The notes beneath the pieces are model-generated. The model was not told where the DNA came from and ran no database searches. It saw nothing but the letters and a program-made list of their open reading frames with translations. 64,000 nt of DNA from the NCBI RefSeq assembly GCF_001971705.1, contig NZ_CP019327.1, positions 1,550,001-1,614,000 on the forward strand, in the 5' to 3' direction. Below are positions 1 to 64,000 of the stretch, piece by piece. The stretch is from Natronorubrum daqingense. Lineage in GTDB: Archaea; Halobacteriota; Halobacteria; Halobacteriales; Natrialbaceae. A program made the position numbers and the translations under genes. How positions within the stretch are numbered: position 1 is the first letter of the stretch; each line of letters begins with the position of its first letter.

Positions 1-189
1 GGTAGCGAACCGGTCGATGCGACACTCGAGTTCGACGACGGCGAGACGTGCGAACGCGAACTCGGGTTCGACACGACCGAAACGTGTACGAATTCGATCC
101 CGCGAACGGCAGCGTTCGACGATGACGAACCGTTTGTCGACTACAATACAGAGACTGAACACTATCATGTCACACTCGTCAGCGTCTAG
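1..189 (+). CDS. C-terminal end of an unidentified cluster protein (partial, 5' end outside window)
   Basis: An open frame runs from the first base to TAG at 187-189 and encodes 62 residues ending HYHVTLVSV. Codon use and acidic composition are haloarchaeal and it contains two cysteines 12 residues apart. It overlaps the next gene by 23 nt, so it is probably an upstream member of the same pilus-like cluster (a DUF7287/DUF7288-type gene is usual at this place, from memory). The fragment is too short to assign a family. Confidence 0.6.
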   Translation, partial: GSEPVDATLEFDDGETCERELGFDTTETCTNSIPRTAAFDDDEPFVDYNTETEHYHVTLVSV

Positions 190-682
190 AGGCCAAACCG
201 AACCGATCGCCGCACTCTTCGCCGTGATGGCACTCATCGCCGGCGTCGGATTGTACACCGTCTACGTGAGCGATGTCCTTCCGGGAACGAGTGATCGCAC
301 CGTCACAGAGACCGCCATCGACAACGTTTGGGACGACCTCGAGGACGCCGAGCGTGGCACCTTCCCGGCCTACGAGTACGAATCCGAGATGGACCAGGAG
401 ATGCTCGAAGCAATCCAATCCAACTCGTTGCCAAACGGCGAGAACGTATACATAGAGGTCAGGGCCTACGATGACGGTGAACCGACCGTCTTCGCTGCTG
501 CACACTTCAATTCTGACGGCGACGACCTGCGTGACAGACAACTTCAGTCTACCCACAGTGACTTCGGTCCGCCTCGAGCGGCCGGTGAACCGGATGAGAC
601 GGACATTTCCACGCGATCAATCTCCATCGAGGTCACGGAAGCCGACGTCCGAGGTGGGACCGTACACGTGGAGGCCTGGTAA
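167..682 (+). CDS. DUF7285-type pilin-like membrane protein
   Basis: 171 residues. The ATG at 167 gives a compact N-terminus with a RGQTEP motif followed at once by one hydrophobic segment (about residues 12-31) and then an acidic extracytoplasmic region of about 135 residues; an in-frame start at 17 would add an implausible Arg/Ser-rich extension. This resembles the haloarchaeal DUF7285 family, encoded beside type IV pilus/type II secretion-like ATPase genes. Its role is probably as a minor pseudopilin-like or anchoring component, but no biochemical function is known to me. It overlaps the upstream gene by 23 nt and is followed after 2 nt by DUF7284, so the genes are co-transcribed. Confidence 0.75.
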   Translation: MSHSSASRGQTEPIAALFAVMALIAGVGLYTVYVSDVLPGTSDRTVTETAIDNVWDDLEDAERGTFPAYEYESEMDQEMLEAIQSNSLPNGENVYIEVRAYDDGEPTVFAAAHFNSDGDDLRDRQLQSTHSDFGPPRAAGEPDETDISTRSISIEVTEADVRGGTVHVEAW

Positions 683-684
683 TC

Positions 685-1764
685 GTGACCGACTTTCCGT
701 CTGAACGTGGCGTCAGTACGGTCATCGACGTTGCACTCGCACTCCTCCTCATCTCCGCGAGCGTGATGATCGTCGGCTACTATCTCGCAACGACAGCAGA
801 CGAATCCCCAGTAGATAGCCACGGACACGAAACGACAGGTGCAGGGCAAACTCACGGCGGCGAAAGTCTCTCTGCGGCGCAAATGACGGATGTGCTGAGT
901 GAATCCACGATTTCCGTTACGTACAGTATCGAAGACATACGCGACGAAGACGAATTTTCTGAACCAGTGATTACGAACGACAATACTTACTCGCGAACCG
1001 ATCACGGTTCACCCCTCGGGTTGCTCGCTGATGCAGCCGTGATGAATTACCAGATCGACGGGAAATCTGTTGTAGCCTACAGTGATGCATACGAGGAGGC
1101 CGTCGACTGGTCGATTCGTGAGAATCTCGTTGGAACGGAACAGGACTTCTACGTCGTCGCTGAGTGGGAGCCGTACGCTGATGCAACAATCAACGGCACA
1201 GCGACGGCTGGCACCCGACCGCCTGCAAATGCTGACGTGTCGAGTACCTCGACGACAGTTTCGAGTGGCGTCTCTCCAATCGACGACTCACACTTCCAAG
1301 ACTATCAAATTGATGATAACGAATCGTCTGCCGTCGCAGCAACGGTCATCGGTAAAGAAATCGTCGATGGCTTCTTCCCCCCAGAATCGTCCCAGTACGC
1401 CCTCGAGGACCAGGGCATCAACCGCGAACAAACGGTCTATCAGTACCAGTCGATGGCCGAGGCAGTCGGTGAGTTCTCGTTTCGCAGCCCGGACACCCAC
1501 CCACCATTGACGCGCACCGAAGCAAACGCACAGGCGGCCAATCGAAATCTCCTCGTCGGGCAGGAAGGCGGGTACGATGTTACCGACGCCGACGCCCTTG
1601 CGGCGTGGCTCGCGTCAGACCTCGAGGACGCGTTCGAATCCGAGTTCGAGGAAATCGACGACAACAACGACGAAACCGACCGCGACGAAAAGCAACTCGA
1701 GGCAATTCTCGATGAAACATCGACCGATACGGTCACGATTACGATTCAGACCTGGAACGAATGA
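685..1764 (+). CDS. DUF7284-type pilin-like protein
   Basis: 359 residues from a GTG start located 2 nt after the preceding stop. The N-terminus ERGVSTVIDVALALLLISAS looks like an archaeal prepilin: a charged residue and glycine before a long hydrophobic helix that could be processed by a PibD-type peptidase. The rest is acidic, extracytoplasmic and Ser/Thr/Asp-rich, ending in a strongly acidic stretch. It matches the haloarchaeal DUF7284 family and is translationally coupled to DUF7286 by an ATGA overlap. A pilus-like surface structure is inferred from context only. Confidence 0.75.
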   Translation: MTDFPSERGVSTVIDVALALLLISASVMIVGYYLATTADESPVDSHGHETTGAGQTHGGESLSAAQMTDVLSESTISVTYSIEDIRDEDEFSEPVITNDNTYSRTDHGSPLGLLADAAVMNYQIDGKSVVAYSDAYEEAVDWSIRENLVGTEQDFYVVAEWEPYADATINGTATAGTRPPANADVSSTSTTVSSGVSPIDDSHFQDYQIDDNESSAVAATVIGKEIVDGFFPPESSQYALEDQGINREQTVYQYQSMAEAVGEFSFRSPDTHPPLTRTEANAQAANRNLLVGQEGGYDVTDADALAAWLASDLEDAFESEFEEIDDNNDETDRDEKQLEAILDETSTDTVTITIQTWNE

Positions 1765-4700
1765 GACGCACCCGCTCCCAGACGATTTCGATTGCATCAG
1801 ACGACAGAGCACGGATTCCGTTCGCGATCATCGGCGTCTTACTCCTCGTGAGTTCGATCATGATTGTCGCGATACTCGAGACCAGAGACGAACCAGAAAT
1901 CGACACCAGCACGGAGAGGGCAATCGACCGTGGCGAGGCGTATGCGACTAGCGAAATCCGTCACGCGACCGTACGCGCGAGTGACGACGTCGTTCAATCT
2001 CCACTCACGACCGTCGATTCGGATCTAGAGGAGGTGGTAGACGAAGAGAATGCGTTCGAAGAACAGACGAAACTCACCATTCTCGCCGAAGCCACCGCGT
2101 CCCTCGAGGGCAGACACCAAGACGTCGGGCAGGGACAGACAGTCTCGGTATCACTCCCCGAGGTCGACGACTGGGGAGACGGAACGGATCTCGAGAGCGC
2201 ACTCGAGGTCGTCGACATTGACGAAGATGACGGCATCATGGATGTAACGATCGACGATGTCGAGATCACTGTTCGAGACGAGGATGGCACTGTAGTGGCG
2301 GAACATTCCCGCGATATTACCGCGTCGGTCGGGACCACCATGATGGAACTTCACGAACACGTCGAGGACTACGAGGAGCACCTCAACAAGGGGATGATCG
2401 AGAGCATTGACGATCGAGAAGGCTATGGTTACGATTTGGCGAAGCGAATGTGGCCACTCACCTGGGGGAAGGCCTACTACGATCGGTTATTGGGTGATCC
2501 AGCGGACCGAGCGTTCGAAAACGTTACGCCGAACGACCACACGGAAGTGATGGCCAACGATGCTCGGTTTACAGCCCAACAGGAGGTGTTTGGTACGCAA
2601 GATGACTACGCCAATCGCGTCATGGCAGGGCCGCAACTCTGTATGGCCTACGACCTCTCGGAAGACGCACTCGATTTAAACTACGATTTCGACGATATCG
2701 CGGCCCAACTGCATCCTGACGAGGACGTCGACACCGTCGATGCACTGTGTGAGGAAGGGATCGTATCACCGGATGGCGAACTTCCCGACATGCCGACCAT
2801 CGAGGAGCTCGTCGTCGGCATGCTCGAGGGAGTTGACATGGAAGGGGAAATCCAGGGACACGTCTTTGCAGATATGGCTATGTACGAGATGGAGGCCGAT
2901 CTTAGTGAGGGTGACCTCGAGAGCGAGATGCGAGAGCCGCTTAACGATACGTCTACGTTTACTGAAGAATATCTCGAGGACTACTATGGTAATAGTGAAA
3001 GGTCTGAAAACATTGATGAAGAGGACCATGACGACGAATCTATTGCCAATATTGGAAATATTCAAAACGATTTGGAAAGCATTCGGGAGACTAGTATTGA
3101 AGAAGTAGATAATACGGAAAATATTGTTGAAAGCATATATTCTATTGACACACGTATCGGGGAAGGGTATAATAGTCCAAGTAAAGATGGCCCCGCTTAT
3201 CCTACAACACCTACACTTAATCCAGATGAGTATGACATCGACAACTTATCTGAGATGGACCCGACGTACACGTCTTCTGTTGAGGATGTGGTCGCCAATA
3301 TCAACGAGGTTGGTTCGGATAATGGTGACTCGAGCTTAGAACGGTCACTAGTCGATGTCGATATCGACGTCGAAATGAGATACGGTACGACTGGCCGATG
3401 GAACGACACCAACACGAACTCTTCGCCAGATGTCACGAGGTCAGATTTCACGACAACGAACTACACGACATCTTTCGAACTAGATGGCGAGATTGCACCA
3501 GACATAGAAATCACCCCACACAGCGTCGAACACGTTCTCGATAGTGGTGGGTCACCAGATCCATACGTCGGTGGATCGCCGACAAATTGGGAGGGTGCAT
3601 CTGAAGCCGTAACTGAGGAGTACTTCGGACAACGTATCGATAGTGATGCAGAGTTAGAAGAATGGGTTGAATCGAGATCGGATAACATCGAATCTGTCGA
3701 CGATTTTGAGGATGCGATCAATTTCGAGAGAGGGTTCAACGAAGAAGTTCAACTGTCGCCCCGAAGCGCTGACGAACTTCAGACAGAAATTGTACACGAC
3801 GATCTCATGGATGTTCACCTCGAGGTAGTCCAAGAAATTGAACCGGTCGAGGCAGACATTATGGAGATGCTCACTGCTGAAGAGAGCCCGATGCGCGAGA
3901 TTGAGGAGAACATCGAAGAGGTAGAACGACAGTACGTAACCGAGACTGACGACTTCGAGAACGCACCAGCTGTTGCTACGATGGAGGCTCGTCAAGTGTA
4001 CTTTAATAGCATGTACGATTACGTCGATGAATTGGCGACCCATCACGAACAGATTTCGACCGGCGGTGGGAATCTCATCGACGATTTGCTCGGTGGAATG
4101 CTTGACTCTGCAAACGACCTCATTGGTGGGCCGATGGATCTTCTCGATGAGATGCTCGGCTCAGGTGAAGAACTGCTTCAAGACGAAGGTGGCTCTGAAG
4201 TCGACACTCCGGACGTACTCAACGACGTTCACATCGATGTCGATGGTTCTCCGACGTATCACTCCTCACAGAGGACGGTGAATCAAACGGATGTACCAGC
4301 AGTACGGGGAGAGGGTGAAGGTCCACTCGATATTGACGAGAACACTGAATTTGCTCCGATGGGTGCTGCCTACGAGAATCAAGTCGGATTCCCTGGTTTT
4401 CCGTTGATTCCGTGGCCGCCTCTGTTCTACCTGCAAGTAGATGCCTGGGAGGTCGAACTCGAGGGAGAGTACACACGGTTTGAAGTCCAGGCAACGAGTG
4501 GTGATCCTTCCTCGACTGGCACAACGACGTATGTTCGCGAAGACAGGGACGTATCGTTAGAAACACCAAGTGGAAGCGAACTCGAGTTGGGTTCGAGTGA
4601 CGCTATTAGCTACGAAAATAGTCAAACGATCATGGCTGTGGTACCTGCTCCACAGTTTATGCCACAAGGTGCGCCAGGTGTTGGTGATAATGAGTATAGT

Positions 4701-4784
4701 AATGCCCCCGGGGAAGCATGTTCGGAGTTTTGGAATGATGTAGGGCCAAATACGAACACTCACTCTGAAGGAGATTGCTTATAG
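1761..4784 (+). CDS. DUF7286-type large secreted/membrane-anchored protein
   Basis: 1007 residues, starting at an ATG that overlaps the preceding TGA. One transmembrane helix near residues 19-39 (IPFAIIGVLLLVSSIMIVAI) is followed by about 960 acidic extracytoplasmic residues with long predicted helical stretches. A Gly-rich patch lies near residues 771-790 and a proline-rich hydrophobic patch near residues 880-890. It belongs with the two upstream pilin-like proteins and fits the haloarchaeal DUF7286 family, always found in this cluster as far as I know; function unknown. Codons for about residues 395-490 (about 2945-3240) are clearly more AT-rich than the rest, and the 3' end is also AT-rich, leading into the AT-rich propeller genes. 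It is probably the last gene of the operon. Confidence 0.75.
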   Translation: MRRTRSQTISIASDDRARIPFAIIGVLLLVSSIMIVAILETRDEPEIDTSTERAIDRGEAYATSEIRHATVRASDDVVQSPLTTVDSDLEEVVDEENAFEEQTKLTILAEATASLEGRHQDVGQGQTVSVSLPEVDDWGDGTDLESALEVVDIDEDDGIMDVTIDDVEITVRDEDGTVVAEHSRDITASVGTTMMELHEHVEDYEEHLNKGMIESIDDREGYGYDLAKRMWPLTWGKAYYDRLLGDPADRAFENVTPNDHTEVMANDARFTAQQEVFGTQDDYANRVMAGPQLCMAYDLSEDALDLNYDFDDIAAQLHPDEDVDTVDALCEEGIVSPDGELPDMPTIEELVVGMLEGVDMEGEIQGHVFADMAMYEMEADLSEGDLESEMREPLNDTSTFTEEYLEDYYGNSERSENIDEEDHDDESIANIGNIQNDLESIRETSIEEVDNTENIVESIYSIDTRIGEGYNSPSKDGPAYPTTPTLNPDEYDIDNLSEMDPTYTSSVEDVVANINEVGSDNGDSSLERSLVDVDIDVEMRYGTTGRWNDTNTNSSPDVTRSDFTTTNYTTSFELDGEIAPDIEITPHSVEHVLDSGGSPDPYVGGSPTNWEGASEAVTEEYFGQRIDSDAELEEWVESRSDNIESVDDFEDAINFERGFNEEVQLSPRSADELQTEIVHDDLMDVHLEVVQEIEPVEADIMEMLTAEESPMREIEENIEEVERQYVTETDDFENAPAVATMEARQVYFNSMYDYVDELATHHEQISTGGGNLIDDLLGGMLDSANDLIGGPMDLLDEMLGSGEELLQDEGGSEVDTPDVLNDVHIDVDGSPTYHSSQRTVNQTDVPAVRGEGEGPLDIDENTEFAPMGAAYENQVGFPGFPLIPWPPLFYLQVDAWEVELEGEYTRFEVQATSGDPSSTGTTTYVREDRDVSLETPSGSELELGSSDAISYENSQTIMAVVPAPQFMPQGAPGVGDNEYSNAPGEACSEFWNDVGPNTNTHSEGDCL

Positions 4785-4821
4785 AATATAGAAAAGTGAC
4801 AAATAACTATCCGATGATAGT

Positions 4822-6012
4822 TCAGGTGTCTTCAAGGGAATACAGTTTTCCATTAGTTGATATACAATATATGGCATCATCGAACACCGCTGGCGGTGTT
4901 GAGAAGCCGTCTTCAGTTGGTTCCTCAATTTCGAATTCCCATTTGAGGGTTCCGGAATGCATATCGTGAGCACGGAGGCCAAAAATGTCTGAACTATATA
5001 CTGTCTCATTTGCTACAACAACCTCGTTAGTTCCCGCAGGTGTCTCTACATCCCAATCAATTTCACCCGTGTGTGAATCAATTGCAGTTAACTTCTGACC
5101 ATCATCAATATATATCAACTCCTCAGCAACAGTAGGACGTTCTTCAATACTGTCATATATTTCGACCGTCCATAATTCCTTACCAGAATCAATATCAAAA
5201 GCGTATATCATTTTTCCACCACCAGGTACATAGATGATATCGTCAAATACTGATGGGTTACCAATGTGTAGGACGTTTTCACTCTCGACACTCCATTTAT
5301 GCTCACCACTTTCAATATCTAATGCAAATAACTCGATCCCCATAGCATGATAGAGTACACCATCATTGTATGCAGGAATATCAGTAGTTCCAGTAAGATC
5401 ACGCGAATCTCGAGGGTATTCACGGACACTAATATACTCTCCAGTGTCTATATCAATCTTCCAAACGTTGTGATCAGAGATGACAAAAATACCGTCTTCC
5501 GTCACAATAGGCTCGTTGTTTAGATTGAGACTTCGCTGAAGGTCAATTTCATCTGATTCCCATCGCACCCCATCTTCTCTGTCGTAACCGTATATACGGT
5601 GGCTTCCACGCGGACCATAGACACGGTCCTCGAAAACCATCAGTGGGCCATGACCTTCTGCTTCCCAGATGAGTTCCTCTGTTTCACGATTTAATGCTAA
5701 TACGACACCATCGCGACTCGTCACATAGATGTGGTCGCCAGCAGTTACGACTGGATACGAACTTCCACCACCAATATCATAAACTTCTCTCAGCTCGATA
5801 TTATCGCCTTCTGGTCCAGATACATTCGGTTGATACCCAGTGTTTTGCACATCGATCCCGTACATTGGCCAATTTGGGTCTTGATTACTATTCTTTCCAT
5901 TACTATTATCATTGTTGTCTTCCTCGACACATCCTGCAACTGCAGTTCCACCTACGACAACTGCACAAGTATTGATCCACTCGCGGCGTGTCTGGTTAGG
6001 TGTATACACCAT
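4822..6012 (-). CDS. PQQ-type beta-propeller lipoprotein (paralogue A)
   Basis: 396 residues. The N-terminus carries a Tat-like TRREW motif and a lipobox ending AVAGC (Cys near 28), so it is predicted to be exported folded and lipid-anchored outside the membrane. The body is a string of propeller blades with the motif Y-A-x-D-x-x-(S/T)-G-x-x-x-W, for example YAFDIDSGKELW and LFALDIESGEHKW. No PQQ dehydrogenase catalytic domain is visible, so this is probably a binding or scaffold propeller (BamB-like fold). It is the tandem paralogue of the gene at 6118-7305 and equally AT-rich, unlike the surrounding genome. A TTTATTTAAT box lies about 25 nt upstream of the ATG. Confidence 0.85.
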   Translation of the reverse strand: MVYTPNQTRREWINTCAVVVGGTAVAGCVEEDNNDNSNGKNSNQDPNWPMYGIDVQNTGYQPNVSGPEGDNIELREVYDIGGGSSYPVVTAGDHIYVTSRDGVVLALNRETEELIWEAEGHGPLMVFEDRVYGPRGSHRIYGYDREDGVRWESDEIDLQRSLNLNNEPIVTEDGIFVISDHNVWKIDIDTGEYISVREYPRDSRDLTGTTDIPAYNDGVLYHAMGIELFALDIESGEHKWSVESENVLHIGNPSVFDDIIYVPGGGKMIYAFDIDSGKELWTVEIYDSIEERPTVAEELIYIDDGQKLTAIDSHTGEIDWDVETPAGTNEVVVANETVYSSDIFGLRAHDMHSGTLKWEFEIEEPTEDGFSTPPAVFDDAIYCISTNGKLYSLEDT

Positions 6013-6117
6013 TATTATACAGTATGATTAAATAAACAAATAATATATATTAACATAAAACCACTACGAACCAGATCGAGCCTACACTCGATATGTTGGA
6101 TTTTCCAGGCAATCATA

Positions 6118-7305
6118 TCATGAACCCCCAATAGAATACAATTTTTCATCGTCAGACGGGACGTATATTTGTCCATCCGAAATAGTTGGGGGAGCATTGA
6201 AGCCTACATCACTCTCGTCGGGAATACGATATTCCCAATTGAGGTCGCCTGTAGACGCGTCATGAGTCCAGATACCAAATCGAGTTGCTGTATAACACGT
6301 TTCACCCACAATTACCATATCTTGTGGTTTTCCGATGATTGATTCAGCATCTTCCCACACTATTTCACCGGAATCAGCATCAACAGCAACTGCACGTCCT
6401 GATTCTGCGAGGTAAACAATGTCATTTGCGAACGCGGGACTGGTTTCAGCACGTGTGTCTGTGTCAATTGACCAAACTTCGTTTCCGGACTCTATCTCAA
6501 TAGCATGCAAATTTTGATCACGACTCGTTGTGTAAATTAGCCCGTTCCCAATTGTCGGATTACTATCTGCCATACTTCCCCCACCCTCAGGTTCGAAAGT
6601 CCACAGAATTTCGGGGGTTTTTACGTTTATTGCATGCATTTCGGACGATCGAGACATATAGATGACACCATCTTGAAATGCTGGCCACTCACTATAACCA
6701 CCAATATATGGTGGTAATTCAATAACTTTCGTGTATTCTCCTGTTTCATAGTCAACCTTCCAAAGTACTTCCGAACTAAAAACGAAGATTGCCTCTTCAG
6801 TTGGTAATGGATAACCAAGTCCATCAATGGAATCAATTGTTTGTGATTCCCAGTGGTCGCCATTCTTTATATTATATCCGTGAATTCGTTCATCTGTAGT
6901 TGGGCCGTAAACAGTGCCATCATGAATAATAGGCCTGCCAAAATTCTCTCTTTCCCACAATATATTTCCAGTGTCGATATCTATCGTAAACATTTTCCCG
7001 CCGGTACTATGGCCACAAATATATCCTTCAGAAATAGTAATTGGATGGGTACTAATCCCATCCAATTCAATAACACTGCTTTTGGTTAATTCATCTCCCT
7101 CTACCTCTGTTGCATTCGACTGATAGTTTGTGTTCTGCAGATCAACGCCATACATCGGCCAATCTGCACCTGTCACATTTTCCTCTTCAGGGCTCGAGTC
7201 ATCATCACTGTCACTTCCGAAACACCCTGCAAGGACGGTCGCACTTCCAAGACTTGCACAGGCACCGAGCCACTGTCGGCGCGATTGATTCCAACGCTCT
7301 TTCAT
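6118..7305 (-). CDS. PQQ-type beta-propeller lipoprotein (paralogue B)
   Basis: 395 residues. A Tat motif (SRRQW) and lipobox VLAGC predict export and lipid anchoring. An acidic Ser/Asp/Glu linker follows, then the same propeller repeats as its neighbour (WPMYGVDLQNTNYQS, MFTIDIDTGNILW, LHAIEIESGNEVW). Both proteins share the opening WPMYG(I/V)D(V/L)QNT. The 105-nt gap to the neighbour and near-identical length point to tandem duplication. The segment is AT-rich relative to adjacent genes, suggesting acquisition from a lower-GC halophile. TTATTTAG about 27 nt before the start is a plausible TATA box. The ligand and role are unknown. Confidence 0.85.
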   Translation of the reverse strand: MKERWNQSRRQWLGACASLGSATVLAGCFGSDSDDDSSPEEENVTGADWPMYGVDLQNTNYQSNATEVEGDELTKSSVIELDGISTHPITISEGYICGHSTGGKMFTIDIDTGNILWERENFGRPIIHDGTVYGPTTDERIHGYNIKNGDHWESQTIDSIDGLGYPLPTEEAIFVFSSEVLWKVDYETGEYTKVIELPPYIGGYSEWPAFQDGVIYMSRSSEMHAINVKTPEILWTFEPEGGGSMADSNPTIGNGLIYTTSRDQNLHAIEIESGNEVWSIDTDTRAETSPAFANDIVYLAESGRAVAVDADSGEIVWEDAESIIGKPQDMVIVGETCYTATRFGIWTHDASTGDLNWEYRIPDESDVGFNAPPTISDGQIYVPSDDEKLYSIGGS

Positions 7306-7525
7306 CAGTCAATAATATATAATCTCTAACTAAATAACTTCTGAATTTCCATCTTATTTACTAAAATGAGGGGGTGTAGATGGAGTTATTCGCTATCATC
7401 GATTCGAAGCGCCAGGCGATTCCAACCAATTGCGCTGGGAGTGAATAGCAGCGAAATGCGTGATCAGAACGCTGCGTTGAGGCTACAGCCTCGTCAGTTT
7501 TCGCAACTTACGTCAGCGACGAAAA

Positions 7526-8452
7526 TTAGCTCTCCGACGATTCAGTAACGAGTGTCCGAACCCGTTCAGTTGCTGCCCCAGCGTCGACTCCGAACACGTA
7601 CGTCGTTGGCTCGATGCCAAACGCACCACGGTGATACGCGACTGGTGGGACACCACCTCGTTCGTCGAAGCGTGACCGAAGGTGATCGCCGCGGTTTTCG
7701 TACTCCGCGTCGAACTCGAGTGGATCTAATCCCAGCACTCGAGCGGTTTCGAGCAACGCGTCATCGGTCGCGATGTTGGTCGCCCCGCGGATCGTCTGGT
7801 CAGTATCGTTCGCTGCGAGAATGGCGGTGGCGACGTGTTTCGAGGCACCGAATTCGGGATTTGCGGGAATCTCGATTCGTCTTCCCATCGCGTATATTCG
7901 GCCGGGAATTGCGGCGATGTCGGTCTCGTCGTGTGGGTCCGGAAGTGCCATTCCGACGTTGGTTCCAACGTTTGGGACGTAAGATACCATTTCAGGGATG
8001 GCTGCAAGCGTCCGCGCAGCGGTTCGAACGGAGGCGAGCACGTCGCGCTCGGCGCGGACGTCGGAATCGAGTCCGCGCACGCAGAGGTCACATCCGAGCC
8101 CTTGGAGCCCTGGCATTTCCTCTTCGTGGAGTTCACAGATTGGCCCGCGATCGACGAGACTGTGAACGAGGGCTAGTAGCTCGGACAGCGCGTCGTAGCC
8201 GTCCATCTCTTCACTCGAGAGTCCATCGGCGATCCGATCGACGGTAGCAACCGTTTCAGGGTGCTCTCGAAAGCGATCGTCGCCGCCGCCGTCACCGCTA
8301 ATGTACTTACTGACGGCAGCTTGTGTCACTCCGAGATTCGTTGCAATCTCCTGTTGGGTCAGACCGCGCTCAGCCAGTCTGGTCGCGAGCATGGCTCGAA
8401 CCGTCGGGAGAAACCGATCGACGACGAGTTCGCTGGGTAAGACGAGAGACAT
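7526..8452 (-). CDS. HTH-ThiN transcriptional regulator (ThiR-like)
   Basis: 308 residues. The first about 70 residues hold a helix-turn-helix (RGLTQQEIATNLGVTQAAVS). A small Cys-containing segment follows (CELH... then CDLC), and the C-terminal about 170 residues resemble ThiN, the archaeal thiamine-phosphate synthase domain (SYVPNVGTNVGMALP, then GRIYAMGRRIEIPANPEFGA). In archaea HTH-ThiN fusions without ThiD are regulators of thiamine biosynthesis and transport genes; that is family knowledge, not shown here. The ATG at 8452 is preferred over a GTG at 8473 because ATTTAAG at 8477-8483 lies 28 nt upstream, giving a leaderless mRNA. It is divergent from mvk. Confidence 0.8.
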   Translation of the reverse strand: MSLVLPSELVVDRFLPTVRAMLATRLAERGLTQQEIATNLGVTQAAVSKYISGDGGGDDRFREHPETVATVDRIADGLSSEEMDGYDALSELLALVHSLVDRGPICELHEEEMPGLQGLGCDLCVRGLDSDVRAERDVLASVRTAARTLAAIPEMVSYVPNVGTNVGMALPDPHDETDIAAIPGRIYAMGRRIEIPANPEFGASKHVATAILAANDTDQTIRGATNIATDDALLETARVLGLDPLEFDAEYENRGDHLRSRFDERGGVPPVAYHRGAFGIEPTTYVFGVDAGAATERVRTLVTESSES

Positions 8453-8576
8453 ACGACCGCGTAGCGTGGACACTGGCTTAAATCCGACTACCGATATTCG
8501 AACACGTCGTCGGTGGGGGTGCCAGATTCGCGCTCGAGAGGATAGGTATTAACCATCGTCGTACGAACGCTCGAAC

Positions 8577-9563
8577 ATGGCAGTTTCGAGCGCTCCCGGG
8601 AAGGTGTATCTGTTCGGGGAGCACGCGGTGGTTTACGGCGAACCCGCAGTTCCGTGCGCGATCGAGGTACGGGCGCAGGTGGGCGTCGAACAACGGTCGG
8701 ATAGCAAACTTCGGATACACGCCGAGGACCTCAGTTTGGATGGCTTTACCGTCGAATACGGTGGTACAGCAGGCTCGCCACCGGATGTCGACGTCTCTGA
8801 GTCCCTTCTCACGGCGGCGATGGGGTACGTCGACGTCGCGATCGAGCACGTAAGAGACGTGACGGGTGAAGAAGACGTTGGGTTCGACGTTACTATCGAG
8901 AGCGATATTCCACTCGGTGCAGGCCTCGGATCGTCAGCCGCTGTCGTGGTTGCGGCCATCGATGCCGGGACTCGAGAACTCGGAACGACGCTCGAGATCG
9001 ACGAACTGGCCGAACGAGCGTATCAAACCGAATCGGCGGTTCAAAGCGGCGAGGCCTCACGAGCCGATACCTTCTGTTCGGCCACGGGTGGAGCCGTTCG
9101 AGTCGAAGGAGACGATTGTCGAACGCTCGATGCCCCGGATCTACCGATCGTCGTCGGATTCGACGGCGGGGCGGGTGACACGGGGCAACTCGTTGCTGGC
9201 GTCCGTTCGCTTCGTGAGGAGTACTCCTTCGCCTCGGATACGGTCGAAGCGATCGGCGACATCGTTCGAAAGGGTGAACGGGCACTCGAGAGGGGAGATA
9301 TCGAAGAACTCGGCCGGTTGATGAACTTCAATCACGGGCTTCTCGGGGCACTCGGTGTCTCCTCTCGGTCGCTCGATTCGATGGTCTGGGCTGCTCGAAA
9401 CGCGGGAGCACACGGCGCGAAACTGACCGGTGCTGGCGGTGGCGGGTGTATCGTCGCGCTCGATCCGAGCGACGAAACGGAGACTGCACTGTCGTACACG
9501 CCCGGCTGTCGGGACGCCTTCCGTGCGGAACTTGCCGAAACTGGGGTGAGGAGGCTCGAATGA
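8577..9563 (+). CDS. mvk: Mevalonate kinase
   Basis: 328 residues, a GHMP kinase that phosphorylates mevalonate with ATP in archaeal lipid biosynthesis. Visible motifs are the N-terminal APGKVYLFGEHAVVYG, the ATP-binding loop PLGAGLGSSAAVVVA (near residues 112-126), and the C-terminal KLTGAGGGGC loop. A TATTAAC box lies about 28 nt before the ATG. It overlaps the next gene, isopentenyl phosphate kinase, by 4 nt (ATGA), consistent with the alternative archaeal mevalonate route in which decarboxylation precedes the second phosphorylation. Length and motifs are complete. Confidence 0.95.
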   Translation: MAVSSAPGKVYLFGEHAVVYGEPAVPCAIEVRAQVGVEQRSDSKLRIHAEDLSLDGFTVEYGGTAGSPPDVDVSESLLTAAMGYVDVAIEHVRDVTGEEDVGFDVTIESDIPLGAGLGSSAAVVVAAIDAGTRELGTTLEIDELAERAYQTESAVQSGEASRADTFCSATGGAVRVEGDDCRTLDAPDLPIVVGFDGGAGDTGQLVAGVRSLREEYSFASDTVEAIGDIVRKGERALERGDIEELGRLMNFNHGLLGALGVSSRSLDSMVWAARNAGAHGAKLTGAGGGGCIVALDPSDETETALSYTPGCRDAFRAELAETGVRRLE

Positions 9564-10312
9564 TCGTGTTGAAACTCGGGGGGAGTGTCATCACTCACAA
9601 GGACCGGGCTGAAACCCTCGATGGAGCGTCCCTCGAGCAAGCGGCTGATTCGATTGCACGTGCCCTCGAAAACGAGGGGGGTGCACTCGAGGGCGGACTC
9701 GTCCTCGTCCACGGTGGCGGCAGTTTCGGCCACCACAACGCCAGCGAACACGGTGTGAGCACGACGACGGGAACGCACGACGCGGGCGCTGTCCTCGAGA
9801 TTCACGGAGCGATGAAGACGCTGAATCAGTTCGTGTTGACGCGGCTGCTCGAACGCGACGTGCAGGCAGTTCCGGTACATCCGTTTTCGACAGCGTGCCG
9901 GGATGGGGACGGGGCCCTCGAACTTCCGACCAGCCAGGTGAAGTCGATGCTCGCGGAGGGGTTCGTTCCGGTCCTTCACGGCGACGTGATCGCACAGACG
10001 GGCCGCGGGGCAACCGTCGTCAGTGGCGACGAACTGGTCGTCGAACTGGCTCGAGCCCTCGAGGCCGATCGAATCGGCCTTTGCTCGACGGTTCCGGGCG
10101 TGCTAGACGAGGAGGATGCCGTAATCGAGCGGATTTCGAACTACGAAGCCGTCGAGTCCGTACTGGGTGCTAGTGAGACGACCGACGTCACTGGTGGAAT
10201 GGCTGGGAAAGTCAACGGGTTACTCGAACTCGAGGGAGCGTCGTCGATCTTCGGACTCGACGGATTGGCGTCATTTCTCGAAGGGAAGAATCCAGGGACG
10301 ACGATCGAGTAG
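9560..10312 (+). CDS. ipk: Isopentenyl phosphate kinase
   Basis: 250 residues, amino-acid-kinase fold. It phosphorylates isopentenyl phosphate to IPP, the last step of the alternative mevalonate pathway. Evidence: MIVLKLGGSVITHK at the start, the glycine-rich VHGGGSFGHHNA with the characteristic histidine, GDVIAQ and SGDELV in the middle, and TDVTGGMAGKV near the C-terminus. The ATG at 9560 overlaps the mvk stop codon, indicating translational coupling; an upstream in-frame start at 9446 would give a basic, mvk-overlapping extension and is rejected. Confidence 0.93.
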   Translation: MIVLKLGGSVITHKDRAETLDGASLEQAADSIARALENEGGALEGGLVLVHGGGSFGHHNASEHGVSTTTGTHDAGAVLEIHGAMKTLNQFVLTRLLERDVQAVPVHPFSTACRDGDGALELPTSQVKSMLAEGFVPVLHGDVIAQTGRGATVVSGDELVVELARALEADRIGLCSTVPGVLDEEDAVIERISNYEAVESVLGASETTDVTGGMAGKVNGLLELEGASSIFGLDGLASFLEGKNPGTTIE

Positions 10313-10399
10313 GTATTCGAGTTCTCTGTGGAGAAACGGTGCTCATTCCTCTATTGTCTGATCTGTAAGAGTGAACGAGTGTGGAGACAGCTAACCCAC

Positions 10400-10411
10400 T
10401 GTGTTTTTAAC
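10400..10411 (+). promoter_or_regulatory. TATA box for the RNase J leader transcript
   Basis: The sequence GTGTTTTTAACA fits a haloarchaeal TATA element. Counting about 26 nt downstream places transcription start near 10432, roughly 180 nt ahead of the RNase J start codon, so the folded region 10432-10612 would be transcribed as a leader. There is no BRE I can identify with confidence. Confidence 0.5.
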
Positions 10412-10431
10412 ACCCCGGGATGTATACTTCA

Positions 10432-10612
10432 CTAGCGAAACCCGCGGGCAAGTGCGCACGGAGTGTACAAACGTTGTACACGTGGAGGCGGTTTACCTCC
10501 TCGTGCGCATAGCGGGAGGCCGACGCGCTGAAAGACGCCGGGGCCGAATAACCGGGAGTCCGCGGACCGTTTCGATGAGAGTCAATCCACACGGCTTTCA
10601 GTACAACGAACC
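10432..10612 (+). ncRNA. Structured leader RNA (or independent small RNA) upstream of RNase J
   Basis: This 181-nt stretch has no credible ORF but strong base pairing. An outer stem CCCGC 10441-10445/GCGGG 10512-10516 encloses TGCGCACG 10453-10460/CGTGCGCA 10502-10509, which encloses two hairpins: GTGTACAA 10463-10470/TTGTACAC 10474-10481 and GGAGG 10484-10488/CCTCC 10496-10500 (a three-way junction). A second domain is closed by CTGAAAG 10528-10534/CTTTCAG 10595-10601, followed one nt later by ACA. CGTTGTAC 10472-10479 can also pair with GTACAACG 10601-10608, immediately before the start codon, so two folds are mutually exclusive. It could be an autoregulatory leader of rnj or an H/ACA-like guide RNA. 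Confidence 0.6.
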
Positions 10613-11965
10613 ATGGAAATAGAAATTGCAACAATCGGCGGCTACGAAGAAGTTGGACGGCAGATGACTGCCGTCCGCGCCGGTGACGACGTCGTCATCT
10701 TCGATATGGGCCTGAACCTCTCGCAGGTTCTCATCCACGACAACGTCGAAACCGAACGGATGCACAGTCTCGATCTGATCGATATGGGTGCGATCCCCGA
10801 CGATCGGATCATGAGCGACCTCGAGGGCGACGTTCAGGCGATCGTCCCGACGCACGGTCACCTCGACCACATCGGTGCGATCTCGAAACTCGCACACCGT
10901 TACGACGCACCCATCGTCGCGACGCCGTTTACGATCGAACTCGTCAAACAGCAGATCGAAGGCGAGCAGAAATTCGGCGTCGAGAACGACCTGATCAAGA
11001 TGGACGCCGGCGAGACGATGTCGATCGGCGACTCCGGCAAGGTCGACCTCGAGTTCGTCAACGTCACGCACTCGATCATCGACGCGATCAACCCAGTGTT
11101 GCACACGCCGGAAGGCGCTGTCGTCTACGGACTGGACAAGCGTATGGACCACACGCCGGTGCTCGGCGATCCGATCGACATGGAGCGATTCCGCGAGATC
11201 GGTCGCGAAGGCAACGGCGTCCTCTGTTACATCGAGGACTGTACGAACGCGAACAAGAAGGGCCGCACGCCCTCCGAAAACGTCGCTCGCGAACACCTCC
11301 GTGACGTTCTCTACAGTATGGAGGACTACGACGGCGGCATCGTCGCGACGACGTTCTCGAGTCACATCGCACGCGTGAAGTCCTTAGTTGAGTTCGCAAA
11401 CGACATCGGCCGTCAGCCAGTCTTGCTGGGCCGTTCGATGGAGAAGTACTCGGGAACCGCAGAACGACTCGACTTCGTCGACTTCCCGTCGGATCTTGGG
11501 ATGTTCGGTCACCGGAAATCCGTCGACCGCACCTTCAAACGCATCATGAACGAAGGCAAGGAGGACTTCCTACCGATCGTGACCGGTCACCAGGGAGAGC
11601 CTCGAGCGATGCTTACGCGGATGGCCCGCGGCGAGACACCGTATCAACTGGACGACGGCGACAAGGTCGTCTTCTCCGCACGTGTCATTCCGGAGCCGAC
11701 GAACGAGGGCCAGCGCTACCAGGCCGAGAAACTCCTGGGTATGCAGGGCGCTCGCGTCTACGACGACATCCACGTCTCCGGGCACATGAACCAGGAGGGC
11801 CACTACACGATGCTCAATGCGCTGCAGCCACAGCACATCATCCCGGCTCACCAGGATCTCAAGGGCCTCTCGGGGTACGTCAACCTCTGTGAGAGCGAGG
11901 GGTACAAGATGGGCCGAGACATCCACGTCTCGAGAAATGGCAACCTCATTCAGCTCGTCGATTGA
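10613..11965 (+). CDS. rnj: Ribonuclease J (beta-CASP metallo-beta-lactamase RNase)
   Basis: 450 residues. The THGHLDHIG motif (near residues 81-89) is the zinc-binding signature of the metallo-beta-lactamase fold. Further ligands are plausible in the segment after NVTHSIIDA and in SGHMNQEGH near the C-terminus, and the HIIPAHQD motif is typical of RNase J. Archaeal RNase J is a 5'-3' exoribonuclease acting in mRNA decay and RNA maturation. The gene sits between two isoprenoid genes and is preceded by a long structured leader. idsA begins 1 nt after its stop. Confidence 0.93.
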
Positions 11966-11966
11966 T

Positions 11967-13016
11967 ATGACAACCCCAGAGGCACGAGAAGAGGCGGTGC
12001 TCGAAGCGGTCCGGAAGCGCCGCGAGCAGGTCAACGACGCGATCCCGGAAGAATTGCCAGTCCAACGGCCCGAACGGCTCTACGAAGCCTCACGATACCT
12101 GCTCGATGCGGGTGGTAAGCGACTACGCCCGACCGTGTTGCTTACGACGGCAGAGTCGCTCGTCGACGTCGAACCACTGTCGAGTGACTACCGTACATTC
12201 CCGTCGCTCGATGGAGGCACGATCGACATCATGAACGCCGCGGTCAGCGTCGAAGTCATCCAATCGTTTACGCTGATACACGACGATATTATGGACGACG
12301 ACGACCTCCGACGCGGCGTTCCTGCCGTACACAAGGAGTACGACCTCGAGGCGGCTATCCTCGCAGGTGATACGCTCTACTCGAAGGCGTTCGAGATCAT
12401 GCTCGAGACGGGTGCCGACCCCGACCGAATGGTCGAAGCGCTCGGCATCCTCGCGACGACGTGTACGAAAATCTGTGAGGGCCAATCGTTGGACGTCACG
12501 TTCGAAGAGCGAGCCAACGTCTCTCCCGAAGAGTACCTGGAGATGGTCGAGCAAAAGACGGCCGTGTTGTACGCCGCGTCGGCGTGTCTTCCGGCCGTCT
12601 TGCTGGGAAGCGACGACGAGACGATCGAGGCCCTCTATGGCTACGGACTCGATATCGGTCGCGCGTTCCAGATCCAAGACGACGTGCTCGACTTGACGGT
12701 TCCGAGTGACAAACTCGGCAAGCAACGAGGGAGCGACCTCGTCGAAAACAAACAGACGCTGATTACCGTCCACGCTCGAGAACAGGGCGTCGTGATCGAC
12801 GATCTGGTCGACTCAGACACCGTCGAAGCCGTTACCGAAGCCGAAATCGACGCTGCCCTCGCCGAACTCGAGAAAGCAGGCTCGATCACCTACGCGAAGG
12901 AGACGGCGGAAGACCTCGTCGAACAGGGGAAATCCCGACTCGAGGTGTTGCCTGACAACGAGGCTCGACAGCTCCTGTGTGAGCTGGCGGATTATCTGAT
13001 CGAACGCGGCTACTGA
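11967..13016 (+). CDS. idsA: Polyprenyl (geranylgeranyl/farnesylgeranyl) diphosphate synthase
   Basis: 349 residues. The first aspartate-rich motif DDIMDDDDLRR (residues 106-116) and the second DDVLD in IQDDVLDLT are intact, and GGKRLRP near residue 49 binds IPP. It condenses IPP with allylic diphosphates to supply the C20/C25 chains of archaeal membrane lipids. The ATG at 11967 follows the rnj TGA by 1 nt, so the upstream in-frame start at 11817 is rejected. Chain length (C20 versus C25) cannot be told from this reading. Grouping with mvk and ipk makes a small isoprenoid cluster. Confidence 0.92.
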   Translation: MTTPEAREEAVLEAVRKRREQVNDAIPEELPVQRPERLYEASRYLLDAGGKRLRPTVLLTTAESLVDVEPLSSDYRTFPSLDGGTIDIMNAAVSVEVIQSFTLIHDDIMDDDDLRRGVPAVHKEYDLEAAILAGDTLYSKAFEIMLETGADPDRMVEALGILATTCTKICEGQSLDVTFEERANVSPEEYLEMVEQKTAVLYAASACLPAVLLGSDDETIEALYGYGLDIGRAFQIQDDVLDLTVPSDKLGKQRGSDLVENKQTLITVHAREQGVVIDDLVDSDTVEAVTEAEIDAALAELEKAGSITYAKETAEDLVEQGKSRLEVLPDNEARQLLCELADYLIERGY

Positions 13017-13137
13017 TTCGCCAGCCCGCTGATGTGCTGATGCGCTGATTCACCAATTCACCGATTCGCTGGCTCGCTACCGTGGTGCCTCGCAAACGGG
13101 CCACCACACACCACAAGCACTCCGTTTCTGTTGCATG

Positions 13138-14355
13138 CTACCTATTCGTGACCTCCCGGTCTTGCGCTGGTTCTACCGCGTCTCCCTTCGTCTCAGGTTC
13201 CGTACTCGTACGCGGCTCTCCTCTGTCGGACTCGAGTCTCCCGTCTCCCTCCATCGACGCCGCCGACGCCACCCGAAAGCCGCGGTCGTTCCGCGACTGA
13301 TGTGTCCGTTGTGGGTACGGAATCGTAATCGCTTCTTGCTCGAAGGCGTTCTTGATCGCGTCGATAACGACCGTCTGGGCCTGCCAGACGCGCCGGCGCT
13401 TCGGGTCCTCGATCCAGAACTGTAACTCGAGTACCACTGCGGAGTCGCCGAAGCGTTTGGAGACGACCTGGGGTTCTTTGAGTGGGCTGATGATGTCGAT
13501 GCCGTCGACGGCGTTGCGGATGACGGTTCGGGCGCGGTTGAGGTTGGTGTCGTAGTCGACGCCGAGTTCGACGTCGACGCGGAGGCGATTGCTTCGCGAG
13601 TAGTTGATGAGTTCGTTCGAGGTGAGCTCGTCGTTCGGAACGAGGACGTGTTCGTCGTTGAACGTCCGGATCTTCGTGTGCGAGATGGTAATGTCCTGAA
13701 CGATGCCGGCAGTCTTGCGATCGTTCTGGTTTGCGACCTCGATCCAGTCGCCGGCCCGGAAGGGACGTGTAAAGAGGAGGAGGAAGCCGGCGACGAACGC
13801 AGCGACGGTTTTCTGGGCGGCCAGGCCGAAGACGGCGCTGACAACGCCAGCGCTGAGGATGAGATTCGTCAGTTCGATCCCCCAGATCGACATGATAACC
13901 AGGCCTGCGATGACGAAGATACCGGCGTCGGCCGTGTGGTAGGCGACCTCTTTCTGGTGGTTCGTGATGAGGTCTTCTCGGTAGAGACGGTCGAACGAGC
14001 GGTTGACCATTCGAACGAGCAGATAGCCGGTGGTGAGGATTGCGACCGATACTGCGCCACGGATGCCGGTGAAGCGGTCGACGAAGATGACGTCGAGAAC
14101 CTCGCCGAAGACGAACGAAAGTGCCCAGATATCGGCGAGCACGTAGGCCGCGACGACGATACTGCCAGCGAAGACGGCCATCTCGACAGCCTCGGCGAAG
14201 TTCCGCGTATAGCGGTCGCCGAGAAGACGTCGCAGACCTCGAGTCAGTGCAAATAACGCGACGAGTGCGAAGATAACGGCGATACTGGTCAGCAGTTGCA
14301 ACGGCGGGGAGCCGTAAAGCACCTCCTGCACCCAGTTACTGTAGAACGCAGTCAC
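13138..14355 (-). CDS. MscS-family mechanosensitive ion channel
   Basis: 405 residues. Four or five N-terminal transmembrane helices are followed by the MscS pore helix (LSAGVVSAVFGLAAQKTVAAF, near residues 168-188) and the beta domain with PFRAGDWIEV, then a C-terminal domain and a charged tail. It would gate on membrane tension to release solutes on hypo-osmotic shock, important in a halophile. It is convergent with idsA; the 121-nt gap between them holds only short degenerate GCTGAT/TTCACC repeats. Confidence 0.9.
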   Translation of the reverse strand: MTAFYSNWVQEVLYGSPPLQLLTSIAVIFALVALFALTRGLRRLLGDRYTRNFAEAVEMAVFAGSIVVAAYVLADIWALSFVFGEVLDVIFVDRFTGIRGAVSVAILTTGYLLVRMVNRSFDRLYREDLITNHQKEVAYHTADAGIFVIAGLVIMSIWGIELTNLILSAGVVSAVFGLAAQKTVAAFVAGFLLLFTRPFRAGDWIEVANQNDRKTAGIVQDITISHTKIRTFNDEHVLVPNDELTSNELINYSRSNRLRVDVELGVDYDTNLNRARTVIRNAVDGIDIISPLKEPQVVSKRFGDSAVVLELQFWIEDPKRRRVWQAQTVVIDAIKNAFEQEAITIPYPQRTHQSRNDRGFRVASAASMEGDGRLESDRGEPRTSTEPETKGDAVEPAQDREVTNR

Positions 14356-14533
14356 AGGTCAGTTTTTCGTCACTCTGCCGTTCTAAGACCACTACTTGCG
14401 ATAGACGGCCCGCTACCGTTTGCGAACGAATCACTCGGAGCGTGTCATCCTTCTCATCTGACCACGACTACTCCGCCACAACACCGACCCGACACCGCGG
14501 AGGTTTTGGTCCGTGCATGAATACCCCCCAGTA

Positions 14534-16252
14534 ATGAACGACGATCTCCGCGAGCGTGTCGAGCGCGAAGCCGAGAAACACGCGCTGTTGAACGCTGTCA
14601 AACACGAGAGCGACGCCAACGTCGGTGCGATTATGGGGCCGTTGATGGGTGAGAACCCGGACTTCCGCGAGCACGGGGACGAAATTCCGGGCGTCATCGG
14701 TGGCGTCATCGGCCGGGTCAACGATCTCTCATACGACGAAAAGCGCGACCGACTCGAGGAACTCGCCCCCGAGGAACTGGCAGAGATCGAAGCCGAGGAC
14801 GAAGAAGACGAACACGACCTGCCAGACCTTCCGCGGGCCGACGAGTACGACGAGATCCGAATGCGGTGTGCGCCGAACCCGAACGGCCCGTGGCACGTCG
14901 GCCACGCTCGCATGCCGGCCGTGATCGGAACGTATCGGGATCGCTACGACGGCTGGTTCTGCGTCCGCTTCGACGACACCGATCCCGAGACGAAACGACC
15001 GGATCTCACGGCGTACGACTCGATTCTCGAGGATCTCGAGTACCTCGGCTTCGAGCCTGACGACGTGTTCCGGGCGAGTGATCGACTCGAGACCTACTAC
15101 GACCACGCCCGCGAATTGATCGAACTCGGCGGGGCCTACACGTGTTCGTGCTCGGGCGAGGAGTTCTCGGAACTGAAAAATTCGGGCGAAGCCTGTCCTC
15201 ACCGTGACAAGGACGTCGAAACCGTCCTCGAGGAGTTCGAGGACATGATCGTCGGCGAGTACGAAAGCGGCGAGATGGTTCTGCGCGTGAAGACGGACAT
15301 CGAGCACAAGAATCCGGCACTCCGCGACTGGGTCGCTTTCCGGATGATCGACACGCCACATCCGCGCGAGGAGGCGAGCCAGTATCGCTGCTGGCCGATG
15401 CTCGACTTCCAGTCGGGTGTGGACGATCACCTGATCGGCATCACGCACATCATTCGCGGAATCGATCTTCAAGACTCCGCGAAGCGCCAGCGATTCGTCT
15501 ACGACTACTTCGATTGGGAGTATCCGGAGGTCGTCCACTGGGGACACGTCCAGATCGACGCCTACGACGTGAAGATGAGTACCTCGACGATTTCGGAACT
15601 CATCGACGCCGGCGAACTCGAGGGCTGGGACGATCCGCGCGTGCCGACGCTCAAGAGCCTCCGTCGACGCGGGATTCGTGGCGAAGCGATCGTCGAGTCC
15701 ATGGTTGGGCTCGGAACCTCGACCAGCGACGTCGACCTCGCGATGAGCACGATTTACGCGAACAACCGCGAGTTGATCGACGAGGAGACGGACCGGCGCT
15801 TTTTCGTCCGCGAGGGTAACCAGATCCCGTTGGGCGGAAGTCCACCTGACGAAGCGAACCCACTGCGTCACCCGAATCACGAGGACCGAGGCGTGCGCGA
15901 GATCCCCGTCGGCGATTCAGTGTTGCTCGAACCGGACGACCTCCCACAGCGCGAGGAACGAATTTGGCTCAAGGGACTGGGTTGTTTCCAGTACACTCGA
16001 GACACGCTCCAGTACACCGGCGACGACATCGACGTCGTTCGAGAGGGAGACGTCGACGTGATTCACTGGGTACCAGCGACAGAGAGCGTCTCGTTTCGAA
16101 TGCGAACCCCCGACGGCGACGTCCGCGGGCACGCCGAACCCGGCGTCGGCGACCTCTCATCGGACGAACTCGTCCAGTTCGTCCGGGTCGGCTTCGCGAG
16201 AATAGATCGACAGGACGAGGATGAGACGGTCGCGTACTTCACGCACGAGTAA
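14534..16252 (+). CDS. gltX: Glutamyl-tRNA synthetase (archaeal type)
   Basis: 572 residues, class I synthetase of the archaeal/eukaryal GlxRS branch. The HIGH-type motif appears as PNPNGPWHVGHAR and the KMSKS-type motif as DVKMSTST. An N-terminal domain of about 100 residues with an acidic linker (EAEDEEDEHD) precedes the catalytic core; the C-terminal region is the beta-barrel anticodon-binding type. In haloarchaea this enzyme is usually non-discriminating, charging tRNA-Gln with Glu for later amidation. The ATG at 14534 is preferred over 14513, which only adds seven non-conserved residues. Confidence 0.95.
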   Translation: MNDDLRERVEREAEKHALLNAVKHESDANVGAIMGPLMGENPDFREHGDEIPGVIGGVIGRVNDLSYDEKRDRLEELAPEELAEIEAEDEEDEHDLPDLPRADEYDEIRMRCAPNPNGPWHVGHARMPAVIGTYRDRYDGWFCVRFDDTDPETKRPDLTAYDSILEDLEYLGFEPDDVFRASDRLETYYDHARELIELGGAYTCSCSGEEFSELKNSGEACPHRDKDVETVLEEFEDMIVGEYESGEMVLRVKTDIEHKNPALRDWVAFRMIDTPHPREEASQYRCWPMLDFQSGVDDHLIGITHIIRGIDLQDSAKRQRFVYDYFDWEYPEVVHWGHVQIDAYDVKMSTSTISELIDAGELEGWDDPRVPTLKSLRRRGIRGEAIVESMVGLGTSTSDVDLAMSTIYANNRELIDEETDRRFFVREGNQIPLGGSPPDEANPLRHPNHEDRGVREIPVGDSVLLEPDDLPQREERIWLKGLGCFQYTRDTLQYTGDDIDVVREGDVDVIHWVPATESVSFRMRTPDGDVRGHAEPGVGDLSSDELVQFVRVGFARIDRQDEDETVAYFTHE

Positions 16253-16284
16253 CTCGCGCTAGGTTTGGATCAGGGGCTGAGAAC

Positions 16285-16599
16285 TTACTCTTCGCCGCTG
16301 GTGTCGGTGTCGTCGGGGCCACTCTCACCAGTGGAATCGGAGGCCGTCTCGCCAGGTTCTCGGTCGGTTTCTCCCTCGCTGTTTGGCGTTTCGCTCGTGG
16401 AATCGTCCGACTCGTCTGCCGTGGGTTCGTCAGCGACCGACTCGACTTCGGTACTGCCACACTCGGGACACGACGATTGTTCGTTGTAGATTTCGGACCC
16501 ACAGTTTCGACACCGGTACTCGGCACTGTCGTCACGGGCGGCGACCGCTTCCTGTTTGAATCGCTCGACCTTCTCACCCAGCCGTTCGAACATGCTCAT
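16285..16599 (-). CDS. Zinc-ribbon protein with acidic tail
   Basis: 104 residues from MSMFERLGEKVERF. A zinc ribbon with two CxxC knuckles (CRNCG and CPECG, near residues 29-48) is followed by a tail of almost only Asp, Glu, Ser, Thr and Gly. Such proteins are common in haloarchaea; the function is unknown, possibly protein or nucleic-acid binding. Convergent with gltX. Confidence 0.75.
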   Translation of the reverse strand: MSMFERLGEKVERFKQEAVAARDDSAEYRCRNCGSEIYNEQSSCPECGSTEVESVADEPTADESDDSTSETPNSEGETDREPGETASDSTGESGPDDTDTSGEE

Positions 16600-16722
16600 A
16601 GCGATGTAATGGAGCCACAGCGGGATAAATTCCACCGCTGACAAAATGCGCGAACCCGTTTGCGTTTCTCCTGACCGCGAAAATGGGTGTTGTCGGTTAA
16701 CTGCCCGTCTCTTCGGGTGCGT

Positions 16723-16896
16723 TCAGCGATCGCTCTCGAGGAGGTCGTCACCGCGTTCGACAATCGGGTCGGCGACGACGCCGTCTTGCCGGCCCAACAC
16801 TCGAGCGTGGGGGGCACAGACCAGTCGATTGTCGCGCCAGGGAATGTGGAGTTCGACGGCGACTGGTCGGTCGCAGTCGTCTTCTGCACAGGTCAT
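16723..16896 (-). CDS. Small Cys/His protein
   Basis: 57 residues starting MTCAEDDCDRP (an ATG four codons earlier at 16908 is also possible). Three cysteines and two histidines (C-x4-C ... H ... C-x2-H) suggest zinc binding. Base composition and codon use look coding. No family recognised. It is followed after 72 nt by the next gene on the same strand... lying upstream in transcription order of the zinc-ribbon gene at 16285. Confidence 0.6.
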   Translation of the reverse strand: MTCAEDDCDRPVAVELHIPWRDNRLVCAPHARVLGRQDGVVADPIVERGDDLLESDR

Positions 16897-16968
16897 ACTC
16901 GCGCCCACGACGGCCAGTGACTCATCGGTTTCGGCGACGGACGGCGTGGGGAGGATTCCCCCGCGCGT

Positions 16969-17454
16969 TCAGAGGGCGAAGACGGAAACGACGAACACGA
17001 AGAGCATCGTCGCGGTCAACATCGCCTGAATCGCGCTCGAGGCGAGCGTCCCGACGGTCGCAAAGAGTGCAGAACGGGCGCTGTGGTTGGCGTCGCCTCG
17101 TCGGAGGTACTCGACGACGAAGACCGTTCCAAAGAGCCCGATAAGCAAGCCGACGGGGCCGACAACGAGTAACGAGACGACAGCGACGACCCCCGCGATT
17201 GTCGTCGTTGTCCACGACGCACCGCCGACTCGAGCGGCGAGGGCCCCGGCGAAGAACTCGGCGAAGATCGTCACCGCTCCGAGTACCGTGAGGATGACGA
17301 TCGTGATCGTTCCGGGTTCGCCAAAGCCACTCGTCCACCAGTAGAGATAGACACCGGAGAGCGAGAGCAATCCGCCGGGAACGAGCGGCACGAGCGTTCC
17401 GACGACGCCACCCACGAGCAAAGCAACTGCGACCATGGTGACCGCGTCGACCAT
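16969..17454 (-). CDS. DUF456-family membrane protein
   Basis: 161 residues with about four to five hydrophobic helices and internal-repeat-like glycine-rich segments (VGGVVGTLVPLVPGGLL, VGPVGLLIGLFGTVFVVEYL). The PLVPG and GLFG...EYL features match the DUF456 family of small membrane proteins. Function unknown. It lies 72 nt upstream of the small Cys/His gene on the same strand. Confidence 0.75.
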   Translation of the reverse strand: MVDAVTMVAVALLVGGVVGTLVPLVPGGLLSLSGVYLYWWTSGFGEPGTITIVILTVLGAVTIFAEFFAGALAARVGGASWTTTTIAGVVAVVSLLVVGPVGLLIGLFGTVFVVEYLRRGDANHSARSALFATVGTLASSAIQAMLTATMLFVFVVSVFAL

Positions 17455-17624
17455 ATTCGGGCCACGACGGGGTGGGGTAAAGGCGTAGCGTCTTCACACC
17501 GACGTCGTACGTGTGCTCACTCGAGTACGTCCGAACCTTGTACGTCCGGCCGTCATTTTGATTGTGAGTCGTCCGTCATCACTGTTACCCATATCATTAG
17601 GTGTGTCCCTTCGAACGTTACCAC

Positions 17625-18365
17625 ATGACGGAAACTCGCGGTGCGATCGTCGTCGGCGCGTCGTCGGGTATCGGCGAGGCACTCGCCAGAACGCTCGCCG
17701 AGGAGGGATACGAGGTCGGATTGACCGCCCGCCGAACCGAGCGACTTCGACAGATCGGGACGGAACTCCCGACGAAGTCGTACGTCGCGACGATGGATGT
17801 CACGAACCCCGAAGACGCTCGAGCGGGCTTTTTCGAGCTCGCCGACGCCATGCTGTCGGTCGATCTGGTCGTCGTTAGTGCGGGCGTCGGGGACGCGAAC
17901 CACGATCTCGAGTGGGAGACGGAACGGCGGACGATCGACGTCAACGTGCGCGGGTTCGCAGCCATTGCAACGGCCGCCGTATCGTACTTCGAGGAGACGT
18001 CGACTTCGACGGGCGGACGCGACGGTCACCTCGTCGGCATCTCGTCCGTCGCAGCCCGCTTCGGAACCGGCGGAACGCAGGCGTACAACGCCTCGAAAGC
18101 GTTCGTCTCGACCTATCTCGAGGGACTTCGGAGTCGCCAACGAGCCCGCGAGAGCGACGTGAGGATCACCACCGTCGAGCCGGGGTTCGTCGACACCGAC
18201 CTCGCCTACGGGACGTTCTGGGACTGCAGCCCAGAGACGGCGGCGACACAGATCGCCAGAGCGATTCGGAAGGGACGAACGCACGTCTACGTGACCCGGC
18301 GCTGGCGTTTGATCGCGTGGTTCTTCGAACTGGTTCCCTCGAGGATCATCCGACGACTGCTTTGA
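17625..18365 (+). CDS. Short-chain dehydrogenase/reductase (SDR)
   Basis: 246 residues, Rossmann fold. The nucleotide-binding glycine motif is GASSGIG at residues 12-18. Ser in GISSVAA and the YNASK active site (Tyr-x3-Lys) are present, as is PGFVDT. The C-terminus ends in a hydrophobic/basic stretch (RLIAWFFELVPSRIIRRLL) that could be a membrane-associating helix. Substrate unknown; likely NADP(H)-dependent because an Arg follows the beta-2 strand (TARRTERL). The ATG at 17625 is the natural start. Convergent with tmcA. Confidence 0.88.
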   Translation: MTETRGAIVVGASSGIGEALARTLAEEGYEVGLTARRTERLRQIGTELPTKSYVATMDVTNPEDARAGFFELADAMLSVDLVVVSAGVGDANHDLEWETERRTIDVNVRGFAAIATAAVSYFEETSTSTGGRDGHLVGISSVAARFGTGGTQAYNASKAFVSTYLEGLRSRQRARESDVRITTVEPGFVDTDLAYGTFWDCSPETAATQIARAIRKGRTHVYVTRRWRLIAWFFELVPSRIIRRLL

Positions 18366-18392
18366 ATTGCGATCCATCGACGCTGGGCGCGT

Positions 18393-20759
18393 TCACGGGT
18401 CACGGAATCGCTCTCGCACCTCACGAGCAACGTCGGTTCCGTAGTGGTCGACGAGTGGGCGAATTGCGTCACCGAGGGCTCGTTTGCACTGCCCCGTCGA
18501 GTGGTACTCGAGACGAGACGCAACGGTTTCCCAGTCTCGGGCCTGGAGCCCTTTCTCGACGAGCAGTCGCTCTTCGCGCTCCGTCAACTCGATGTTCGGC
18601 GGGTTTTCGACGAAATAGTGCACGATCAGGTCGCGAAACGGACCGGGATCGACGTCGAAGAGACCCGGTCCGTACGCAGCAGCGGCGAGGAGTCGCCACT
18701 CGTGGGCGGAGAGTCCGAGTGAGGTGAGCGCACAATTATCGACTGATCGTAACGCTTCTCGAACGGTATCGGGCTCGAGGGTTGCGAGCGAATCGGTACA
18801 CAACGCCTGCACCCGACTCGCGAACCACTCTGCGTGCCGATCGTGGAGGGTGCGCCCGCTGTCGCTCGTCGGTGCGAGCATGAGTGCGGAGTGCTCGCCG
18901 CTGGCCTCGTTGCGCGTCGTCGAGAGGTGTACCGTCCGATAGCCGTTTTCCCGCCAGAAGGAGAGCAAGTCGGGCGTCGCGCCGAAGCCGGTTCCGAGCC
19001 AATCGAGCGAGTCGGCGAATTCGTCGTGGATGCACTCGAGGACGTGCGAGCCGAGGCCGTTAGATCTGACCGCGTGGTGAGTCGCGATGCGAACGACGCG
19101 GAGCCCCGACGGCGACGCGGCGGCTTCGTCTCGCAATTGGCTCGTAAGCACGTCTGGAAGCATGTTCCCGCGAACGCGACCGCCCTCGTACATCGTCCTC
19201 CGCGTTTCTGCAGAGAGGTTCCCTTCGCGAGCGAGCAACGCGACACTGGCGACGTGTCTCGATCCGGCGGCGTCCGGCTCGGTAAGGAGGGCACGAGCCT
19301 CGAGGTTCGGTGCATCGAGCAGCCTCGCGAGGTCGTCGGGTGTGGTCCGGTAGTGTGCGAGGACGAGGAGTCCGAACGCCTCTCTGAGCAGTCGTTCGTT
19401 CCCGTCAGTGTCGTCTACGGTGTTCGAGACGAGTTCCGACGGTTCGATGCGACGATACTCGACGGTTTCCGGCCGGGCGTCGTCGACCAGTGACTCGACG
19501 GGTGGTCGAGCGTCGAGCAACAACGCGTTGAACGCCCAGACCTCGATCGGATCGCCCCCGGCGTAGCGAATCGGCTCGAGGAGCGTTCGTTCGACCACCT
19601 CGTGTTCGGCGTCCGCGAGGCGGTCTCGGAACCGAACCGAGAAACCACGTCCCGCGCCCTCGTAGCCGTGAATCGTCGTCGCGAACGCGACTCGGTCGGC
19701 TTCGAGAAACGACTCGAGCCTCGAGACGGGGAGCGCGGCCGCCTCGTCGACGATGACGGCGTCCCAGGGCTCGAGTCGAGCGGTAGCCTCGGTCGGTTCG
19801 AGGTACTGCACTCGCCCCCCGGTACTCGTCTCGAGGTGACGGGGCGTTTCGTCGGTAACCGTCACCTCCGGAAGCGCCTCGTACAGCGCGGTCGCACGCT
19901 CGAAGAGTTCGCTCACGTTTCGACTGCGCGGGGCCGTAACGAGGACTGAGTGTCCCGCGGCGGCCATCGCCCCCGCTGCAAGTCCCGCGGCGCTCGACTT
20001 GCCTCGTCCTCTGTCAGCCTCGAGAACGACGGCGCTCGGACGGTGTGACTCCGGCGTCGATTCGGGCGGCTGCATTTCCTCGACACTCGACGCTGATCGT
20101 GGGTCTATCGACTCGAGTGTGGCGACGGCGTCGGACTGATCTGCCGTGAGACACGCCTCGTAGACGGCAGTCGGAAATATTCCGTCAGGTGGCTGTGCTC
20201 GGTCCGGTCGTCTGCTATCGATCAACTTCGGCGAGGGCTCGGTCAATCCGCTGTCGACGATTCGCTCTGCCTCGAGGTCGACGATGCCGATTCCCCGATG
20301 CGCGCGGAGGGTGTCGATCAGCCGGCGTTTAAAGTTGCTCGTCACGTCCGACAGCGAGTACGGTGGAACGGCGAGGGACTGGGCGAACTCTCCCCGATGA
20401 GTGGGCCACTCATCGAGCGATGGTGTAAGGAAGATGAGTAACCCCCCGCCGTCGACCGCACCGACGAGCTTACCGAGTGCGTTCGGACGAAGTCCCGCGT
20501 GTGCGTCGAGAGCGATCGCGTCTCGAGTCGTTCCGAGGAGTTCGCTCGCGTTCGACTGCGGGAGCTGTTCACAGCGGAGTCGGTCGTCGGGACCGACGAG
20601 CGTCGTGGCCGTGATCGGAATCGGAAGGCTCTCGAGCACGGACGCGAGCGTCTCGTATCCGCGCTCACGCTCGCCTGCAAGTACCAGCAGCCGTCGCTCG
20701 TTCGTCTGCTGTGCTTCCTCGAACAGCGAGTTGGCGAGGTCGACGGCAACCGCGTCCAT
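18393..20759 (-). CDS. tmcA: tRNA(Met) cytidine acetyltransferase
   Basis: 788 residues. The order is: N-terminal DUF1726-like domain, an RNA-helicase-like ATPase module with P-loop ADRGRGKSS (residues 248-256) and VDEAAALPVS, a GNAT acetyltransferase domain with RIATHHAVRSNGLGSHVL, and a C-terminal tRNA-binding region. Archaeal TmcA/Nat10 homologues install N4-acetylcytidine in tRNA, and in some archaea in rRNA and mRNA, using acetyl-CoA and ATP. The ATG at 20759 gives the normal N-terminus; the longer frame to 20801 adds non-conserved residues. Divergent from the L7Ae operon. Confidence 0.93.
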   Translation of the reverse strand: MDAVAVDLANSLFEEAQQTNERRLLVLAGERERGYETLASVLESLPIPITATTLVGPDDRLRCEQLPQSNASELLGTTRDAIALDAHAGLRPNALGKLVGAVDGGGLLIFLTPSLDEWPTHRGEFAQSLAVPPYSLSDVTSNFKRRLIDTLRAHRGIGIVDLEAERIVDSGLTEPSPKLIDSRRPDRAQPPDGIFPTAVYEACLTADQSDAVATLESIDPRSASSVEEMQPPESTPESHRPSAVVLEADRGRGKSSAAGLAAGAMAAAGHSVLVTAPRSRNVSELFERATALYEALPEVTVTDETPRHLETSTGGRVQYLEPTEATARLEPWDAVIVDEAAALPVSRLESFLEADRVAFATTIHGYEGAGRGFSVRFRDRLADAEHEVVERTLLEPIRYAGGDPIEVWAFNALLLDARPPVESLVDDARPETVEYRRIEPSELVSNTVDDTDGNERLLREAFGLLVLAHYRTTPDDLARLLDAPNLEARALLTEPDAAGSRHVASVALLAREGNLSAETRRTMYEGGRVRGNMLPDVLTSQLRDEAAASPSGLRVVRIATHHAVRSNGLGSHVLECIHDEFADSLDWLGTGFGATPDLLSFWRENGYRTVHLSTTRNEASGEHSALMLAPTSDSGRTLHDRHAEWFASRVQALCTDSLATLEPDTVREALRSVDNCALTSLGLSAHEWRLLAAAAYGPGLFDVDPGPFRDLIVHYFVENPPNIELTEREERLLVEKGLQARDWETVASRLEYHSTGQCKRALGDAIRPLVDHYGTDVAREVRERFRDP

Positions 20760-20875
20760 GTAACCGACTGTGGCTCTCGAGAGTAATAGCCATCGGAGCA
20801 ACCTGACACGACCGGTGAGATCTCCTGACGAAATCCTGTGTGGAGTAATCGCACGGCCCTATTCGTTTGAACACG

Positions 20876-20884
20876 CTTTTAAGG
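20876..20884 (+). promoter_or_regulatory. TATA box of the L7Ae operon
   Basis: CTTTTAAGG fits the haloarchaeal TATA consensus. Start of transcription is expected near 20906, which leaves a leader of about 130 nt, far longer than for most genes in this window. Confidence 0.55.
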
Positions 20885-20900
20885 GGGGCAACGCTACAGA

Positions 20901-21037
20901 CGTAGTACACCCTACGCGGGGTTGATGATGCTCCTAGCCCCACAGGACTTTCGCCGGAAATCGGTTCCGGAACGGGGTGTCCAGCGCCCCGGACGGCAGG
21001 GGAGCGAGAGCCCACGTGTAGGAGAGGTGAACAACCA
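20901..21037 (+). ncRNA. Structured leader RNA of the L7Ae operon with K-turn-like loop
   Basis: The leader is closed by CCTACGCGGGG 20911-20921 pairing with CCCACGTGTAGG 21011-21022 (11 bp, one G-U, one bulged A), whose 3' strand runs into the ribosome-binding region GGAGAGGTGA 21021-21030. Inside, GCTCC 20930-20934 pairs with GGAGC 21001-21005. Between these two stems lies an internal loop UUGAUGAU (20922-20929) opposite GAGAG (21006-21010), which can form tandem sheared G-A pairs as in a K-turn. A further hairpin CCGGAA 20954-20959/TTCCGG 20965-20970 is perfect. An alternative 5' hairpin CGTAG 20901-20905/CTACG 20912-20916 competes with the closing stem, if transcribed. L7Ae is a K-turn-binding protein, so feedback control is a reasonable inference. 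Confidence 0.6.
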
Positions 21038-21400
21038 ATGTCAGTTTACGTAACAACCGATATCCCAGCCGACCTCGCCGAGGACTCTCTCGAGGCCCTC
21101 GAGGTCGCACGAGACACCGGACGAGTAAAGAAAGGAACGAACGAAACCACGAAAGCGATCGAGCGCGGCAACGCCGACCTCGTCTACGTCGCAGAAGACG
21201 TCTCCCCCGAAGAGATCGTCATGCACCTGCCAGAACTCGCAGACGAGAAGGGCATTCCTGTCGTCTTCATCGAGACCCAAGACGACGTCGGTCACGCCGC
21301 CGGCCTCGAGGTTGGCTCGGCTGCAGCCGCCATCGTCGACTCCGGAGAGGCTTCGGACGACGTCGAAGACATCGCTGACAAGGTCGAGGACCTCGACTGA
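21038..21400 (+). CDS. rpl7ae: Ribosomal protein L7Ae
   Basis: 120 residues. The core [27 protein letters not shown] is the K-turn RNA-binding region of the L7Ae family, including the G-x-N-E-T-T-K segment. L7Ae is part of the 50S subunit and also of box C/D, box H/ACA and, in archaea, RNase P particles. It heads an operon with S28e, L24e and NDK. A strong Shine-Dalgarno-like GGAGAGGTGA lies 7 nt before the ATG, which is unusual in a genome rich in leaderless mRNAs and fits the structured leader. Confidence 0.96.
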
Positions 21401-21411
21401 GGTGATCAGAG

Positions 21412-21636
21412 ATGAGTGCTGAAGAGGAAGAAAGCGGCTCTACGCCCGCCGAGGTCATCGAGATCGTCGGCAAGACCGGCATGCACGGCGAAGCCATGCA
21501 GGTCAAATGCCGAATCAAGGAGGGCGAGAATCAGGGACGAATCATTACCCGAAACTGCCTCGGGCCGGTCCGCGAAGGGGACGTACTCCAGCTTCGCGAG
21601 ACCGCTCGAGAGGCCGACTCCATCGGAGGACAATAA
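21412..21636 (+). CDS. rps28e: Ribosomal protein S28e
   Basis: 74 residues with the OB-fold S28e signature: VIGKTG-type [19 protein letters not shown] and [15 protein letters not shown]. It has a short acidic N-terminal extension typical of halophiles. It begins 11 nt after the L7Ae stop; GAGGTGAT overlapping the L7Ae stop codon can serve as ribosome-binding site. 30S subunit protein near the mRNA exit channel. Confidence 0.96.
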
Positions 21637-21639
21637 CCA

Positions 21640-22077
21640 ATGGTCGAGAAACGAACGTGTGATTACACGGGCGAAGACATCGAGCCCGGCACGGGCATCA
21701 TGTACGTCCGCAACGACGGCACCGTGCTCCACTTCGTCGACTCGAAGGCAGAGAAAAACTACAAGCTCGGACGCGAACCGCGCGACCTCGAGTGGACCGA
21801 AGAAGGTCGTGCCGGCAAGGGCCCAGCCCAGGCCGACACGCCAGCCGACGAGGACGAATCACAGGACGACGTCGTCGAGGCGAGCGAAGACGAGGACCTC
21901 GAGACCGAATCCGATCTCGAAGACGAAAATGAAGACGTCCCCGCCGGTGACGAATCGGTCGACGAGACCGAAGCCGACGGTGACGCTGACGTCGAAACTG
22001 ACGCCGACGAATCCGACGAAGCGGAAGAAGCGGCGGACGCAGACGACGCTAGCGACGAGGACGAGGACGACCAATGA
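21640..22077 (+). CDS. rpl24e: Ribosomal protein L24e, zinc-less variant with long acidic tail
   Basis: 145 residues; typical archaeal L24e is about 60-70. The first 61 residues are an L24e domain ([27 protein letters not shown]), but of the four zinc cysteines of the family (C-x2-C and C-x3-C) only C7 remains: the others are T10, V33 and A37. Residues 62-145 are an added tail almost wholly Asp/Glu with Ala, Ser, Thr and Val. It starts 3 nt after S28e and overlaps ndk by 4 nt. The ribosomal fold is probably kept without zinc; the role of the tail is unknown. Confidence 0.92.
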
Positions 22078-22538
22078 GCGACCACGAACGCACCTTCGTG
22101 ATGATCAAGCCCGACGCGTTCGCACGCGGGCTCGTTGGCGACGTCGTCTCGCGACTCGAGGACCGTGGTCTCAAACTCGCCGGCATCAAGGTTATCAACA
22201 TGCCCGAAGAGCGAGCGAAAGAACACTACAGCGAACACGAGGACAAGCCGTTCTTCGACGACCTGATCGAGTTCATTACGGCCGGTCCCGTCGTCCCGAT
22301 GGTCTGGGAAGGTCAGGACGCGACCCGCCAGGTTCGCCAGATGATCGGTGCGACCGATCCGCTCGAGGCACAACCGGGAACCATCCGCGGTGATTACGCA
22401 CTCGACCTCGGTCGAAACGTCGTTCACGCCGCCGACCACGAAGACGAGGGCGCGAACGAACGCGAGATCGCGATTCACTTCGACGACAACGAACTGATCG
22501 ACTACGAGCAACACGACGCCGAGTGGCTCTACGAGTAA
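22074..22538 (+). CDS. ndk: Nucleoside diphosphate kinase
   Basis: 154 residues. The N-terminal [15 protein letters not shown] and the active-site histidine in [10 protein letters not shown] (phospho-His of the NDK family) are intact. It equilibrates nucleoside di- and triphosphates. The ATG overlaps the L24e stop (ATGA), placing it as the last gene of the L7Ae-S28e-L24e-NDK operon that is usual in haloarchaea. Confidence 0.96.
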
Positions 22539-22571
22539 CGACGCCCTCACGATCCAACCGTTCTCTTCGAA

Positions 22572-22584
22572 CTGTTATTTTTAC
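22572..22584 (+). terminator. T-tract after ndk
   Basis: The run TATTTTTAC about 40 nt after the ndk stop codon fits an archaeal oligo-T terminator. The remaining intergenic DNA to 22835 contains two copies of a GG(A/G)TTTTCCTC motif (near 22600 and 22626) but no ORF that I would support. Confidence 0.35.
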
Positions 22585-22835
22585 GAACAGGTTACGCGGA
22601 TTTTCCTCAGTACTACCACCGACGGGTTTTCCTCGAGTGGCAAAACGTGATATACAGTCGACTGGTCGAACGCTGACCGGTGACACACGAACGACGGTAA
22701 AACGCACCAGCGTCGGACCTCCGTATTACATATTTCGCACATGTGTTTTTCTAGATAAACGCAACATCTAATGTGGCGGCAGTGGTAGCAGTTGGTGGTG
22801 GTTTCGAATGGTAACACAGGGTAGGTGGTTCGTGA

Positions 22836-23255
22836 ATGCGTGAAACCGAACAAGGCCCAGCCGAACTCACAGCCGAAGTGACGCCGTCACTGAGTGTCCT
22901 CTTCGACATCCTTTCGAGCAGTTGTCGCCGGTACGCCCTCTATTACCTGTACGATCAGGCTGATGGCGTTGCAACTGTCGACGAACTGACCGACGCAATC
23001 GCCACGTTTCAAAACACGGTTACAGCCCAGTCTTCGGGGGAAAATACGGTCGAATCGGCCAACTCGAGTGATTTTGAGTCCGAACGAGAGGAACAACGCC
23101 AGCGAATCCGGATGGAACTTCAACACACGCATCTACCGAAACTCGCCGATATCGGTGTCCTCGAGTACGATCAGCGAAGCGACACCGTTCGCTATTGGAC
23201 GCAACCGTCACTCGAAGAGTGGCTCGAACACGCCAAACACAAAGAACAGCTCTGA
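22836..23255 (+). CDS. Winged-helix DNA-binding protein (DUF7344-type)
   Basis: 139 residues. SVLFDILSSSCRRYALYYLYDQADGVATVDELTDAIA is split as helix 1-2 of a winged helix, with LPKLADIGVLEYDQRSDTV as the recognition helix and wing; a charged, low-complexity insertion (about residues 60-90) sits between. This matches small haloarchaeal regulators of the DUF7344 type. Target genes are unknown; no operon partner. It is preceded by a gene-free stretch of nearly 300 nt. Confidence 0.78.
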   Translation: MRETEQGPAELTAEVTPSLSVLFDILSSSCRRYALYYLYDQADGVATVDELTDAIATFQNTVTAQSSGENTVESANSSDFESEREEQRQRIRMELQHTHLPKLADIGVLEYDQRSDTVRYWTQPSLEEWLEHAKHKEQL

Positions 23256-23430
23256 GAGAGACTCTCATCAGCACTGGTGGGTGTTGTAAGTTTTAACCCG
23301 AACCCCGTGGTGTGAGTACCGTCGGTAGCGAATCGCACAACGAAATCGGGGCGAAACATGAGACATGATACCGTCCCTCTCCTCAAAACTTAACAAGCGA
23401 GATGTTGATACAATACACAGGTGAATTCCA

Positions 23431-24033
23431 ATGACTGACCACGAACTTCCACCACTCCCATACGATTACGACGCGCTCGAGCCATCGATTTCCGAACAGG
23501 TCGTGACCTGGCATCACGACACCCACCACCAGGGCTACGTCAACGGTCTCAACTCCGCCGAGGAGACGCTCGCGGACAACCGCGAATCGGGAGACTTCGA
23601 CTCGACGCCCGGTGCACTGGGCAACGTCACCCACAACGGCTGTGGACACTACCTCCACACCCTGTTCTGGGAGAACATGTCGCCAAACGGTGGCGGCGAA
23701 CCCGAGGGTGACCTCGCCGACCGAATCGAAGAAGACTTTGGCTCCTACGAAGGCTGGAAAGGTGAGTTCGAGGCCGCTGCCGGCGCTGCCGGTGGCTGGG
23801 CACTGCTCGTTTACGACCCGGTTGCCAAACAACTTCGTAACGTCGCGGTCGACAAACACGACCAGGGCGCACTGTGGGGCTCCCACCCAATCCTCGCACT
23901 GGACGTCTGGGAACACTCCTACTACTACGACTACGGTCCAGACCGCGGCGAGTTCATCGACGGCTTCTTCGAGGTCGTCAACTGGGACTCGGCCGCAGAC
24001 GAGTATCAGAAGTGCCTCGACCACTTCGAGTAA
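23431..24033 (+). CDS. sod: Superoxide dismutase (Fe/Mn family)
   Basis: 200 residues. Metal ligands are visible: His in WHHDTHHQGYV, His in NGCGHYLHTLFW, Asp in LALDVWEHSYYYDYG and the following His. It converts superoxide to oxygen and hydrogen peroxide. Haloarchaeal family members are usually Mn enzymes. A T-rich stretch follows 22 nt after the stop. The gene is monocistronic, with AACTTAACA about 40 nt upstream as a possible TATA element. Confidence 0.95.
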   Translation: MTDHELPPLPYDYDALEPSISEQVVTWHHDTHHQGYVNGLNSAEETLADNRESGDFDSTPGALGNVTHNGCGHYLHTLFWENMSPNGGGEPEGDLADRIEEDFGSYEGWKGEFEAAAGAAGGWALLVYDPVAKQLRNVAVDKHDQGALWGSHPILALDVWEHSYYYDYGPDRGEFIDGFFEVVNWDSAADEYQKCLDHFE

Positions 24034-24055
24034 GCGACGAGTACGTCAATCCTGA

Positions 24056-24064
24056 TTCTTTTTT
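24056..24064 (+). terminator. T-tract after sod
   Basis: TTCTTTTTT located 23-31 nt downstream of the sod stop codon is a typical archaeal oligo-T terminator. It also lies just beyond the 3' end of the convergent histidine kinase gene. Confidence 0.5.
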
Positions 24065-24107
24065 GCGCCGTGATTGGATAGCCAATAGCGACTGGCAACG
24101 AACGTGG

Positions 24108-25934
24108 TTACTTGCGCGACTCGCCACTCGAGGTGAATTCAGATGGCGACTCTCGACTCCCGCTCACATCACGGTCGATCCCTCGGAGTTCGAATCTCGC
24201 CCCACCCGTCGAACTCGTCGCTACCGTGATCGACCACCCGTGGGCCTGTGCGAGCTGCTCGACGATGCGCAAGCCGAGTCCAGTGTTCGTCTCCGCCGTG
24301 GTGACTCCCTCCTCGAAGATCCGTTCGCGAATACTCGAGGGGATACCTCGACCGTCGTCTTCGACCGTAAGGACGGGTTCCCCAGTGCCCGCATCCTCGA
24401 GAGCGACGGTAACCGTAAGTTCGGTCGACGTATCCGGTGATTCACTGGACGGCTCATCCGCGTAGTGGTGAGTAACACCGTTTTCCGGCGTGTGTGAGTC
24501 TCCGTCCTCGATCCCGTGTTCGACTGCGTTGCGAAACAGATTCTCGAACAACCGCTGGAACCGTGTCGGATCGGCAACGATCTTCTCACGCGAGTGGACC
24601 TCGAGTGTCGCGTTGTCGGTTTCGACGCTGTTCCACGCACGTCTCGCGAGAGCAGCGACGTCGACGGGTTGTGGTTCAGTTACGGTTGCCCCGCCTCGAG
24701 CGAGCGTCAACACGTCGTCGACGATCGCTTCCATTCGCTCGTGCGATCGTTCGACTCGGTCGAGATACTCCGCAGTATCCGCTTCGTCTTCGGTATCTCG
24801 TGCGATATCGAGGTACCCCGAGGCAACAGAAAGGGGGTTTCGAAGGTCGTGAGAGACGAGGTCGGCAAATCGGTCGAGCCGTTCGTTTTGTCGCTCGAGT
24901 TCGGATTCACGGCGTTTTCGTGTCGTAATATCGTATACGAGAATCAACCAGCCGACGTGGCGGTCGCGTCCGTCCGTAATGGGTGTTGCTTGAATTTCGA
25001 AGTGACGATCCTCGAGGGAGAACTCCGTCGTCGACTCGACGGGCGTCTCCGTCAGCTCCTCGAGCATGTCGACGATTGCAGGATTAGTTTTGAAGAGCGT
25101 GTGTACGTTGTGGCCGATAGCCGAGGAGGCGGAATCGACGGCGAGCATCTCACAGCCTGCGGGATTGACGTCGATGAGGTGATTATCGTGGTCGATCACG
25201 AAGACGCCTTCTGAAACCGTATCCACGACCCGATTTCGGGCGATCGGTGCGACGTCGATGAACTGGTATCGGACGATTGCAACCGTGTATAACACCCCCG
25301 TGAGAATGTACCCGATCGGCGTCGTATCGTAGGAGACCAGACCGAATATGTACACCATGTTTGCGAGCCACGGAATCGTCGTCGCGCCGAACAGTGCGAG
25401 TGCTTGCCCACGATACAAGCCTCGTGTCGAATAGAGGAATTCGAGAATCAACACGGTGACGCAGGCCAACAGCAGATACGAGTAGAGCGTGTGAAGAACG
25501 AATGCAACGCCGGGTTCGAAGTAGATGTCGGTAGGCGCGGCCGGATTGTACTCGAAAGTTGCAAAAAAGACGTTTCCGGGGTTCGTAACTGCGAGCGCGA
25601 CGACCACGACCGGATGAATCGACAGGAGGCCGACCGTTTTGGGCGTCACGAGGTGCTCTCGACCGGTGTACTCGAGACTGAAGAGGAAGATGAATAGCAC
25701 ACTGGTACAGACACCGACGAACAGCAACCGAATCATGAGCGACGAGAGCAGATGCGAATCGGAAGCGGTTGCGACGAACACCGGACCCGACAAAAACGCG
25801 GTGGCGAACAGACTGCCAGCCAGCGGGACGACGCCTGGCTTGTCTCGATACTGGAGGAGATAGACCCCGAGTACAAGACCAACGAGTGTCGCAGCGGCGT
25901 AAATCACCAGCATCGCGTTATGGCCGAAAACCAT
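24108..25934 (-). CDS. Sensor histidine kinase with 7TM N-terminus and PAS domain
   Basis: 608 residues. Seven hydrophobic helices fill about residues 5-225 (7TM histidine-kinase N-terminal type). A PAS domain covers about 233-340, the HisKA helix carries phospho-acceptor His362 in LVSHDLRNPLSV, and a HATPase domain follows with NLFRNAVEH (N box), VEDDGRGIP (G1) and TGLGLRIVEQ (G2). No response regulator lies beside it. The ATG at 25934 is chosen because ATTTTATAC lies about 30 nt upstream; the longer frame to 25982 would start before that promoter. Signal unknown. Confidence 0.9.
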   Translation of the reverse strand: MVFGHNAMLVIYAAATLVGLVLGVYLLQYRDKPGVVPLAGSLFATAFLSGPVFVATASDSHLLSSLMIRLLFVGVCTSVLFIFLFSLEYTGREHLVTPKTVGLLSIHPVVVVALAVTNPGNVFFATFEYNPAAPTDIYFEPGVAFVLHTLYSYLLLACVTVLILEFLYSTRGLYRGQALALFGATTIPWLANMVYIFGLVSYDTTPIGYILTGVLYTVAIVRYQFIDVAPIARNRVVDTVSEGVFVIDHDNHLIDVNPAGCEMLAVDSASSAIGHNVHTLFKTNPAIVDMLEELTETPVESTTEFSLEDRHFEIQATPITDGRDRHVGWLILVYDITTRKRRESELERQNERLDRFADLVSHDLRNPLSVASGYLDIARDTEDEADTAEYLDRVERSHERMEAIVDDVLTLARGGATVTEPQPVDVAALARRAWNSVETDNATLEVHSREKIVADPTRFQRLFENLFRNAVEHGIEDGDSHTPENGVTHHYADEPSSESPDTSTELTVTVALEDAGTGEPVLTVEDDGRGIPSSIRERIFEEGVTTAETNTGLGLRIVEQLAQAHGWSITVATSSTGGARFELRGIDRDVSGSRESPSEFTSSGESRK

Positions 25935-26130
25935 CACGTTACGTGAATAGCGAACCGTATAAAATCTTGTGGCAGTTTTCACGACCCCTGAAATACGTCT
26001 CTTCGACCAATACCCGGACGAGACAGTTCGTTGGGTACGAAAGAGAACTCCGGGTCTGTTTACTGCTGGTGTTGTAGTATGACGAGAGACGAACGAACGA
26101 TTTAGGCGTTGGCCGACAGTATGTCCTTCT

Positions 26131-26433
26131 ATGCCGGTCTCAAAATCGGAATTCGATCAGCTTCCGCCGTGTGACTTCTACACTCCAGCGGAACTGCTCG
26201 AGGACGATCAGATGTACACCGTCTACGAGATTGCCCGACTCCTTCAAGGAGTCGACGTCGATGCCGACCTCGATCGAAATACCGAGGACATTCTCCTCGA
26301 TTGGGCCATCCCATGGGTTATGACGAACGCCGACGAACTCGTCGTCGCCGAACCGCGAAACGACGACGAACCGGGCTACTACGGCCTCAAAGGGACCGAC
26401 ACCGACGACGGGGCCACAGACGAATCCGAATGA
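26131..26433 (+). CDS. DUF5827-type small protein
   Basis: 100 residues. The sequence FYTPAELLEDDQMYTVYEIARLLQG and WAIPWVMTNADELVVAEP is typical of a conserved haloarchaeal protein (DUF5827 from memory). No catalytic motif or membrane segment is evident. TTTAGG about 27 nt upstream suggests a leaderless mRNA. It is coupled by ATGA overlap to the P-loop protein, so the two probably act together. Confidence 0.72.
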   Translation: MPVSKSEFDQLPPCDFYTPAELLEDDQMYTVYEIARLLQGVDVDADLDRNTEDILLDWAIPWVMTNADELVVAEPRNDDEPGYYGLKGTDTDDGATDESE

Positions 26434-27275
26434 TCCTCCTCGTCGTCGGATCGGATCGAGTCGATGCCGGCAAGACGACGTTCTCCGTCGGTCTCCTCGA
26501 GCGAACCGGCGCGGTGGGGTACAAGCCACGCGCGGGTAACGATTACTGGTTCGATCACGACGACTGTCAGCGTGCCCTCACCGAGGGGCGTCTCTACGGA
26601 AAAGACGCACGAAAACTGGCTCGAGCAGAATCTCGAGGTCGGGAACCGGAATCGCTCAATCCCGTCCATCGACTGTGGCGACCCACTCCCGACGATGGGA
26701 CCGGATTGCTCGGAAAGACAGACCGTGAGTTCCTCGTCGATCGAATCGGACGACCTGGGGTCGAGGACGAACCGGCGTTCGTCTACAATGACACGGCGAC
26801 GATTCCCGAGCACGTTGTCGAGTCCCTGCCACTCGAGGACGCCGTTCCGGTCGAGACTGTCGAGGAATTCAACGAAATCGCCGATCAACGGTACGTCCCC
26901 GCGTTTGAGGACCTCGCACGCGAGATCGAATCGACTAGCGTCGCCGTCGTCGAGTCCTACAGCGATATCGCACAACCACTCCAGTCACTCGACCACGCAG
27001 CAATCAGTGCCGTTGCAGCCGTCGAACCCGGCCGCGTGCGAATCTACCCGGGTGATCGGTACTGTCGCGCCTGTGAAGTCGCCAGTTCGAGCCCGAAAGA
27101 CGGCACACTCGAGAAACGTGTTCCCGACGTGCTCGAGTTGCTCGATCCCCTCGAGCGGATCCGATTACCGCCGCTTGGAAGTGCGACTCGAAGCGCTCCA
27201 GATAGGGTTGCACGAGCGTACGAGACGGCCTACGACGAACTTCTCGCCGCCGCCAATCGCGTCTCGAGTCACTGA
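26430..27275 (+). CDS. P-loop ATPase/kinase-like protein
   Basis: 281 residues. The N-terminus MILLVVGSDRVDAGKTTFSVGLL is split by a Walker A motif G-x4-G-K-T-T, like dethiobiotin synthetase or SIMIBI-class NTPases. Two cysteines (CRAC) sit near residue 213. Nothing else identifies a substrate; a haloarchaea-specific NTPase is the safest call. It overlaps the upstream DUF5827 gene by 4 nt. The longer frame from 26301 is an arginine-rich artefact. Confidence 0.75.
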   Translation: MILLVVGSDRVDAGKTTFSVGLLERTGAVGYKPRAGNDYWFDHDDCQRALTEGRLYGKDARKLARAESRGREPESLNPVHRLWRPTPDDGTGLLGKTDREFLVDRIGRPGVEDEPAFVYNDTATIPEHVVESLPLEDAVPVETVEEFNEIADQRYVPAFEDLAREIESTSVAVVESYSDIAQPLQSLDHAAISAVAAVEPGRVRIYPGDRYCRACEVASSSPKDGTLEKRVPDVLELLDPLERIRLPPLGSATRSAPDRVARAYETAYDELLAAANRVSSH

Positions 27276-27298
27276 CCAACCCGACGATTGATTCCGTT

Positions 27299-27877
27299 TC
27301 AGGCACGACGCGCCATCTGCGCCGAGAGTTCGACGTGATCGGCCGGTTCGTTCGTCACGCTCGGACCGTGTCCCGTGTGCATTGCTTCGAGGTCGCCATC
27401 GATCCACTCGAGCAGTCGATCGATGCTCTGAATCAGCGTCTCGCGGTCGCCCTCCTCGAGATCGGTGCGACCGAAGCTGCCGTTCTGGAAGACGAGATCA
27501 CCTGCAAAGAGGACGCCAGCATCCGCCGAGTAAAAGCAGAGATGGTCGTTTTTGTGCCCCGGTGTGTGGAGGGCAACGTACTCGTGATCGCCGAGTGTGA
27601 CGCGTTCCTCGTCATCGATTGCGTGGTCAACACCGTCGATATCGGTATCGTACCCCCAGACGTCGACGTCGAAGGCGTCCGCGACAGCCTCGAGGTTTCC
27701 GACGTGATCCCGATGGGTATGTGTTAGCACGACCGCGTCGAGGTCGTCGACACGTTCGTGAATCGATTCGACGACGTCGAAGTTCGCTCCCGTATCGATG
27801 AGGACCGTTCGGTCGCCGGCGACGAGATAGACGTTACTGGTGAAAGCCTGGACACCCTGTGCGAGGTTCGAGATCAT
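27299..27877 (-). CDS. MBL-fold metallo-hydrolase (glyoxalase II-like)
   Basis: 192 residues from MISNLAQGVQAFTSN. Zinc ligands are THTHRDHVG (HxHxDH), LHTPGHKND, GDLVF and the final HTGHGPS. This is the short single-domain glyoxalase II/MBL type hydrolase with substrate unknown. The open frame continues upstream to 28132, but that region overlaps the divergent gene's promoter and is not conserved-looking. Convergent with the P-loop gene. Confidence 0.85.
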   Translation of the reverse strand: MISNLAQGVQAFTSNVYLVAGDRTVLIDTGANFDVVESIHERVDDLDAVVLTHTHRDHVGNLEAVADAFDVDVWGYDTDIDGVDHAIDDEERVTLGDHEYVALHTPGHKNDHLCFYSADAGVLFAGDLVFQNGSFGRTDLEEGDRETLIQSIDRLLEWIDGDLEAMHTGHGPSVTNEPADHVELSAQMARRA

Positions 27878-28088
27878 GCCGGTCGCTACGTGTCGAAGTG
27901 GTTTGTGCGTATCGACACAACGAGAGAGACGCTCGCCGTTCATGTGGGGCGATGTGAACTGAATCGCTTGTTCTTCGAACTGTCGAAAATCGGGGAGTAA
28001 GCTATCAACGACGACGACTTCCTTGTTCGGGCGGGTGACCCTCTCGTATTCACAAGCATTTTTACCTCCGCCACGTAGTGATAGACGA

Positions 28089-29381
28089 ATGAATCGGTCG
28101 GCTCCCGTTGGCATCGTTGTGCTCATCGTCACTGTCTTTCTCGTTAGTATGGGGAGCGTCGCTGCGCCGGCAGCGATGGCCGATACCGGTGTCGATGACC
28201 GCGCTACGTCCGCGTCGACGTATTCGACGGCGGATACACAATCGTCTCAGTACACCTCGAGTGAGTCCGCTGCGATGCTCGCGGAGGCTCAAGACTTCGA
28301 TACGACGACGTTCGAGATTACCGTTCACGAAGACGGGAGTGCAACGTGGACGTTCCAACACGTCCACTACTTCGACGAAAACGACTCCGAGGAACGCGAG
28401 GCGTTCGAGGAGTTCGCCGACGAGTTCGAATCCGAGGAAACCGACCTGTACGAACGCTTTACCGACCAAGCGGAGCGAATGACTGAAAGCGGAGACGAAG
28501 CCACGGACCGGGAGATGAACGCAACGGACTTCGAACGCTCTGCAACGATCGAGGACAGCTTCGGTGAACGCGGTATCGTCGAAATGTCCTTCACGTGGGA
28601 GGCGTTCGCCGAAACCGACGGCGATACCGTCGAAGTCGGCGACGTCTTCGAGAACATGTACATTGGACAGAGTCAATCGATCGTCATCGTGGCCGAGGAC
28701 GACCTCGTCTTCCAGCACGTCGAACCTGACGACGAAGTCGAACACTCACACAGCTCGCTCGAGAACGCAAGCGCCGTTCAGTGGAGTGGCGAACAACAGT
28801 TTCTCGATGGCAATCCACGGGCCGTGCTCGCACCAGAAGATGCCGATACGTCTGGGAGCGGTGGTGACGGAAGCAACCCCGGTACCTCCGCGCTCATAGA
28901 TACCGAGGAGACACCGTGGGAACTCGGCCTTGGTCTTCTTTTTGCCCTCGCAGTTAGTGTCGGTGCCGTCTGGTACTATCGACAGGGCGACGGCCTCCCT
29001 CGAAACGACGGAGAGAGCGCGTCACAACCTCCCGGACCCGGGCCAGCGTCTGAACAGTCGCCAGCAAAACCGACGGAACAACCAGCTGAGACGACGACAG
29101 CCGTCCAATCCAGTCACGACTCGGCCGACCCGGAACCAGCCGCCAGCGACGAGTTCCTTACCGACGAAGATCGCGTGATGAAACTCATCCGCGAAAACGG
29201 CGGCCGGATGAAGCAAGTCGACATCGTCGACGAAACTGGCTGGTCGAAATCCAAAGTGAGCATGCTTCTCTCGGAGATGGAAGACGACGGCGCGATTAGC
29301 AAACTCCGTGTCGGTCGAGAGAACATCATTAGCCTCGAGGGGTTCGAACCAGAGGCGACGAAGTCACCCTTCGAAGAGTAA
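28089..29381 (+). CDS. Membrane-anchored protein with cytoplasmic winged-helix domain
   Basis: 430 residues. A signal peptide or signal anchor (about residues 7-30) precedes an acidic extracytoplasmic domain (about 70-250, DUF7345-like). A Gly/Ser linker, a transmembrane helix near 277-297, a Pro/Ser/Gln-rich cytoplasmic linker and a C-terminal MarR-like wHTH (about 358-418, MKQVDIVDETGWSKSKVS) follow. This order suggests a one-component sensor whose DNA-binding part stays at the membrane. A TTTTTAC element lies about 28 nt upstream. The ATG at 28089 places the signal peptide at the N-terminus. Confidence 0.82.
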   Translation: MNRSAPVGIVVLIVTVFLVSMGSVAAPAAMADTGVDDRATSASTYSTADTQSSQYTSSESAAMLAEAQDFDTTTFEITVHEDGSATWTFQHVHYFDENDSEEREAFEEFADEFESEETDLYERFTDQAERMTESGDEATDREMNATDFERSATIEDSFGERGIVEMSFTWEAFAETDGDTVEVGDVFENMYIGQSQSIVIVAEDDLVFQHVEPDDEVEHSHSSLENASAVQWSGEQQFLDGNPRAVLAPEDADTSGSGGDGSNPGTSALIDTEETPWELGLGLLFALAVSVGAVWYYRQGDGLPRNDGESASQPPGPGPASEQSPAKPTEQPAETTTAVQSSHDSADPEPAASDEFLTDEDRVMKLIRENGGRMKQVDIVDETGWSKSKVSMLLSEMEDDGAISKLRVGRENIISLEGFEPEATKSPFEE

Positions 29382-29466
29382 CGCACCTGTCAGTGCTCGT
29401 ATCTGTGACAGTGCCGAACAGTGGCGCTTCGAAACGGAATCCTTAAACTGTCCACCGCGTAACGAA

Positions 29467-29530
29467 TGAGTGTACTTGCTTCGGTGATGAGGCGGGCGTT
29501 GACCCGTCGTGGAACGAAGCGAGCACAGTA
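29467..29530 (+). ncRNA. Hairpin with ACA box in the tRNA-Glu leader (candidate H/ACA-like RNA)
   Basis: CTTGCTTCG 29475-29483 pairs with CGAAGCGAG 29515-29523 (9 bp, one G-U). An internal loop of GTGATGA (29484-29490) against GTGGAA (29509-29514) is followed by an upper stem GGCGGG 29491-29496/CCCGTC 29503-29508 and a 6-nt loop. ACA (29525-29527) lies one nt beyond the stem and 16 nt from the base of the upper stem, the spacing seen in H/ACA guides. CCTTAAACTG at 29441-29450 could be its TATA box. It may simply be a folded pre-tRNA leader. Confidence 0.35.
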
Positions 29531-29537
29531 TGAACGA

Positions 29538-29612
29538 GCTCCGTTGGTGTAGTCCGGCCAATCATATTGCCCTCTCACGGCAATGACTAGGGTTCGAATC
29601 CCTGACGGAGCA
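29538..29612 (+). tRNA. tRNA-Glu (CUC)
   Basis: 75 nt. The acceptor stem GCTCCGT/ACGGAGC has 7 pairs and discriminator A at 29612. The anticodon stem TTGCC/GGCAA (29567-29571/29579-29583) encloses loop CTCTCAC with anticodon CTC at 29574-29576. The T arm AGGG-TTCGAAT-CCCT is canonical. CCA is not encoded. No intron is visible. Confidence 0.95.
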
Positions 29613-29843
29613 TTTTCTGTAAACGACGAGTGAGCGGCGAAGGCGACCAAAGATTCGAAGAAGAACGGTCACTGCCTGCGAACAACGTGAGCGAATAGGG
29701 CTGTCTTCGCGTGAGTACAATCCGTGATAGAGCGTTCCCCCTCACCGTTACCCCGTAGTTTTGACCCTGAATTACAGACAAACGTATGTTTATAACCAAT
29801 CAGAATTGCCTCTCTTGTGTAGCATCCCGCAACGTTGTTGTGG

Positions 29844-32714
29844 TCAGATTTTAGTGACCGCTTCGAGGTCTGTCTTCGATAACGGATCAACCTCGACTTG
29901 AGCGTTGTCGGCCGTGTAGAAGATCGATGCAGTCACCGAGTAATCGCTGAACCACTCGGTAAGTACGTGATAGTAGACGCTAAGTTGAATCCGATACTCC
30001 GAGTCGGCGTTACGGGTGAGATCCGTTTTGAAGTCGATGATCTCGGCGGTGTCGTCGGTCAAGTGAACCAAGTCGATCACCCCCGAAAGTGTGACCCGTC
30101 TCCCGTCAATCTCGAGTGGCAGATAGGCCCGCTCCTCGACTAATAACTCACCCGAGAGTCCATCGAGAAAGGCCTTCACGTTCCGTTCGTCGTCGTTGTC
30201 GGGCGTAACGTCCATTCCAAGTGCATAGTCTTCGGCGAACTCGTGTACTCGAGAGCCAAAGTCCATCCCTCGTCCATCGCTTCCGTCCTCGTAGACGCTG
30301 TCGTCCATGAACGAGTGCGGCGAGTAGCTCTCGAATTCCGGTGACGAAGGTACGTCAGTGCGAAACTGTGTATGCGTCGTCTCGTCGACGTTCACTGGCG
30401 AAACGGCTGGCTCGAGTGCCTCGATATCGACTGGTAACTGCTCGAGAAATGTGTTGGGTTCCTCCCCGGCGGCGAACAACAGATGAGTTTCGGCACGAGT
30501 CATCGCGACGTAGAGGAGACGCCGTTCCTCGCCGTATTTGGTCGGCTGACAACACCCCAGAACGTCGGCCCGCCAGTTGTCGTAGACGTGTGGATCGCTG
30601 TGGCTGTCGTCGTAGCACTTTCGTCGACGGAGTCCGGTGGGTTCGGCGTACGTAATGGTGCCGTCGGATCCTCCCGACGGCGGGAATGCTCCGCTGTTCA
30701 TGTTCCCGAGAATAACGATTGGGTGTTCGAGCCCCTTTACGGAGTGAATCGTCTGGACGGTAACTGAATTCGTACCTGCAACGGCCTGTACCTCCTTCGT
30801 GTAGCCGTTCTCGATCCCGTCTTTGATAATTCGAATCAGGTCCCCTCGAGTCATCGTCGTCGAACTGTGAAGCGACTGGACCGTCGTGAGGACGACGTCG
30901 GCCGTTGTCCCGTCGTAGCCGTAGTGATCGAACACACGTCGCGTGACAGCTGCGTGTGTCTCGAAGGCCTCGAGTTCGGACCGGAACGCGGCCATCTCGC
31001 TTGGGTACGCGTCGTGTTCGAGAACGTATTCGATCTCGTCGAGCGTGTACCCAGCACGCTCTAGGACGACCGCCCAACCTCGATCGGCGGCCGGTCCGCC
31101 CACGAGAATACGCAGCCAGGCGAGCAAGAGTTTCGCCTGGTCAGTACGGAAGAGTTCGATCCCACCTTCGTAGGCCATCGGGAATTCGTACGCGTCTGCG
31201 GTCGAGAGCAATTCGCGACCGAAATCGCGGGTTCGAGTGAGGACGGCGATATCGCCGTACGTTGGCGGACGAACTTCGCCGTCTTCTTCGATTGCGTACT
31301 CGTCGTTGCCGACGATTTTTTGGACCTTCGTGAGGATCGCTTCGTGTTCGTCTGCGTGCTGGAACGCCTCGATCTGTGAGTGGTTCTGGTCGGTGTTCGA
31401 GTGAAGGGAGACGACCCGCTCGAGAATCGACTCTCGATCGATCGATTCCCGATTGCTCCCCGGTGTAACGAGTGCGTTCTCGGAAAAATCTAGAATCGAC
31501 TGCGTCGAGCGATAGTTCTGTTCGAGTTCGACTCTCGTGACGGATCCGAGGGAAAACGAGACGCGCTCTGCATCGTCGTTCAACTCGGCAGCGAAGCGCT
31601 CGAGTCGGGCCTCGAATTCGGTGATGTTCTCGACGGCCGCGTATTGGAACGAGTAGATGCTCTGTTTCCAGTCACCGACGACGCAGAAATTGTCCGTCCC
31701 CGAGAGGAGCAAGGCGAGTTTGAACTGGATCTCACTCGAGTCCTGGAACTCGTCGATCATCACGTACTCGAACGCCAGCGACTCGCGGAGATCGGCGTCC
31801 TCACAGCATAACACGAACGCAAACAGCTGGAGGAACGAGAAATTCAAGTAGTTCCGTCCGAGCGCGAACTCGAGATACTCGACGTACACGTCGTGAACGA
31901 ACTCGATGAGGTGGTCCCGATTCTCGGTGAAGACCCGTTCGGCGACGTCTTCGGGAACGGCTTTCGACCCGTACTCACCGCGTAACTCGTCGCGGTCGGG
32001 TGCGTCCGGGAGGTAGCACTTGTTCTTCCCGTATCGGCCGAGATTCGACCGGAGTGTCGACTGTTTGTTCCCGCCGTTTCGCGGCCGATTCACCTCGTCG
32101 AACATATCTTTGAACGCGTCGAAATCACCCTCGAGGGCGTCTCTGGAGTCGCGATACCAGCCGTCAGCAGTCGGAAAGACGCCCTTCGCGGCGAGGTTTG
32201 TGATGAGATCGAGTAACGCCGTCGGGTCGGATAAACACCGAAGGAGATCGTGATGTTCGTCGTGATCGTCGCTGAAGCGGCCAATAAACTCGCGGAAGTA
32301 CTCCCGTTCGATCGTTTCGTTCTCGAGGAGCTGCGTCGACCCGGTGATCGCATCGTCGATCCCGAGATACGACGGTGCGTGAAAACCGTGTTGATCGAGA
32401 ATATCACGACACAGGCTGTGGAAGGTCTGAATGGGAGCGTCGGAAAGTGCCCGCATATCGTACTCACAGCTGGCGACGATCCTGTCTTTCATTTCCGTCG
32501 CCGCGTTTCGGGTGAACGTGAGTAACAGGGTATCGTCGGGCTCGACACCGTCTTTCGTGACGATGTTGGCGTACCGGTGGGTGACCGTGAACGTCTTTCC
32601 GGTCCCTGCGCCGGCGTCGACAAGATACAATCCGTCCGTTCCCTCGATGAGTTCACGCTGGCCCTCGTTGGGTGTTGGTGTTGCAGTCGACGACTCGTCA
32701 GTTGGTGACGTCAT
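29844..32714 (-). CDS. AddA-like UvrD-type helicase with C-terminal RecB nuclease domain
   Basis: 956 residues. Superfamily 1A helicase motifs: Q-type NEGQRELI, Walker A DAGAGTGKTF, motif II IDEFQD, motif III-like GDWKQSIY, motif VI YVAMTRAETHLL. A PD-(D/E)xK nuclease domain closes the protein: FGSRVHEFAED, GVIDLV, IIDFKTD and QLSVYY. This is the AddA/RecB architecture, which processes DNA double-strand ends. It is encoded right after and overlaps by 4 nt its AddB-like partner. There is no RecD-like gene nearby. A role in repair or defence is inferred. Confidence 0.88.
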   Translation of the reverse strand: MTSPTDESSTATPTPNEGQRELIEGTDGLYLVDAGAGTGKTFTVTHRYANIVTKDGVEPDDTLLLTFTRNAATEMKDRIVASCEYDMRALSDAPIQTFHSLCRDILDQHGFHAPSYLGIDDAITGSTQLLENETIEREYFREFIGRFSDDHDEHHDLLRCLSDPTALLDLITNLAAKGVFPTADGWYRDSRDALEGDFDAFKDMFDEVNRPRNGGNKQSTLRSNLGRYGKNKCYLPDAPDRDELRGEYGSKAVPEDVAERVFTENRDHLIEFVHDVYVEYLEFALGRNYLNFSFLQLFAFVLCCEDADLRESLAFEYVMIDEFQDSSEIQFKLALLLSGTDNFCVVGDWKQSIYSFQYAAVENITEFEARLERFAAELNDDAERVSFSLGSVTRVELEQNYRSTQSILDFSENALVTPGSNRESIDRESILERVVSLHSNTDQNHSQIEAFQHADEHEAILTKVQKIVGNDEYAIEEDGEVRPPTYGDIAVLTRTRDFGRELLSTADAYEFPMAYEGGIELFRTDQAKLLLAWLRILVGGPAADRGWAVVLERAGYTLDEIEYVLEHDAYPSEMAAFRSELEAFETHAAVTRRVFDHYGYDGTTADVVLTTVQSLHSSTTMTRGDLIRIIKDGIENGYTKEVQAVAGTNSVTVQTIHSVKGLEHPIVILGNMNSGAFPPSGGSDGTITYAEPTGLRRRKCYDDSHSDPHVYDNWRADVLGCCQPTKYGEERRLLYVAMTRAETHLLFAAGEEPNTFLEQLPVDIEALEPAVSPVNVDETTHTQFRTDVPSSPEFESYSPHSFMDDSVYEDGSDGRGMDFGSRVHEFAEDYALGMDVTPDNDDERNVKAFLDGLSGELLVEERAYLPLEIDGRRVTLSGVIDLVHLTDDTAEIIDFKTDLTRNADSEYRIQLSVYYHVLTEWFSDYSVTASIFYTADNAQVEVDPLSKTDLEAVTKI

Positions 32715-35413
32715 CGTCTCACCTCTGAGTCCGCTACACCGGATGTGGGCGTTTCTTCGGCCTGAACGCTCGAGGAGTCGTCTCGAGGTACTAGGAAGTC
32801 GTCTCGAGTCGATCGGGAATCAGTGAGTAACATATCGCGGTTGTCCACGTAACGGTAGTTCGGTTCGCCGGCGCGGCCATCGATCGGAAAGCGGTCTTCG
32901 CCGCAGCGATAATGGTTTACCTCCTCGAGTTGCCCGTCGACGAAGCGCTCGAAGGCGTCGAGATCTTCCGCGAAGTAGCCCGACTTACGGTAGCCACAGA
33001 GGTGTCTGAACGCTTGCATGCAGCCCTTCTTGACGTACTTGTAGTCGCCGACGTCGTCGACGAGGCGTTCGACCAGCGTCTCGCCGAACGGTGAGTGAGC
33101 CATCTCGTCTGCGTCTCGCGTTCTGGGGACATCGTCGGTGTCGAACACCGTCAAGTACGTCTCGTAGTCGGTCTTCGAGAATGTCTTGTTACAGTCGTTT
33201 GGGGCGTCTTCACGGAGTTCTTCGAAGACCGCCCGGGACTGCACGAACTCGTCGAACGCGGTCGGACGGTAGGTTATCGTCGTCAGGCAGTCCTCGAGCG
33301 TCGCGTCGCCGGTAACGACGTCGTCGAGCGTCTCGAGGAAGTGAACGAACGTGAACTCGAGGGACTCGTCGGGCTGTTGGCGACGCCAGTAGGTGAGGTA
33401 CGAAAGCGCCTGAAAGTTCGGTTTGTCGCTCGGCTTGCCGATCGAACTGGCCTTCGTCACCTGCGACGCGGACTTTCGACTGCCGCTTTTGAAGTCGACG
33501 AGGTGCGTCGGAGACTGCACGAGATCGATCTTCCCCTCGAGTCGAAGGTCGTCGTCTTCGAACCACCGCTCGGTCACCGGCGAGTCGACGTCGCGGTCGA
33601 AGTGCTTCGCGAAGAAATTCTCACCCCAGCTCCTCGAGGGCGCTAGAACCGTCGCGTCGGTCGGCGCGTATTTGTCGAGGTACTTATAGATCGTCTCGAG
33701 ACCGACTCGATACCGAGTGCGCTGCGTCTCGAGGTCGATTCGCCGATGAAACGCACGCGTTTCCTCGATCATGACGTCGGCGACGTCCTCGAGACACGCG
33801 TCGTCGACGAAATCGGGGTGATTGACGGCGAACTCGGCGAAGTCGTGAAAGAGGTTTCCGTCGACGAAGTAGTGTTCGTCCGGGGTCTCGACGAGCCGTC
33901 CGAAGCAGTAGTCTCGCGGCGAGTTCGCATACGTGTTCAGACTCGACTGACTGACCGTCTCGACGCGTTCAGGTTCGATGTCTGCATCCAGTGGCTCCCG
34001 GGCGAATCCGTCATCGATCGGTCGGCCGCTTCGAGCGTGGCGGACCGACTCGAGATCGCTGAACCGTTCGAACTCGGTCTCGAGTAACTCGTCGAAGTAC
34101 AAACACGGCGTAACGGGTGAGCCATCGACCGCATCCTGCACGAGATAGTGCCGGTCGATGCCGCTCTGGAGGAGCGACTGGAAGCCGTCGACGGTTCGCT
34201 CGTACTCCTCGTCGCGGTCGACCCACGGCCGATTCGGCGAGTCCCGGGTCCAGTTCTCGTCGAGTCCAAGATAGAAGACGACCGGCCGATCGACGAACGA
34301 GGCCGATTTTGCGTCTGCCAGCAGAACTCCCTCGTTCTCCCGGTCGATTGGCACCTCGTAGGTCTCGAGATAATACGCGAGTTGATCGATCCTGTCGGTC
34401 GTAATCGGCTCTTCGAGCAGGCTAAGTCTCTCGAGTTCCTCGCGGAACGCCTCGAGTGTTCGTCCCGTTCGAGTCTCGTACGCGTTCAGCGCCGATTCGA
34501 AGGTAAGTGCGTCCGTTCGACCGATGAACTCGCGGAGCCAGTCGATTTCGGGAATGTCGACTTCGAGGTCAGCGAGTCGTTTCTTGTCGTGCTCGATTGG
34601 TACCGTCGCATCGAGACACGAGAGGAGCGGTTTTACGGAGTGAACGCGGGTATCTGAACCGGCTGTCGTACACCGAAGTAACTGGACGAACGCGCGGTGA
34701 TCGCGATCGTCCATGAAGCCGGGGCCGCCATAGTAGGGAACCTCCGCCGTCTCGAGCGCCGACTCGACGAGCGGCGAATACTCGCTGCTCGAGTCGAGCA
34801 CGATACCGATCTCGTCCGCGTTGCCCTGCGTGACGGTGTCGAGGATCGCGTCGACGATCGCTGTCGAAGAGTCGAAGAGTCGAAACGCCGGGAGAGCGAA
34901 CGCGTCCTCAGTGAATCGGTCGATCGAATCGTACTTGTCGGGGAGGATCGACCGCTCGAGGTTCGTCAACTGGCGTTCACCGACGACTGCGACCGACCCG
35001 TCTGCACCGACATCGATATTGTACGTTGCGAGCAGTCCCGAGGACGTCTGCAGCGAACTGATGATGTCGACGATGGTTCTGGTCGCCGGTGTATCGAACG
35101 CGTCGTACTCGAAGATTGCGTCGGCGCGTCCACGGTACTCCCAACACTGGAGCACGTTGCCGACGGTGTAGGCGATTTCCCTCCAACTGAGGTTAGTTTG
35201 GCCGATTACCTCGAGGAACGCGGTCCGATCCTCTGCCGTCTCCCGGCGGCGCGTCGCGAGCCGGCGGGGCGTGATCGCGAACGGCCCGAAATGGGCCCGC
35301 TCGAGGCGACGGTTGAGGGCATCCGCGAGTGGTGAATCGGGAACGATGACGAGTTCGTAGTCGGAGACTTCCTGATACAGCCGATCGATCGATTTCGACT
35401 GCGTAAGTGACAC
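32711..35413 (-). CDS. AddB-like PD-(D/E)xK nuclease subunit
   Basis: 900 residues. The N-terminal two thirds look like a helicase-derived scaffold without a Walker A motif (it starts YELVIVPDSPLADALNRRL). The C-terminal third has the RecB-nuclease signature: GNLFHDFAEF, LEGKIDLV, LVDFKSGSRK and NFQALSY. Four cysteines bracket the nuclease region (DYC, KKGC, RHLC, YRCG), reminiscent of the iron-sulfur cysteines of AddB although with different spacing. It overlaps the AddA-like gene by ATGA. Together they form a two-subunit, two-nuclease complex by analogy with AddAB. Confidence 0.82.
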   Translation of the reverse strand: MSLTQSKSIDRLYQEVSDYELVIVPDSPLADALNRRLERAHFGPFAITPRRLATRRRETAEDRTAFLEVIGQTNLSWREIAYTVGNVLQCWEYRGRADAIFEYDAFDTPATRTIVDIISSLQTSSGLLATYNIDVGADGSVAVVGERQLTNLERSILPDKYDSIDRFTEDAFALPAFRLFDSSTAIVDAILDTVTQGNADEIGIVLDSSSEYSPLVESALETAEVPYYGGPGFMDDRDHRAFVQLLRCTTAGSDTRVHSVKPLLSCLDATVPIEHDKKRLADLEVDIPEIDWLREFIGRTDALTFESALNAYETRTGRTLEAFREELERLSLLEEPITTDRIDQLAYYLETYEVPIDRENEGVLLADAKSASFVDRPVVFYLGLDENWTRDSPNRPWVDRDEEYERTVDGFQSLLQSGIDRHYLVQDAVDGSPVTPCLYFDELLETEFERFSDLESVRHARSGRPIDDGFAREPLDADIEPERVETVSQSSLNTYANSPRDYCFGRLVETPDEHYFVDGNLFHDFAEFAVNHPDFVDDACLEDVADVMIEETRAFHRRIDLETQRTRYRVGLETIYKYLDKYAPTDATVLAPSRSWGENFFAKHFDRDVDSPVTERWFEDDDLRLEGKIDLVQSPTHLVDFKSGSRKSASQVTKASSIGKPSDKPNFQALSYLTYWRRQQPDESLEFTFVHFLETLDDVVTGDATLEDCLTTITYRPTAFDEFVQSRAVFEELREDAPNDCNKTFSKTDYETYLTVFDTDDVPRTRDADEMAHSPFGETLVERLVDDVGDYKYVKKGCMQAFRHLCGYRKSGYFAEDLDAFERFVDGQLEEVNHYRCGEDRFPIDGRAGEPNYRYVDNRDMLLTDSRSTRDDFLVPRDDSSSVQAEETPTSGVADSEVRR

Positions 35414-35451
35414 GATGCATACCGTGTTGGATCACCGGACAATAAGTCTGT

Positions 35452-35553
35452 ATGTCGGCCCCAACGGATAACCATCTCCGCGGATACGTCGGTATTCAGA
35501 CGGGAATTCGGAAGGCAGGCAAACGCGACGGCGTCCTCTTCGAGCGCCGTTAA
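35452..35553 (+). CDS. Possible small ORF, 33 residues
   Basis: MSAPTDNHLRGYVGIQTG continues for 15 more residues to end at TAA 35551-35553. It starts shortly beyond the AddB-like gene's start on the other strand and its end overlaps the convergent zinc-ribbon gene by 4 nt. Codon composition looks coding, but there is no family match or clear promoter. It may be a gene remnant. Confidence 0.25.
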   Translation: MSAPTDNHLRGYVGIQTGIRKAGKRDGVLFERR

Positions 35554-35693
35554 AACTCGTACTTCGCTATGCTACTGGTTCCGCACTCGGTACACGACTC
35601 CTCGTCCGATGAAAAGCAGGTGCCACACCGCCGACATTCGAACACAGTCGTCGTCGATGAGTACCCAACCATCCGCTTCAAAATACGTCTCAT
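35550..35693 (-). CDS. Small zinc-ribbon protein
   Basis: 47 residues, MRRILKRMVGYSS followed by CRRCG and CTECG knuckles 14 residues apart and a short C-terminus. This is a common haloarchaeal single zinc-ribbon type. A later ATG at 35672 is also possible; the longer frame to 35819 is not supported. The 250 nt upstream to the asparaginase pseudogene holds no supported gene. Confidence 0.6.
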   Translation of the reverse strand: MRRILKRMVGYSSTTTVFECRRCGTCFSSDEESCTECGTSSIAKYEF

Positions 35694-35945
35694 AGGTATT
35701 CGGAATAAGGTGTCGTAGAGTTGGTGAGTCAGCGAGCAGTGTTCGTTCTCAGTTCTATTCCTGAGTACCCGGCAACGACACATATACCTCCGCCAACCAG
35801 AGTGAAAGTGAACAGCCACGAACCGACCGCCGTCCGATTAGGGACACATCACAACTCGAGAGAGGGACCTCGCTTCGTACTGCACTCGCCAGTGGACCGA
35901 AGAGGTGGGTGACACGTCAGGTGTATTCAGTCAGAACACCAGCCC

Positions 35946-36482
35946 ATGACACACGTTCGCGTGTTGAGTGCCGATGAAACGATCGCATCGACGGGCGGTT
36001 CTGGCGGGGCAACGCCGTCGAACGGCGGCGACGACCTCGTCGCTGCCGTTCCTGAACTCGAGGGGGTCGCGGATATCGACGTCGAGTCGGTTTGGGACGA
36101 ACTGAGCTTTCACCTCTCGGTGTCGGATGTCGCCTCGCTCGCCGAATCGGTCGAAGCGGCGGCGACGGACGGTGTCGACGGCGTCGTCGTGACGCACGGC
36201 ACGGAGACGATGGCGGAATCGGCGTACTCTCTCGATCTGATGACGGCCGACGCGCGCTTTCAGGACGGTGCCTGTATCGCATTCGGCGATTTCGTTCGCG
36301 CGGCCAGATAGGTGACGAAGGCTCGAGCGGGTCGTCCGGACGCCTACGCCTCAGCGGCGGGCGGTCCCGTCGCAGAGATCACAGCCGATAGGGTCGGACT
36401 CCGGCGAGAACCCAGGAGCGAGTCGGTGTCGATTCCACGTACCGACATGACGGCTCGAGCGACGTCATTCCCGGCGGAGTAG
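35946..36482 (+). pseudogene. L-asparaginase remnant (internal deletion, nonsense codon, truncated)
   Basis: The first part carries the type I asparaginase N-terminus in damaged form (VLSADETIASTGGSGG in place of the STGGTIAST type) and the intact second motif VVVTHGTETMAESAY. Material expected between that helix and the segment IAFGDFVRAAR is missing. The frame then hits TAG at 36309-36311, but continues in the same frame with VTKARAGRPDAYASAAGGPVAE and REPRSESVSIP, clearly more asparaginase, up to TAG at 36480-36482. The C-terminal domain is absent. Probably a dead gene. Confidence 0.8.
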
Positions 36483-36513
36483 GAAGTGACGGAGACGAAA
36501 TCGCCTGGTGCGG

Positions 36514-37989
36514 TCACGACGTGACGACGACCATTTCGGTCGCCGAATCTGCACCGGTGTCGACTTCGATGGGGAACGCTTCGCTTTCGCCTGCGGGCTG
36601 GCCCGCCTCGAATGGGAGGCGAAGTGTCGCTTCTTCGTCTGGCTCGAGTGTGAGCATCTCGCTGTACTCGACGACGGGGTCGTGGCCGACGACGAGGTCG
36701 ATGTCGGTCGTTCCGGATTCGTCGCCGACGTTTCGAATTGTCGCTTCGGTTTCGAGAGTTTCTCCGCCGCTGACCGGTGCATTCGTCGACAGCCCCTGTA
36801 CGTCGAACGTTGCCGGTGTGGGTTCAGCGTCTTCCACGACGATCTGAAACTCGGATTCGTCGTCGGCCGTTTCGATCACCCCTGGGAACGCTTCGCTCTC
36901 CCCAGCGGGGTCGCCCGCCTCGAACGTCAGGGAGAGCGTCGCAGCGTCCCCGGGCCCGATTTCGACGGACTCGCTGTCGGCCAGTTCCGGATCGTGGCCG
37001 ACGACGAGGTCGACGTCGGTCGTGCCATCCGTGTCGCCCGCGTTCTGGATGGTGACCTCGACTTCCAGCGTCTCGCCGCCCGAAATCGGAGAGTTGGTGT
37101 CGACCCCCTCGATCTCGAATTGCGATTCGGCCGTCGGAAAGCCGAACTCCCAGACTCCCGATTCGACCATGCCCCCGTGCTCGTTGAGCACCCACGCGAC
37201 CACGCCCTCCTGGACCAACTCGTCCGCGTCCGGGGAGATGCTCGCGGTATCTTCGCGTCCGCTAACCGGAGTGACGTCGTAGACCACATCGGCTGCCCGT
37301 ACCCACCAGACGACCTGATCTAAATTCCCGTCCGGATCGGTCGCGGAGACTTCGAACTCGATCGTGTCATACTCGTCGAGGTCGGCCAACTCGTCTCGAG
37401 GCGGACTGCTATCGGTGATACTTGGCGAACCGATCCCGTCTGAATCCAGACTGACGTCCCACGCCGTCGTGTACACGTCGCCGTCGTCGTCGACCGCAGC
37501 ACCGATTTCACCCTCCGATTCGACGGTGTGCAGCCAAATATCTGCCCCCTGGTGGTCGATGTACGCGCTCTCCCACGGTCCCATCGAGATATCCTCTTGT
37601 TCACCGTCGAGCAACCACTCCGTCCGTTGTCCGATCCCCGCCTCCGCACTCACCTCGAACATGAGCTGGGTTCCCGGCTGGACGGTGAGGTCGCGATCCG
37701 GCGGTCTGAGTCGCTCGAGCGATCCGTCGGAACGTTCCTCGTCGACGTCCGGTTCGGTCGTATCGCTCCGTTCGTCTGCTTCTTCCCGCCCGTCCGTTTC
37801 GTCCGTATCGCCCCCGCGTTCACCCCACGGTGGCCACCACTCACCTAGCATCGGCGACAGGAATGGTGTCACACCGATACCGAACAACACGGTTCGGCGG
37901 TTGTCGGAAACGCGTTCTGTCGAATTCGGACAGTCGTCCCCATCACTCGAGGCGCTTCCCCCATCGTCTCGGTTTAGCAACCGGCTCAT
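36514..37989 (-). CDS. Secreted protein with two CARDB repeats
   Basis: 491 residues. After a hydrophilic N-terminus with a short hydrophobic stretch (RRTVLFGIGVTPFLSP, possible Tat-type signal with a displaced position) and an acidic linker, an Ig-like region of about 200 residues precedes two CARDB adhesion-type repeats. The repeats share the pattern SGGETL-E-E-(V/A)TI-N-G-(D/E)-(T/S)GTTD(V/I)DLVVGHDP and end near AGESEAFP. This suggests a cell-surface or secreted binding protein. No catalytic residues recognised. Its promoter side borders the IS6 element. Confidence 0.75.
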   Translation of the reverse strand: MSRLLNRDDGGSASSDGDDCPNSTERVSDNRRTVLFGIGVTPFLSPMLGEWWPPWGERGGDTDETDGREEADERSDTTEPDVDEERSDGSLERLRPPDRDLTVQPGTQLMFEVSAEAGIGQRTEWLLDGEQEDISMGPWESAYIDHQGADIWLHTVESEGEIGAAVDDDGDVYTTAWDVSLDSDGIGSPSITDSSPPRDELADLDEYDTIEFEVSATDPDGNLDQVVWWVRAADVVYDVTPVSGREDTASISPDADELVQEGVVAWVLNEHGGMVESGVWEFGFPTAESQFEIEGVDTNSPISGGETLEVEVTIQNAGDTDGTTDVDLVVGHDPELADSESVEIGPGDAATLSLTFEAGDPAGESEAFPGVIETADDESEFQIVVEDAEPTPATFDVQGLSTNAPVSGGETLETEATIRNVGDESGTTDIDLVVGHDPVVEYSEMLTLEPDEEATLRLPFEAGQPAGESEAFPIEVDTGADSATEMVVVTS

Positions 37990-38113
37990 AGACTACGTAC
38001 CAGAAATGTGGCAAAATAGTTCACACAATGGAATCTGATAGCAATACGTCACACACTATTGTGATATCGAACACGTCGCGTTCCGTTCGCGTCGAACCTG
38101 TCGGTGGAGAACG

Positions 38114-38119
38114 TATTTA
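38114..38119 (+). promoter_or_regulatory. TATA box separated from its gene by the IS6 element
   Basis: TATTTA here would lie about 27 nt from the ATG at 38893 if the IS and one target duplication were removed, the normal spacing for a leaderless haloarchaeal gene. The IS insertion now puts 750 extra bp between them. Confidence 0.5.
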
Positions 38120-38127
38120 CGAGAGAC
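38120..38127. repeat. Target site duplication, left copy
   Basis: CGAGAGAC, identical to the right copy at 38870-38877. An 8-bp duplication is standard for IS6-family transposition. Confidence 0.9.
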
Positions 38128-38869
38128 GGCACTGTCTAGTTTAGCACCTCCGCTGGCGTCTGTCCGTTGAGTGATTGATGTGGTCGTTGTGTGTTGTAGT
38201 AGTGTACAAACTGTTCAAGCCATTCTCTGACGCTCGCCCGACTGCCCACCCACGAGTTATGGAAGCGGTCAACTCTCATCTTCAAGGTGTGAAACCACTT
38301 TTCGATCAGGTTTCGATCAACGTAGTCGAGCTGACCGCTCAATCCTAATCGAGAGAGGGCAGTCAGATATCCATAGCCATCAGCGAGAAACACGGTATTG
38401 GATAGATCGTGTTTCTCGGTCAACCGATGCAGAAACGCAGCAGCTGGATCGGTGCCTCGACGTCCGAACACTGCGACATCGAGAATTAGTTTTGAGTCCA
38501 AGTCTATTGCAGCGTATACCCAAGACCAGTCTCCGTTAATCCTGACAGCGGTTTCATCAATGGCGACCCGCGACGGCTTCGCCGTCGGCGGGTCTGGAAC
38601 GCTGTCAGCCAGCCGATGTACCCAGTTCCAGATCGCTTGATGAGAGCGTTCCACACCGATCAAGCGAAGAATTGCTTGTGTCTCTCGAAGAGAACAACCG
38701 GTCGCGTGGAGACGGACTGCGAACACCCTGACGGGCGTCGCCGTCCGCTCACGCTCCCAACATTCATCAAATTCCGCCGCGTAGCTCTCGCTGAGCAGGT
38801 CTACGAGCATTGTTCCAAACTAACTCTACGACCTGCTCACTTCTCAAACTGGCCTAACTAGACACTGCC
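38128..38869 (-). mobile_element. Complete IS6-family insertion sequence (742 bp)
   Basis: Terminal inverted repeats GGCACTGTCTAGTTTAG (38128-38144) and, read inward from the right, GGCAGTGTCTAGTTAG (38869-38854) bound a single intact transposase gene. Both ends are flanked by the same 8-bp CGAGAGAC. The perfect duplication and intact transposase indicate a recent insertion. Confidence 0.92.
38136..38810 (-). CDS. IS6-family DDE transposase
   Basis: 224 residues. The catalytic triad is visible as D in VAIDETAV, D in FLADGYGYL and E in NLIEKWFHTLK, followed by the usual NTQRPHQSLNG C-terminus. An N-terminal helical DNA-binding part (LRETQAILRLIGVERSHQA) precedes it. The stop codon TAG lies within the left inverted repeat. 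No frame damage, so probably active. Confidence 0.93.
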   Translation of the reverse strand: MLVDLLSESYAAEFDECWERERTATPVRVFAVRLHATGCSLRETQAILRLIGVERSHQAIWNWVHRLADSVPDPPTAKPSRVAIDETAVRINGDWSWVYAAIDLDSKLILDVAVFGRRGTDPAAAFLHRLTEKHDLSNTVFLADGYGYLTALSRLGLSGQLDYVDRNLIEKWFHTLKMRVDRFHNSWVGSRASVREWLEQFVHYYNTQRPHQSLNGQTPAEVLN

Positions 38870-38877
38870 CGAGAGAC
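38870..38877. repeat. Target site duplication, right copy
   Basis: CGAGAGAC, matching the left copy at 38120-38127 exactly. Confidence 0.9.
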
Positions 38878-38892
38878 GGAGAAACTGCTGGT

Positions 38893-39339
38893 ATGAACCG
38901 GCGTCGACTCCTCCAACTCTCGACACTCCCCGCCCTCGTCGCGCTCTCCGGGTGTAGCGAGTACGTCCACCGAGCGAGAGGGGTAGAGACGCCAGCCGAC
39001 CTCGTCGTCCGAAATCAATCCGGCGATCTACAGACTATCGCACTCGAGATGAAACGAGACGGAGACCGCGTCTTCGATGGAACTGTCGAATTGGACGAAG
39101 ACGGCAGCGTCCAACGGATCGAGGGCGACGATTTCAGAGAGGTGGAGTTTACGGAGGCAGGAACGTACGCGTTCGTCGTCGACGCAACCGGGACACGAAA
39201 ACGGACGGAATCCGAGCTTTCCTGGAGAGACCTCGCCGATTGCAATACGAACACGCTGGAGGTCACCGTCCACGAAGACGAGATTCGTGCGGGTCTCTCT
39301 CGGACGGATGCGGGTTGTTCCTTCCCCGATACGCTTTGA
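38893..39339 (+). CDS. Tat lipoprotein of unknown function
   Basis: 148 residues. The N-terminus MNRRRLLQLSTLPALVALSGC combines a twin-arginine motif and lipobox (LSGC). The mature part is a compact acidic domain with two cysteines near the C-terminus (DCNTNTLEV and AGCSFPD), possibly a disulfide. Similar small lipoproteins are common in haloarchaea; no function is known to me. Its native TATA box appears to have been cut off by the IS6 insertion, so it may now be silent or driven from the IS. Confidence 0.75.
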   Translation: MNRRRLLQLSTLPALVALSGCSEYVHRARGVETPADLVVRNQSGDLQTIALEMKRDGDRVFDGTVELDEDGSVQRIEGDDFREVEFTEAGTYAFVVDATGTRKRTESELSWRDLADCNTNTLEVTVHEDEIRAGLSRTDAGCSFPDTL

Positions 39340-39431
39340 TCAAGATCCACCGTGTTTCGAGAGCGCCCGCTGGCCCGTTCCTTGCACCAGATGGTCCACC
39401 GATATAAGCGGGTGGCCGTCGTCGTCTCCGT

Positions 39432-40193
39432 ATGGACGTTGGACTCACCGTCGGCGACTCGCTGGATCGACTCGAGGCGACGCTCGATGGGTTCGACCTG
39501 GCGGAGCTATCGATCGGCGAGTCGGCTGGTACGGACGACTTCGATACGACTCGCCTCGAGGAGGCGCTGACAACAGCCGATGCCGACCTGTGCGTTCACC
39601 TTCCGTACGATCAGGTCGTCGTCACGCCGGTTCCGGAACTCAACGACGCGATCAGTGCGTACCTGAGTCGGCTCCTCGCGTGGGCCGGTTCCGTCGGCGC
39701 GCGGAAAGCGGTGATGCACGCGACGGCCAGAGACCCACACGACACGTCACTGCGTCCGCTGTTCACCTCCCAGCTTACTGAGATCGGTGCTGCGGCGGAC
39801 GATGCCGGCGTCGAATTGGTCCTCGAGAACGTCGGCCACCAGCGCCGGGGCTACCCGCTATCGGTGGTCGGTGACCTTGCACGCGAGGCGGACATCGCCG
39901 TCTGTTTCGACGTCGGTCACGCGTACATGGAGGACGGCCACGACGGGATCGATCGATTCCTTTCGAGCCACGGCGACCTCGTCTCACACCTGCACGTCCA
40001 CGACGTCCGGACGCGTGGCGATACCCACATACCGATCGGGGCCGGTGAGATCGACTACGACCTCGTCGGGTCACACCTCACGGACTTCGATGGAACCGTC
40101 GCCGTCGAGGTCTTTACGGACGACGAGGTGTTGCTTCGGGACAGTGCACGGCGAGCGAGCGCCGCCCTCGGAGCGACTGGTGCCGACAGATGA
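39432..40193 (+). CDS. Sugar phosphate isomerase/epimerase-like TIM-barrel protein
   Basis: 253 residues, AP endonuclease family 2/xylose isomerase-like barrel. Likely metal ligands lie in LVLENVGH (Glu), CFDVGHAYM (Asp, His), HLHVHDV (His) and VAVEVFTD (Glu). It could be an isomerase, epimerase or a nuclease-like hydrolase; the substrate is not evident. No operon partner: the flanking USP gene is convergent. Confidence 0.85.
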   Translation: MDVGLTVGDSLDRLEATLDGFDLAELSIGESAGTDDFDTTRLEEALTTADADLCVHLPYDQVVVTPVPELNDAISAYLSRLLAWAGSVGARKAVMHATARDPHDTSLRPLFTSQLTEIGAAADDAGVELVLENVGHQRRGYPLSVVGDLAREADIAVCFDVGHAYMEDGHDGIDRFLSSHGDLVSHLHVHDVRTRGDTHIPIGAGEIDYDLVGSHLTDFDGTVAVEVFTDDEVLLRDSARRASAALGATGADR

Positions 40194-40238
40194 CGTGGGT
40201 TGTGGGTTCGTCATGCAAGTGGTGGTCAGGGCGTTTGC

Positions 40239-40667
40239 CTATCGGACGACGACGACCGGAACGTCGGCACGCCTGACGACGAGTTCGGCCGTGCTCCCGA
40301 GTCGCACGTCGACGGCGTCGTTGCGACCGCGATTCCCGACGACGATGCCGTCGACTCCAGCGTCCGCGGCGTACGCGACGATCGTCGGTGCCGGCGTGCC
40401 AACCGCGGTGTCGGTTTCGATTCGGGCGTCACCCGTCTCGAGACCCTCGAGCGCGACCTCGAAGAGTTCACGTGCGTCCTCGCGATGTTCCTCGAGCCAC
40501 GCTTCGGACAAGGGTGCCGACGCGTCGGTCGCGTCGGGAGTGACGGCGAACGGGTCGATCGCGTGAAAGAGAACGAGATTCGCGTCGGGATACGTCTCGA
40601 GTGCGTACTCGAAGGCTTCCTGTGCGTGCGTCGAGCCGTCGTGTGCGACGAGAATCGATTGTCCCAT
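40239..40667 (-). CDS. Universal stress protein (UspA family)
   Basis: 142 residues. ILVAHDGS at the N-terminus and the ATP-binding pattern G-x2-G-x9-G-S-T (GNRGRNDAVDVRLGSTAE) are intact, followed by the usual PVVVVR end. An ATP-binding USP of unknown specific role. A second USP gene lies 2.7 kb away at 43321, on the same strand, beyond an accessory insert. Confidence 0.93.
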   Translation of the reverse strand: MGQSILVAHDGSTHAQEAFEYALETYPDANLVLFHAIDPFAVTPDATDASAPLSEAWLEEHREDARELFEVALEGLETGDARIETDTAVGTPAPTIVAYAADAGVDGIVVGNRGRNDAVDVRLGSTAELVVRRADVPVVVVR

Positions 40668-40710
40668 CGGTCGTCGTACATCACTCGTGGTCGTAAAACT
40701 ACCACGGGAG

Positions 40711-40751
40711 ACTCGACGCGTGTGAGAACCTCACCGAAACTCGACGCGTGT
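40711..40751. repeat. 13-bp direct repeat near the left edge of the accessory insert
   Basis: ACTCGACGCGTGT occurs at 40711-40723 and again at 40739-40751. The left copy extends into ACGCGTGTGAGAACC, which recurs with one change at 43306-43320, at the other edge of the insert. Confidence 0.7.
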
Positions 40752-40789
40752 CTGTAGTTGCGAACGACACGAAGCGTGCACGACCTCTA

Positions 40790-40840
40790 CAGGCGGAGCA
40801 GGCTGAGTGCCTCGGGGTCAAGCCCCGAGGTAGTTCACGT
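40790..40840. mobile_element. IS200/IS605-type right-end remnant
   Basis: CCTCGGGG 40810-40817 and CCCCGAGG 40823-40830 form a perfect 8-bp hairpin with a 5-nt loop, within GGCTGAGTG...TAGTTCACG, which resembles the subterminal hairpin at TnpB-element ends in haloarchaea. No tnpA or tnpB is nearby, so only the end remains. It touches the stop codon of the nucleotidyltransferase gene. Confidence 0.45.
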
Positions 40841-41713
40841 CGAGTGTTTTAGACGGAGTGAGTCGTTGTCTCGTTCAATGATTTGCTTCTTGGTGAGTCG
40901 GTCAATCGCGTCTGAAACGACTTGCTGGTCATTCTCTGAAAGCGCCCGCACGTTCGAGAGAATAGCGTCTTGAATCTCTTCGTCCTCGTGCTGGCCGTCC
41001 TCAATCGCTCCCAGAACAAAATACTCAACCTCGAATTCGGTTGCGAACGTACTGATACGCGTCGTGAACGCTGTCGACAGACCAGAAAGTGACTGAACCG
41101 CGGTTTCGATGGTGAACAACGGGTGGGATTGATCGCGGATCTGCCGTGCCTCAGTCGAACCCGTGTTGAACGGGCGCTGTTTCTCTATCTCTTCGATGAT
41201 TGCTTCGTACGCTAGGCCGCGTTGTGCGTAGATTCGCATGTCTTCAATGTCTCGCCGCCTTCCGCTTCCTAAATCACCGCCGGAGACAGCTTTCAGCAAG
41301 AACATGTCCTCGTCAGCGAGCACGTACGCTGTCACCTGCGAACCGGTCCAGAACTCGTCTGCTCGGTCATGCATTCGGTCTGTGATCCATACCTTGCCGA
41401 CGACTTGCCGTTCAAACAGGTCAACGCGGAGCCCTCGATCCGGATGGCGAAGTTCAATCGTTTTCCCCACACCGTCGAACGATCTAGTTGGTTCGTTGAT
41501 CACCTCGAATCCGTGCTGTTGAAGCGCTTGGTGAGCGTGCTCGAATTCGGTGGTCACGGCGAGCGCGAGGTCAATGTCTTCGGTCTGGTCTTTCAGACCT
41601 TGGATCGTCATCGCGGATCCGCCCAACAAGTACACGTCAACCGGTTCTGAAAGCCACTCGTCAAACTCACCGAGGAACTCCTTGATTGCTTCACCACCAC
41701 TAAACACGGTCAT
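40835..41713 (-). CDS. Nucleotidyltransferase (DUF6036/AbiEii-like), putative toxin
   Basis: 292 residues. The polymerase-beta-fold signature is complete: VYLLGGSAMTIQG followed by DIDLAL (GG-S then D-x-D), and a third acidic residue in LRVDLF. The C-terminal about 90 residues are helical, possibly wHTH-like. It begins 1 nt after the stop of the upstream regulator gene, forming a two-gene module as in AbiE-type toxin-antitoxin systems, where an HTH antitoxin is paired with an NTase toxin that modifies tRNA ends. Toxin activity here is inferred. Confidence 0.78.
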   Translation of the reverse strand: MTVFSGGEAIKEFLGEFDEWLSEPVDVYLLGGSAMTIQGLKDQTEDIDLALAVTTEFEHAHQALQQHGFEVINEPTRSFDGVGKTIELRHPDRGLRVDLFERQVVGKVWITDRMHDRADEFWTGSQVTAYVLADEDMFLLKAVSGGDLGSGRRRDIEDMRIYAQRGLAYEAIIEEIEKQRPFNTGSTEARQIRDQSHPLFTIETAVQSLSGLSTAFTTRISTFATEFEVEYFVLGAIEDGQHEDEEIQDAILSNVRALSENDQQVVSDAIDRLTKKQIIERDNDSLRLKHST

Positions 41714-41714
41714 C

Positions 41715-42665
41715 TTAGGCGACCCCGTATTGTTCTTTCAACGCGGCGTATTCTCGATCACTCGGGACACTGATCCCCACATCATCGGTCGCTGCGTAGT
41801 CACCTTCGATGAGTTGGTAGATTCGTTTAATCAGCGATTCGATCCTGTACCACGACGCGGCCTCAGTTAACTTGTCTTCGCCGATTCGCTCCTGTTCAAT
41901 GAGAAGCATCGCGTAACTCACGTTCCGTGAGTCCGCTTCAAGTACAAGCGTATGGCAGACGATGTCCGCAGGTGTGAGTGGGTTATCTGGCGCGTACCAG
42001 AACGCTGGTTCGCCTGCGAGGAAGAATTGCAGGCCATACGCTTGGAACTTCGCCAACCCAGTCATCTCCCAGTCGGGGGCGTGTTGAAGTGCGTCCGTGT
42101 CTCCGGGTTCTTGCACGTGAACGAGTGCGCGTTTCGGGTCGCACCACTCTACGGTCGCACTTGGGGCGAGTTTTCGAACCTCTGTTCGGTGCTCGTGAGT
42201 CACGACTTCTTGAACGAAGACGAGTAGCGGTTGTAGATCGTCTGCAAGGGCGTAGTCTGGACCGGATAGGGCTAACATCGCTCGGTTCTTGAGTGGTGAT
42301 AGGGCTTTGTGAACGGCTTGTCGCGTGATTCCTAGTCGGTCAGCGATTGCCGTGACGCGGTGGGGTTCATCAAGGTACCAGCAGACGCGAATAGTTGCTG
42401 GTGACAGGAGTCCTGGCCAGTCTACGTGACCGAGTTTCGATGTTAGGTGACGGTACGCTTCGACTACCGGATCATCGGTTGCACGTACGACGCGTTGATT
42501 ACGATAACGCCGAGTTTCGTCTACCAGCCCGGCTTCAAGTAAGTCATCAACAACACGGTAGATCTGCTTTCGACTGTGCCCAGTTTCTGCTGCAAGGTTC
42601 TTCGCGGTTGCTTCCCGCTTAGAACATAACACATCAAGAATTTTGAGTCCAGTCTTCGAGAGCAT
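41715..42665 (-). CDS. Double winged-helix regulator, putative antitoxin partner
   Basis: 316 residues. A first wHTH (TAKNLAAETGHSRKQIYRVV) at residues 18-50 is followed by a second (VTAIADRLGITRQAVHKAL) near 103-125 and a C-terminal domain of unknown type (about 150-300). It precedes the NTase gene by 1 nt. Its promoter is bracketed by inverted operator-like repeats, consistent with autorepression. TTAAAAG centred 30 nt from the ATG is the likely TATA box, giving a leaderless mRNA. Confidence 0.78.
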   Translation of the reverse strand: MLSKTGLKILDVLCSKREATAKNLAAETGHSRKQIYRVVDDLLEAGLVDETRRYRNQRVVRATDDPVVEAYRHLTSKLGHVDWPGLLSPATIRVCWYLDEPHRVTAIADRLGITRQAVHKALSPLKNRAMLALSGPDYALADDLQPLLVFVQEVVTHEHRTEVRKLAPSATVEWCDPKRALVHVQEPGDTDALQHAPDWEMTGLAKFQAYGLQFFLAGEPAFWYAPDNPLTPADIVCHTLVLEADSRNVSYAMLLIEQERIGEDKLTEAASWYRIESLIKRIYQLIEGDYAATDDVGISVPSDREYAALKEQYGVA

Positions 42666-42667
42666 CT

Positions 42668-42721
42668 TTGTAAACTATATTGTCTGGACAGTTAAAAGAG
42701 TTCCGACAAAATGGTTTACAA
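42668..42721. promoter_or_regulatory. Operator-like inverted repeat bracketing the promoter of the HTH/NTase module
   Basis: TTGTAAACTATATTGTC (42668-42684) and GACAAAATGGTTTACAA (42705-42721) are inverted copies matching at 13 of 17 positions. The 20 nt between them contains the TATA-like TTAAAAG (42692-42698). A smaller palindrome TGTC-TG-GACA lies at 42682-42691. This arrangement fits binding of the encoded regulator on both sides of the TATA box. Confidence 0.55.
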
Positions 42722-42738
42722 TATGCTGTCTGAAGCGT

Positions 42739-42870
42739 TCAATCGTCTTGCTTGAGCAGCCGGTACTGATCCTCAAGCCACTCTACGTCGTGGTACGTTA
42801 CGTCGTCGCTGATGTCGAATTCTAATGGCAGTGGCTCACTGGCCCGGTTCGTGTAGGATATGTGTACGAT
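42739..42870 (-). pseudogene. Possible C-terminal gene remnant
   Basis: The antisense frame reads NRASEPLPLEFDISDDVTYH and WLEDQYRLLKQDD to a stop at 42739. It has haloarchaeal composition but its 5' part runs into the transposase remnant on the other strand. It could be the tail of a disrupted gene or merely antisense to older transposase DNA. Confidence 0.25.
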
Positions 42871-43113
42871 AACCGCGCTGCGATCGAGAAGAGCTACACC
42901 TCTATCAAAGAGTGCGCTGCATGGACGACGTCGAAGGCGTTCCAAGTCCGGTGGTTCCTCTTCGTCTTTGCTTGTATTGTCTACAATATGTGGCTGCTCG
43001 TTGACTTCCTTACGCAGGAACGAATCGGCGTGCTCGAGACGTGAAAGAAACCGAGGATCACGCTGTCACGCTTCCTCAGTTGGCTTAACCGGGTGCTCGA
43101 CACAGTCATTTAG
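42862..43113 (+). pseudogene. Transposase C-terminal remnant with nonsense codon
   Basis: YDNRAAIEKSYTSIKE, WTTSK and VYNMWLLVDFLTQ are typical of the C-terminal region of haloarchaeal IS4/ISH-type DDE transposases, including the catalytic Glu in AAIEKSY. The frame has TGA at 43042-43044 where an Arg codon is expected and resumes as KKPRITLSRFLSWLNRVLDTVI to TAG at 43111-43113. The N-terminal two thirds are absent. Confidence 0.7.
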
Positions 43114-43305
43114 AGCTCGTTCCGGGCTCGCAGATCGTGAGAGGCTTCTTCGGCCAACTGCTGTTTTTCGAGAGGGAATCCGACTAATCGAATCACTCCG
43201 TCAGTTATTTGAGATAATTCGGAGTGGGTCATCGCTGTAATTTCTTGACTGAGGGTCTGTCGTAGCAGGTTTCCCGTGAACGTTTTGACCGGCATTCGCA
43301 ACTGA

Positions 43306-43320
43306 ACGCGTGTGAGGACC
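43306..43320. repeat. Right-edge copy of ACGCGTGTGAG(A/G)ACC
   Basis: ACGCGTGTGAGGACC, 14 of 15 identical to 40716-40730 and in the same orientation. Just inside it, TTCGCAACT (43295-43303) is the inverse of AGTTGCGAA (40755-40763). Confidence 0.6.
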
Positions 43321-43743
43321 TTATCGGACGACGACGACCGGTGTCGGTGCCCGGCGGACGACAGACTCCGCGACACTGCCGAGTAGAATACGGGAGACCC
43401 CCTGTCGGCCGTGACTGCCGATGACGATGGTGTCGTAGCCCTCCGCGGCTCGCTCGACGATTACCGCTCCCGGGCGTCCCGTCTCGATCTCGGTCGTGAG
43501 GTCGTGTCCGGACTCCTCGGCTCGGTCGACCGCCTCGTCCAAGATGGTCTGTCCGCGTTCGGTCGCCTCGTCGGCGGCAGGGATTCGATCCTCCGGATTC
43601 TCGAAGGCCTCCCAGTACCCTTCCGGGACTGGCACGACGTACAGGACAGTCACGTCGACGTCGTCGAACGTCTCGAACGTGTACTCGAGGGCTTTCTTCG
43701 CCGGTCCAGAGCCGTCGTACGGAACGAGTATTTGCTCAGTCAT
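43321..43743 (-). CDS. Universal stress protein (UspA family)
   Basis: 140 residues from MTEQILVPYDGS. The nucleotide-binding pattern GSHGRQGVSRILLGSVAE (G-x2-G-x9-G-S) and the PVVVVR end are intact. Paralogous to the USP at 40239. The open frame extends to 43932, but the ATG at 43743 matches family length. Divergent from ppc. Confidence 0.93.
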   Translation of the reverse strand: MTEQILVPYDGSGPAKKALEYTFETFDDVDVTVLYVVPVPEGYWEAFENPEDRIPAADEATERGQTILDEAVDRAEESGHDLTTEIETGRPGAVIVERAAEGYDTIVIGSHGRQGVSRILLGSVAESVVRRAPTPVVVVR

Positions 43744-43959
43744 TACCCCTGTGTTAGTGCTTTGGACGCATAATACAACGTCCGGGACTGAGCAGGTGTT
43801 TATATCGGCTCGACGGCCGACCGCTCGCTTCGAGTCACCCTTCGCGGACACGTTGTGGAGACGACAGGAGACGTCATCCGAGAGCCCGTACCGACGGAAT
43901 CGTTCCGTCACGACAGCGCCAGTAACTATCACAGAAAAGCATGAATATAGCAGATAGAT

Positions 43960-43980
43960 CCCCTATACGGGGGTTTTTTG
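43960..43980 (+). promoter_or_regulatory. Hairpin plus T-tract upstream of ppc
   Basis: CCCC 43960-43963, loop TATAC, GGGG 43969-43972, one more G and then six T (43974-43979) looks like an intrinsic terminator placed 24 nt before the ppc start. It also contains TATA-like CTATAC. It could be an attenuator, or chance overlap with the core promoter. Confidence 0.35.
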
Positions 43981-44003
43981 GATGGGAGCCGTACGGATAC
44001 GGT

Positions 44004-46709
44004 ATGGGACTACACAACAGAGAGCTCCGTCAGGACGTGCGAGAACTCGGCGCGTTGCTGGGGGACGTCCTCGAGGAGCAGACCTCGAGACGCTCGTTCG
44101 AGACGGTCGAGTCGTGTCGACGGGCCGCGATCGAGTACCGGAGCGGTGATCTCGAGTCCCGAGAGCCGCTCATTTCCGAGCTTCACGGACTCTCGCCACA
44201 GCAACAGCGAATCGTCGCGCGTGGCTTTACGACCTATTTCGAACTGATCAATCTCGCCGAGGAGCGCGAACGAGTACGGACGATTCGGAGTGCGTCCGAT
44301 GAGGGGGTCCTCGAGCACAGTCTCGAAACCGCGGCCGAAGAGTTGGCCGAAGCCGACACCGAGACCGCAACACGGGTGCTGGACGACGTGCTGATCGAAC
44401 CGACGTTTACGGCTCACCCGACGGAAGCGCGCCGAAAGACGGTCAAGTCGAAGCTCCGGGAGATTTCGACGCACCTCGAGACCGTAGACGAGCGCTCGCT
44501 CACGGCGAAAGAAGACGCCCAGCACTGGCGCGATATCGACGCCGAAGTGACGAGTCTCTGGCAGACGCCACAGGTTCGCAATCGCCAGCCCGAACCCACG
44601 GACGAAGCCCGAAACGTCCAGTGGTACCTCGAGAACACGCTCTTCGACGTCGTCGGGGAAGTGTACGACGAACTCGCCGACGCCCTCGACGACGAACTCG
44701 AGGGGACGATCGACGTGCCGAAGCTGTTCGAGTTCCGCTCGTGGGCGGGAAGCGACCGTGACGGAAACCCCTACGTCACCCCCGACGTGACCGCGGATAC
44801 CCTCGAGCGTCAGCGTTCGGTCATTCTGGAGAAGTACCGCGAGCAACTCAAACGTCTCTCCGGCGTCCTCAGTCAAGACGGCAGTCGGATCGACGTCGGC
44901 GAGGCGTTCGAAGCCTCGCTCGAAGCGGATCGTGAGCGACTGCCCGGCAGCGCACAAACTGCGGAGACGCGTTATCCCGGCGAACCCTACCGACAGAAGC
45001 TCAAACTGATGCGTGAGCGTCTCGAGCGCGTCGGTGACGTTCGCCCGGATGGCTACGCAGACGCCGGAGAACTCCAGACGGACCTCGAAATCATCGCTCA
45101 GAGCCTTCGGGACAACAACGGTGAAACCGTCGCCGAAGCACACGTCGATCCCATCCGCAGGCAGGTCGCCACGTTCGGCTTCTCGCTCGCAAGTCTCGAC
45201 CTACGGGAACACCAGCAAAAGCACACCGACGCAATTGCGGCAGCACTCGAGAGCGAGGGAATCGATTATCACCGGCTGTCCGAAGACGAGCGCGTCGAGT
45301 TACTGACCGACGCGGTTCTCCAGGACGATCCCATCGTCGACCTCTCGGACACCGAGGGGCTCTCGGACGAGTCCACTCGCGTGCTCCGCCTGTTCGACGA
45401 ACTCGGCGACTGGCAGACGGAGTACGGCGTCCACGCCATCGACACCTACTGTATCTCGATGACCGACGAGCCGAGTCACGTCCTCGAGGTACTCTTCCTC
45501 GCCGATCAGGCGGGCGTCGTCTCCCTGCCCGAACACTGTGGCATCGACATCGTGCCGCTACTCGAGACCGAGTACGCCCTCTCGGGAGCCCGCCGGATCA
45601 TGGGGTCGCTCTTCGAGAACGAGGCCTACGCGCAGGCCCTCGAGGCTCGCGGGCAAACGCAGGAGATCATGCTCGGGTACTCCGACTCGAACAAGGAAAA
45701 CGGATTTTTAGCGGCGAACTGGTCGCTGTACAAGAACCAGCGCCGACTCGGCGAGATCTGCGACGACTACGACGTGACGATGCGACTGTTCCACGGCCGC
45801 GGTGGCTCCATCTCTCGCGGCGGCGGGCCGATGAACGAAGCCTTGCTCGCGCTGCCGAACTCGACCGTCACGGGTCAGGTCAAGTTCACCGAACAGGGCG
45901 AGGCCATCGCAGAGAAGTACGGCAATCCGCGCATCGCCGAGCGAAACATCGAACAGATGCTGAACGCCCAGCTTCGAGCGCGGTTGTACGCGATGGACCA
46001 ACCCGAATCCGACATCCCCGAGGAGTGGCTCGAGGCGATGGAGACGATGGCCGACGCCGCCCGTCGAGAGTACCGCAACCTCCTCGAGAGCGAGGGGTTC
46101 GTCCGCTACTTCGAGCAGGCGACGCCGATCACGGTCATCGAAAACCTCGATCTCGGTTCGCGTCCCGCCTCTCGCTCGGGCGAGCGAACCGTCGAGGACC
46201 TCAGAGCGATTCCGTGGGTGTTCTCCTGGACGCAATCGCGGTGTATCATCCCCGGCTGGTACGCCCTCGCGACTGGCATCGACGCGTATCTAAACGGCGA
46301 GGGAACGAACGACAACGGTTCGTTGGAGACGCTCCAAGAGATGTACGAGGAGTGGCCGTTCTTCCGGACGACGCTCGACAACGCCGCGCTCTCGCTCTCG
46401 CGAACCGAACTCGAGATCGCGCACCTGTACGCCGACCTCGCGGACGACGACCTCGAGGGGCGGTTCTTCCCCCGGATCAGCGATGAGTACGAGCGAGCGA
46501 CGGCGCTAATCACCGACATCGGCCAGCGCGAAAGCCTCCACACCCGCGATTGGCTCGGCGAGAGTCTGGCGCGACGAAATCCCTACGTCGATCCGCTGAA
46601 CCTGTTACAGGTTCACTTGCTCGACAGAAACCATCGAACTGACATCGAAGAGCGAACGCTCCGATTGACGGTGAAGGGAATCGCGGCAGGAATGAAGAAC
46701 ACCGGTTGA
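44004..46709 (+). CDS. ppc: Phosphoenolpyruvate carboxylase
   Basis: 901 residues, full-length bacterial-type PEPC. The active-site His is in FTAHPTEARRKT. SWAGSDRDGNP, MLGYSDSNKENGF, the glycine loop FHGRGGSISRGGGP and the C-terminal KGIAAGMKNTG are all intact. It carboxylates PEP with bicarbonate to oxaloacetate, replenishing the citric acid cycle, complementing the malic enzyme at 60549 which runs the opposite C4-to-C3 direction. The ATG at 44004 (MGLHNRELRQ) is the family-typical start; an ATG at 43941 would add residues that overlap the hairpin/T-tract. Confidence 0.94.
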   Translation: MGLHNRELRQDVRELGALLGDVLEEQTSRRSFETVESCRRAAIEYRSGDLESREPLISELHGLSPQQQRIVARGFTTYFELINLAEERERVRTIRSASDEGVLEHSLETAAEELAEADTETATRVLDDVLIEPTFTAHPTEARRKTVKSKLREISTHLETVDERSLTAKEDAQHWRDIDAEVTSLWQTPQVRNRQPEPTDEARNVQWYLENTLFDVVGEVYDELADALDDELEGTIDVPKLFEFRSWAGSDRDGNPYVTPDVTADTLERQRSVILEKYREQLKRLSGVLSQDGSRIDVGEAFEASLEADRERLPGSAQTAETRYPGEPYRQKLKLMRERLERVGDVRPDGYADAGELQTDLEIIAQSLRDNNGETVAEAHVDPIRRQVATFGFSLASLDLREHQQKHTDAIAAALESEGIDYHRLSEDERVELLTDAVLQDDPIVDLSDTEGLSDESTRVLRLFDELGDWQTEYGVHAIDTYCISMTDEPSHVLEVLFLADQAGVVSLPEHCGIDIVPLLETEYALSGARRIMGSLFENEAYAQALEARGQTQEIMLGYSDSNKENGFLAANWSLYKNQRRLGEICDDYDVTMRLFHGRGGSISRGGGPMNEALLALPNSTVTGQVKFTEQGEAIAEKYGNPRIAERNIEQMLNAQLRARLYAMDQPESDIPEEWLEAMETMADAARREYRNLLESEGFVRYFEQATPITVIENLDLGSRPASRSGERTVEDLRAIPWVFSWTQSRCIIPGWYALATGIDAYLNGEGTNDNGSLETLQEMYEEWPFFRTTLDNAALSLSRTELEIAHLYADLADDDLEGRFFPRISDEYERATALITDIGQRESLHTRDWLGESLARRNPYVDPLNLLQVHLLDRNHRTDIEERTLRLTVKGIAAGMKNTG

Positions 46710-46735
46710 ACCGTCGTCAGTTCGGAGTGCTATCG

Positions 46736-47272
46736 CTATTTCTCGTCGACGTCTTCGTCGTACCGTTCAGCAGCTGATTCGAATCCCAGCTCGTCGTACT
46801 CGCGGCCGCGGCGCTCCTCGAGTGCGGCAATCGCGTCGGTGTCGGGGGAGGCGTCGTCGGTAATCCGCGCCCACGAGTTGTGGACTTTGGCGTGACACCA
46901 CCGACAGAGGTAGATCGTAATCTCGTGAGAGAGCGTCTCGCCGTCGCGGTGATACGATAAGTGGTGTTCCTCGAGCAACGGTCGCTCGTCGTCGTGGGCC
47001 ATGCGTTTTTCCTCGAGGCCACAGCGGACGCACTCCCGGTCGTGATTTCGCGACCGAAAGTGGGGACAATCGCCCCACGTCTCGTCGGTTTCGGGGTCGA
47101 CGACGGGGCAGGCGTAGTCCTCGCTCGCGCGCTCGCGGGCGAACTCGGGGTCGTGCTCGTAGTGGTCGAAGGCGTAGCGACACGTCCCCTCGCCGGTGAG
47201 GTAGTCGCAAACGCCGGCGAACTCGTAGGGGTCGTCGACGCCGACCGACGTTCCCCGTGGCGTTTTCTCCAT
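46736..47272 (-). CDS. HNH-like Cys/His-rich protein (haloarchaeal)
   Basis: 178 residues with many potential zinc ligands: CDYLTGEGTC, CPVV, CPHF, CVRCG, then LLEEHHLSYH and IYLCRWCHAKVHN. The last part resembles an HNH endonuclease core (EEHHLSYH ... CRWCHAKVH). Similar proteins of unknown function occur widely in haloarchaea (DUF7097-like, from memory). Could be a nuclease; not demonstrated. Convergent with ppc. Confidence 0.7.
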   Translation of the reverse strand: MEKTPRGTSVGVDDPYEFAGVCDYLTGEGTCRYAFDHYEHDPEFARERASEDYACPVVDPETDETWGDCPHFRSRNHDRECVRCGLEEKRMAHDDERPLLEEHHLSYHRDGETLSHEITIYLCRWCHAKVHNSWARITDDASPDTDAIAALEERRGREYDELGFESAAERYDEDVDEK

Positions 47273-47390
47273 TCGCGCTCGTCGTTCGTTCGGGTGGCGA
47301 GCAGTTGAATCTCACGGCTCCACCGTTGGCGCGAGGGAGTGCCATCCTCGAGCGAGAAGACTTTTGCAATCGGCTTGCCGACTCGAGGAC

Positions 47391-47834
47391 GTGCGGTTGG
47401 TTCACTACCCGGCGAACGCAGACGGTGCGGACACAAACGACGGTGTCGACGGAAACGACGGAGACGATATCGACCCGGCCACGTCGGAGAGCGCCCGCCA
47501 CGTCGTCGCGTCGACCGTCGACGTCGCCGATACCGTTCTGAGCCAGACCCGCGGCCTGATGTTTCGTCGATCGATTCCCGACGACTACGCGCTCGCGTTT
47601 CGATTCGACACGATCAGAACGCGGGATATCCACATGCTGTTCGTCTTCTTCCCCATCGACGCCGTCTGGGTCGCCGACGGTGTCGTCCAGCGCATCGAAC
47701 GGATGCACCCGTGGCGGAGTTTCGCTCGAGCGCGCTGTGACTTACTCCTCGAGCTACCGGCCGGTTCCGCCGACGATATCGACGTTGGAGATCGGCTGGT
47801 ACTCGAGACGACTGCATCCGACAGTGATCACTGA
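47391..47834 (+). CDS. DUF192-family protein
   Basis: 147 residues from a GTG start (VRLVHYPAN). The DUF192 signature appears as RGLMFRRSIPDDYALAFRF, HMLFVFFPIDAVWVADG and RMHPW. An acidic low-complexity stretch separates the first strand from the core. Unknown function; often extracytoplasmic in bacteria, but no export signal is seen here. A 23-bp tandem repeat begins exactly at the last base of its stop codon. Confidence 0.82.
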   Translation: MRLVHYPANADGADTNDGVDGNDGDDIDPATSESARHVVASTVDVADTVLSQTRGLMFRRSIPDDYALAFRFDTIRTRDIHMLFVFFPIDAVWVADGVVQRIERMHPWRSFARARCDLLLELPAGSADDIDVGDRLVLETTASDSDH

Positions 47835-47925
47835 CTCGACCCGACCGTGCTGACCGACTCGACCCGACCGTGCTGACCGACTCGACCCGACCGTGCTGAC
47901 CGACTCGACCCGACCGTGTTGACCG
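47834..47925. repeat. Four tandem copies of a 23-bp repeat
   Basis: ACTCGACCCGACCGTGCTGACCG is not written in full elsewhere; units begin at 47834, 47857, 47880 and 47903, with one C-to-T change in the fourth and a 6-bp partial fifth copy. No spacers, so it is not a CRISPR array. It fills the space between DUF192 and the convergent PRTase gene. Confidence 0.95.
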
Positions 47926-47946
47926 ACTCGATTCGCAACCGCCCCG

Positions 47947-48507
47947 TCATTCGACGATTTCGACCGCCCCGTCCCGCACGCGGATGTCGAGCAGGCTGGT
48001 AACCTCGCGAGTGAGATCCTCGTGTGGAATGTCGACGCGTCGAAGGACGACGACTACGTCTGCGATTTCGGCTTCGGCGGCCTCGAGCGCCTCGCAGACG
48101 GCCTCGATCGTCCCGCCGGAGGAGAGCACGTCGTCGACCAACACGACGCGGTCGCCCGAGTCGACGCCGTTGAGAAAGAGGTCGCTCTCGCCGTAACTGG
48201 TCTCCTGGTGGACGGCGACCTCGTCCGGAAAGCCGTACGAGCGTTTGCGGACGACGGCGAGGGGGAGGCCACTCGCGAGCGAGAGCGCCGTTCCGTGATG
48301 GATTCCCATCGCTTCGGGCGCGACGAGCGTGTCGACATCGGCGAGATCAACCCGCTGGCGAATTCCGTCGGCGATCGCTTCCAATACCGCCGGCTCGATC
48401 GGTGGGACGCCGTCGCTGACGCCGTGAACGAAGTACTCGTACCCCTCGCGGTCGACGACCGGGGCCTCACGAACCGATCGGGCCAGCGGCTCCAGCGTTG
48501 GATCCAT
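47947..48507 (-). CDS. hpt: Hypoxanthine/guanine (or adenine-like) phosphoribosyltransferase
   Basis: 186 residues, type I PRTase. The PRPP-binding motif is VVLVDDVLSSGGT (near residues 114-126), with LVAPEAMGIHHGTALS earlier and VRKRSYGFPDE as the flexible-loop segment. It salvages purine bases with PRPP; haloarchaeal members are annotated HGPRTase-like, exact base specificity not visible. The ATG at 48507 is the family start. Divergent from the synthase gene. Confidence 0.85.
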   Translation of the reverse strand: MDPTLEPLARSVREAPVVDREGYEYFVHGVSDGVPPIEPAVLEAIADGIRQRVDLADVDTLVAPEAMGIHHGTALSLASGLPLAVVRKRSYGFPDEVAVHQETSYGESDLFLNGVDSGDRVVLVDDVLSSGGTIEAVCEALEAAEAEIADVVVVLRRVDIPHEDLTREVTSLLDIRVRDGAVEIVE

Positions 48508-48613
48508 GCTCGAGAGACGATACAGCGCGCGAGTGCAAGGCTGTTCGGGTGACTCGAGCACTGTGGACGCGTTCGTGGTGCCCGCGTGTGATCCACACTC
48601 GAGCGGGACCGGC

Positions 48614-48621
48614 GGATTTAA
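48614..48621 (+). promoter_or_regulatory. TATA box upstream of the uORF chain
   Basis: GGATTTAA lies about 33 nt before the ATG at 48651, so transcription should start close to 48645 and include both tiny ORFs and the synthase gene. Confidence 0.5.
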
Positions 48622-48650
48622 GAGCGGACACTGCGATAGCATCGCATACC

Positions 48651-48707
48651 ATGTCCGAGGATAGAGGAAGTCGGGGCAACCCGGCTGGGCGTGAAATTCT
48701 CCGATGA
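48651..48707 (+). CDS. Upstream ORF 1 (18 residues)
   Basis: MSEDRGSRGNPAGREILR then TGA at 48705-48707. It begins about 6 nt after the predicted transcript start, and its stop overlaps the ATG of uORF 2 (ATGA). Possible leader peptide; coding status unproven. Confidence 0.4.
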   Translation: MSEDRGSRGNPAGREILR

Positions 48708-48742
48708 ACAGCTTCCAACTACCGATTCACTCCTACCTGTGA
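48704..48742 (+). CDS. Upstream ORF 2 (12 residues)
   Basis: MNSFQLPIHSYL then TGA at 48740-48742, which overlaps the GTG start of the synthase at 48739 (GTGA). Two leucines and an isoleucine in twelve residues would suit a branched-chain amino acid leader, but this is only suggestive. Confidence 0.35.
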   Translation: MNSFQLPIHSYL

Positions 48743-50265
48743 CTCACTCCGCTGCAGATACGATTTCCCCAGACCGCACAGTCCGTCTGCTCGACACGAC
48801 ACTTCGCGACGGCGAGCAAGCGCCGGGCGTCTCGCTCTCGCCCGACGAAAAAGTCGACATCGCTCGCGGCCTCGAGCGCGCCGGCGTCTCCGTCATCGAA
48901 GCCGGAAGCGCCTGTACCGGTGCGGGTGAGCGACAGGCGATCTCCCGCGTGACCGACCTCGATCTCGACGCCCGCGTCACCAGCTTCTGTCGCGGCATCG
49001 AAGCCGACATCGACCTCGCACTCGAGTGTGACGTCGACGGCGTCCACCTCGTCGTCCCCGCGAGCGATCGCCACGTCGAAGGCAAGGTCGGCACCTCCCG
49101 CGAGGACAACCTCGCGACGACCGCCGAACTCGTCGGGTACGCATCCGATCACGACCTCTGGGTCGAAGTTATCGGCGAGGACGGCTCTCGAGCCGACCTC
49201 GAATACCTCGAGGAACTTATGTCGACTTCCCTCGAGGCCGGAGCCGACCGAGTCTGTTTCGCGGATACCGTCGGCCACACCGGCCCCGAACGCACCGCCG
49301 AGGCCGTCTCGCGACTCGCCGAACTCGGCCCCGTCAGTGCCCACACGCACGACGACCTCGGGTTGGGCGTCGCGAACGCGCTCTCGGCCGTCTCCGCCGG
49401 TGCCGACCTCGTCCACTGTACGGTCAACGGCCTCGGCGAACGCGCCGGAAACGTCTCGCTCGAGGAGGTCGCGATCGCCCTCTCGCACGTCTACGACGTC
49501 GAGACGCTCGAACTCGAGGAACTGTACGACGTGGCACAGAACGTCTCACGAGCGACGGGCGTCCAACTCCCGCCGAACAAAGCCGTCATCGGCGAGAACG
49601 CGTTCACCCACGAGAGCGGCATCCACACCGACGGGACGCTCAAGGACGACAAGATGTACGAGCCCTACGCCCCCGAGACGGTTGGGCGGGAACGACGCCT
49701 CGCACTCGGAAAACACACCGGGCGCGCGGGCGTCAAGGCCACGCTCGAGGAACACGGCGTCGAGGCCGACGACGATTCGATCGCCGAAATCGCGACGCGG
49801 GTTACGGAACTGGGCGACCGCGGCCGTCGGGTCACGGACGCCGACTTGCTCGCCATCGCCGAAGACGTGACCGGGGACGACCGCGAACGCGTCGTCGAAC
49901 TGCTGGATCTCTCCGCGACCAGTGGCGGCGCGGTTCCGACCGCGAGCATCCGACTCGCCGTCGACGGCGAGGAACGCGTCGCCAGCGGTACCGGTTCCGG
50001 ACCCGTCGACGCCGCCGTCTCCGCCGTCCGCGAGGCGCTCGGTTCGATGGCCGACGCGGAACTCGAGTCCTACCACGTCAACGCCGTGACGGGCGGCACG
50101 GACGCCGTCGTCACCGTCGAAGTCACGATGGTCCGTAACGATCGCTCGGTCACGGTCGCCCGCAGCGAAGCCGACATCACCCGCGCCAGCGTCGAGGCGA
50201 TGGTCGACTCACTCGACCGGTTGCTCGCCGCTGACACCAAACCACTCACACCAGCCGACGACTAA
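48739..50265 (+). CDS. leuA: 2-isopropylmalate synthase / (R)-citramalate synthase family enzyme
   Basis: 508 residues from GTG (an in-frame GTG at 48691 is possible). Catalytic barrel motifs: LLDTTLRDGEQAPG, SAHTHDDLGLGVANAL and GLGERAGNVSLEE. The middle region has ENAFTHESGIHTDG. The C-terminal about 130 residues are the LeuA allosteric dimer domain (ATSGGAVPTASIRL, VNAVTGGTDA), which senses leucine or isoleucine. Acceptor is 2-oxoisovalerate (LeuA) or pyruvate (CimA); I cannot tell which. Two overlapping uORFs precede it. Confidence 0.88.
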   Translation: MTHSAADTISPDRTVRLLDTTLRDGEQAPGVSLSPDEKVDIARGLERAGVSVIEAGSACTGAGERQAISRVTDLDLDARVTSFCRGIEADIDLALECDVDGVHLVVPASDRHVEGKVGTSREDNLATTAELVGYASDHDLWVEVIGEDGSRADLEYLEELMSTSLEAGADRVCFADTVGHTGPERTAEAVSRLAELGPVSAHTHDDLGLGVANALSAVSAGADLVHCTVNGLGERAGNVSLEEVAIALSHVYDVETLELEELYDVAQNVSRATGVQLPPNKAVIGENAFTHESGIHTDGTLKDDKMYEPYAPETVGRERRLALGKHTGRAGVKATLEEHGVEADDDSIAEIATRVTELGDRGRRVTDADLLAIAEDVTGDDRERVVELLDLSATSGGAVPTASIRLAVDGEERVASGTGSGPVDAAVSAVREALGSMADAELESYHVNAVTGGTDAVVTVEVTMVRNDRSVTVARSEADITRASVEAMVDSLDRLLAADTKPLTPADD

Positions 50266-50277
50266 CCTCGAGGGTGA

Positions 50278-50325
50278 CGTGGAATTCGCCACGGTCGCAA
50301 ATGCTCAGTCGGGGTACCGACTGAG
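50278..50325. other. Two adjacent hairpins after the synthase gene
   Basis: CGTGG 50278-50282/CCACG 50289-50293, then a perfect 9-bp stem CTCAGTCGG 50304-50312/CCGACTGAG 50317-50325 with a GGTA loop. No T-tract follows. It may be a 3' UTR structure or a mobile-element end fragment. Confidence 0.5.
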
Positions 50326-50428
50326 AGCCGACGACTACGTTTCCAGTAGTTGGTAATACGGTTTCTTTATTCAGAGTAAATCGTGAAAATCGCGGTAAGT
50401 ACAGGCCGCATCTGCATCACAGACCATA

Positions 50429-50923
50429 CTATCCATCAATTAGGGTTAATTTCTCACGTGTCTCAGTTGGGATTGGATTGACGTATTTCACATCTTCGTC
50501 GTCACAAAGATCGTCGAAATCGCCGTCAGTTGTAATCAAGTAATCGGCGTCATATGCTCGTGCAAGCGCAACGATGAACGAATCGTACACGTCGTGGTTT
50601 TTCTCAGCGCTGATCTCGTACGCCTCAAGCAGCGTTGTCTCGGTGGCACTGACGATTCGTGCAGGGCTACGAACAAGTGATTGGATAGCATTTCGAGCAG
50701 CAACTGCGTCTACTCCAAAATTGCTCGTCATCAGATACTGCGCTCGCAACGGATAATAATCAAACACGAGCAAGACGTTTGGCCCATCAATTGCGTTTTG
50801 GACCCACGGATACACATCGTCATGTGCAGGATGATCATCGGTGAGCGCGATTGCTAGTACGTTCACGTCAGTGAGAACTGTCACTTCAGTAGGGAGAGAA
50901 TCAGTCATCGGATAGTCGCTCAC
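50429..50923 (-). CDS. vapC: VapC-type PIN-domain ribonuclease toxin
   Basis: 164 residues. PIN-domain acidic residues lie in LTDVNVLAIA, LLEAYEI, VYDSFIVALA and TTDGDFDDL. VapC proteins cleave tRNA or rRNA when freed from the antitoxin. The GTG start at 50923 overlaps the antitoxin stop (GTGA); an internal ATG at 50908 is an alternative. Partner is vapB directly upstream. Confidence 0.88.
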   Translation of the reverse strand: MSDYPMTDSLPTEVTVLTDVNVLAIALTDDHPAHDDVYPWVQNAIDGPNVLLVFDYYPLRAQYLMTSNFGVDAVAARNAIQSLVRSPARIVSATETTLLEAYEISAEKNHDVYDSFIVALARAYDADYLITTDGDFDDLCDDEDVKYVNPIPTETREKLTLIDG

Positions 50924-51189
50924 TGGTCCATCGGCCCGAAGAGGGTTTCTCCGGCATCAGTTGGTGTCGTGTTCTCCCAGTTCTTCTGACCGGCTGTTGC
51001 TGTCTCCAATTTCGAGCTTGGTTTGGGGTTGACTTCAAGGACCGACCCGACGAGGGTTGCAGGAATCTCATCGTTTGATTCGATTCCTAATCGGTCCCGA
51101 ACCTCTTTTGGGAGTGTTACCCGCCCTCTATCGTCCACTGTGAGTGTGAGTTCTTCTCCATTGTTCGCTTCAAATGCGGACTTTCCCAT
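50920..51189 (-). CDS. vapB: VapB-type antitoxin with AbrB/SpoVT domain
   Basis: 89 residues. The AbrB swapped-hairpin DNA-binding motif is DDRGRVTLPKEVRDRLGI (about residues 19-36), followed by a flexible acidic C-terminus that would wrap the toxin. It overlaps vapC by 4 nt and probably represses the shared promoter. Confidence 0.88.
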   Translation of the reverse strand: MGKSAFEANNGEELTLTVDDRGRVTLPKEVRDRLGIESNDEIPATLVGSVLEVNPKPSSKLETATAGQKNWENTTPTDAGETLFGPMDQ

Positions 51190-51377
51190 TTCGAATCACC
51201 TAATTCCCACTACTATGCTGACATACAAAACTCTTGCGCCACTCGAAATGCTGATCAGTTCGTACATGGAGTGACCGAATTGTCCCGATTCGATTTTAGG
51301 TTCGATTCTGAATAAAGAAACTGTGCTACTATCTACTGTTTCGGTTCCCGACTCCGAGCACACGCTCGCTCCCCTGC

Positions 51378-51575
51378 CTACTCGAAGTACTCTCGGCTGT
51401 GGATATCCCACGGGTCGAAGATGTACACGACGGCGAGAAAGAGCGCCATGACCACGACGAACAGGCGTGCACCTTCGCCGAGCGTCGATGGAAGGCCGGG
51501 CTCGAGTGTCGTTGCCATCACTGCTGCGACGCCAATCCAGAGACTGCCGACGATTAGCCGCTGTCGAACGCTCAT
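51378..51575 (-). CDS. Small membrane protein
   Basis: 65 residues with two hydrophobic helices (LIVGSLWIGVAAVMATTL and LFVVVMALFLAVVYIF) and a C-terminal FDPWDIHSREYFE. It looks coding by composition. No family recognised. It follows the Fe-S gene on the same strand after 123 nt and could be a membrane partner, though it is far smaller than an NrfD-type anchor. Three imperfect 18-bp repeats with TTTCCACGA lie at 51614-51667 between the two. Confidence 0.6.
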   Translation of the reverse strand: MSVRQRLIVGSLWIGVAAVMATTLEPGLPSTLGEGARLFVVVMALFLAVVYIFDPWDIHSREYFE

Positions 51576-51698
51576 ACGTCGTCTTTCGAGTGAGGCGTAC
51601 TAAAGCCGACGAGTCTCCACGGACTGATGAGTTTCCACGAACTGCTGAATTTCCACGATCGATGAGTCATCCCGGGCCGGCGGCGTTCTCGTTCCGCC

Positions 51699-53318
51699 TC
51701 AGATAGACGGGCCGTCGACGCCGACGGTTCCCTCGTCGAGGACGTCCTTTCGATTGTCGGTCTGACCGATATCGTCGTACGCGACGGGTCCTTCGACCTG
51801 TTCTGCATTCGGCCCGGGTTCGTTACCGAGGTAGACGATGTTCGGGTCCGTGCCGATATCGTCGAGGAGTTTGAACGTCGAGGGCGCGTCACCGGTGTAC
51901 GCCTCGAGTCGATCCTGCGCCATCGCGTCGCTCGCTCCGTCGAACTCTTCGTCTTCGTCAGGTTCGTCCGCCAGTTCGAGTTCGACGAGCAGGTCTTCGT
52001 CCTCGGTATCGAGGCCCTGGTCGTCGAGGACCTCGACCAGTTCGATCACGTCTTCTTCTTGGCTGGCTAACGTACTGTCCGCTTCGATTTCGGGGTGGCC
52101 GTCCTCGCCGAGAACGTCGATTGCGAGCGCGAGTCCGAGCAGTTCTTCGTCGAGTTCCTCGACGGCGTCGGTGACGGCCTCGAGTTGGTCGTCCTCGTCT
52201 TCGATATCCTCGTCCTCGAGTTGTTCTTCGATCTCGTCGGGAGGTGGCAACTCGCCGGAAATCCGTGCCAGCGTGCGACTCTTCGCCGTGTTTTCGATGT
52301 ATCGCTGTGGGTCGCTGCTCGGGTCGTTCATGTTTCCGAACTGGATCACTTCCGGCGGGCAAGCCTCCTCGCAGGCGGTCGACCCGATCATGTCCTCGTC
52401 TTTCGAGCCGTCCTGTCGAGTCGGGCAGAACGTACACTTCTCCATGACGCCTCTGGGGCCGCGACTGTCGACCGGTCGGTCTCGGCCGTCGTAGATGTGA
52501 TCTTCGTCCAGTTCGCCCTCGGGGACGTCCGGGTCCTCCCACTGGAAGTAGTTAACGCCGTAGGGGCAGGCGACCTGACAATATCGACAGCCGATACAAA
52601 CATCGTAGTCCGTCAGGACGAGGCCGTCTTCCTCGCGGGTGTGTCTGGCCGTCGTCGGACAGACCTTCTCACAGGGAGCGTCGGTACAGTGTTGACACGG
52701 GCGAATCATCGCGTTGTTCGCCTCTCCCGGCGTGTCGTCCTCGAAGTAGAGGACGTACATCCAGTTCGCGCCCTGCTCCCAGTTGTGTTCTTCCGCGCAG
52801 GCGGTGACGCACGCGAGACAGCCGTCGCAGTGCTCGAGATCCAGTGCCATCCCCCACTGCACGCCCTCCTCGTCGGACTCGTCCGGTTCGTCGGCTTCTT
52901 GCTCGTCGTCCTGTGCGAACGCCGACTCCGCGTTTCCGTCGCTGTTCGATGCCCCCCACGCGCTCATGCCGACCGCGCCAGCGCCGCCCATCTTCTTCAG
53001 GACGCCGCGACGTGATTCTTCACCGACGCCGACCTGGGCGAGAGCGCGGTCGACGTGACCCTCCGCCGTCGACTCCGTGCCGTCGGCTATGGGCCGATTA
53101 TCCTCGCCGAACTCCTCGAGAACGTCCTCGTGATACCGGTCGTAAAACGCCTCCTCGGAGAGCGTCCCCTCCGTGACGCGCATGGCGTCTTCCGCCATCT
53201 CCATCCCCAACTCCGCGTCGTACTCGGTCTCCTCGAGCGCCTCCTCGAGGCTCGTTTGCCACGACTCGCCGAGTGGATGAAACGGCTCTTCGTCCGAGCG
53301 CTCCTCGTCCGAACTCAT
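51699..53318 (-). CDS. Four-cluster [4Fe-4S] ferredoxin subunit of a molybdopterin-type oxidoreductase
   Basis: 539 residues. Four ferredoxin-type cysteine groups are visible: CDGCLACVTAC, CQHCTDAPCEKVCP, CIGCRYCQVACP, and CTFC with CEEACP. This is the DmsB/PsrB/HmeA-like electron-transfer subunit. Before them is a 100-residue acidic N-terminal extension and then SRRGVLKKMGGAGAVGMSAW, a Tat-like motif in the interior (near residue 102). An acidic insertion of about 110 residues (365-475) interrupts the C-terminal part. No catalytic MoCo subunit or NrfD anchor is next to it in this window, so its partners are elsewhere. Confidence 0.85.
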   Translation of the reverse strand: MSSDEERSDEEPFHPLGESWQTSLEEALEETEYDAELGMEMAEDAMRVTEGTLSEEAFYDRYHEDVLEEFGEDNRPIADGTESTAEGHVDRALAQVGVGEESRRGVLKKMGGAGAVGMSAWGASNSDGNAESAFAQDDEQEADEPDESDEEGVQWGMALDLEHCDGCLACVTACAEEHNWEQGANWMYVLYFEDDTPGEANNAMIRPCQHCTDAPCEKVCPTTARHTREEDGLVLTDYDVCIGCRYCQVACPYGVNYFQWEDPDVPEGELDEDHIYDGRDRPVDSRGPRGVMEKCTFCPTRQDGSKDEDMIGSTACEEACPPEVIQFGNMNDPSSDPQRYIENTAKSRTLARISGELPPPDEIEEQLEDEDIEDEDDQLEAVTDAVEELDEELLGLALAIDVLGEDGHPEIEADSTLASQEEDVIELVEVLDDQGLDTEDEDLLVELELADEPDEDEEFDGASDAMAQDRLEAYTGDAPSTFKLLDDIGTDPNIVYLGNEPGPNAEQVEGPVAYDDIGQTDNRKDVLDEGTVGVDGPSI

Positions 53319-53523
53319 CGCGGTCTGGCACCCCCGAAGACACTATTGCTGAGATTCTCGCGAACCATTGGTAGTTACTGACACTGTAGCTACCAGACTG
53401 ATTTCGATAAACAGGGTGCTTGCGAGTGACACGGACCACGGAGGCGTCCGTCGATAGCGGGGGCTGGCGATTGTACTCCACCAGTGACTGATTCGGCGAA
53501 GTCGGTAAAACCGAACGGCCTCC

Positions 53524-53590
53524 AGTACCAACTGAACCGATTCACACACTGATCGCCGACACGGCTGGCGATCAGCGGTGTACTACCTCA
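53524..53590. repeat. Palindromic intergenic element, copy 1
   Basis: AGTACCAACT at 53524-53533 is followed after 15 nt by CTGATCGCC 53549-53557 and its perfect complement GGCGATCAG 53567-53575 with a 9-nt loop, then GTGTACTACC. The same arrangement recurs at 59587-59650. The rest of 53319-53670 shows no gene. Confidence 0.75.
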
Positions 53591-53670
53591 CAATGGCTAC
53601 GAGGGTCACTCACGAACGGATCGATACGTCAGTTCGTGCAACTCGAGAAACACCACTTCGATCGCCGTCG

Positions 53671-54528
53671 TTACCCGAACTTCCCGGTGATGTAATCTTC
53701 GACCCGGTCGCTTTCGGGATTATTGAAAATCTTGTTCGTGTCGTCGAACTCCACGAGATTCCCGCCCGTCAGGAAGACGGCCGTCTTATCGGAGATACGC
53801 GCCGCCTGTTGCATGTTGTGCGTGACGATAACGACGGTGTACTCCTCGGCTAACTCCTCGACCAAGTCCTCGATTTTCGAGGTCGCGACGGGATCCAGCG
53901 CCGACGCTGGCTCGTCCATCAAGATGACCTCGGGGTCCGGAGCGATCGCGCGAGCGATACAGAGTCGCTGTTGTTGGCCCCCAGAGAGATCGAGCCCGCT
54001 CGAGTCGAGTTGGTCTTCGACTTCTTCGAAGAGCGCCGCCCGCTCGAGTGCCGTCTGCACTTTTGCCTCGACGTCGCCGTCGTCTTTCCCCTGCACGCGG
54101 AGACCGTAGGCCACGTTGTCGAAGATACTCTTCGGGAACGGATTCGGTTTCTGGAAGACCATGCCGATTTTCCGACGGAGGGCGACGGGGTCGACGTCCT
54201 CGTCGTAAACGTTCTTCCCGTGGAAATGGAGGTCGCCCTCGACGCGCGCGACGTCGATCAGGTCGTTCATTCGGTTGATCGAGCGCAGGAACGTCGATTT
54301 CCCACAGCCGGAGGGCCCGATGAGCGCCGTGACTCCGCGTTCAGGAATGTCCATATCAATTCCGTGAAGGGCCTGATCGTCACCGTAGAAGACGTCGAGA
54401 TTGCGCGATTCGATGACGGCATCGTCGACCCGCGGGGAGCCAAGTGGCGCGTTGTCGGCCATCGCGGCGTCAGCAGTGGAATCGCTGGATTCCGATGTCG
54501 TGACGGTTTGAGGTCCGTTCGCGGTCAT
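53671..54528 (-). CDS. pstB: Phosphate ABC transporter ATP-binding protein
   Basis: 285 residues. Walker [11 protein letters not shown]-loop FQKPNPFP, signature LSGGQQQRL, Walker [13 protein letters not shown] and the switch His in VTHNMQQA are all present; [20 protein letters not shown] is characteristic of PstB. It energises high-affinity phosphate uptake with PstA and PstC. The ATG at 54528 is chosen over 54654. The 270-nt gap to pstA holds two TGATGGCTCT repeats and a CTATATAG box, so pstB may have its own promoter. Confidence 0.95.
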
Positions 54529-54716
54529 TTGGGATACGTAACCCTTGAGCCTCGAGCAGTTACTTGTTGCGGAATTCGCTCCGGCGCCTTTTCCCACGGA
54601 CGCGAGGAACTCGCCTCGTCGTCGATTGTCGGTGCCATCTATACGACAATTCATCAGCTGACCGACTAAGTAGGATACTATGATGGCTCTTGTCGCCTCG
54701 TGATGGCTCTGTACGA

Positions 54717-54724
54717 CTATATAG
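54717..54724 (-). promoter_or_regulatory. CTATATAG box upstream of pstB
   Basis: The palindrome CTATATAG occurs here and upstream of pstS at 57743-57750. As a TATA element it would give pstB a leader of about 165 nt; as an operator it could mark phosphate control. Nearby TGATGGCTCT is directly repeated (54681-54690, 54702-54711). Confidence 0.3.
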
Positions 54725-54798
54725 GTCGACGGCTGCGGATACGCCCACTTACTGGGAGTAAAACGAGTCGGTGAAACCGAATCCTCGCCCGTCGACCG

Positions 54799-55731
54799 TC
54801 ACCGACGGTCGTACTTGTTCCGAATGTAGATCGCGACCGCGTTCATGAGCAACAATACCGCCAGCAGGACGATGATGCCGGCTGCGGCGATGTGTTGGAA
54901 GTCCCCTTCGGGCTCTTTCGCCCACGTGAAGATCTGCATCGGCATCGCGGCGAACGAGCCGGTCGGCTCCGTAATGTCGGGCGGCGCGAACATGGATGTC
55001 GCCGCACCGACCATGATGATCGGGGCCGTTTCACCGATCGCTCGAGAGAGCGAGAGGATGATCCCCGTCATGATGCCGGGAATCGCTTCCGGGAGCACGA
55101 CGTTTCTGACCGTCTGCCACTTCGTTGCGCCGGTACCATACGACGCCTGACGCATCGAGTCCGGGACGGCACGAAGCGATTCCTGTGTTTGGACGATGAC
55201 GATCGGTAAGATCAACAGCGTGAGCGTGAGTGCACCGGCGAGGAGGCTCGAGCCAGCACCCATCGCTCTGACGAAGACCGCCAGTCCGAGTAGACCGTAC
55301 ACGATCGAGGGGACACCGGCGAGGTTCGCGATGTTCGCCTCGATGAAGCGCGTGAGGAACGTCTCCCTCGCGTACTCCTCGAGATAGATTGCGGCCCCGA
55401 CGCCGAGGATCAGCGTGAAGACGGCGGTCATCGCGATGAGATACACCGAGCCGACGAGTGCCGGATAGATTCCACCCGGACCGGTCGGGAGATCGCCGTA
55501 GTTCGACGGGTCGTAGTTCTCGGCGAGGTACGACGGCGGGTGGGTCAGGAACTCGAGCGTGAGCCAGCCCCAGGCTTCGTTGACCACGTCGAGGACGAGG
55601 GCGACGAGGGCGACGATTCCGACGAGCGTCGCCAGGATACAACAGGCGAGGAAGATGCGTCCGTACAGCCGCATCCGACGGATCGAGGAGTCGTCGACGT
55701 CGAGTCCGTCCGAGTGGGTGGGGGTACTCAT
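54799..55731 (-). CDS. pstA: Phosphate ABC transporter permease PstA
   Basis: 310 residues with six hydrophobic helices and the permease EAA-type segment ([23 protein letters not shown] split at residues about 218-240). [16 protein letters not shown] is typical PstA. Starts at the ATG 55731, which overlaps the pstC stop by 4 nt. Ends in KYDRR. Confidence 0.94.
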
Positions 55732-56651
55732 TCGTACTCCTCCCGGTAGCGCGAGCGAATCCACATGCTACCGACGTTCATCAAGAAGGTCATTACGAAC
55801 AGCGTCAAGCCGAGCGCAAAGAGACTCATGTACCCGATTGATCCGACTGAGGCGTCACCGGTGCCGATTTCGACCATGTAGGCCGTCATCGTCTGCATCT
55901 CGGCGAACGGACTCATCGAGATCTGGGGCAACATCCCGACGGCGAGCGTGACCGCCATCGTCTCACCGATCGCCCGCGAAATCGCGAGAATGTACGCCGA
56001 GAGGATTCCCGAGAGCGACGCCGGTAAGACGACCTGCGTCGACACTTCGAACTTCGTCGCACCGAGTCCGTAGGCCGCGTTCCGAAGTGAGTCCGGAACC
56101 GAACTCATCGCGTCTTCGGAGATCGAAGACACCATCGGGATGATCATGACGCCGACGACGATGGCACCCGAAAGCACGTTGAACGTCCCGACATCCGGAT
56201 TGAAGTACTGAATCACCGGCGTGATAAACGAGAGCGCGAAGAATCCGTAGACGATCGTCGGAATCCCGGCCAGCACCTCGAGCGTCGGCTTGACGAGACG
56301 GCGAACGCGCTCGTTGGCGTACTCCGAGAGGTAAATCGCCGTCAGCGTCCCGACCGGAAGCGCGATGATTGCGGAACCGACGGTAACGACGAGCGTCCCC
56401 CAGACGAGCGGTAAGACGCCGAAGCTCGGATTACTCGCGTCTCGAGGGCTCCACTCCGTTCCCGTGAGGTATTCGACGATCGAGACCTCCGAGAAGAAGT
56501 CGACCGCGCCATCGACGAGCACGAGGATGATCGCCAGCGTCGTCAAGACGGTGACGAGCGCACACGAAAAGAAAATCCACTTCGCGAATCTGTCGATAAA
56601 CGACCCGACGTCATTGTCCTCCCGACTGAGATTGACCGGCTCGGTACTCAT
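55728..56651 (-). CDS. pstC: Phosphate ABC transporter permease PstC
   Basis: 307 residues with six helices. [19 protein letters not shown] and [17 protein letters not shown] are the PstC versions of the EAA loop and following helix. The ATG at 56651 is 58 nt after the pstS stop and translationally coupled to pstA by ATGA overlap. Confidence 0.94.
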
Positions 56652-56709
56652 TTGAGCCCCCCTACTCGTCGCCACGCTCTCAGTATCGTCGTCCGTCTGC
56701 GATCAGTGT

Positions 56710-57696
56710 TCATTCGTACTCCTCGGTTATCTCGTCGAGTTTCTCACGTTGTTCTTCGATCGTCTCGTCGGGAACGGCGTAAAACCCGACGTCTCGAGCC
56801 GTCTCTTGGGTATTATCGAGGTAAAACCGGAGGAACTCTCGAACGGCTTCCCGACGCAACGACTCCTCGCGAACGTAGAGGTACATCGGTCGCGCGAGGG
56901 GCGTGTACGCCCCCTCCTCGTCTTCGTCCATCTCGATCGTGTCCGGTTCGGGGTAGATACAGCCGTCGCCGTCGTCCACCGCGATCAGATCGAGATCGTC
57001 CTCGTTCTCGTAGTAGTATCCGGCACCCCCAAAGCCCATCGCGTACTGGTTGCCGCTGACGCCGTTGATGATCTGATTCGTATCCGGCGTGCCACTGTAG
57101 TCGCTTCGAATGTCCCCGACACTGCCGTTGATCGTCTCCGTAAAGTAATCGAACGTCCCCGACGCGGTGTCTCGACCGTACAGGGAAATGTCCTCGTCAG
57201 GCCACTCGTCGTCGATATCCTGCCAGGTGTCGACATCCGAGCCGTTTTGCCACACCGCCTCGAGTTCCTCGGTCGTCAGGCAGTCACACCAATCGTTTTC
57301 CGGGTGCTTCATGATCGCGAGTCCGTCCATCACGACCTCGAGTTGAATCCACTCAGTGCCGTTCGACTCACAGAGTTCTAACTCGTCGTCCGAAATATCT
57401 CGGCTGGCGTTTTGGAGGTCAGTTTCACCCCGGCAAAACTGCTGGAAGCCAGCACCCGTCCCCGATCCCCTGACCGGGATGTTCACTTGATTGTTCTCCC
57501 AGTTGAACAGGTCCGCGACGAGTGCACTGTTCGGCAACAGCGTGTTCGAGCCGTCGATCACGATTTCGCCGTCGAGACCGCTGTCCTCGCCGTGGACGAT
57601 ACACCCAGACAGTCCCATCAGACTCGATCCTGCGACACCGAGTAAAACGCGACGACGTGAGATGTCGCCACCACCGGAAATCGGGTCGGTACCCAT
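56710..57696 (-). CDS. pstS: Phosphate-binding lipoprotein PstS
   Basis: 328 residues. A Tat signal (ISRRRVLLG) and lipobox LSGC anchor it outside the membrane. Phosphate-site features: DGSNTLLP near residue 48, RGSGTGAG, and GRDTASGTFDYF. Two extra cysteines in DWCDCL and one in GCIYP are notable. TATTTAGA about 30 nt upstream implies a leaderless mRNA. It heads the pstSCAB operon, divergent from phoU. Confidence 0.93.
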   Translation of the reverse strand: MGTDPISGGGDISRRRVLLGVAGSSLMGLSGCIVHGEDSGLDGEIVIDGSNTLLPNSALVADLFNWENNQVNIPVRGSGTGAGFQQFCRGETDLQNASRDISDDELELCESNGTEWIQLEVVMDGLAIMKHPENDWCDCLTTEELEAVWQNGSDVDTWQDIDDEWPDEDISLYGRDTASGTFDYFTETINGSVGDIRSDYSGTPDTNQIINGVSGNQYAMGFGGAGYYYENEDDLDLIAVDDGDGCIYPEPDTIEMDEDEEGAYTPLARPMYLYVREESLRREAVREFLRFYLDNTQETARDVGFYAVPDETIEEQREKLDEITEEYE

Positions 57697-57720
57697 CGCA
57701 TTGCTCTAGCGTTCCTCCCG

Positions 57721-57760
57721 TCTAAATACCCTACTATGTTATCTATATAGCCCTATGTTC
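57721..57760. promoter_or_regulatory. pstS promoter region with repeated CTATGTT and CTATATAG
   Basis: TCTAAATA at 57721-57728 is the pstS TATA box on the reverse strand. Upstream of it are CTATGTT at 57734-57740 and again at 57753-57759, flanking CTATATAG at 57743-57750. The symmetric arrangement could be a phosphate-response operator. Confidence 0.4.
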
Positions 57761-57867
57761 GACACTGGGTACCAGAGAACGCTGTTTCCACCTTCTCGGC
57801 CACGTCGGTCACAATCGTACCAATATGATAATCGAGACGAGAGGTGCTCCATCTATAGAGACCTAGT

Positions 57868-57875
57868 GTATTTAT
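57868..57875 (+). promoter_or_regulatory. TATA box of phoU
   Basis: TATTTATA centred about 29 nt before the ATG at 57901. This spacing supports a leaderless phoU mRNA and argues against the in-frame ATG at 57880, only 5 nt from the box. Confidence 0.6.
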
Positions 57876-57900
57876 ACAGATGCCGCCGAATTTCATCCGT

Positions 57901-58896
57901 ATGGAGACGCGAAAGGTCCAGGTAACTGGTGGGTCGACGTACACCGTCTCGTTACCGAAGTCGTGGGCGACCGACAACGGTGTCAGCGCTGGAACAACGG
58001 TCGAATTCTACCCCGAGAGCGACTCGCTGCTCCTCACACCACAGAGCGAGACCAACCGCCAAGAGGGAACCCTCGGGATCGACGACCTCGAGGGCGAGCG
58101 CCTGACTCGAGCCGTCATGACGATGTACGTCAGCGGCTTCGACATCATCCGACTCGAGGCCGGACGGATCACGACCGACCAGCGAAGTGCGATCCGAAGC
58201 GCGACGCAGAGTCTCGTCGGCGTCGAAGTGCTCTCCGAAACGACCGACAGCGTCGTTATTCAAGACCTCCTCGACTCCGCCGAACTCTCGATCGTCAACG
58301 CTGTCTCTCGTATGCGTCTGATCGCCAGTTCGATGCTCGAGGACGCCGTCACCGCCCTCGTCGAGAACGACGACGACATCGCACAGGACGTCATCGAACG
58401 CGACGACGACGTCGACCGACTCTGGCTCGTCGTCTCGCGAATTTTCCGGGCGACGCTTCGCTCACCTCGTGCCGCGGAGGAACTCGGCGTGCCCCGCGAG
58501 GACTGCTTCGACTACCACTCGAGCGCCCGCCAACTCGAGCGAGTCGCCGATCACGCCGCCAAGATCAGCAATCTCGCGTTCAAACTCGAGGAGATTCCCG
58601 AAGCCGTCGCCGAAGCCCTCGTCGAACTCCACGGCGACGCCTCCGGCGTCCTCGAGAAGTCGATGGACGCGCTCGTCACCGAGGACAGCCAGGAGGCGAA
58701 TCGACTGGGCCACGCCGCCCGCGAAGCCGTTCTCGAGATCGACGAGCACACGCGGACGATCGACGACATGTTGCGCGACTTAGAGCCCGTCCAGGCCCAA
58801 TCGCTCGGGCTGATCGTCGACTCGCTCTCTCGAAGTGCGGATTACGGCGGGAACATCGCCGAGACAGCGCTTCAGAAGGCAGCGCCACGGCCCTGA
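57901..58896 (+). CDS. phoU: PhoU-type phosphate regulator with N-terminal AbrB domain
   Basis: 331 residues. An AbrB/SpoVT swapped-hairpin (METRKVQVTGGSTYTVSLPK, residues 1-20 onward) is followed by about 270 residues of PhoU three-helix bundles, with repeated (D/E)-x-x-(D/E) metal-site segments (DVIERDDDVDRLW, YHSSARQLERVADHAAKI). In haloarchaea this fusion is a DNA-binding regulator of phosphate genes. Divergent from pstS, suggesting it acts on the shared intergenic region. Confidence 0.92.
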   Translation: METRKVQVTGGSTYTVSLPKSWATDNGVSAGTTVEFYPESDSLLLTPQSETNRQEGTLGIDDLEGERLTRAVMTMYVSGFDIIRLEAGRITTDQRSAIRSATQSLVGVEVLSETTDSVVIQDLLDSAELSIVNAVSRMRLIASSMLEDAVTALVENDDDIAQDVIERDDDVDRLWLVVSRIFRATLRSPRAAEELGVPREDCFDYHSSARQLERVADHAAKISNLAFKLEEIPEAVAEALVELHGDASGVLEKSMDALVTEDSQEANRLGHAAREAVLEIDEHTRTIDDMLRDLEPVQAQSLGLIVDSLSRSADYGGNIAETALQKAAPRP

Positions 58897-59043
58897 GCGA
58901 TAGGTTCGTGAAACTACCGAACGAGAGGTCGTGATGGGAGGAATTTCGGCTCGTCCCGGTAGAATCGGAGACAGTGTCGTTCGCTCCTTTCGATGGGACT
59001 GACAGGACACGGCTGCGAGGAGAGAGAGACCGAATCGAGGGTA

Positions 59044-59370
59044 TCAGAACGAGAGTTGTTCGTCTTCTCGTCTCTCCCCCAGTGCGGGCGGCGTGCGATC
59101 GGAGTAGTACCGTCGGCCGATCGCTCGGCTACCGACCATGTTGAACATCGCTTGCCGTGCCTCACTCGGCGACTCGTACGTTTCGTTCGCAAACGAACCG
59201 AGGATATCGCGGACCGTTTCTGCCCCGTTCGGAAGTTCGATCATATGCTCGCCGAACGTTTCGACGAGTTCCTCGTTCGTACTCGGGTAGGAGTGTTCCT
59301 CCAGTTGCCCCGCTAACTCACCGAATTCGACTCCAAGTTCCCGGTGTGGGATGATGGTGCTGTCAGTCAT
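59044..59370 (-). CDS. DUF5789-type protein
   Basis: 108 residues. The segment LEEHSYPSTNEELVETFG, IELPNGAETVRDILG, ETYESPSEARQAMFNMVG and AIGRRYYSDR matches the haloarchaeal DUF5789 (DUF2795-like) proteins. Cytoplasmic, unknown function. The ATG at 59370 gives the family start. Confidence 0.75.
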   Translation of the reverse strand: MTDSTIIPHRELGVEFGELAGQLEEHSYPSTNEELVETFGEHMIELPNGAETVRDILGSFANETYESPSEARQAMFNMVGSRAIGRRYYSDRTPPALGERREDEQLSF

Positions 59371-59586
59371 TGTCGATCCGGCCCTCCTACACCACCGATT
59401 CACAAATGGCTGTGGGGGTGTCAACTGGGGTGAACGAGTCTGCCCATTCGGACCTCAAGCGCTCGTACTCCTGGGACGGGACGGACCGATCTCCCCGTTA
59501 GGCGAACCACACGAACAGCGTCGCTCACGTTGGCCCGTGGGCTGAGAAGAGAGTCGCACCTCGAGTTTGGTTCCGGATCGCTCTAT

Positions 59587-59655
59587 AGTACCAACTAAAA
59601 CGGGTTAGAGGACTGATCGCCGAATTGTCTGGCGATCAGGTGTGCACTGACGTGC
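59587..59655. repeat. Palindromic intergenic element, copy 2
   Basis: AGTACCAACT at 59587-59596, then CTGATCGCC 59613-59621 and GGCGATCAG 59631-59639 with a 9-nt loop, then GTGTGCACTG and AGTGGCT. Same layout as copy 1 at 53524. It lies just beyond the S8e stop codon. Confidence 0.75.
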
Positions 59656-59663
59656 AGTGGCTC

Positions 59664-60032
59664 CTACAGGAGAACGGCGTTGACCTGTCCGGTCTGGCCG
59701 GGACGGGAGGTGACGCGAGCCTGCCCTTCCGAGGTGTCGATGACGGCGCCTTTCGTGATGATGTTTCGGCGGACGTAGTTCGGGTTGGCGTCGTTCTCGA
59801 CGACGTCTTCGATGTCGGCCGAGACGGTCTCGCCGTCTTTGTTCACGCTGACGACGTCAGTCGCGAGTGCGCGAGTTTTCGTTCCGTTCCCGCGAACATC
59901 GACGGTTCGGAATCGTGGCTCGCCAACTTGCGTTTCGGTCGGCAGACGGCCGAGTTCGTCTTTACGGCGCTTGCGGACGTTTTTGAGTCGGCCACCGGTT
60001 CGCTTTCGCGTAGAGCCTGCCTGATCTTGCAT
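59664..60032 (-). CDS. rps8e: Ribosomal protein S8e
   Basis: 122 residues. STRKRTGGRLKNVRKRRKDELGR at the N-terminus (shown here in family terms, split basic motif) and the IITKGAVIDTSEGQARVTSRPGQ C-terminus define S8e. 30S subunit protein. The ATG at 60032 is preferred; TATTTATATG upstream (about 60054-60062 on the forward strand) holds its TATA box about 26 nt away, indicating a leaderless mRNA. Confidence 0.95.
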   Translation of the reverse strand: MQDQAGSTRKRTGGRLKNVRKRRKDELGRLPTETQVGEPRFRTVDVRGNGTKTRALATDVVSVNKDGETVSADIEDVVENDANPNYVRRNIITKGAVIDTSEGQARVTSRPGQTGQVNAVLL

Positions 60033-60231
60033 ATCCACACCCAGTCCCGGCGGATATTTATATGCAACGAGATACGCGCCAGCACGACTCGAGCGGTTAC
60101 GTTCGAATGACACCAAAAACGATTAAAGCGCGACTCACTCGACGTCTGAGGCGCGAACGAAGGCGACACCTGGCTACTCGAGGGGAGTTCACCCGCTCGG
60201 CTGTCGCGATTCTCACCCTGCAGGCTCCAAA

Positions 60232-60600
60232 TCGCGCTATTCTTGTTGCGCGTCGACGACCGCAACCCCCGCCAGATTGACGATGTTGCTTGGACCTTTT
60301 TGCGCTCGGATTCGCTCACACGTTCGCTCACCACTCGCGCAAAAATCTCCACCAAAAAGCCGCTCGCTCAGCGTTCCGCTTCGCTCGCGTGACTACTCCT
60401 GTTGCGCGTCGACGACCGCAACACCAGCCAGATTGACGATGTCGCTTGGACCTTTTTCCGCTCGAGTTCGCTCACACGTTCGCTCACCGCTCGCGCAAAA
60501 ATCTCCACCAAAAAGCCGCTCGCTCAGCGTTCCGCTTCGCTCGCGGGACTACTCCTGTTGTGCGTCGACGACCGCAACCCCCGCCAGATTGACGATGTCC
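60232..60600. repeat. 156-bp tandem duplication derived from the 3' end of maeB
   Basis: Two nearly identical 156-bp units (about 60232-60387 and 60388-60543) abut the maeB end. Each begins with a copy of the last about 16 codons of maeB (reverse strand, reading [16 protein letters not shown] or close) plus downstream DNA with T5 tracts on the reverse strand. The common marker CGTCGACGAC occurs at 60251, 60407 and 60563, exactly 156 apart. The stretch 60033-60548 has no gene of its own. Confidence 0.9.
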
Positions 60601-62804
60601 TTGACCTCATCGCCCCGCTGGAGGACGTGCACTGGCTTGTCCATCCCGACCAGCATCGGTCCGATGGCGTCTGCGCCGCCCAGACGCTGGAGCAGTTTGT
60701 AGCCGATGTTCCCCGACTCGAGGTTCGGGAAGACGAGCACGTTCGCGGGTTGCTCGAGTTCCGAGAAGCCGTAGGTTCCCTCGAGAATGTCCTCGACGAC
60801 GGCCGTGTCCGCTTGCATCTCGCCGTCGACCGGGAAGTCGATCTCGGGGTCGTCCTGGAGCATCCGCGCCGCGTTACGCGGCTTGCGGGTGCCCTCGTTG
60901 TTGACGCTACCGAAGTTCGAGTACGACAGAAGCGCCGCTCGCGGTTCGATATTGAAACGACGGGCGAGCTTTCCGGTCTGTTTGGTGACCTCCGCGAGGA
61001 CTTCCTCGTCGGGGGCCTGATTCACCGTCGCGTCGGCGACGAAGATCACGCGATTCTTGAACGCGAGCATGTAGACGCCGGCCGCGTAGTCGACGTCGTC
61101 CGCGGTGCCGATCACCTGCAGCGGCGGGCGGAGGGCCGACGGGTAGTGGTGGGAGAGGCCGGTCAGCATGGCGTCGGCGTCGCCCTGTTCGACCATCACG
61201 CTCCCGAAGTAATTCGAGTCGCGTTCGATCATGTCGCCCGCTTCGGTGCGCGTGACTCCCTTGCGTGCTCGAAGTTCGTGCAGTCGGTCCGCGTACCCTT
61301 CGTAGTCGCCGACCGCGGGATCGGCGACCTGCGGATCGAAATCCAGTCCGAGGTTGGCCGCCGTCTGGCGGATCTCGCTCTCGTCGCCGATGAGGACGGG
61401 TAGGGCGATTCCCTGCTCTTGAATCTGGTAGGCCGCGCGAATCATCTTCTCGTTTTCGCCCTCCGCGAGCGCGACGGTCTTCGGTTCGCTCTTGGCCTTA
61501 TTGAGGACCACGCGCATCATCTCGCGCGATTTGCCGAGTCGAGCCTCGAGTTCCTCTTCGTAGGCCTCGAGGTCGATTTCGGTGCGCGCGGCACCGGAGT
61601 CCATCGCAGCTTCGGCGATCGACGGCGCGACGCGGAAGAGGACCCGCGGGTCGACGGGTTTCGGGATGATATAGTCCGGACCGTACTGGATCGGGTCGTC
61701 GCCGTAGGCCTTGACGACTGCGTCCGGAACGTCCTGGCGGGCGAGATCGGCCAGCGCTTGGGCGCAAGCCACCTTCATCTCTTCGTTGATCTCGGTCGCG
61801 CGCACGTCCAGCGCGCCACGGAAGATGAACGGGAAGCCGAGCACGTTGTTGACCTGATTCGGGTAATCCGAACGGCCCGTCGCCATGATGACGTCGTCGT
61901 CGCGGGCGGCTTTCGCCTCCTCGTAGCCGATCTCCGGGTCCGGGTTAGCCATCGCGAAGACGATCGGATTCGCGTTCATCGACTGGACCATCTCCTGGGA
62001 GACGATTCCGCCGATCGAGAGGCCGACGAACACGTCTGCACCCTCCATCGCGTCCGCGAGGTCGCCTTCTGGAACGTCACGGGCGAATTGCTGTTTGTAC
62101 TCGTTGACGTCGCCTCGCTGTGCCCGCTCGGCGGTGATGATCCCCGAGGAGTCACACATGGTAATGTTTTCTTTCTCACACCCGAGTGAAACGTAGAATC
62201 GGGCGGTTGCGATGGCACTCGCGCCAGCACCCGAGAAGACGATTTCGAGATCCTCGAGGTCCTTCTCTGCAATATCGGCGGCGTTGAGCAACGCGGCTCC
62301 AGAGATGATCGCCGTGCCGTGTTGGTCGTCGTGGAATACCGGAATGTCGATCTCCTCGCGCAGGCGTTCCTCGACGGTGAAACACTCGGGAGCTTTGATG
62401 TCCTCGAGGTTGACGCCGCCGAAGGTCGGTTCCATCATTTTGACGGCTTCGACGAGTTTGTGCGGGTCGGCTTCGTCGAGTTCGATGTCGAAAACGTCGA
62501 TGTCGGCGAAGCGTTTGAAGAGGACGCCTTTCCCCTCCATCACCGGCTTGGACGCCTGTGCACCGATATCGCCGAGACCGAGGACGGCCGAGCCATTCGA
62601 GACGACACCGACGAGGTTGCCTTTTGCCGTGTACGTGTAGGCTTCGTCGTCCGCTTCGTCGATTTCTAAACACGGGGCGGCGACGCCGGGTGAATACGCG
62701 AGCGAGAGATCCCGCTGGGTATTCGTCGATTTCGTCGTCGAAATCTCTATTTTTCCGGGAGGATCGGTGCGGTGATACTCGAGTGAGTCCTCGTCTAATC
62801 CCAT
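60549..62804 (-). CDS. maeB: NADP-dependent malic enzyme with C-terminal phosphotransacetylase-like domain
   Basis: 751 residues, MaeB architecture. N-terminal malic domain: [36 protein letters not shown], Tyr/Lys active-site region and [12 protein letters not shown](P) fold: [11 protein letters not shown]. The C-terminal about 320 residues resemble phosphotransacetylase (KAYGD... then LPVLIGDE and [13 protein letters not shown]), usually regulatory by acetyl-CoA. It decarboxylates malate to pyruvate with NADPH production. The start at 62804 is the family start. Its 3' end has been duplicated twice downstream. Confidence 0.94.
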
Positions 62805-62952
62805 ACCGGGGACACTGCAGGGGAGTACTAAAAACAATGTGGAGGTGAGTTTCGACGGATGACGTATTCCCTCGGGCGTGGGTCGTCGTTTTGGGCGCGA
62901 ATTCGTTCGGTGATTCGACCGTTTTATACGCACCGCCCAAGTGAGGTGGCGT

Positions 62953-63435
62953 ATGGACGTCGCGCTCGGTGGGACGTTCGACCCCGTCCACGATGGGCAT
63001 CGTCGGCTCTTCGAACGGGCGTTCGAACTCGGGGATGTGACCGTGGGACTGACAAGTGACGAGCTCGCTCCAAAGACACGACACGTCGAACGACGCGTGA
63101 GATCGTTCGACGAGCGAAAAGCGAATCTCGAGGCGGAACTCGAGCCAATCGCGGCGACTCACGGCCGCGAGTTCGAGGTTCGATGTCTCGAGAAGCCGAC
63201 TGGTATCGCTACAGAGCCCCAGTACGACTACCTCGTCGTCTCTCCTGAGACCCGTGAGGGTGGCGAGCGAATCAACGAGATTCGTGAAGAACAGGGCCAC
63301 GACCCACTCGAGGTCGTCGTCGTCGAGCACATGCGCGCCGACGATGGTGATATCATCTCGAGTACGCGAATCGTGATGGGCGAAATCGACGAACACGGGA
63401 ACGTAGTCGAGGAAGAAGAAACGGACCCCCGATAG
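62953..63435 (+). CDS. coaD: Phosphopantetheine adenylyltransferase (archaeal type)
   Basis: 160 residues. The nucleotidyltransferase signature GGTFDPVHDGHRRLF (residues 6-20, T/HxGH type) and ISSTRIV (near 137) are intact. It transfers AMP from ATP to 4'-phosphopantetheine in coenzyme A synthesis. TTTTATA about 30 nt upstream of the ATG at 62953 suggests a leaderless mRNA. Divergent from maeB. Confidence 0.92.
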   Translation: MDVALGGTFDPVHDGHRRLFERAFELGDVTVGLTSDELAPKTRHVERRVRSFDERKANLEAELEPIAATHGREFEVRCLEKPTGIATEPQYDYLVVSPETREGGERINEIREEQGHDPLEVVVVEHMRADDGDIISSTRIVMGEIDEHGNVVEEEETDPR

Positions 63436-63483
63436 CACCTGTTACTCGACGTGAGCGTCTGATTGTACGTACGTCACACTGTC

Positions 63484-63518
63484 GAGAATTCACGCCCGCC
63501 GTGAACGGCGGGATTCTC
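63484..63518. mobile_element. IS200/IS605-type end remnant (hairpin)
   Basis: GAGAAT 63484-63489/ATTCTC 63513-63518 and inner CCCGCC 63495-63500/GGCGGG 63507-63512 form a bulged hairpin with GTGAAC loop. This resembles the right-end hairpins of haloarchaeal TnpB-bearing elements. No tnpA or tnpB in the neighbourhood. Confidence 0.45.
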
Positions 63519-63615
63519 TCGCTGCTCAAAGATAGTTTCACCACCGTATCGTCCACGTACACTGACGCAGTGTGAGACTGTGGGAGTGAAACGATCGGAA
63601 CGGCAAACAATCAGC

Positions 63616-63924
63616 CTACCACTGGGGCGGCTCGAGACCCGCATCCGCGAGGATATCTTTCCACCGGGATTGAATCGAAAGCCGTGAGACACCTGCTGCC
63701 TCGGCGACATCACCCTGCGTTCGGCCGTCGCCTGCGACGAGTGAACCAGCGTAGATACTCGCCGCGAGAACGGGTTGCTTCGATCGGTCTTCGTCCGGGA
63801 CATCGGCGAGAAAGAGGTCGACCGCACACGAACGAGCGTCGCTCGTAAGCTCGAGGCGATCGGCCACCTGGTCCAGTTCCTCGAGCCAGTCATCGTACTC
63901 GAGTCTGTCGCGGGCGGAGTGCAT
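63616..63924 (-). CDS. TFIIB-like cyclin-repeat mini-protein
   Basis: 102 residues. LAASIYAGSLVAGDGRTQGDVAEAAGVS ahead of RLSIQSRWKDIL is the second cyclin-fold repeat of archaeal TFB with its helix-turn-helix, but there is no N-terminal zinc ribbon or first repeat. It may bind BRE-like DNA or interact with TBP, or do something else. The ATG at 63924 (MHSARDRLEYDDWLEE) is preferred; the frame extends to 63975. Confidence 0.75.
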   Translation of the reverse strand: MHSARDRLEYDDWLEELDQVADRLELTSDARSCAVDLFLADVPDEDRSKQPVLAASIYAGSLVAGDGRTQGDVAEAAGVSRLSIQSRWKDILADAGLEPPQW

Positions 63925-64000
63925 ACGCCGACGTATTGCCCCAATGAGGATAACGTTACGGGTCACGCCATACATATCGATAATTCGACCTGATTCGGTG

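Follow-up and report, generated by a model that had tools for sequence, protein, structure and literature searches.

Introduction

In the AddB family, the [4Fe-4S] cysteines around the nuclease (C...CX2CX5C) are present in only a subset of the proteins, and in AdnAB both subunits, AdnA included, retain their motor motifs. Archaeal addAB genes as such have already been reported: Cromie reportedly came upon them, unexpectedly, in 2009, with Walker A and the Fe-S cysteines confined to subsets of AddB. For bacterial AddAB, the latch (Chi) is described in the available part of PMC4824097. In Thermus, as far as the accessible part of PMC9751324 goes, mutation of addAB raises the uptake of plasmid and linear DNA up to 1000-fold and also makes the cells more sensitive to DNA damage.

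In this work we follow up two adjacent genes in the window, i.e., the whole stretch of 64,000 nucleotides of the Natronorubrum genome that was analysed. One encodes an AddA-like subunit (hereafter A) and the other an AddB-like subunit (B), and both open reading frames lie where a preliminary description had placed them (Table 1).

Results

The gene pair

The coupling claimed for the two genes, with B upstream of A, is present as an ATGA with a gap of -4. The adjacency and coupling of AddAB genes are retained well beyond this genome: B precedes A in all 57 loci that carry both genes, and the two overlap in 56 of them (by 4 nt in 34, 8 nt in 21 and 7 nt in one, lengths that depend on the script's choice of start codons), the remaining locus having a 34-nt gap. 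Given this constant order and these overlaps, the pairing is not a matter of chance. Full-length A and full-length B are also found in an identical set of 33 of the 80 relatives, and no further gene family, as a possible third partner, recurs in more than six of the 57 loci.

Table 1. Coordinates, in the window, of the gene pair, its domains and the segment that holds it
Feature	Position	Strand	Basis
Gene B, AddB-like subunit	32711..35413	minus	900 aa, GTG start; best Foldseek matches are AddB chains; profile match to canonical haloarchaeal/Thermus AddB
B residues 1-460, helicase-like scaffold without Walker A	34034..35413	minus	AlphaFold2 model, pLDDT 85.7; matches AddB, AdnA, RecC and UvrD
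B residues 486-745, PD-(D/E)XK nuclease domain	33179..33958	minus	PF12705, 4.5e-12; catalytic motifs invariant in 48/48
Overlap of B stop and A start (ATGA)	32711..32714	minus	gap -4
Gene A, AddA-like subunit	29844..32714	minus	956 aa; Foldseek ranks 1-4 are AddA
A residues 12-768, SF1A UvrD/PcrA-type motor	30411..32681	minus	PF00580, 4.2e-48; PF13361, 2.5e-27; motif conservation; model range matched to UvrD
A residues 799-956, C-terminal PD-(D/E)XK nuclease	29847..30320	minus	PF12705, 4.2e-08 at 864-923; key residues kept in 41-43/43
tRNA-Glu(CTC)	29538..29612	plus	near-identity to the closest relative without the pair stops one base past it (29613)
Variable segment with the pair	29614..35551	.	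same interval in that relative (G003) holds 23.75 kb of unrelated genes

Subunit A

In one chain, A combines the SF1A helicase motifs and the C-terminal RecB-type nuclease of the AddA-type layout. The Pfam search finds the N- and C-terminal UvrD domains together with the PF12705 nuclease, the Walker A motif reads GAGTGKT (residues 35-41), and in an alignment of 43 relatives helicase motifs I-VI are essentially invariant, the nuclease residues being kept in 41-43 of them. Compared with the PDB by Foldseek, the AlphaFold2 model (pLDDT 83.5, pTM 0.71) has AddA at ranks 1-4 (4cej_A, E 1.9e-37), followed by RecB, PcrA and UvrD; in the VIA aligner, UvrD comes top by Z (33.7, over 475 residues) and AddA reaches 28.6 over 801 residues. 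By sequence, PcrA (NCBIfam, 3.7e-55) is slightly ahead of AddA (3.8e-45) and is also the closest in phmmer, and A stays far below the NCBI cut-offs for AddA (154 bits vs 707.65 for addA_Gpos and 132 vs 860.75 for addA_alphas).

In a tree of 33 rows, which came with long-branch warnings, A forms its own 100/100 clade and groups with UvrD/PcrA (96/89). A second tree, built on the motor core with 33 rows and with UvrD/Rep as root, sets A apart on a deep branch of its own next to AddA, RecB and the canonical haloarchaeal AddA; its supports are weak, and its labels may have been displaced by the re-rooting. Neither tree is trusted as a placement, as the position of A differs between the two and the branches are long, and the relationship of A is less clear-cut than the homology of B to AddB.

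Subunit B

B shows the AddB-type layout of a motor-less helicase-like fold followed by a C-terminal RecB-type nuclease. Only the PF12705 nuclease is found by Pfam, and there is no Walker A in the sequence. The nuclease is intact, since GxxxH (H523), D630, D640xK642 (D640, K642), Q668 and Y672 are invariant in all 48 aligned relatives; on both points the preliminary description was accurate. The AlphaFold2 model (pLDDT 85.7, pTM 0.69) has AddB at Foldseek ranks 1-5 against the PDB (3u4q_B, E 3.9e-12), then AdnA, RecC and UvrD, and in the VIA aligner AdnA (Z 17.8) and AddB (Z 16.9) are tied, with 670-686 residues aligned.

Single-sequence searches say much less about B. It has no NCBIfam hit at E<=1, hence does not reach the AddB equivalog cut-offs; against the PDB, sequence alone gave no relatives, just chance hits to kinesin and insecticidal proteins; and the pairwise or single-sequence comparisons with Thermus AddB, E. 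coli RecC and the canonical haloarchaeal AddB of L194 are not significant. The link becomes visible only with a profile of 11 sequences, i.e., ten canonical haloarchaeal AddB and Thermus AddB, which the profile of B matches at 97.8% (E 8.1e-13) over B residues 197-678, a range that takes in the nuclease as well as the latter half of the scaffold. Two independent lines, the predicted fold and the profile, thus support the homology of B to AddB. The AddAB-like architecture with two nucleases, as first proposed, agrees with the predicted folds of A and B and with this profile match, the model of B pointing to AddB before anything else and not to an unrelated fold.

The cysteines of B fared differently. 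Four of them around the nuclease had been taken as a possible Fe-S site of unusual spacing, and their column counts in 48 relatives, together with the absence of CX2CX5C, rule against this: C503 is a cysteine in four of the 48, C806 in seven and C798 in 30, and C837 is not conserved. Where canonical AddB has its first cysteine (YxxCP), B has Ser498, a position occupied by cysteine in 18 of the 48. None of 60 B sequences checked has the C-terminal CX2CX5C, compared to nine out of nine canonical haloarchaeal AddB; Thermus AddB keeps its four Fe-S cysteines. The site of unusual spacing is ruled out by these counts, and, with the noted cysteines unconserved and CX2CX5C missing in 60/60, B is read from its sequence as an Fe-S-free form.

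Variant loci

Some loci depart from the usual pair. In G076 (L058, 4945-6759, on G076:C16) and G062 (L280 and L283, on G062:C223 and C180), the gene downstream of a distant B codes for an A homologue (hhalign 99.7%) that has none of the helicase motifs and no C-terminal nuclease. The nuclease motifs of that B are intact. The copies of the two genomes are 33% identical and their frames open, which suggests that the motor-less form is being maintained and is not in decay. Of 392 genomes of the order, 148 gave A-type matches when the degenerate A served as query. The second pair of G397, a genome that has another complete pair, combines a full-length B with an A of 829 aa that stops before the nuclease domain (L098, 7948-13019, on G397:C1). 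A haloarchaeal plasmid cassette of three genes (L195, 3989-8539; L274, 1-4887) is headed by a UvrD helicase, followed by a stand-alone hypothetical or PD-(D/E)XK protein of ~300 aa and by a second SF1 helicase annotated as exonuclease V beta or ATP-dependent helicase.

Distribution and variable segment

Matches to B occur in 36 of the 80 relatives and matches to A in 35, under a threshold stricter for A than for B; beyond the 33 full-length carriers there are remnants, a partial A (G075) and a distant variant (G076). In a phylum-wide draw, B is matched in 44 of 392 genomes, all of the same taxonomic order except G081 and G106. Among named genomes, with a search pattern that favours close relatives, all 80 retained loci are haloarchaeal or halophilic-archaeal by title. 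Matches were found in 34 plasmid records, all haloarchaeal, and there was no match to B in phage records.

The closest relative without the pair (G003) has a flank 96-97% identical to the one here, and the homology that breaks off after the tRNA-Glu resumes at 35552. What lies between measures 5.9 kb with the pair in the window and 23.75 kb with other genes in G003, where the ORF starts of this 24-kb counterpart look, when read by eye, metabolic and stress-related. No att-like repeat of the tRNA-Glu end was found around the variable segment. The patchiness (33/80), the 34 plasmid records, the remnants and the segment replaced after tRNA-Glu indicate that the pair is accessory, most likely a horizontally moving haloarchaeal module.

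Two other features lie close by. The asparaginase-like gene adjoining the pair (window 35946-36311) is a fragment of 121 aa, its homologous ORF in G003 being open for at least 313 aa. At 38136-38810 there is the DDE transposase of an insertion sequence, with two more identical copies in the main contig of the genome.

The pair had also been presented against a background of archaea using HerA-NurA, which is a misleading contrast here: a NurA-family protein (PF09376) is encoded in the Natronorubrum genome itself (G000:C1:2239706-2240650), in 63 of the 64 good-quality relatives, and in 74 of all 80. Replacement of HerA-NurA by the pair is ruled out by this distribution; NurA being nearly universal, the pair is added to it and does not substitute for it. 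The Haloferax volcanii control genome also matches the NurA family, in disagreement with the available part of PMC7776575, where HerA and NurA are stated to be absent from H. volcanii.

Neighbourhood

On plasmid pHTIA of Halorhabdus tiamatea, one copy of the pair abuts an annotated BREX-5 and a second copy is beside ParA. Using the BREX-5 PglZ of pHTIA as query, PglZ relatives were detected in 11 of the 80 relatives and 13 of the 392 phylum genomes. Thirteen distinct genomes have both PglZ and the pair, and in nine of these (G002, G018, G029, G032, G054, G160, G342, G397 and G437) the two are at most 25 kb apart, the other four being G013, G233, G332 and G409 (on different contigs in G233 and G332). 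Under uniform placement, which ignores the clustering of mobile genes, such linkage has a binomial P of 2.5e-13. Among the relatives, the presence of PglZ is not associated with that of the pair (Fisher p 0.53); six of the 11 with PglZ have a B match, found in 36 of the 80, unlike what a core component of BREX would show, and the majority of pairs have no BREX nearby. The position of the pair relative to BREX varies as well, being at the helicase end in L060, L062 and L070 and at the brxA end in L097 and L109. As this order is not fixed, the pair is associated with defence islands and is not a member of the BREX operon.

The nearest neighbours of the pair match 243 PADLOC families, and control genes taken from antipodal positions on the same contigs match 54; on each side 106 proteins entered the comparison, out of 152 test neighbours and 159 control genes, and what is counted is families, not genes, many of them redundant helicase models. 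The control region of G437 was moved by hand, as its antipode lay beside a second pair. On A itself, only the generic UvrD, GajB and RTasHel are among the 25 PADLOC matches listed, and on B there are weak ones to Cas4 and DruK.

Discussion

The interpretation we favour, at a probability of about 0.62, is that A and B are the two subunits of one Fe-S-free AddAB-like helicase-nuclease, an accessory haloarchaeal module that probably destroys linear foreign DNA and serves repair second. That the two proteins form a complex is something we infer, along with its polarity, activity and role; the division of labour proposed here is modelled on AddAB as laid out in the available part of PMC4824097. A would load at a free duplex DNA end, where its SF1A motor would pull 3'-5' along one strand and its C-terminal nuclease would cut that strand. 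B, with its helicase fold devoid of a motor, would act as scaffold and strand separator and feed the other strand to its own nuclease, presumably working without the [4Fe-4S] cluster found in canonical AddB. The role under selection is probably the destruction of linear foreign DNA, such as virus ends, broken or incoming plasmids and restriction products, with break repair coming second. The accessory spread, the plasmid location and the BREX neighbourhood speak for a role in restricting linear foreign DNA no less than for one in repair.

A horizontally acquired archaeal AddAB that is an ordinary repair enzyme, chiefly resecting chromosomal double-strand breaks for RadA, would have the same matches to AddAB in fold and motifs; bacterial AddAB does such resection (according to the part of PMC4824097 available), and the damage sensitivity of the Thermus mutants (PMC9751324, in the accessible part) goes in the same direction. 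However, it is rather unlikely that repair is the chief task of a pair so patchy (full length in 33/80), plasmid-borne and surrounded by changing neighbours, in organisms where a NurA-family protein is nearly universal without it.

The pair could instead be dedicated to defence against viruses and plasmids, possibly as an optional accessory of BREX that destroys the DNA which BREX has blocked or cut. Its proximity to PglZ in nine of 13 genomes, the pHTIA copy adjoining BREX-5 and the PADLOC families of its neighbours would all fit such a dedication. Still, we hold this to be improbable: the place of the pair relative to BREX differs between loci, most pairs lack BREX, the pair matches just generic helicase/nuclease models of PADLOC, and the family counts are redundant.

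It is also unlikely that A is a UvrD-Cas4-like fusion independently paired with an AddB-type scaffold, its likeness to AddAB being convergent in one subunit, as one might suppose from PcrA being its closest match in NCBIfam and phmmer, from its grouping with UvrD/PcrA in one tree and from the PF12705 fusions of this kind described from mesophilic archaea (in the available part of PMC5704561), since Foldseek places AddA and then RecB above PcrA, and the tree rooted on UvrD/Rep sets A beside AddA, RecB and canonical haloarchaeal AddA, if with weak supports and labels that may shift.

Going further than the favoured reading of an Fe-S-free AddAB-like enzyme, it is conceivable, though doubtful, that A and B stand for a third AddAB-like lineage, free of Fe-S and all but confined to haloarchaea, which moves between plasmids and chromosomal islands and acts in DNA-end restriction after BREX or other blocking systems; in the G076/G062 sub-branch, A would then survive only as a scaffold without motor, next to one nuclease.

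If the favoured reading is correct, haloarchaea would possess a machine of the AddAB type that needs no iron-sulfur cluster, the element held to anchor the AddB nuclease, and that persists as an optional and mobile trait alongside NurA and, presumably, Mre11-Rad50. 'End degradation as defence' would then be separated from 'end resection as repair' within one organism, and part of the barrier to linear DNA and viruses that varies from strain to strain in haloarchaea would be explained. It would also offer a natural Fe-S-free comparison for the mechanism of AddB.

In the literature searched, mostly without subscription papers, we found no earlier description of the A/B pair, nor of the contrast between two families in haloarchaea, the uniform Fe-S loss or the BREX neighbourhood. 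Of the systems described, the UvrD-Cas4-like fusions (PF12705) share the domain layout of A and come from mesophilic archaea; unlike for A, the available part of PMC5704561 describes no AddB-like partner for them, their contexts being type III RM and Dcm/Vsr. Mycobacterial AdnAB (6ppr, 9np6) likewise has two nuclease-bearing subunits, and the model of B is tied by Z between AdnA and AddB, but B lacks the Walker A. The best structural matches are to bacterial AddAB (Bacillus subtilis; 3u4q, 4cej), which has the same SF1A motor-nuclease and motor-less helicase-like nuclease encoded by adjacent genes; B differs in the missing CX2CX5C and in being ~250 residues shorter than the solved AddB chains, and the pair falls far below the NCBI cut-offs for AddA and AddB. 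The short AddAB of Thermus and cyanobacteria (L242, L273) is plasmid-borne too, with the B-A order and an AddB of ~860-890 aa, yet Thermus AddB has the four Fe-S cysteines and shows no significant pairwise similarity to B.

A further related system is the canonical haloarchaeal AddAB ('family 2'), found in 12 of the 80 relatives (L194, 3946-10633; L261-L269) and exemplified by L194, on a plasmid of Halorientalis marina, where genes of Eco57I-type and TIR are near. It is haloarchaeal and plasmid-borne like the pair, with overlapping genes in the B-A order and a homologous B, whereas its proteins are of about 1018 and 1212 aa, match addB_alphas and addA_alphas and have CX2CX5C in all nine cases. 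We read A and B as a separate AddAB-like lineage and do not assign them to the NCBI AddA and AddB families.
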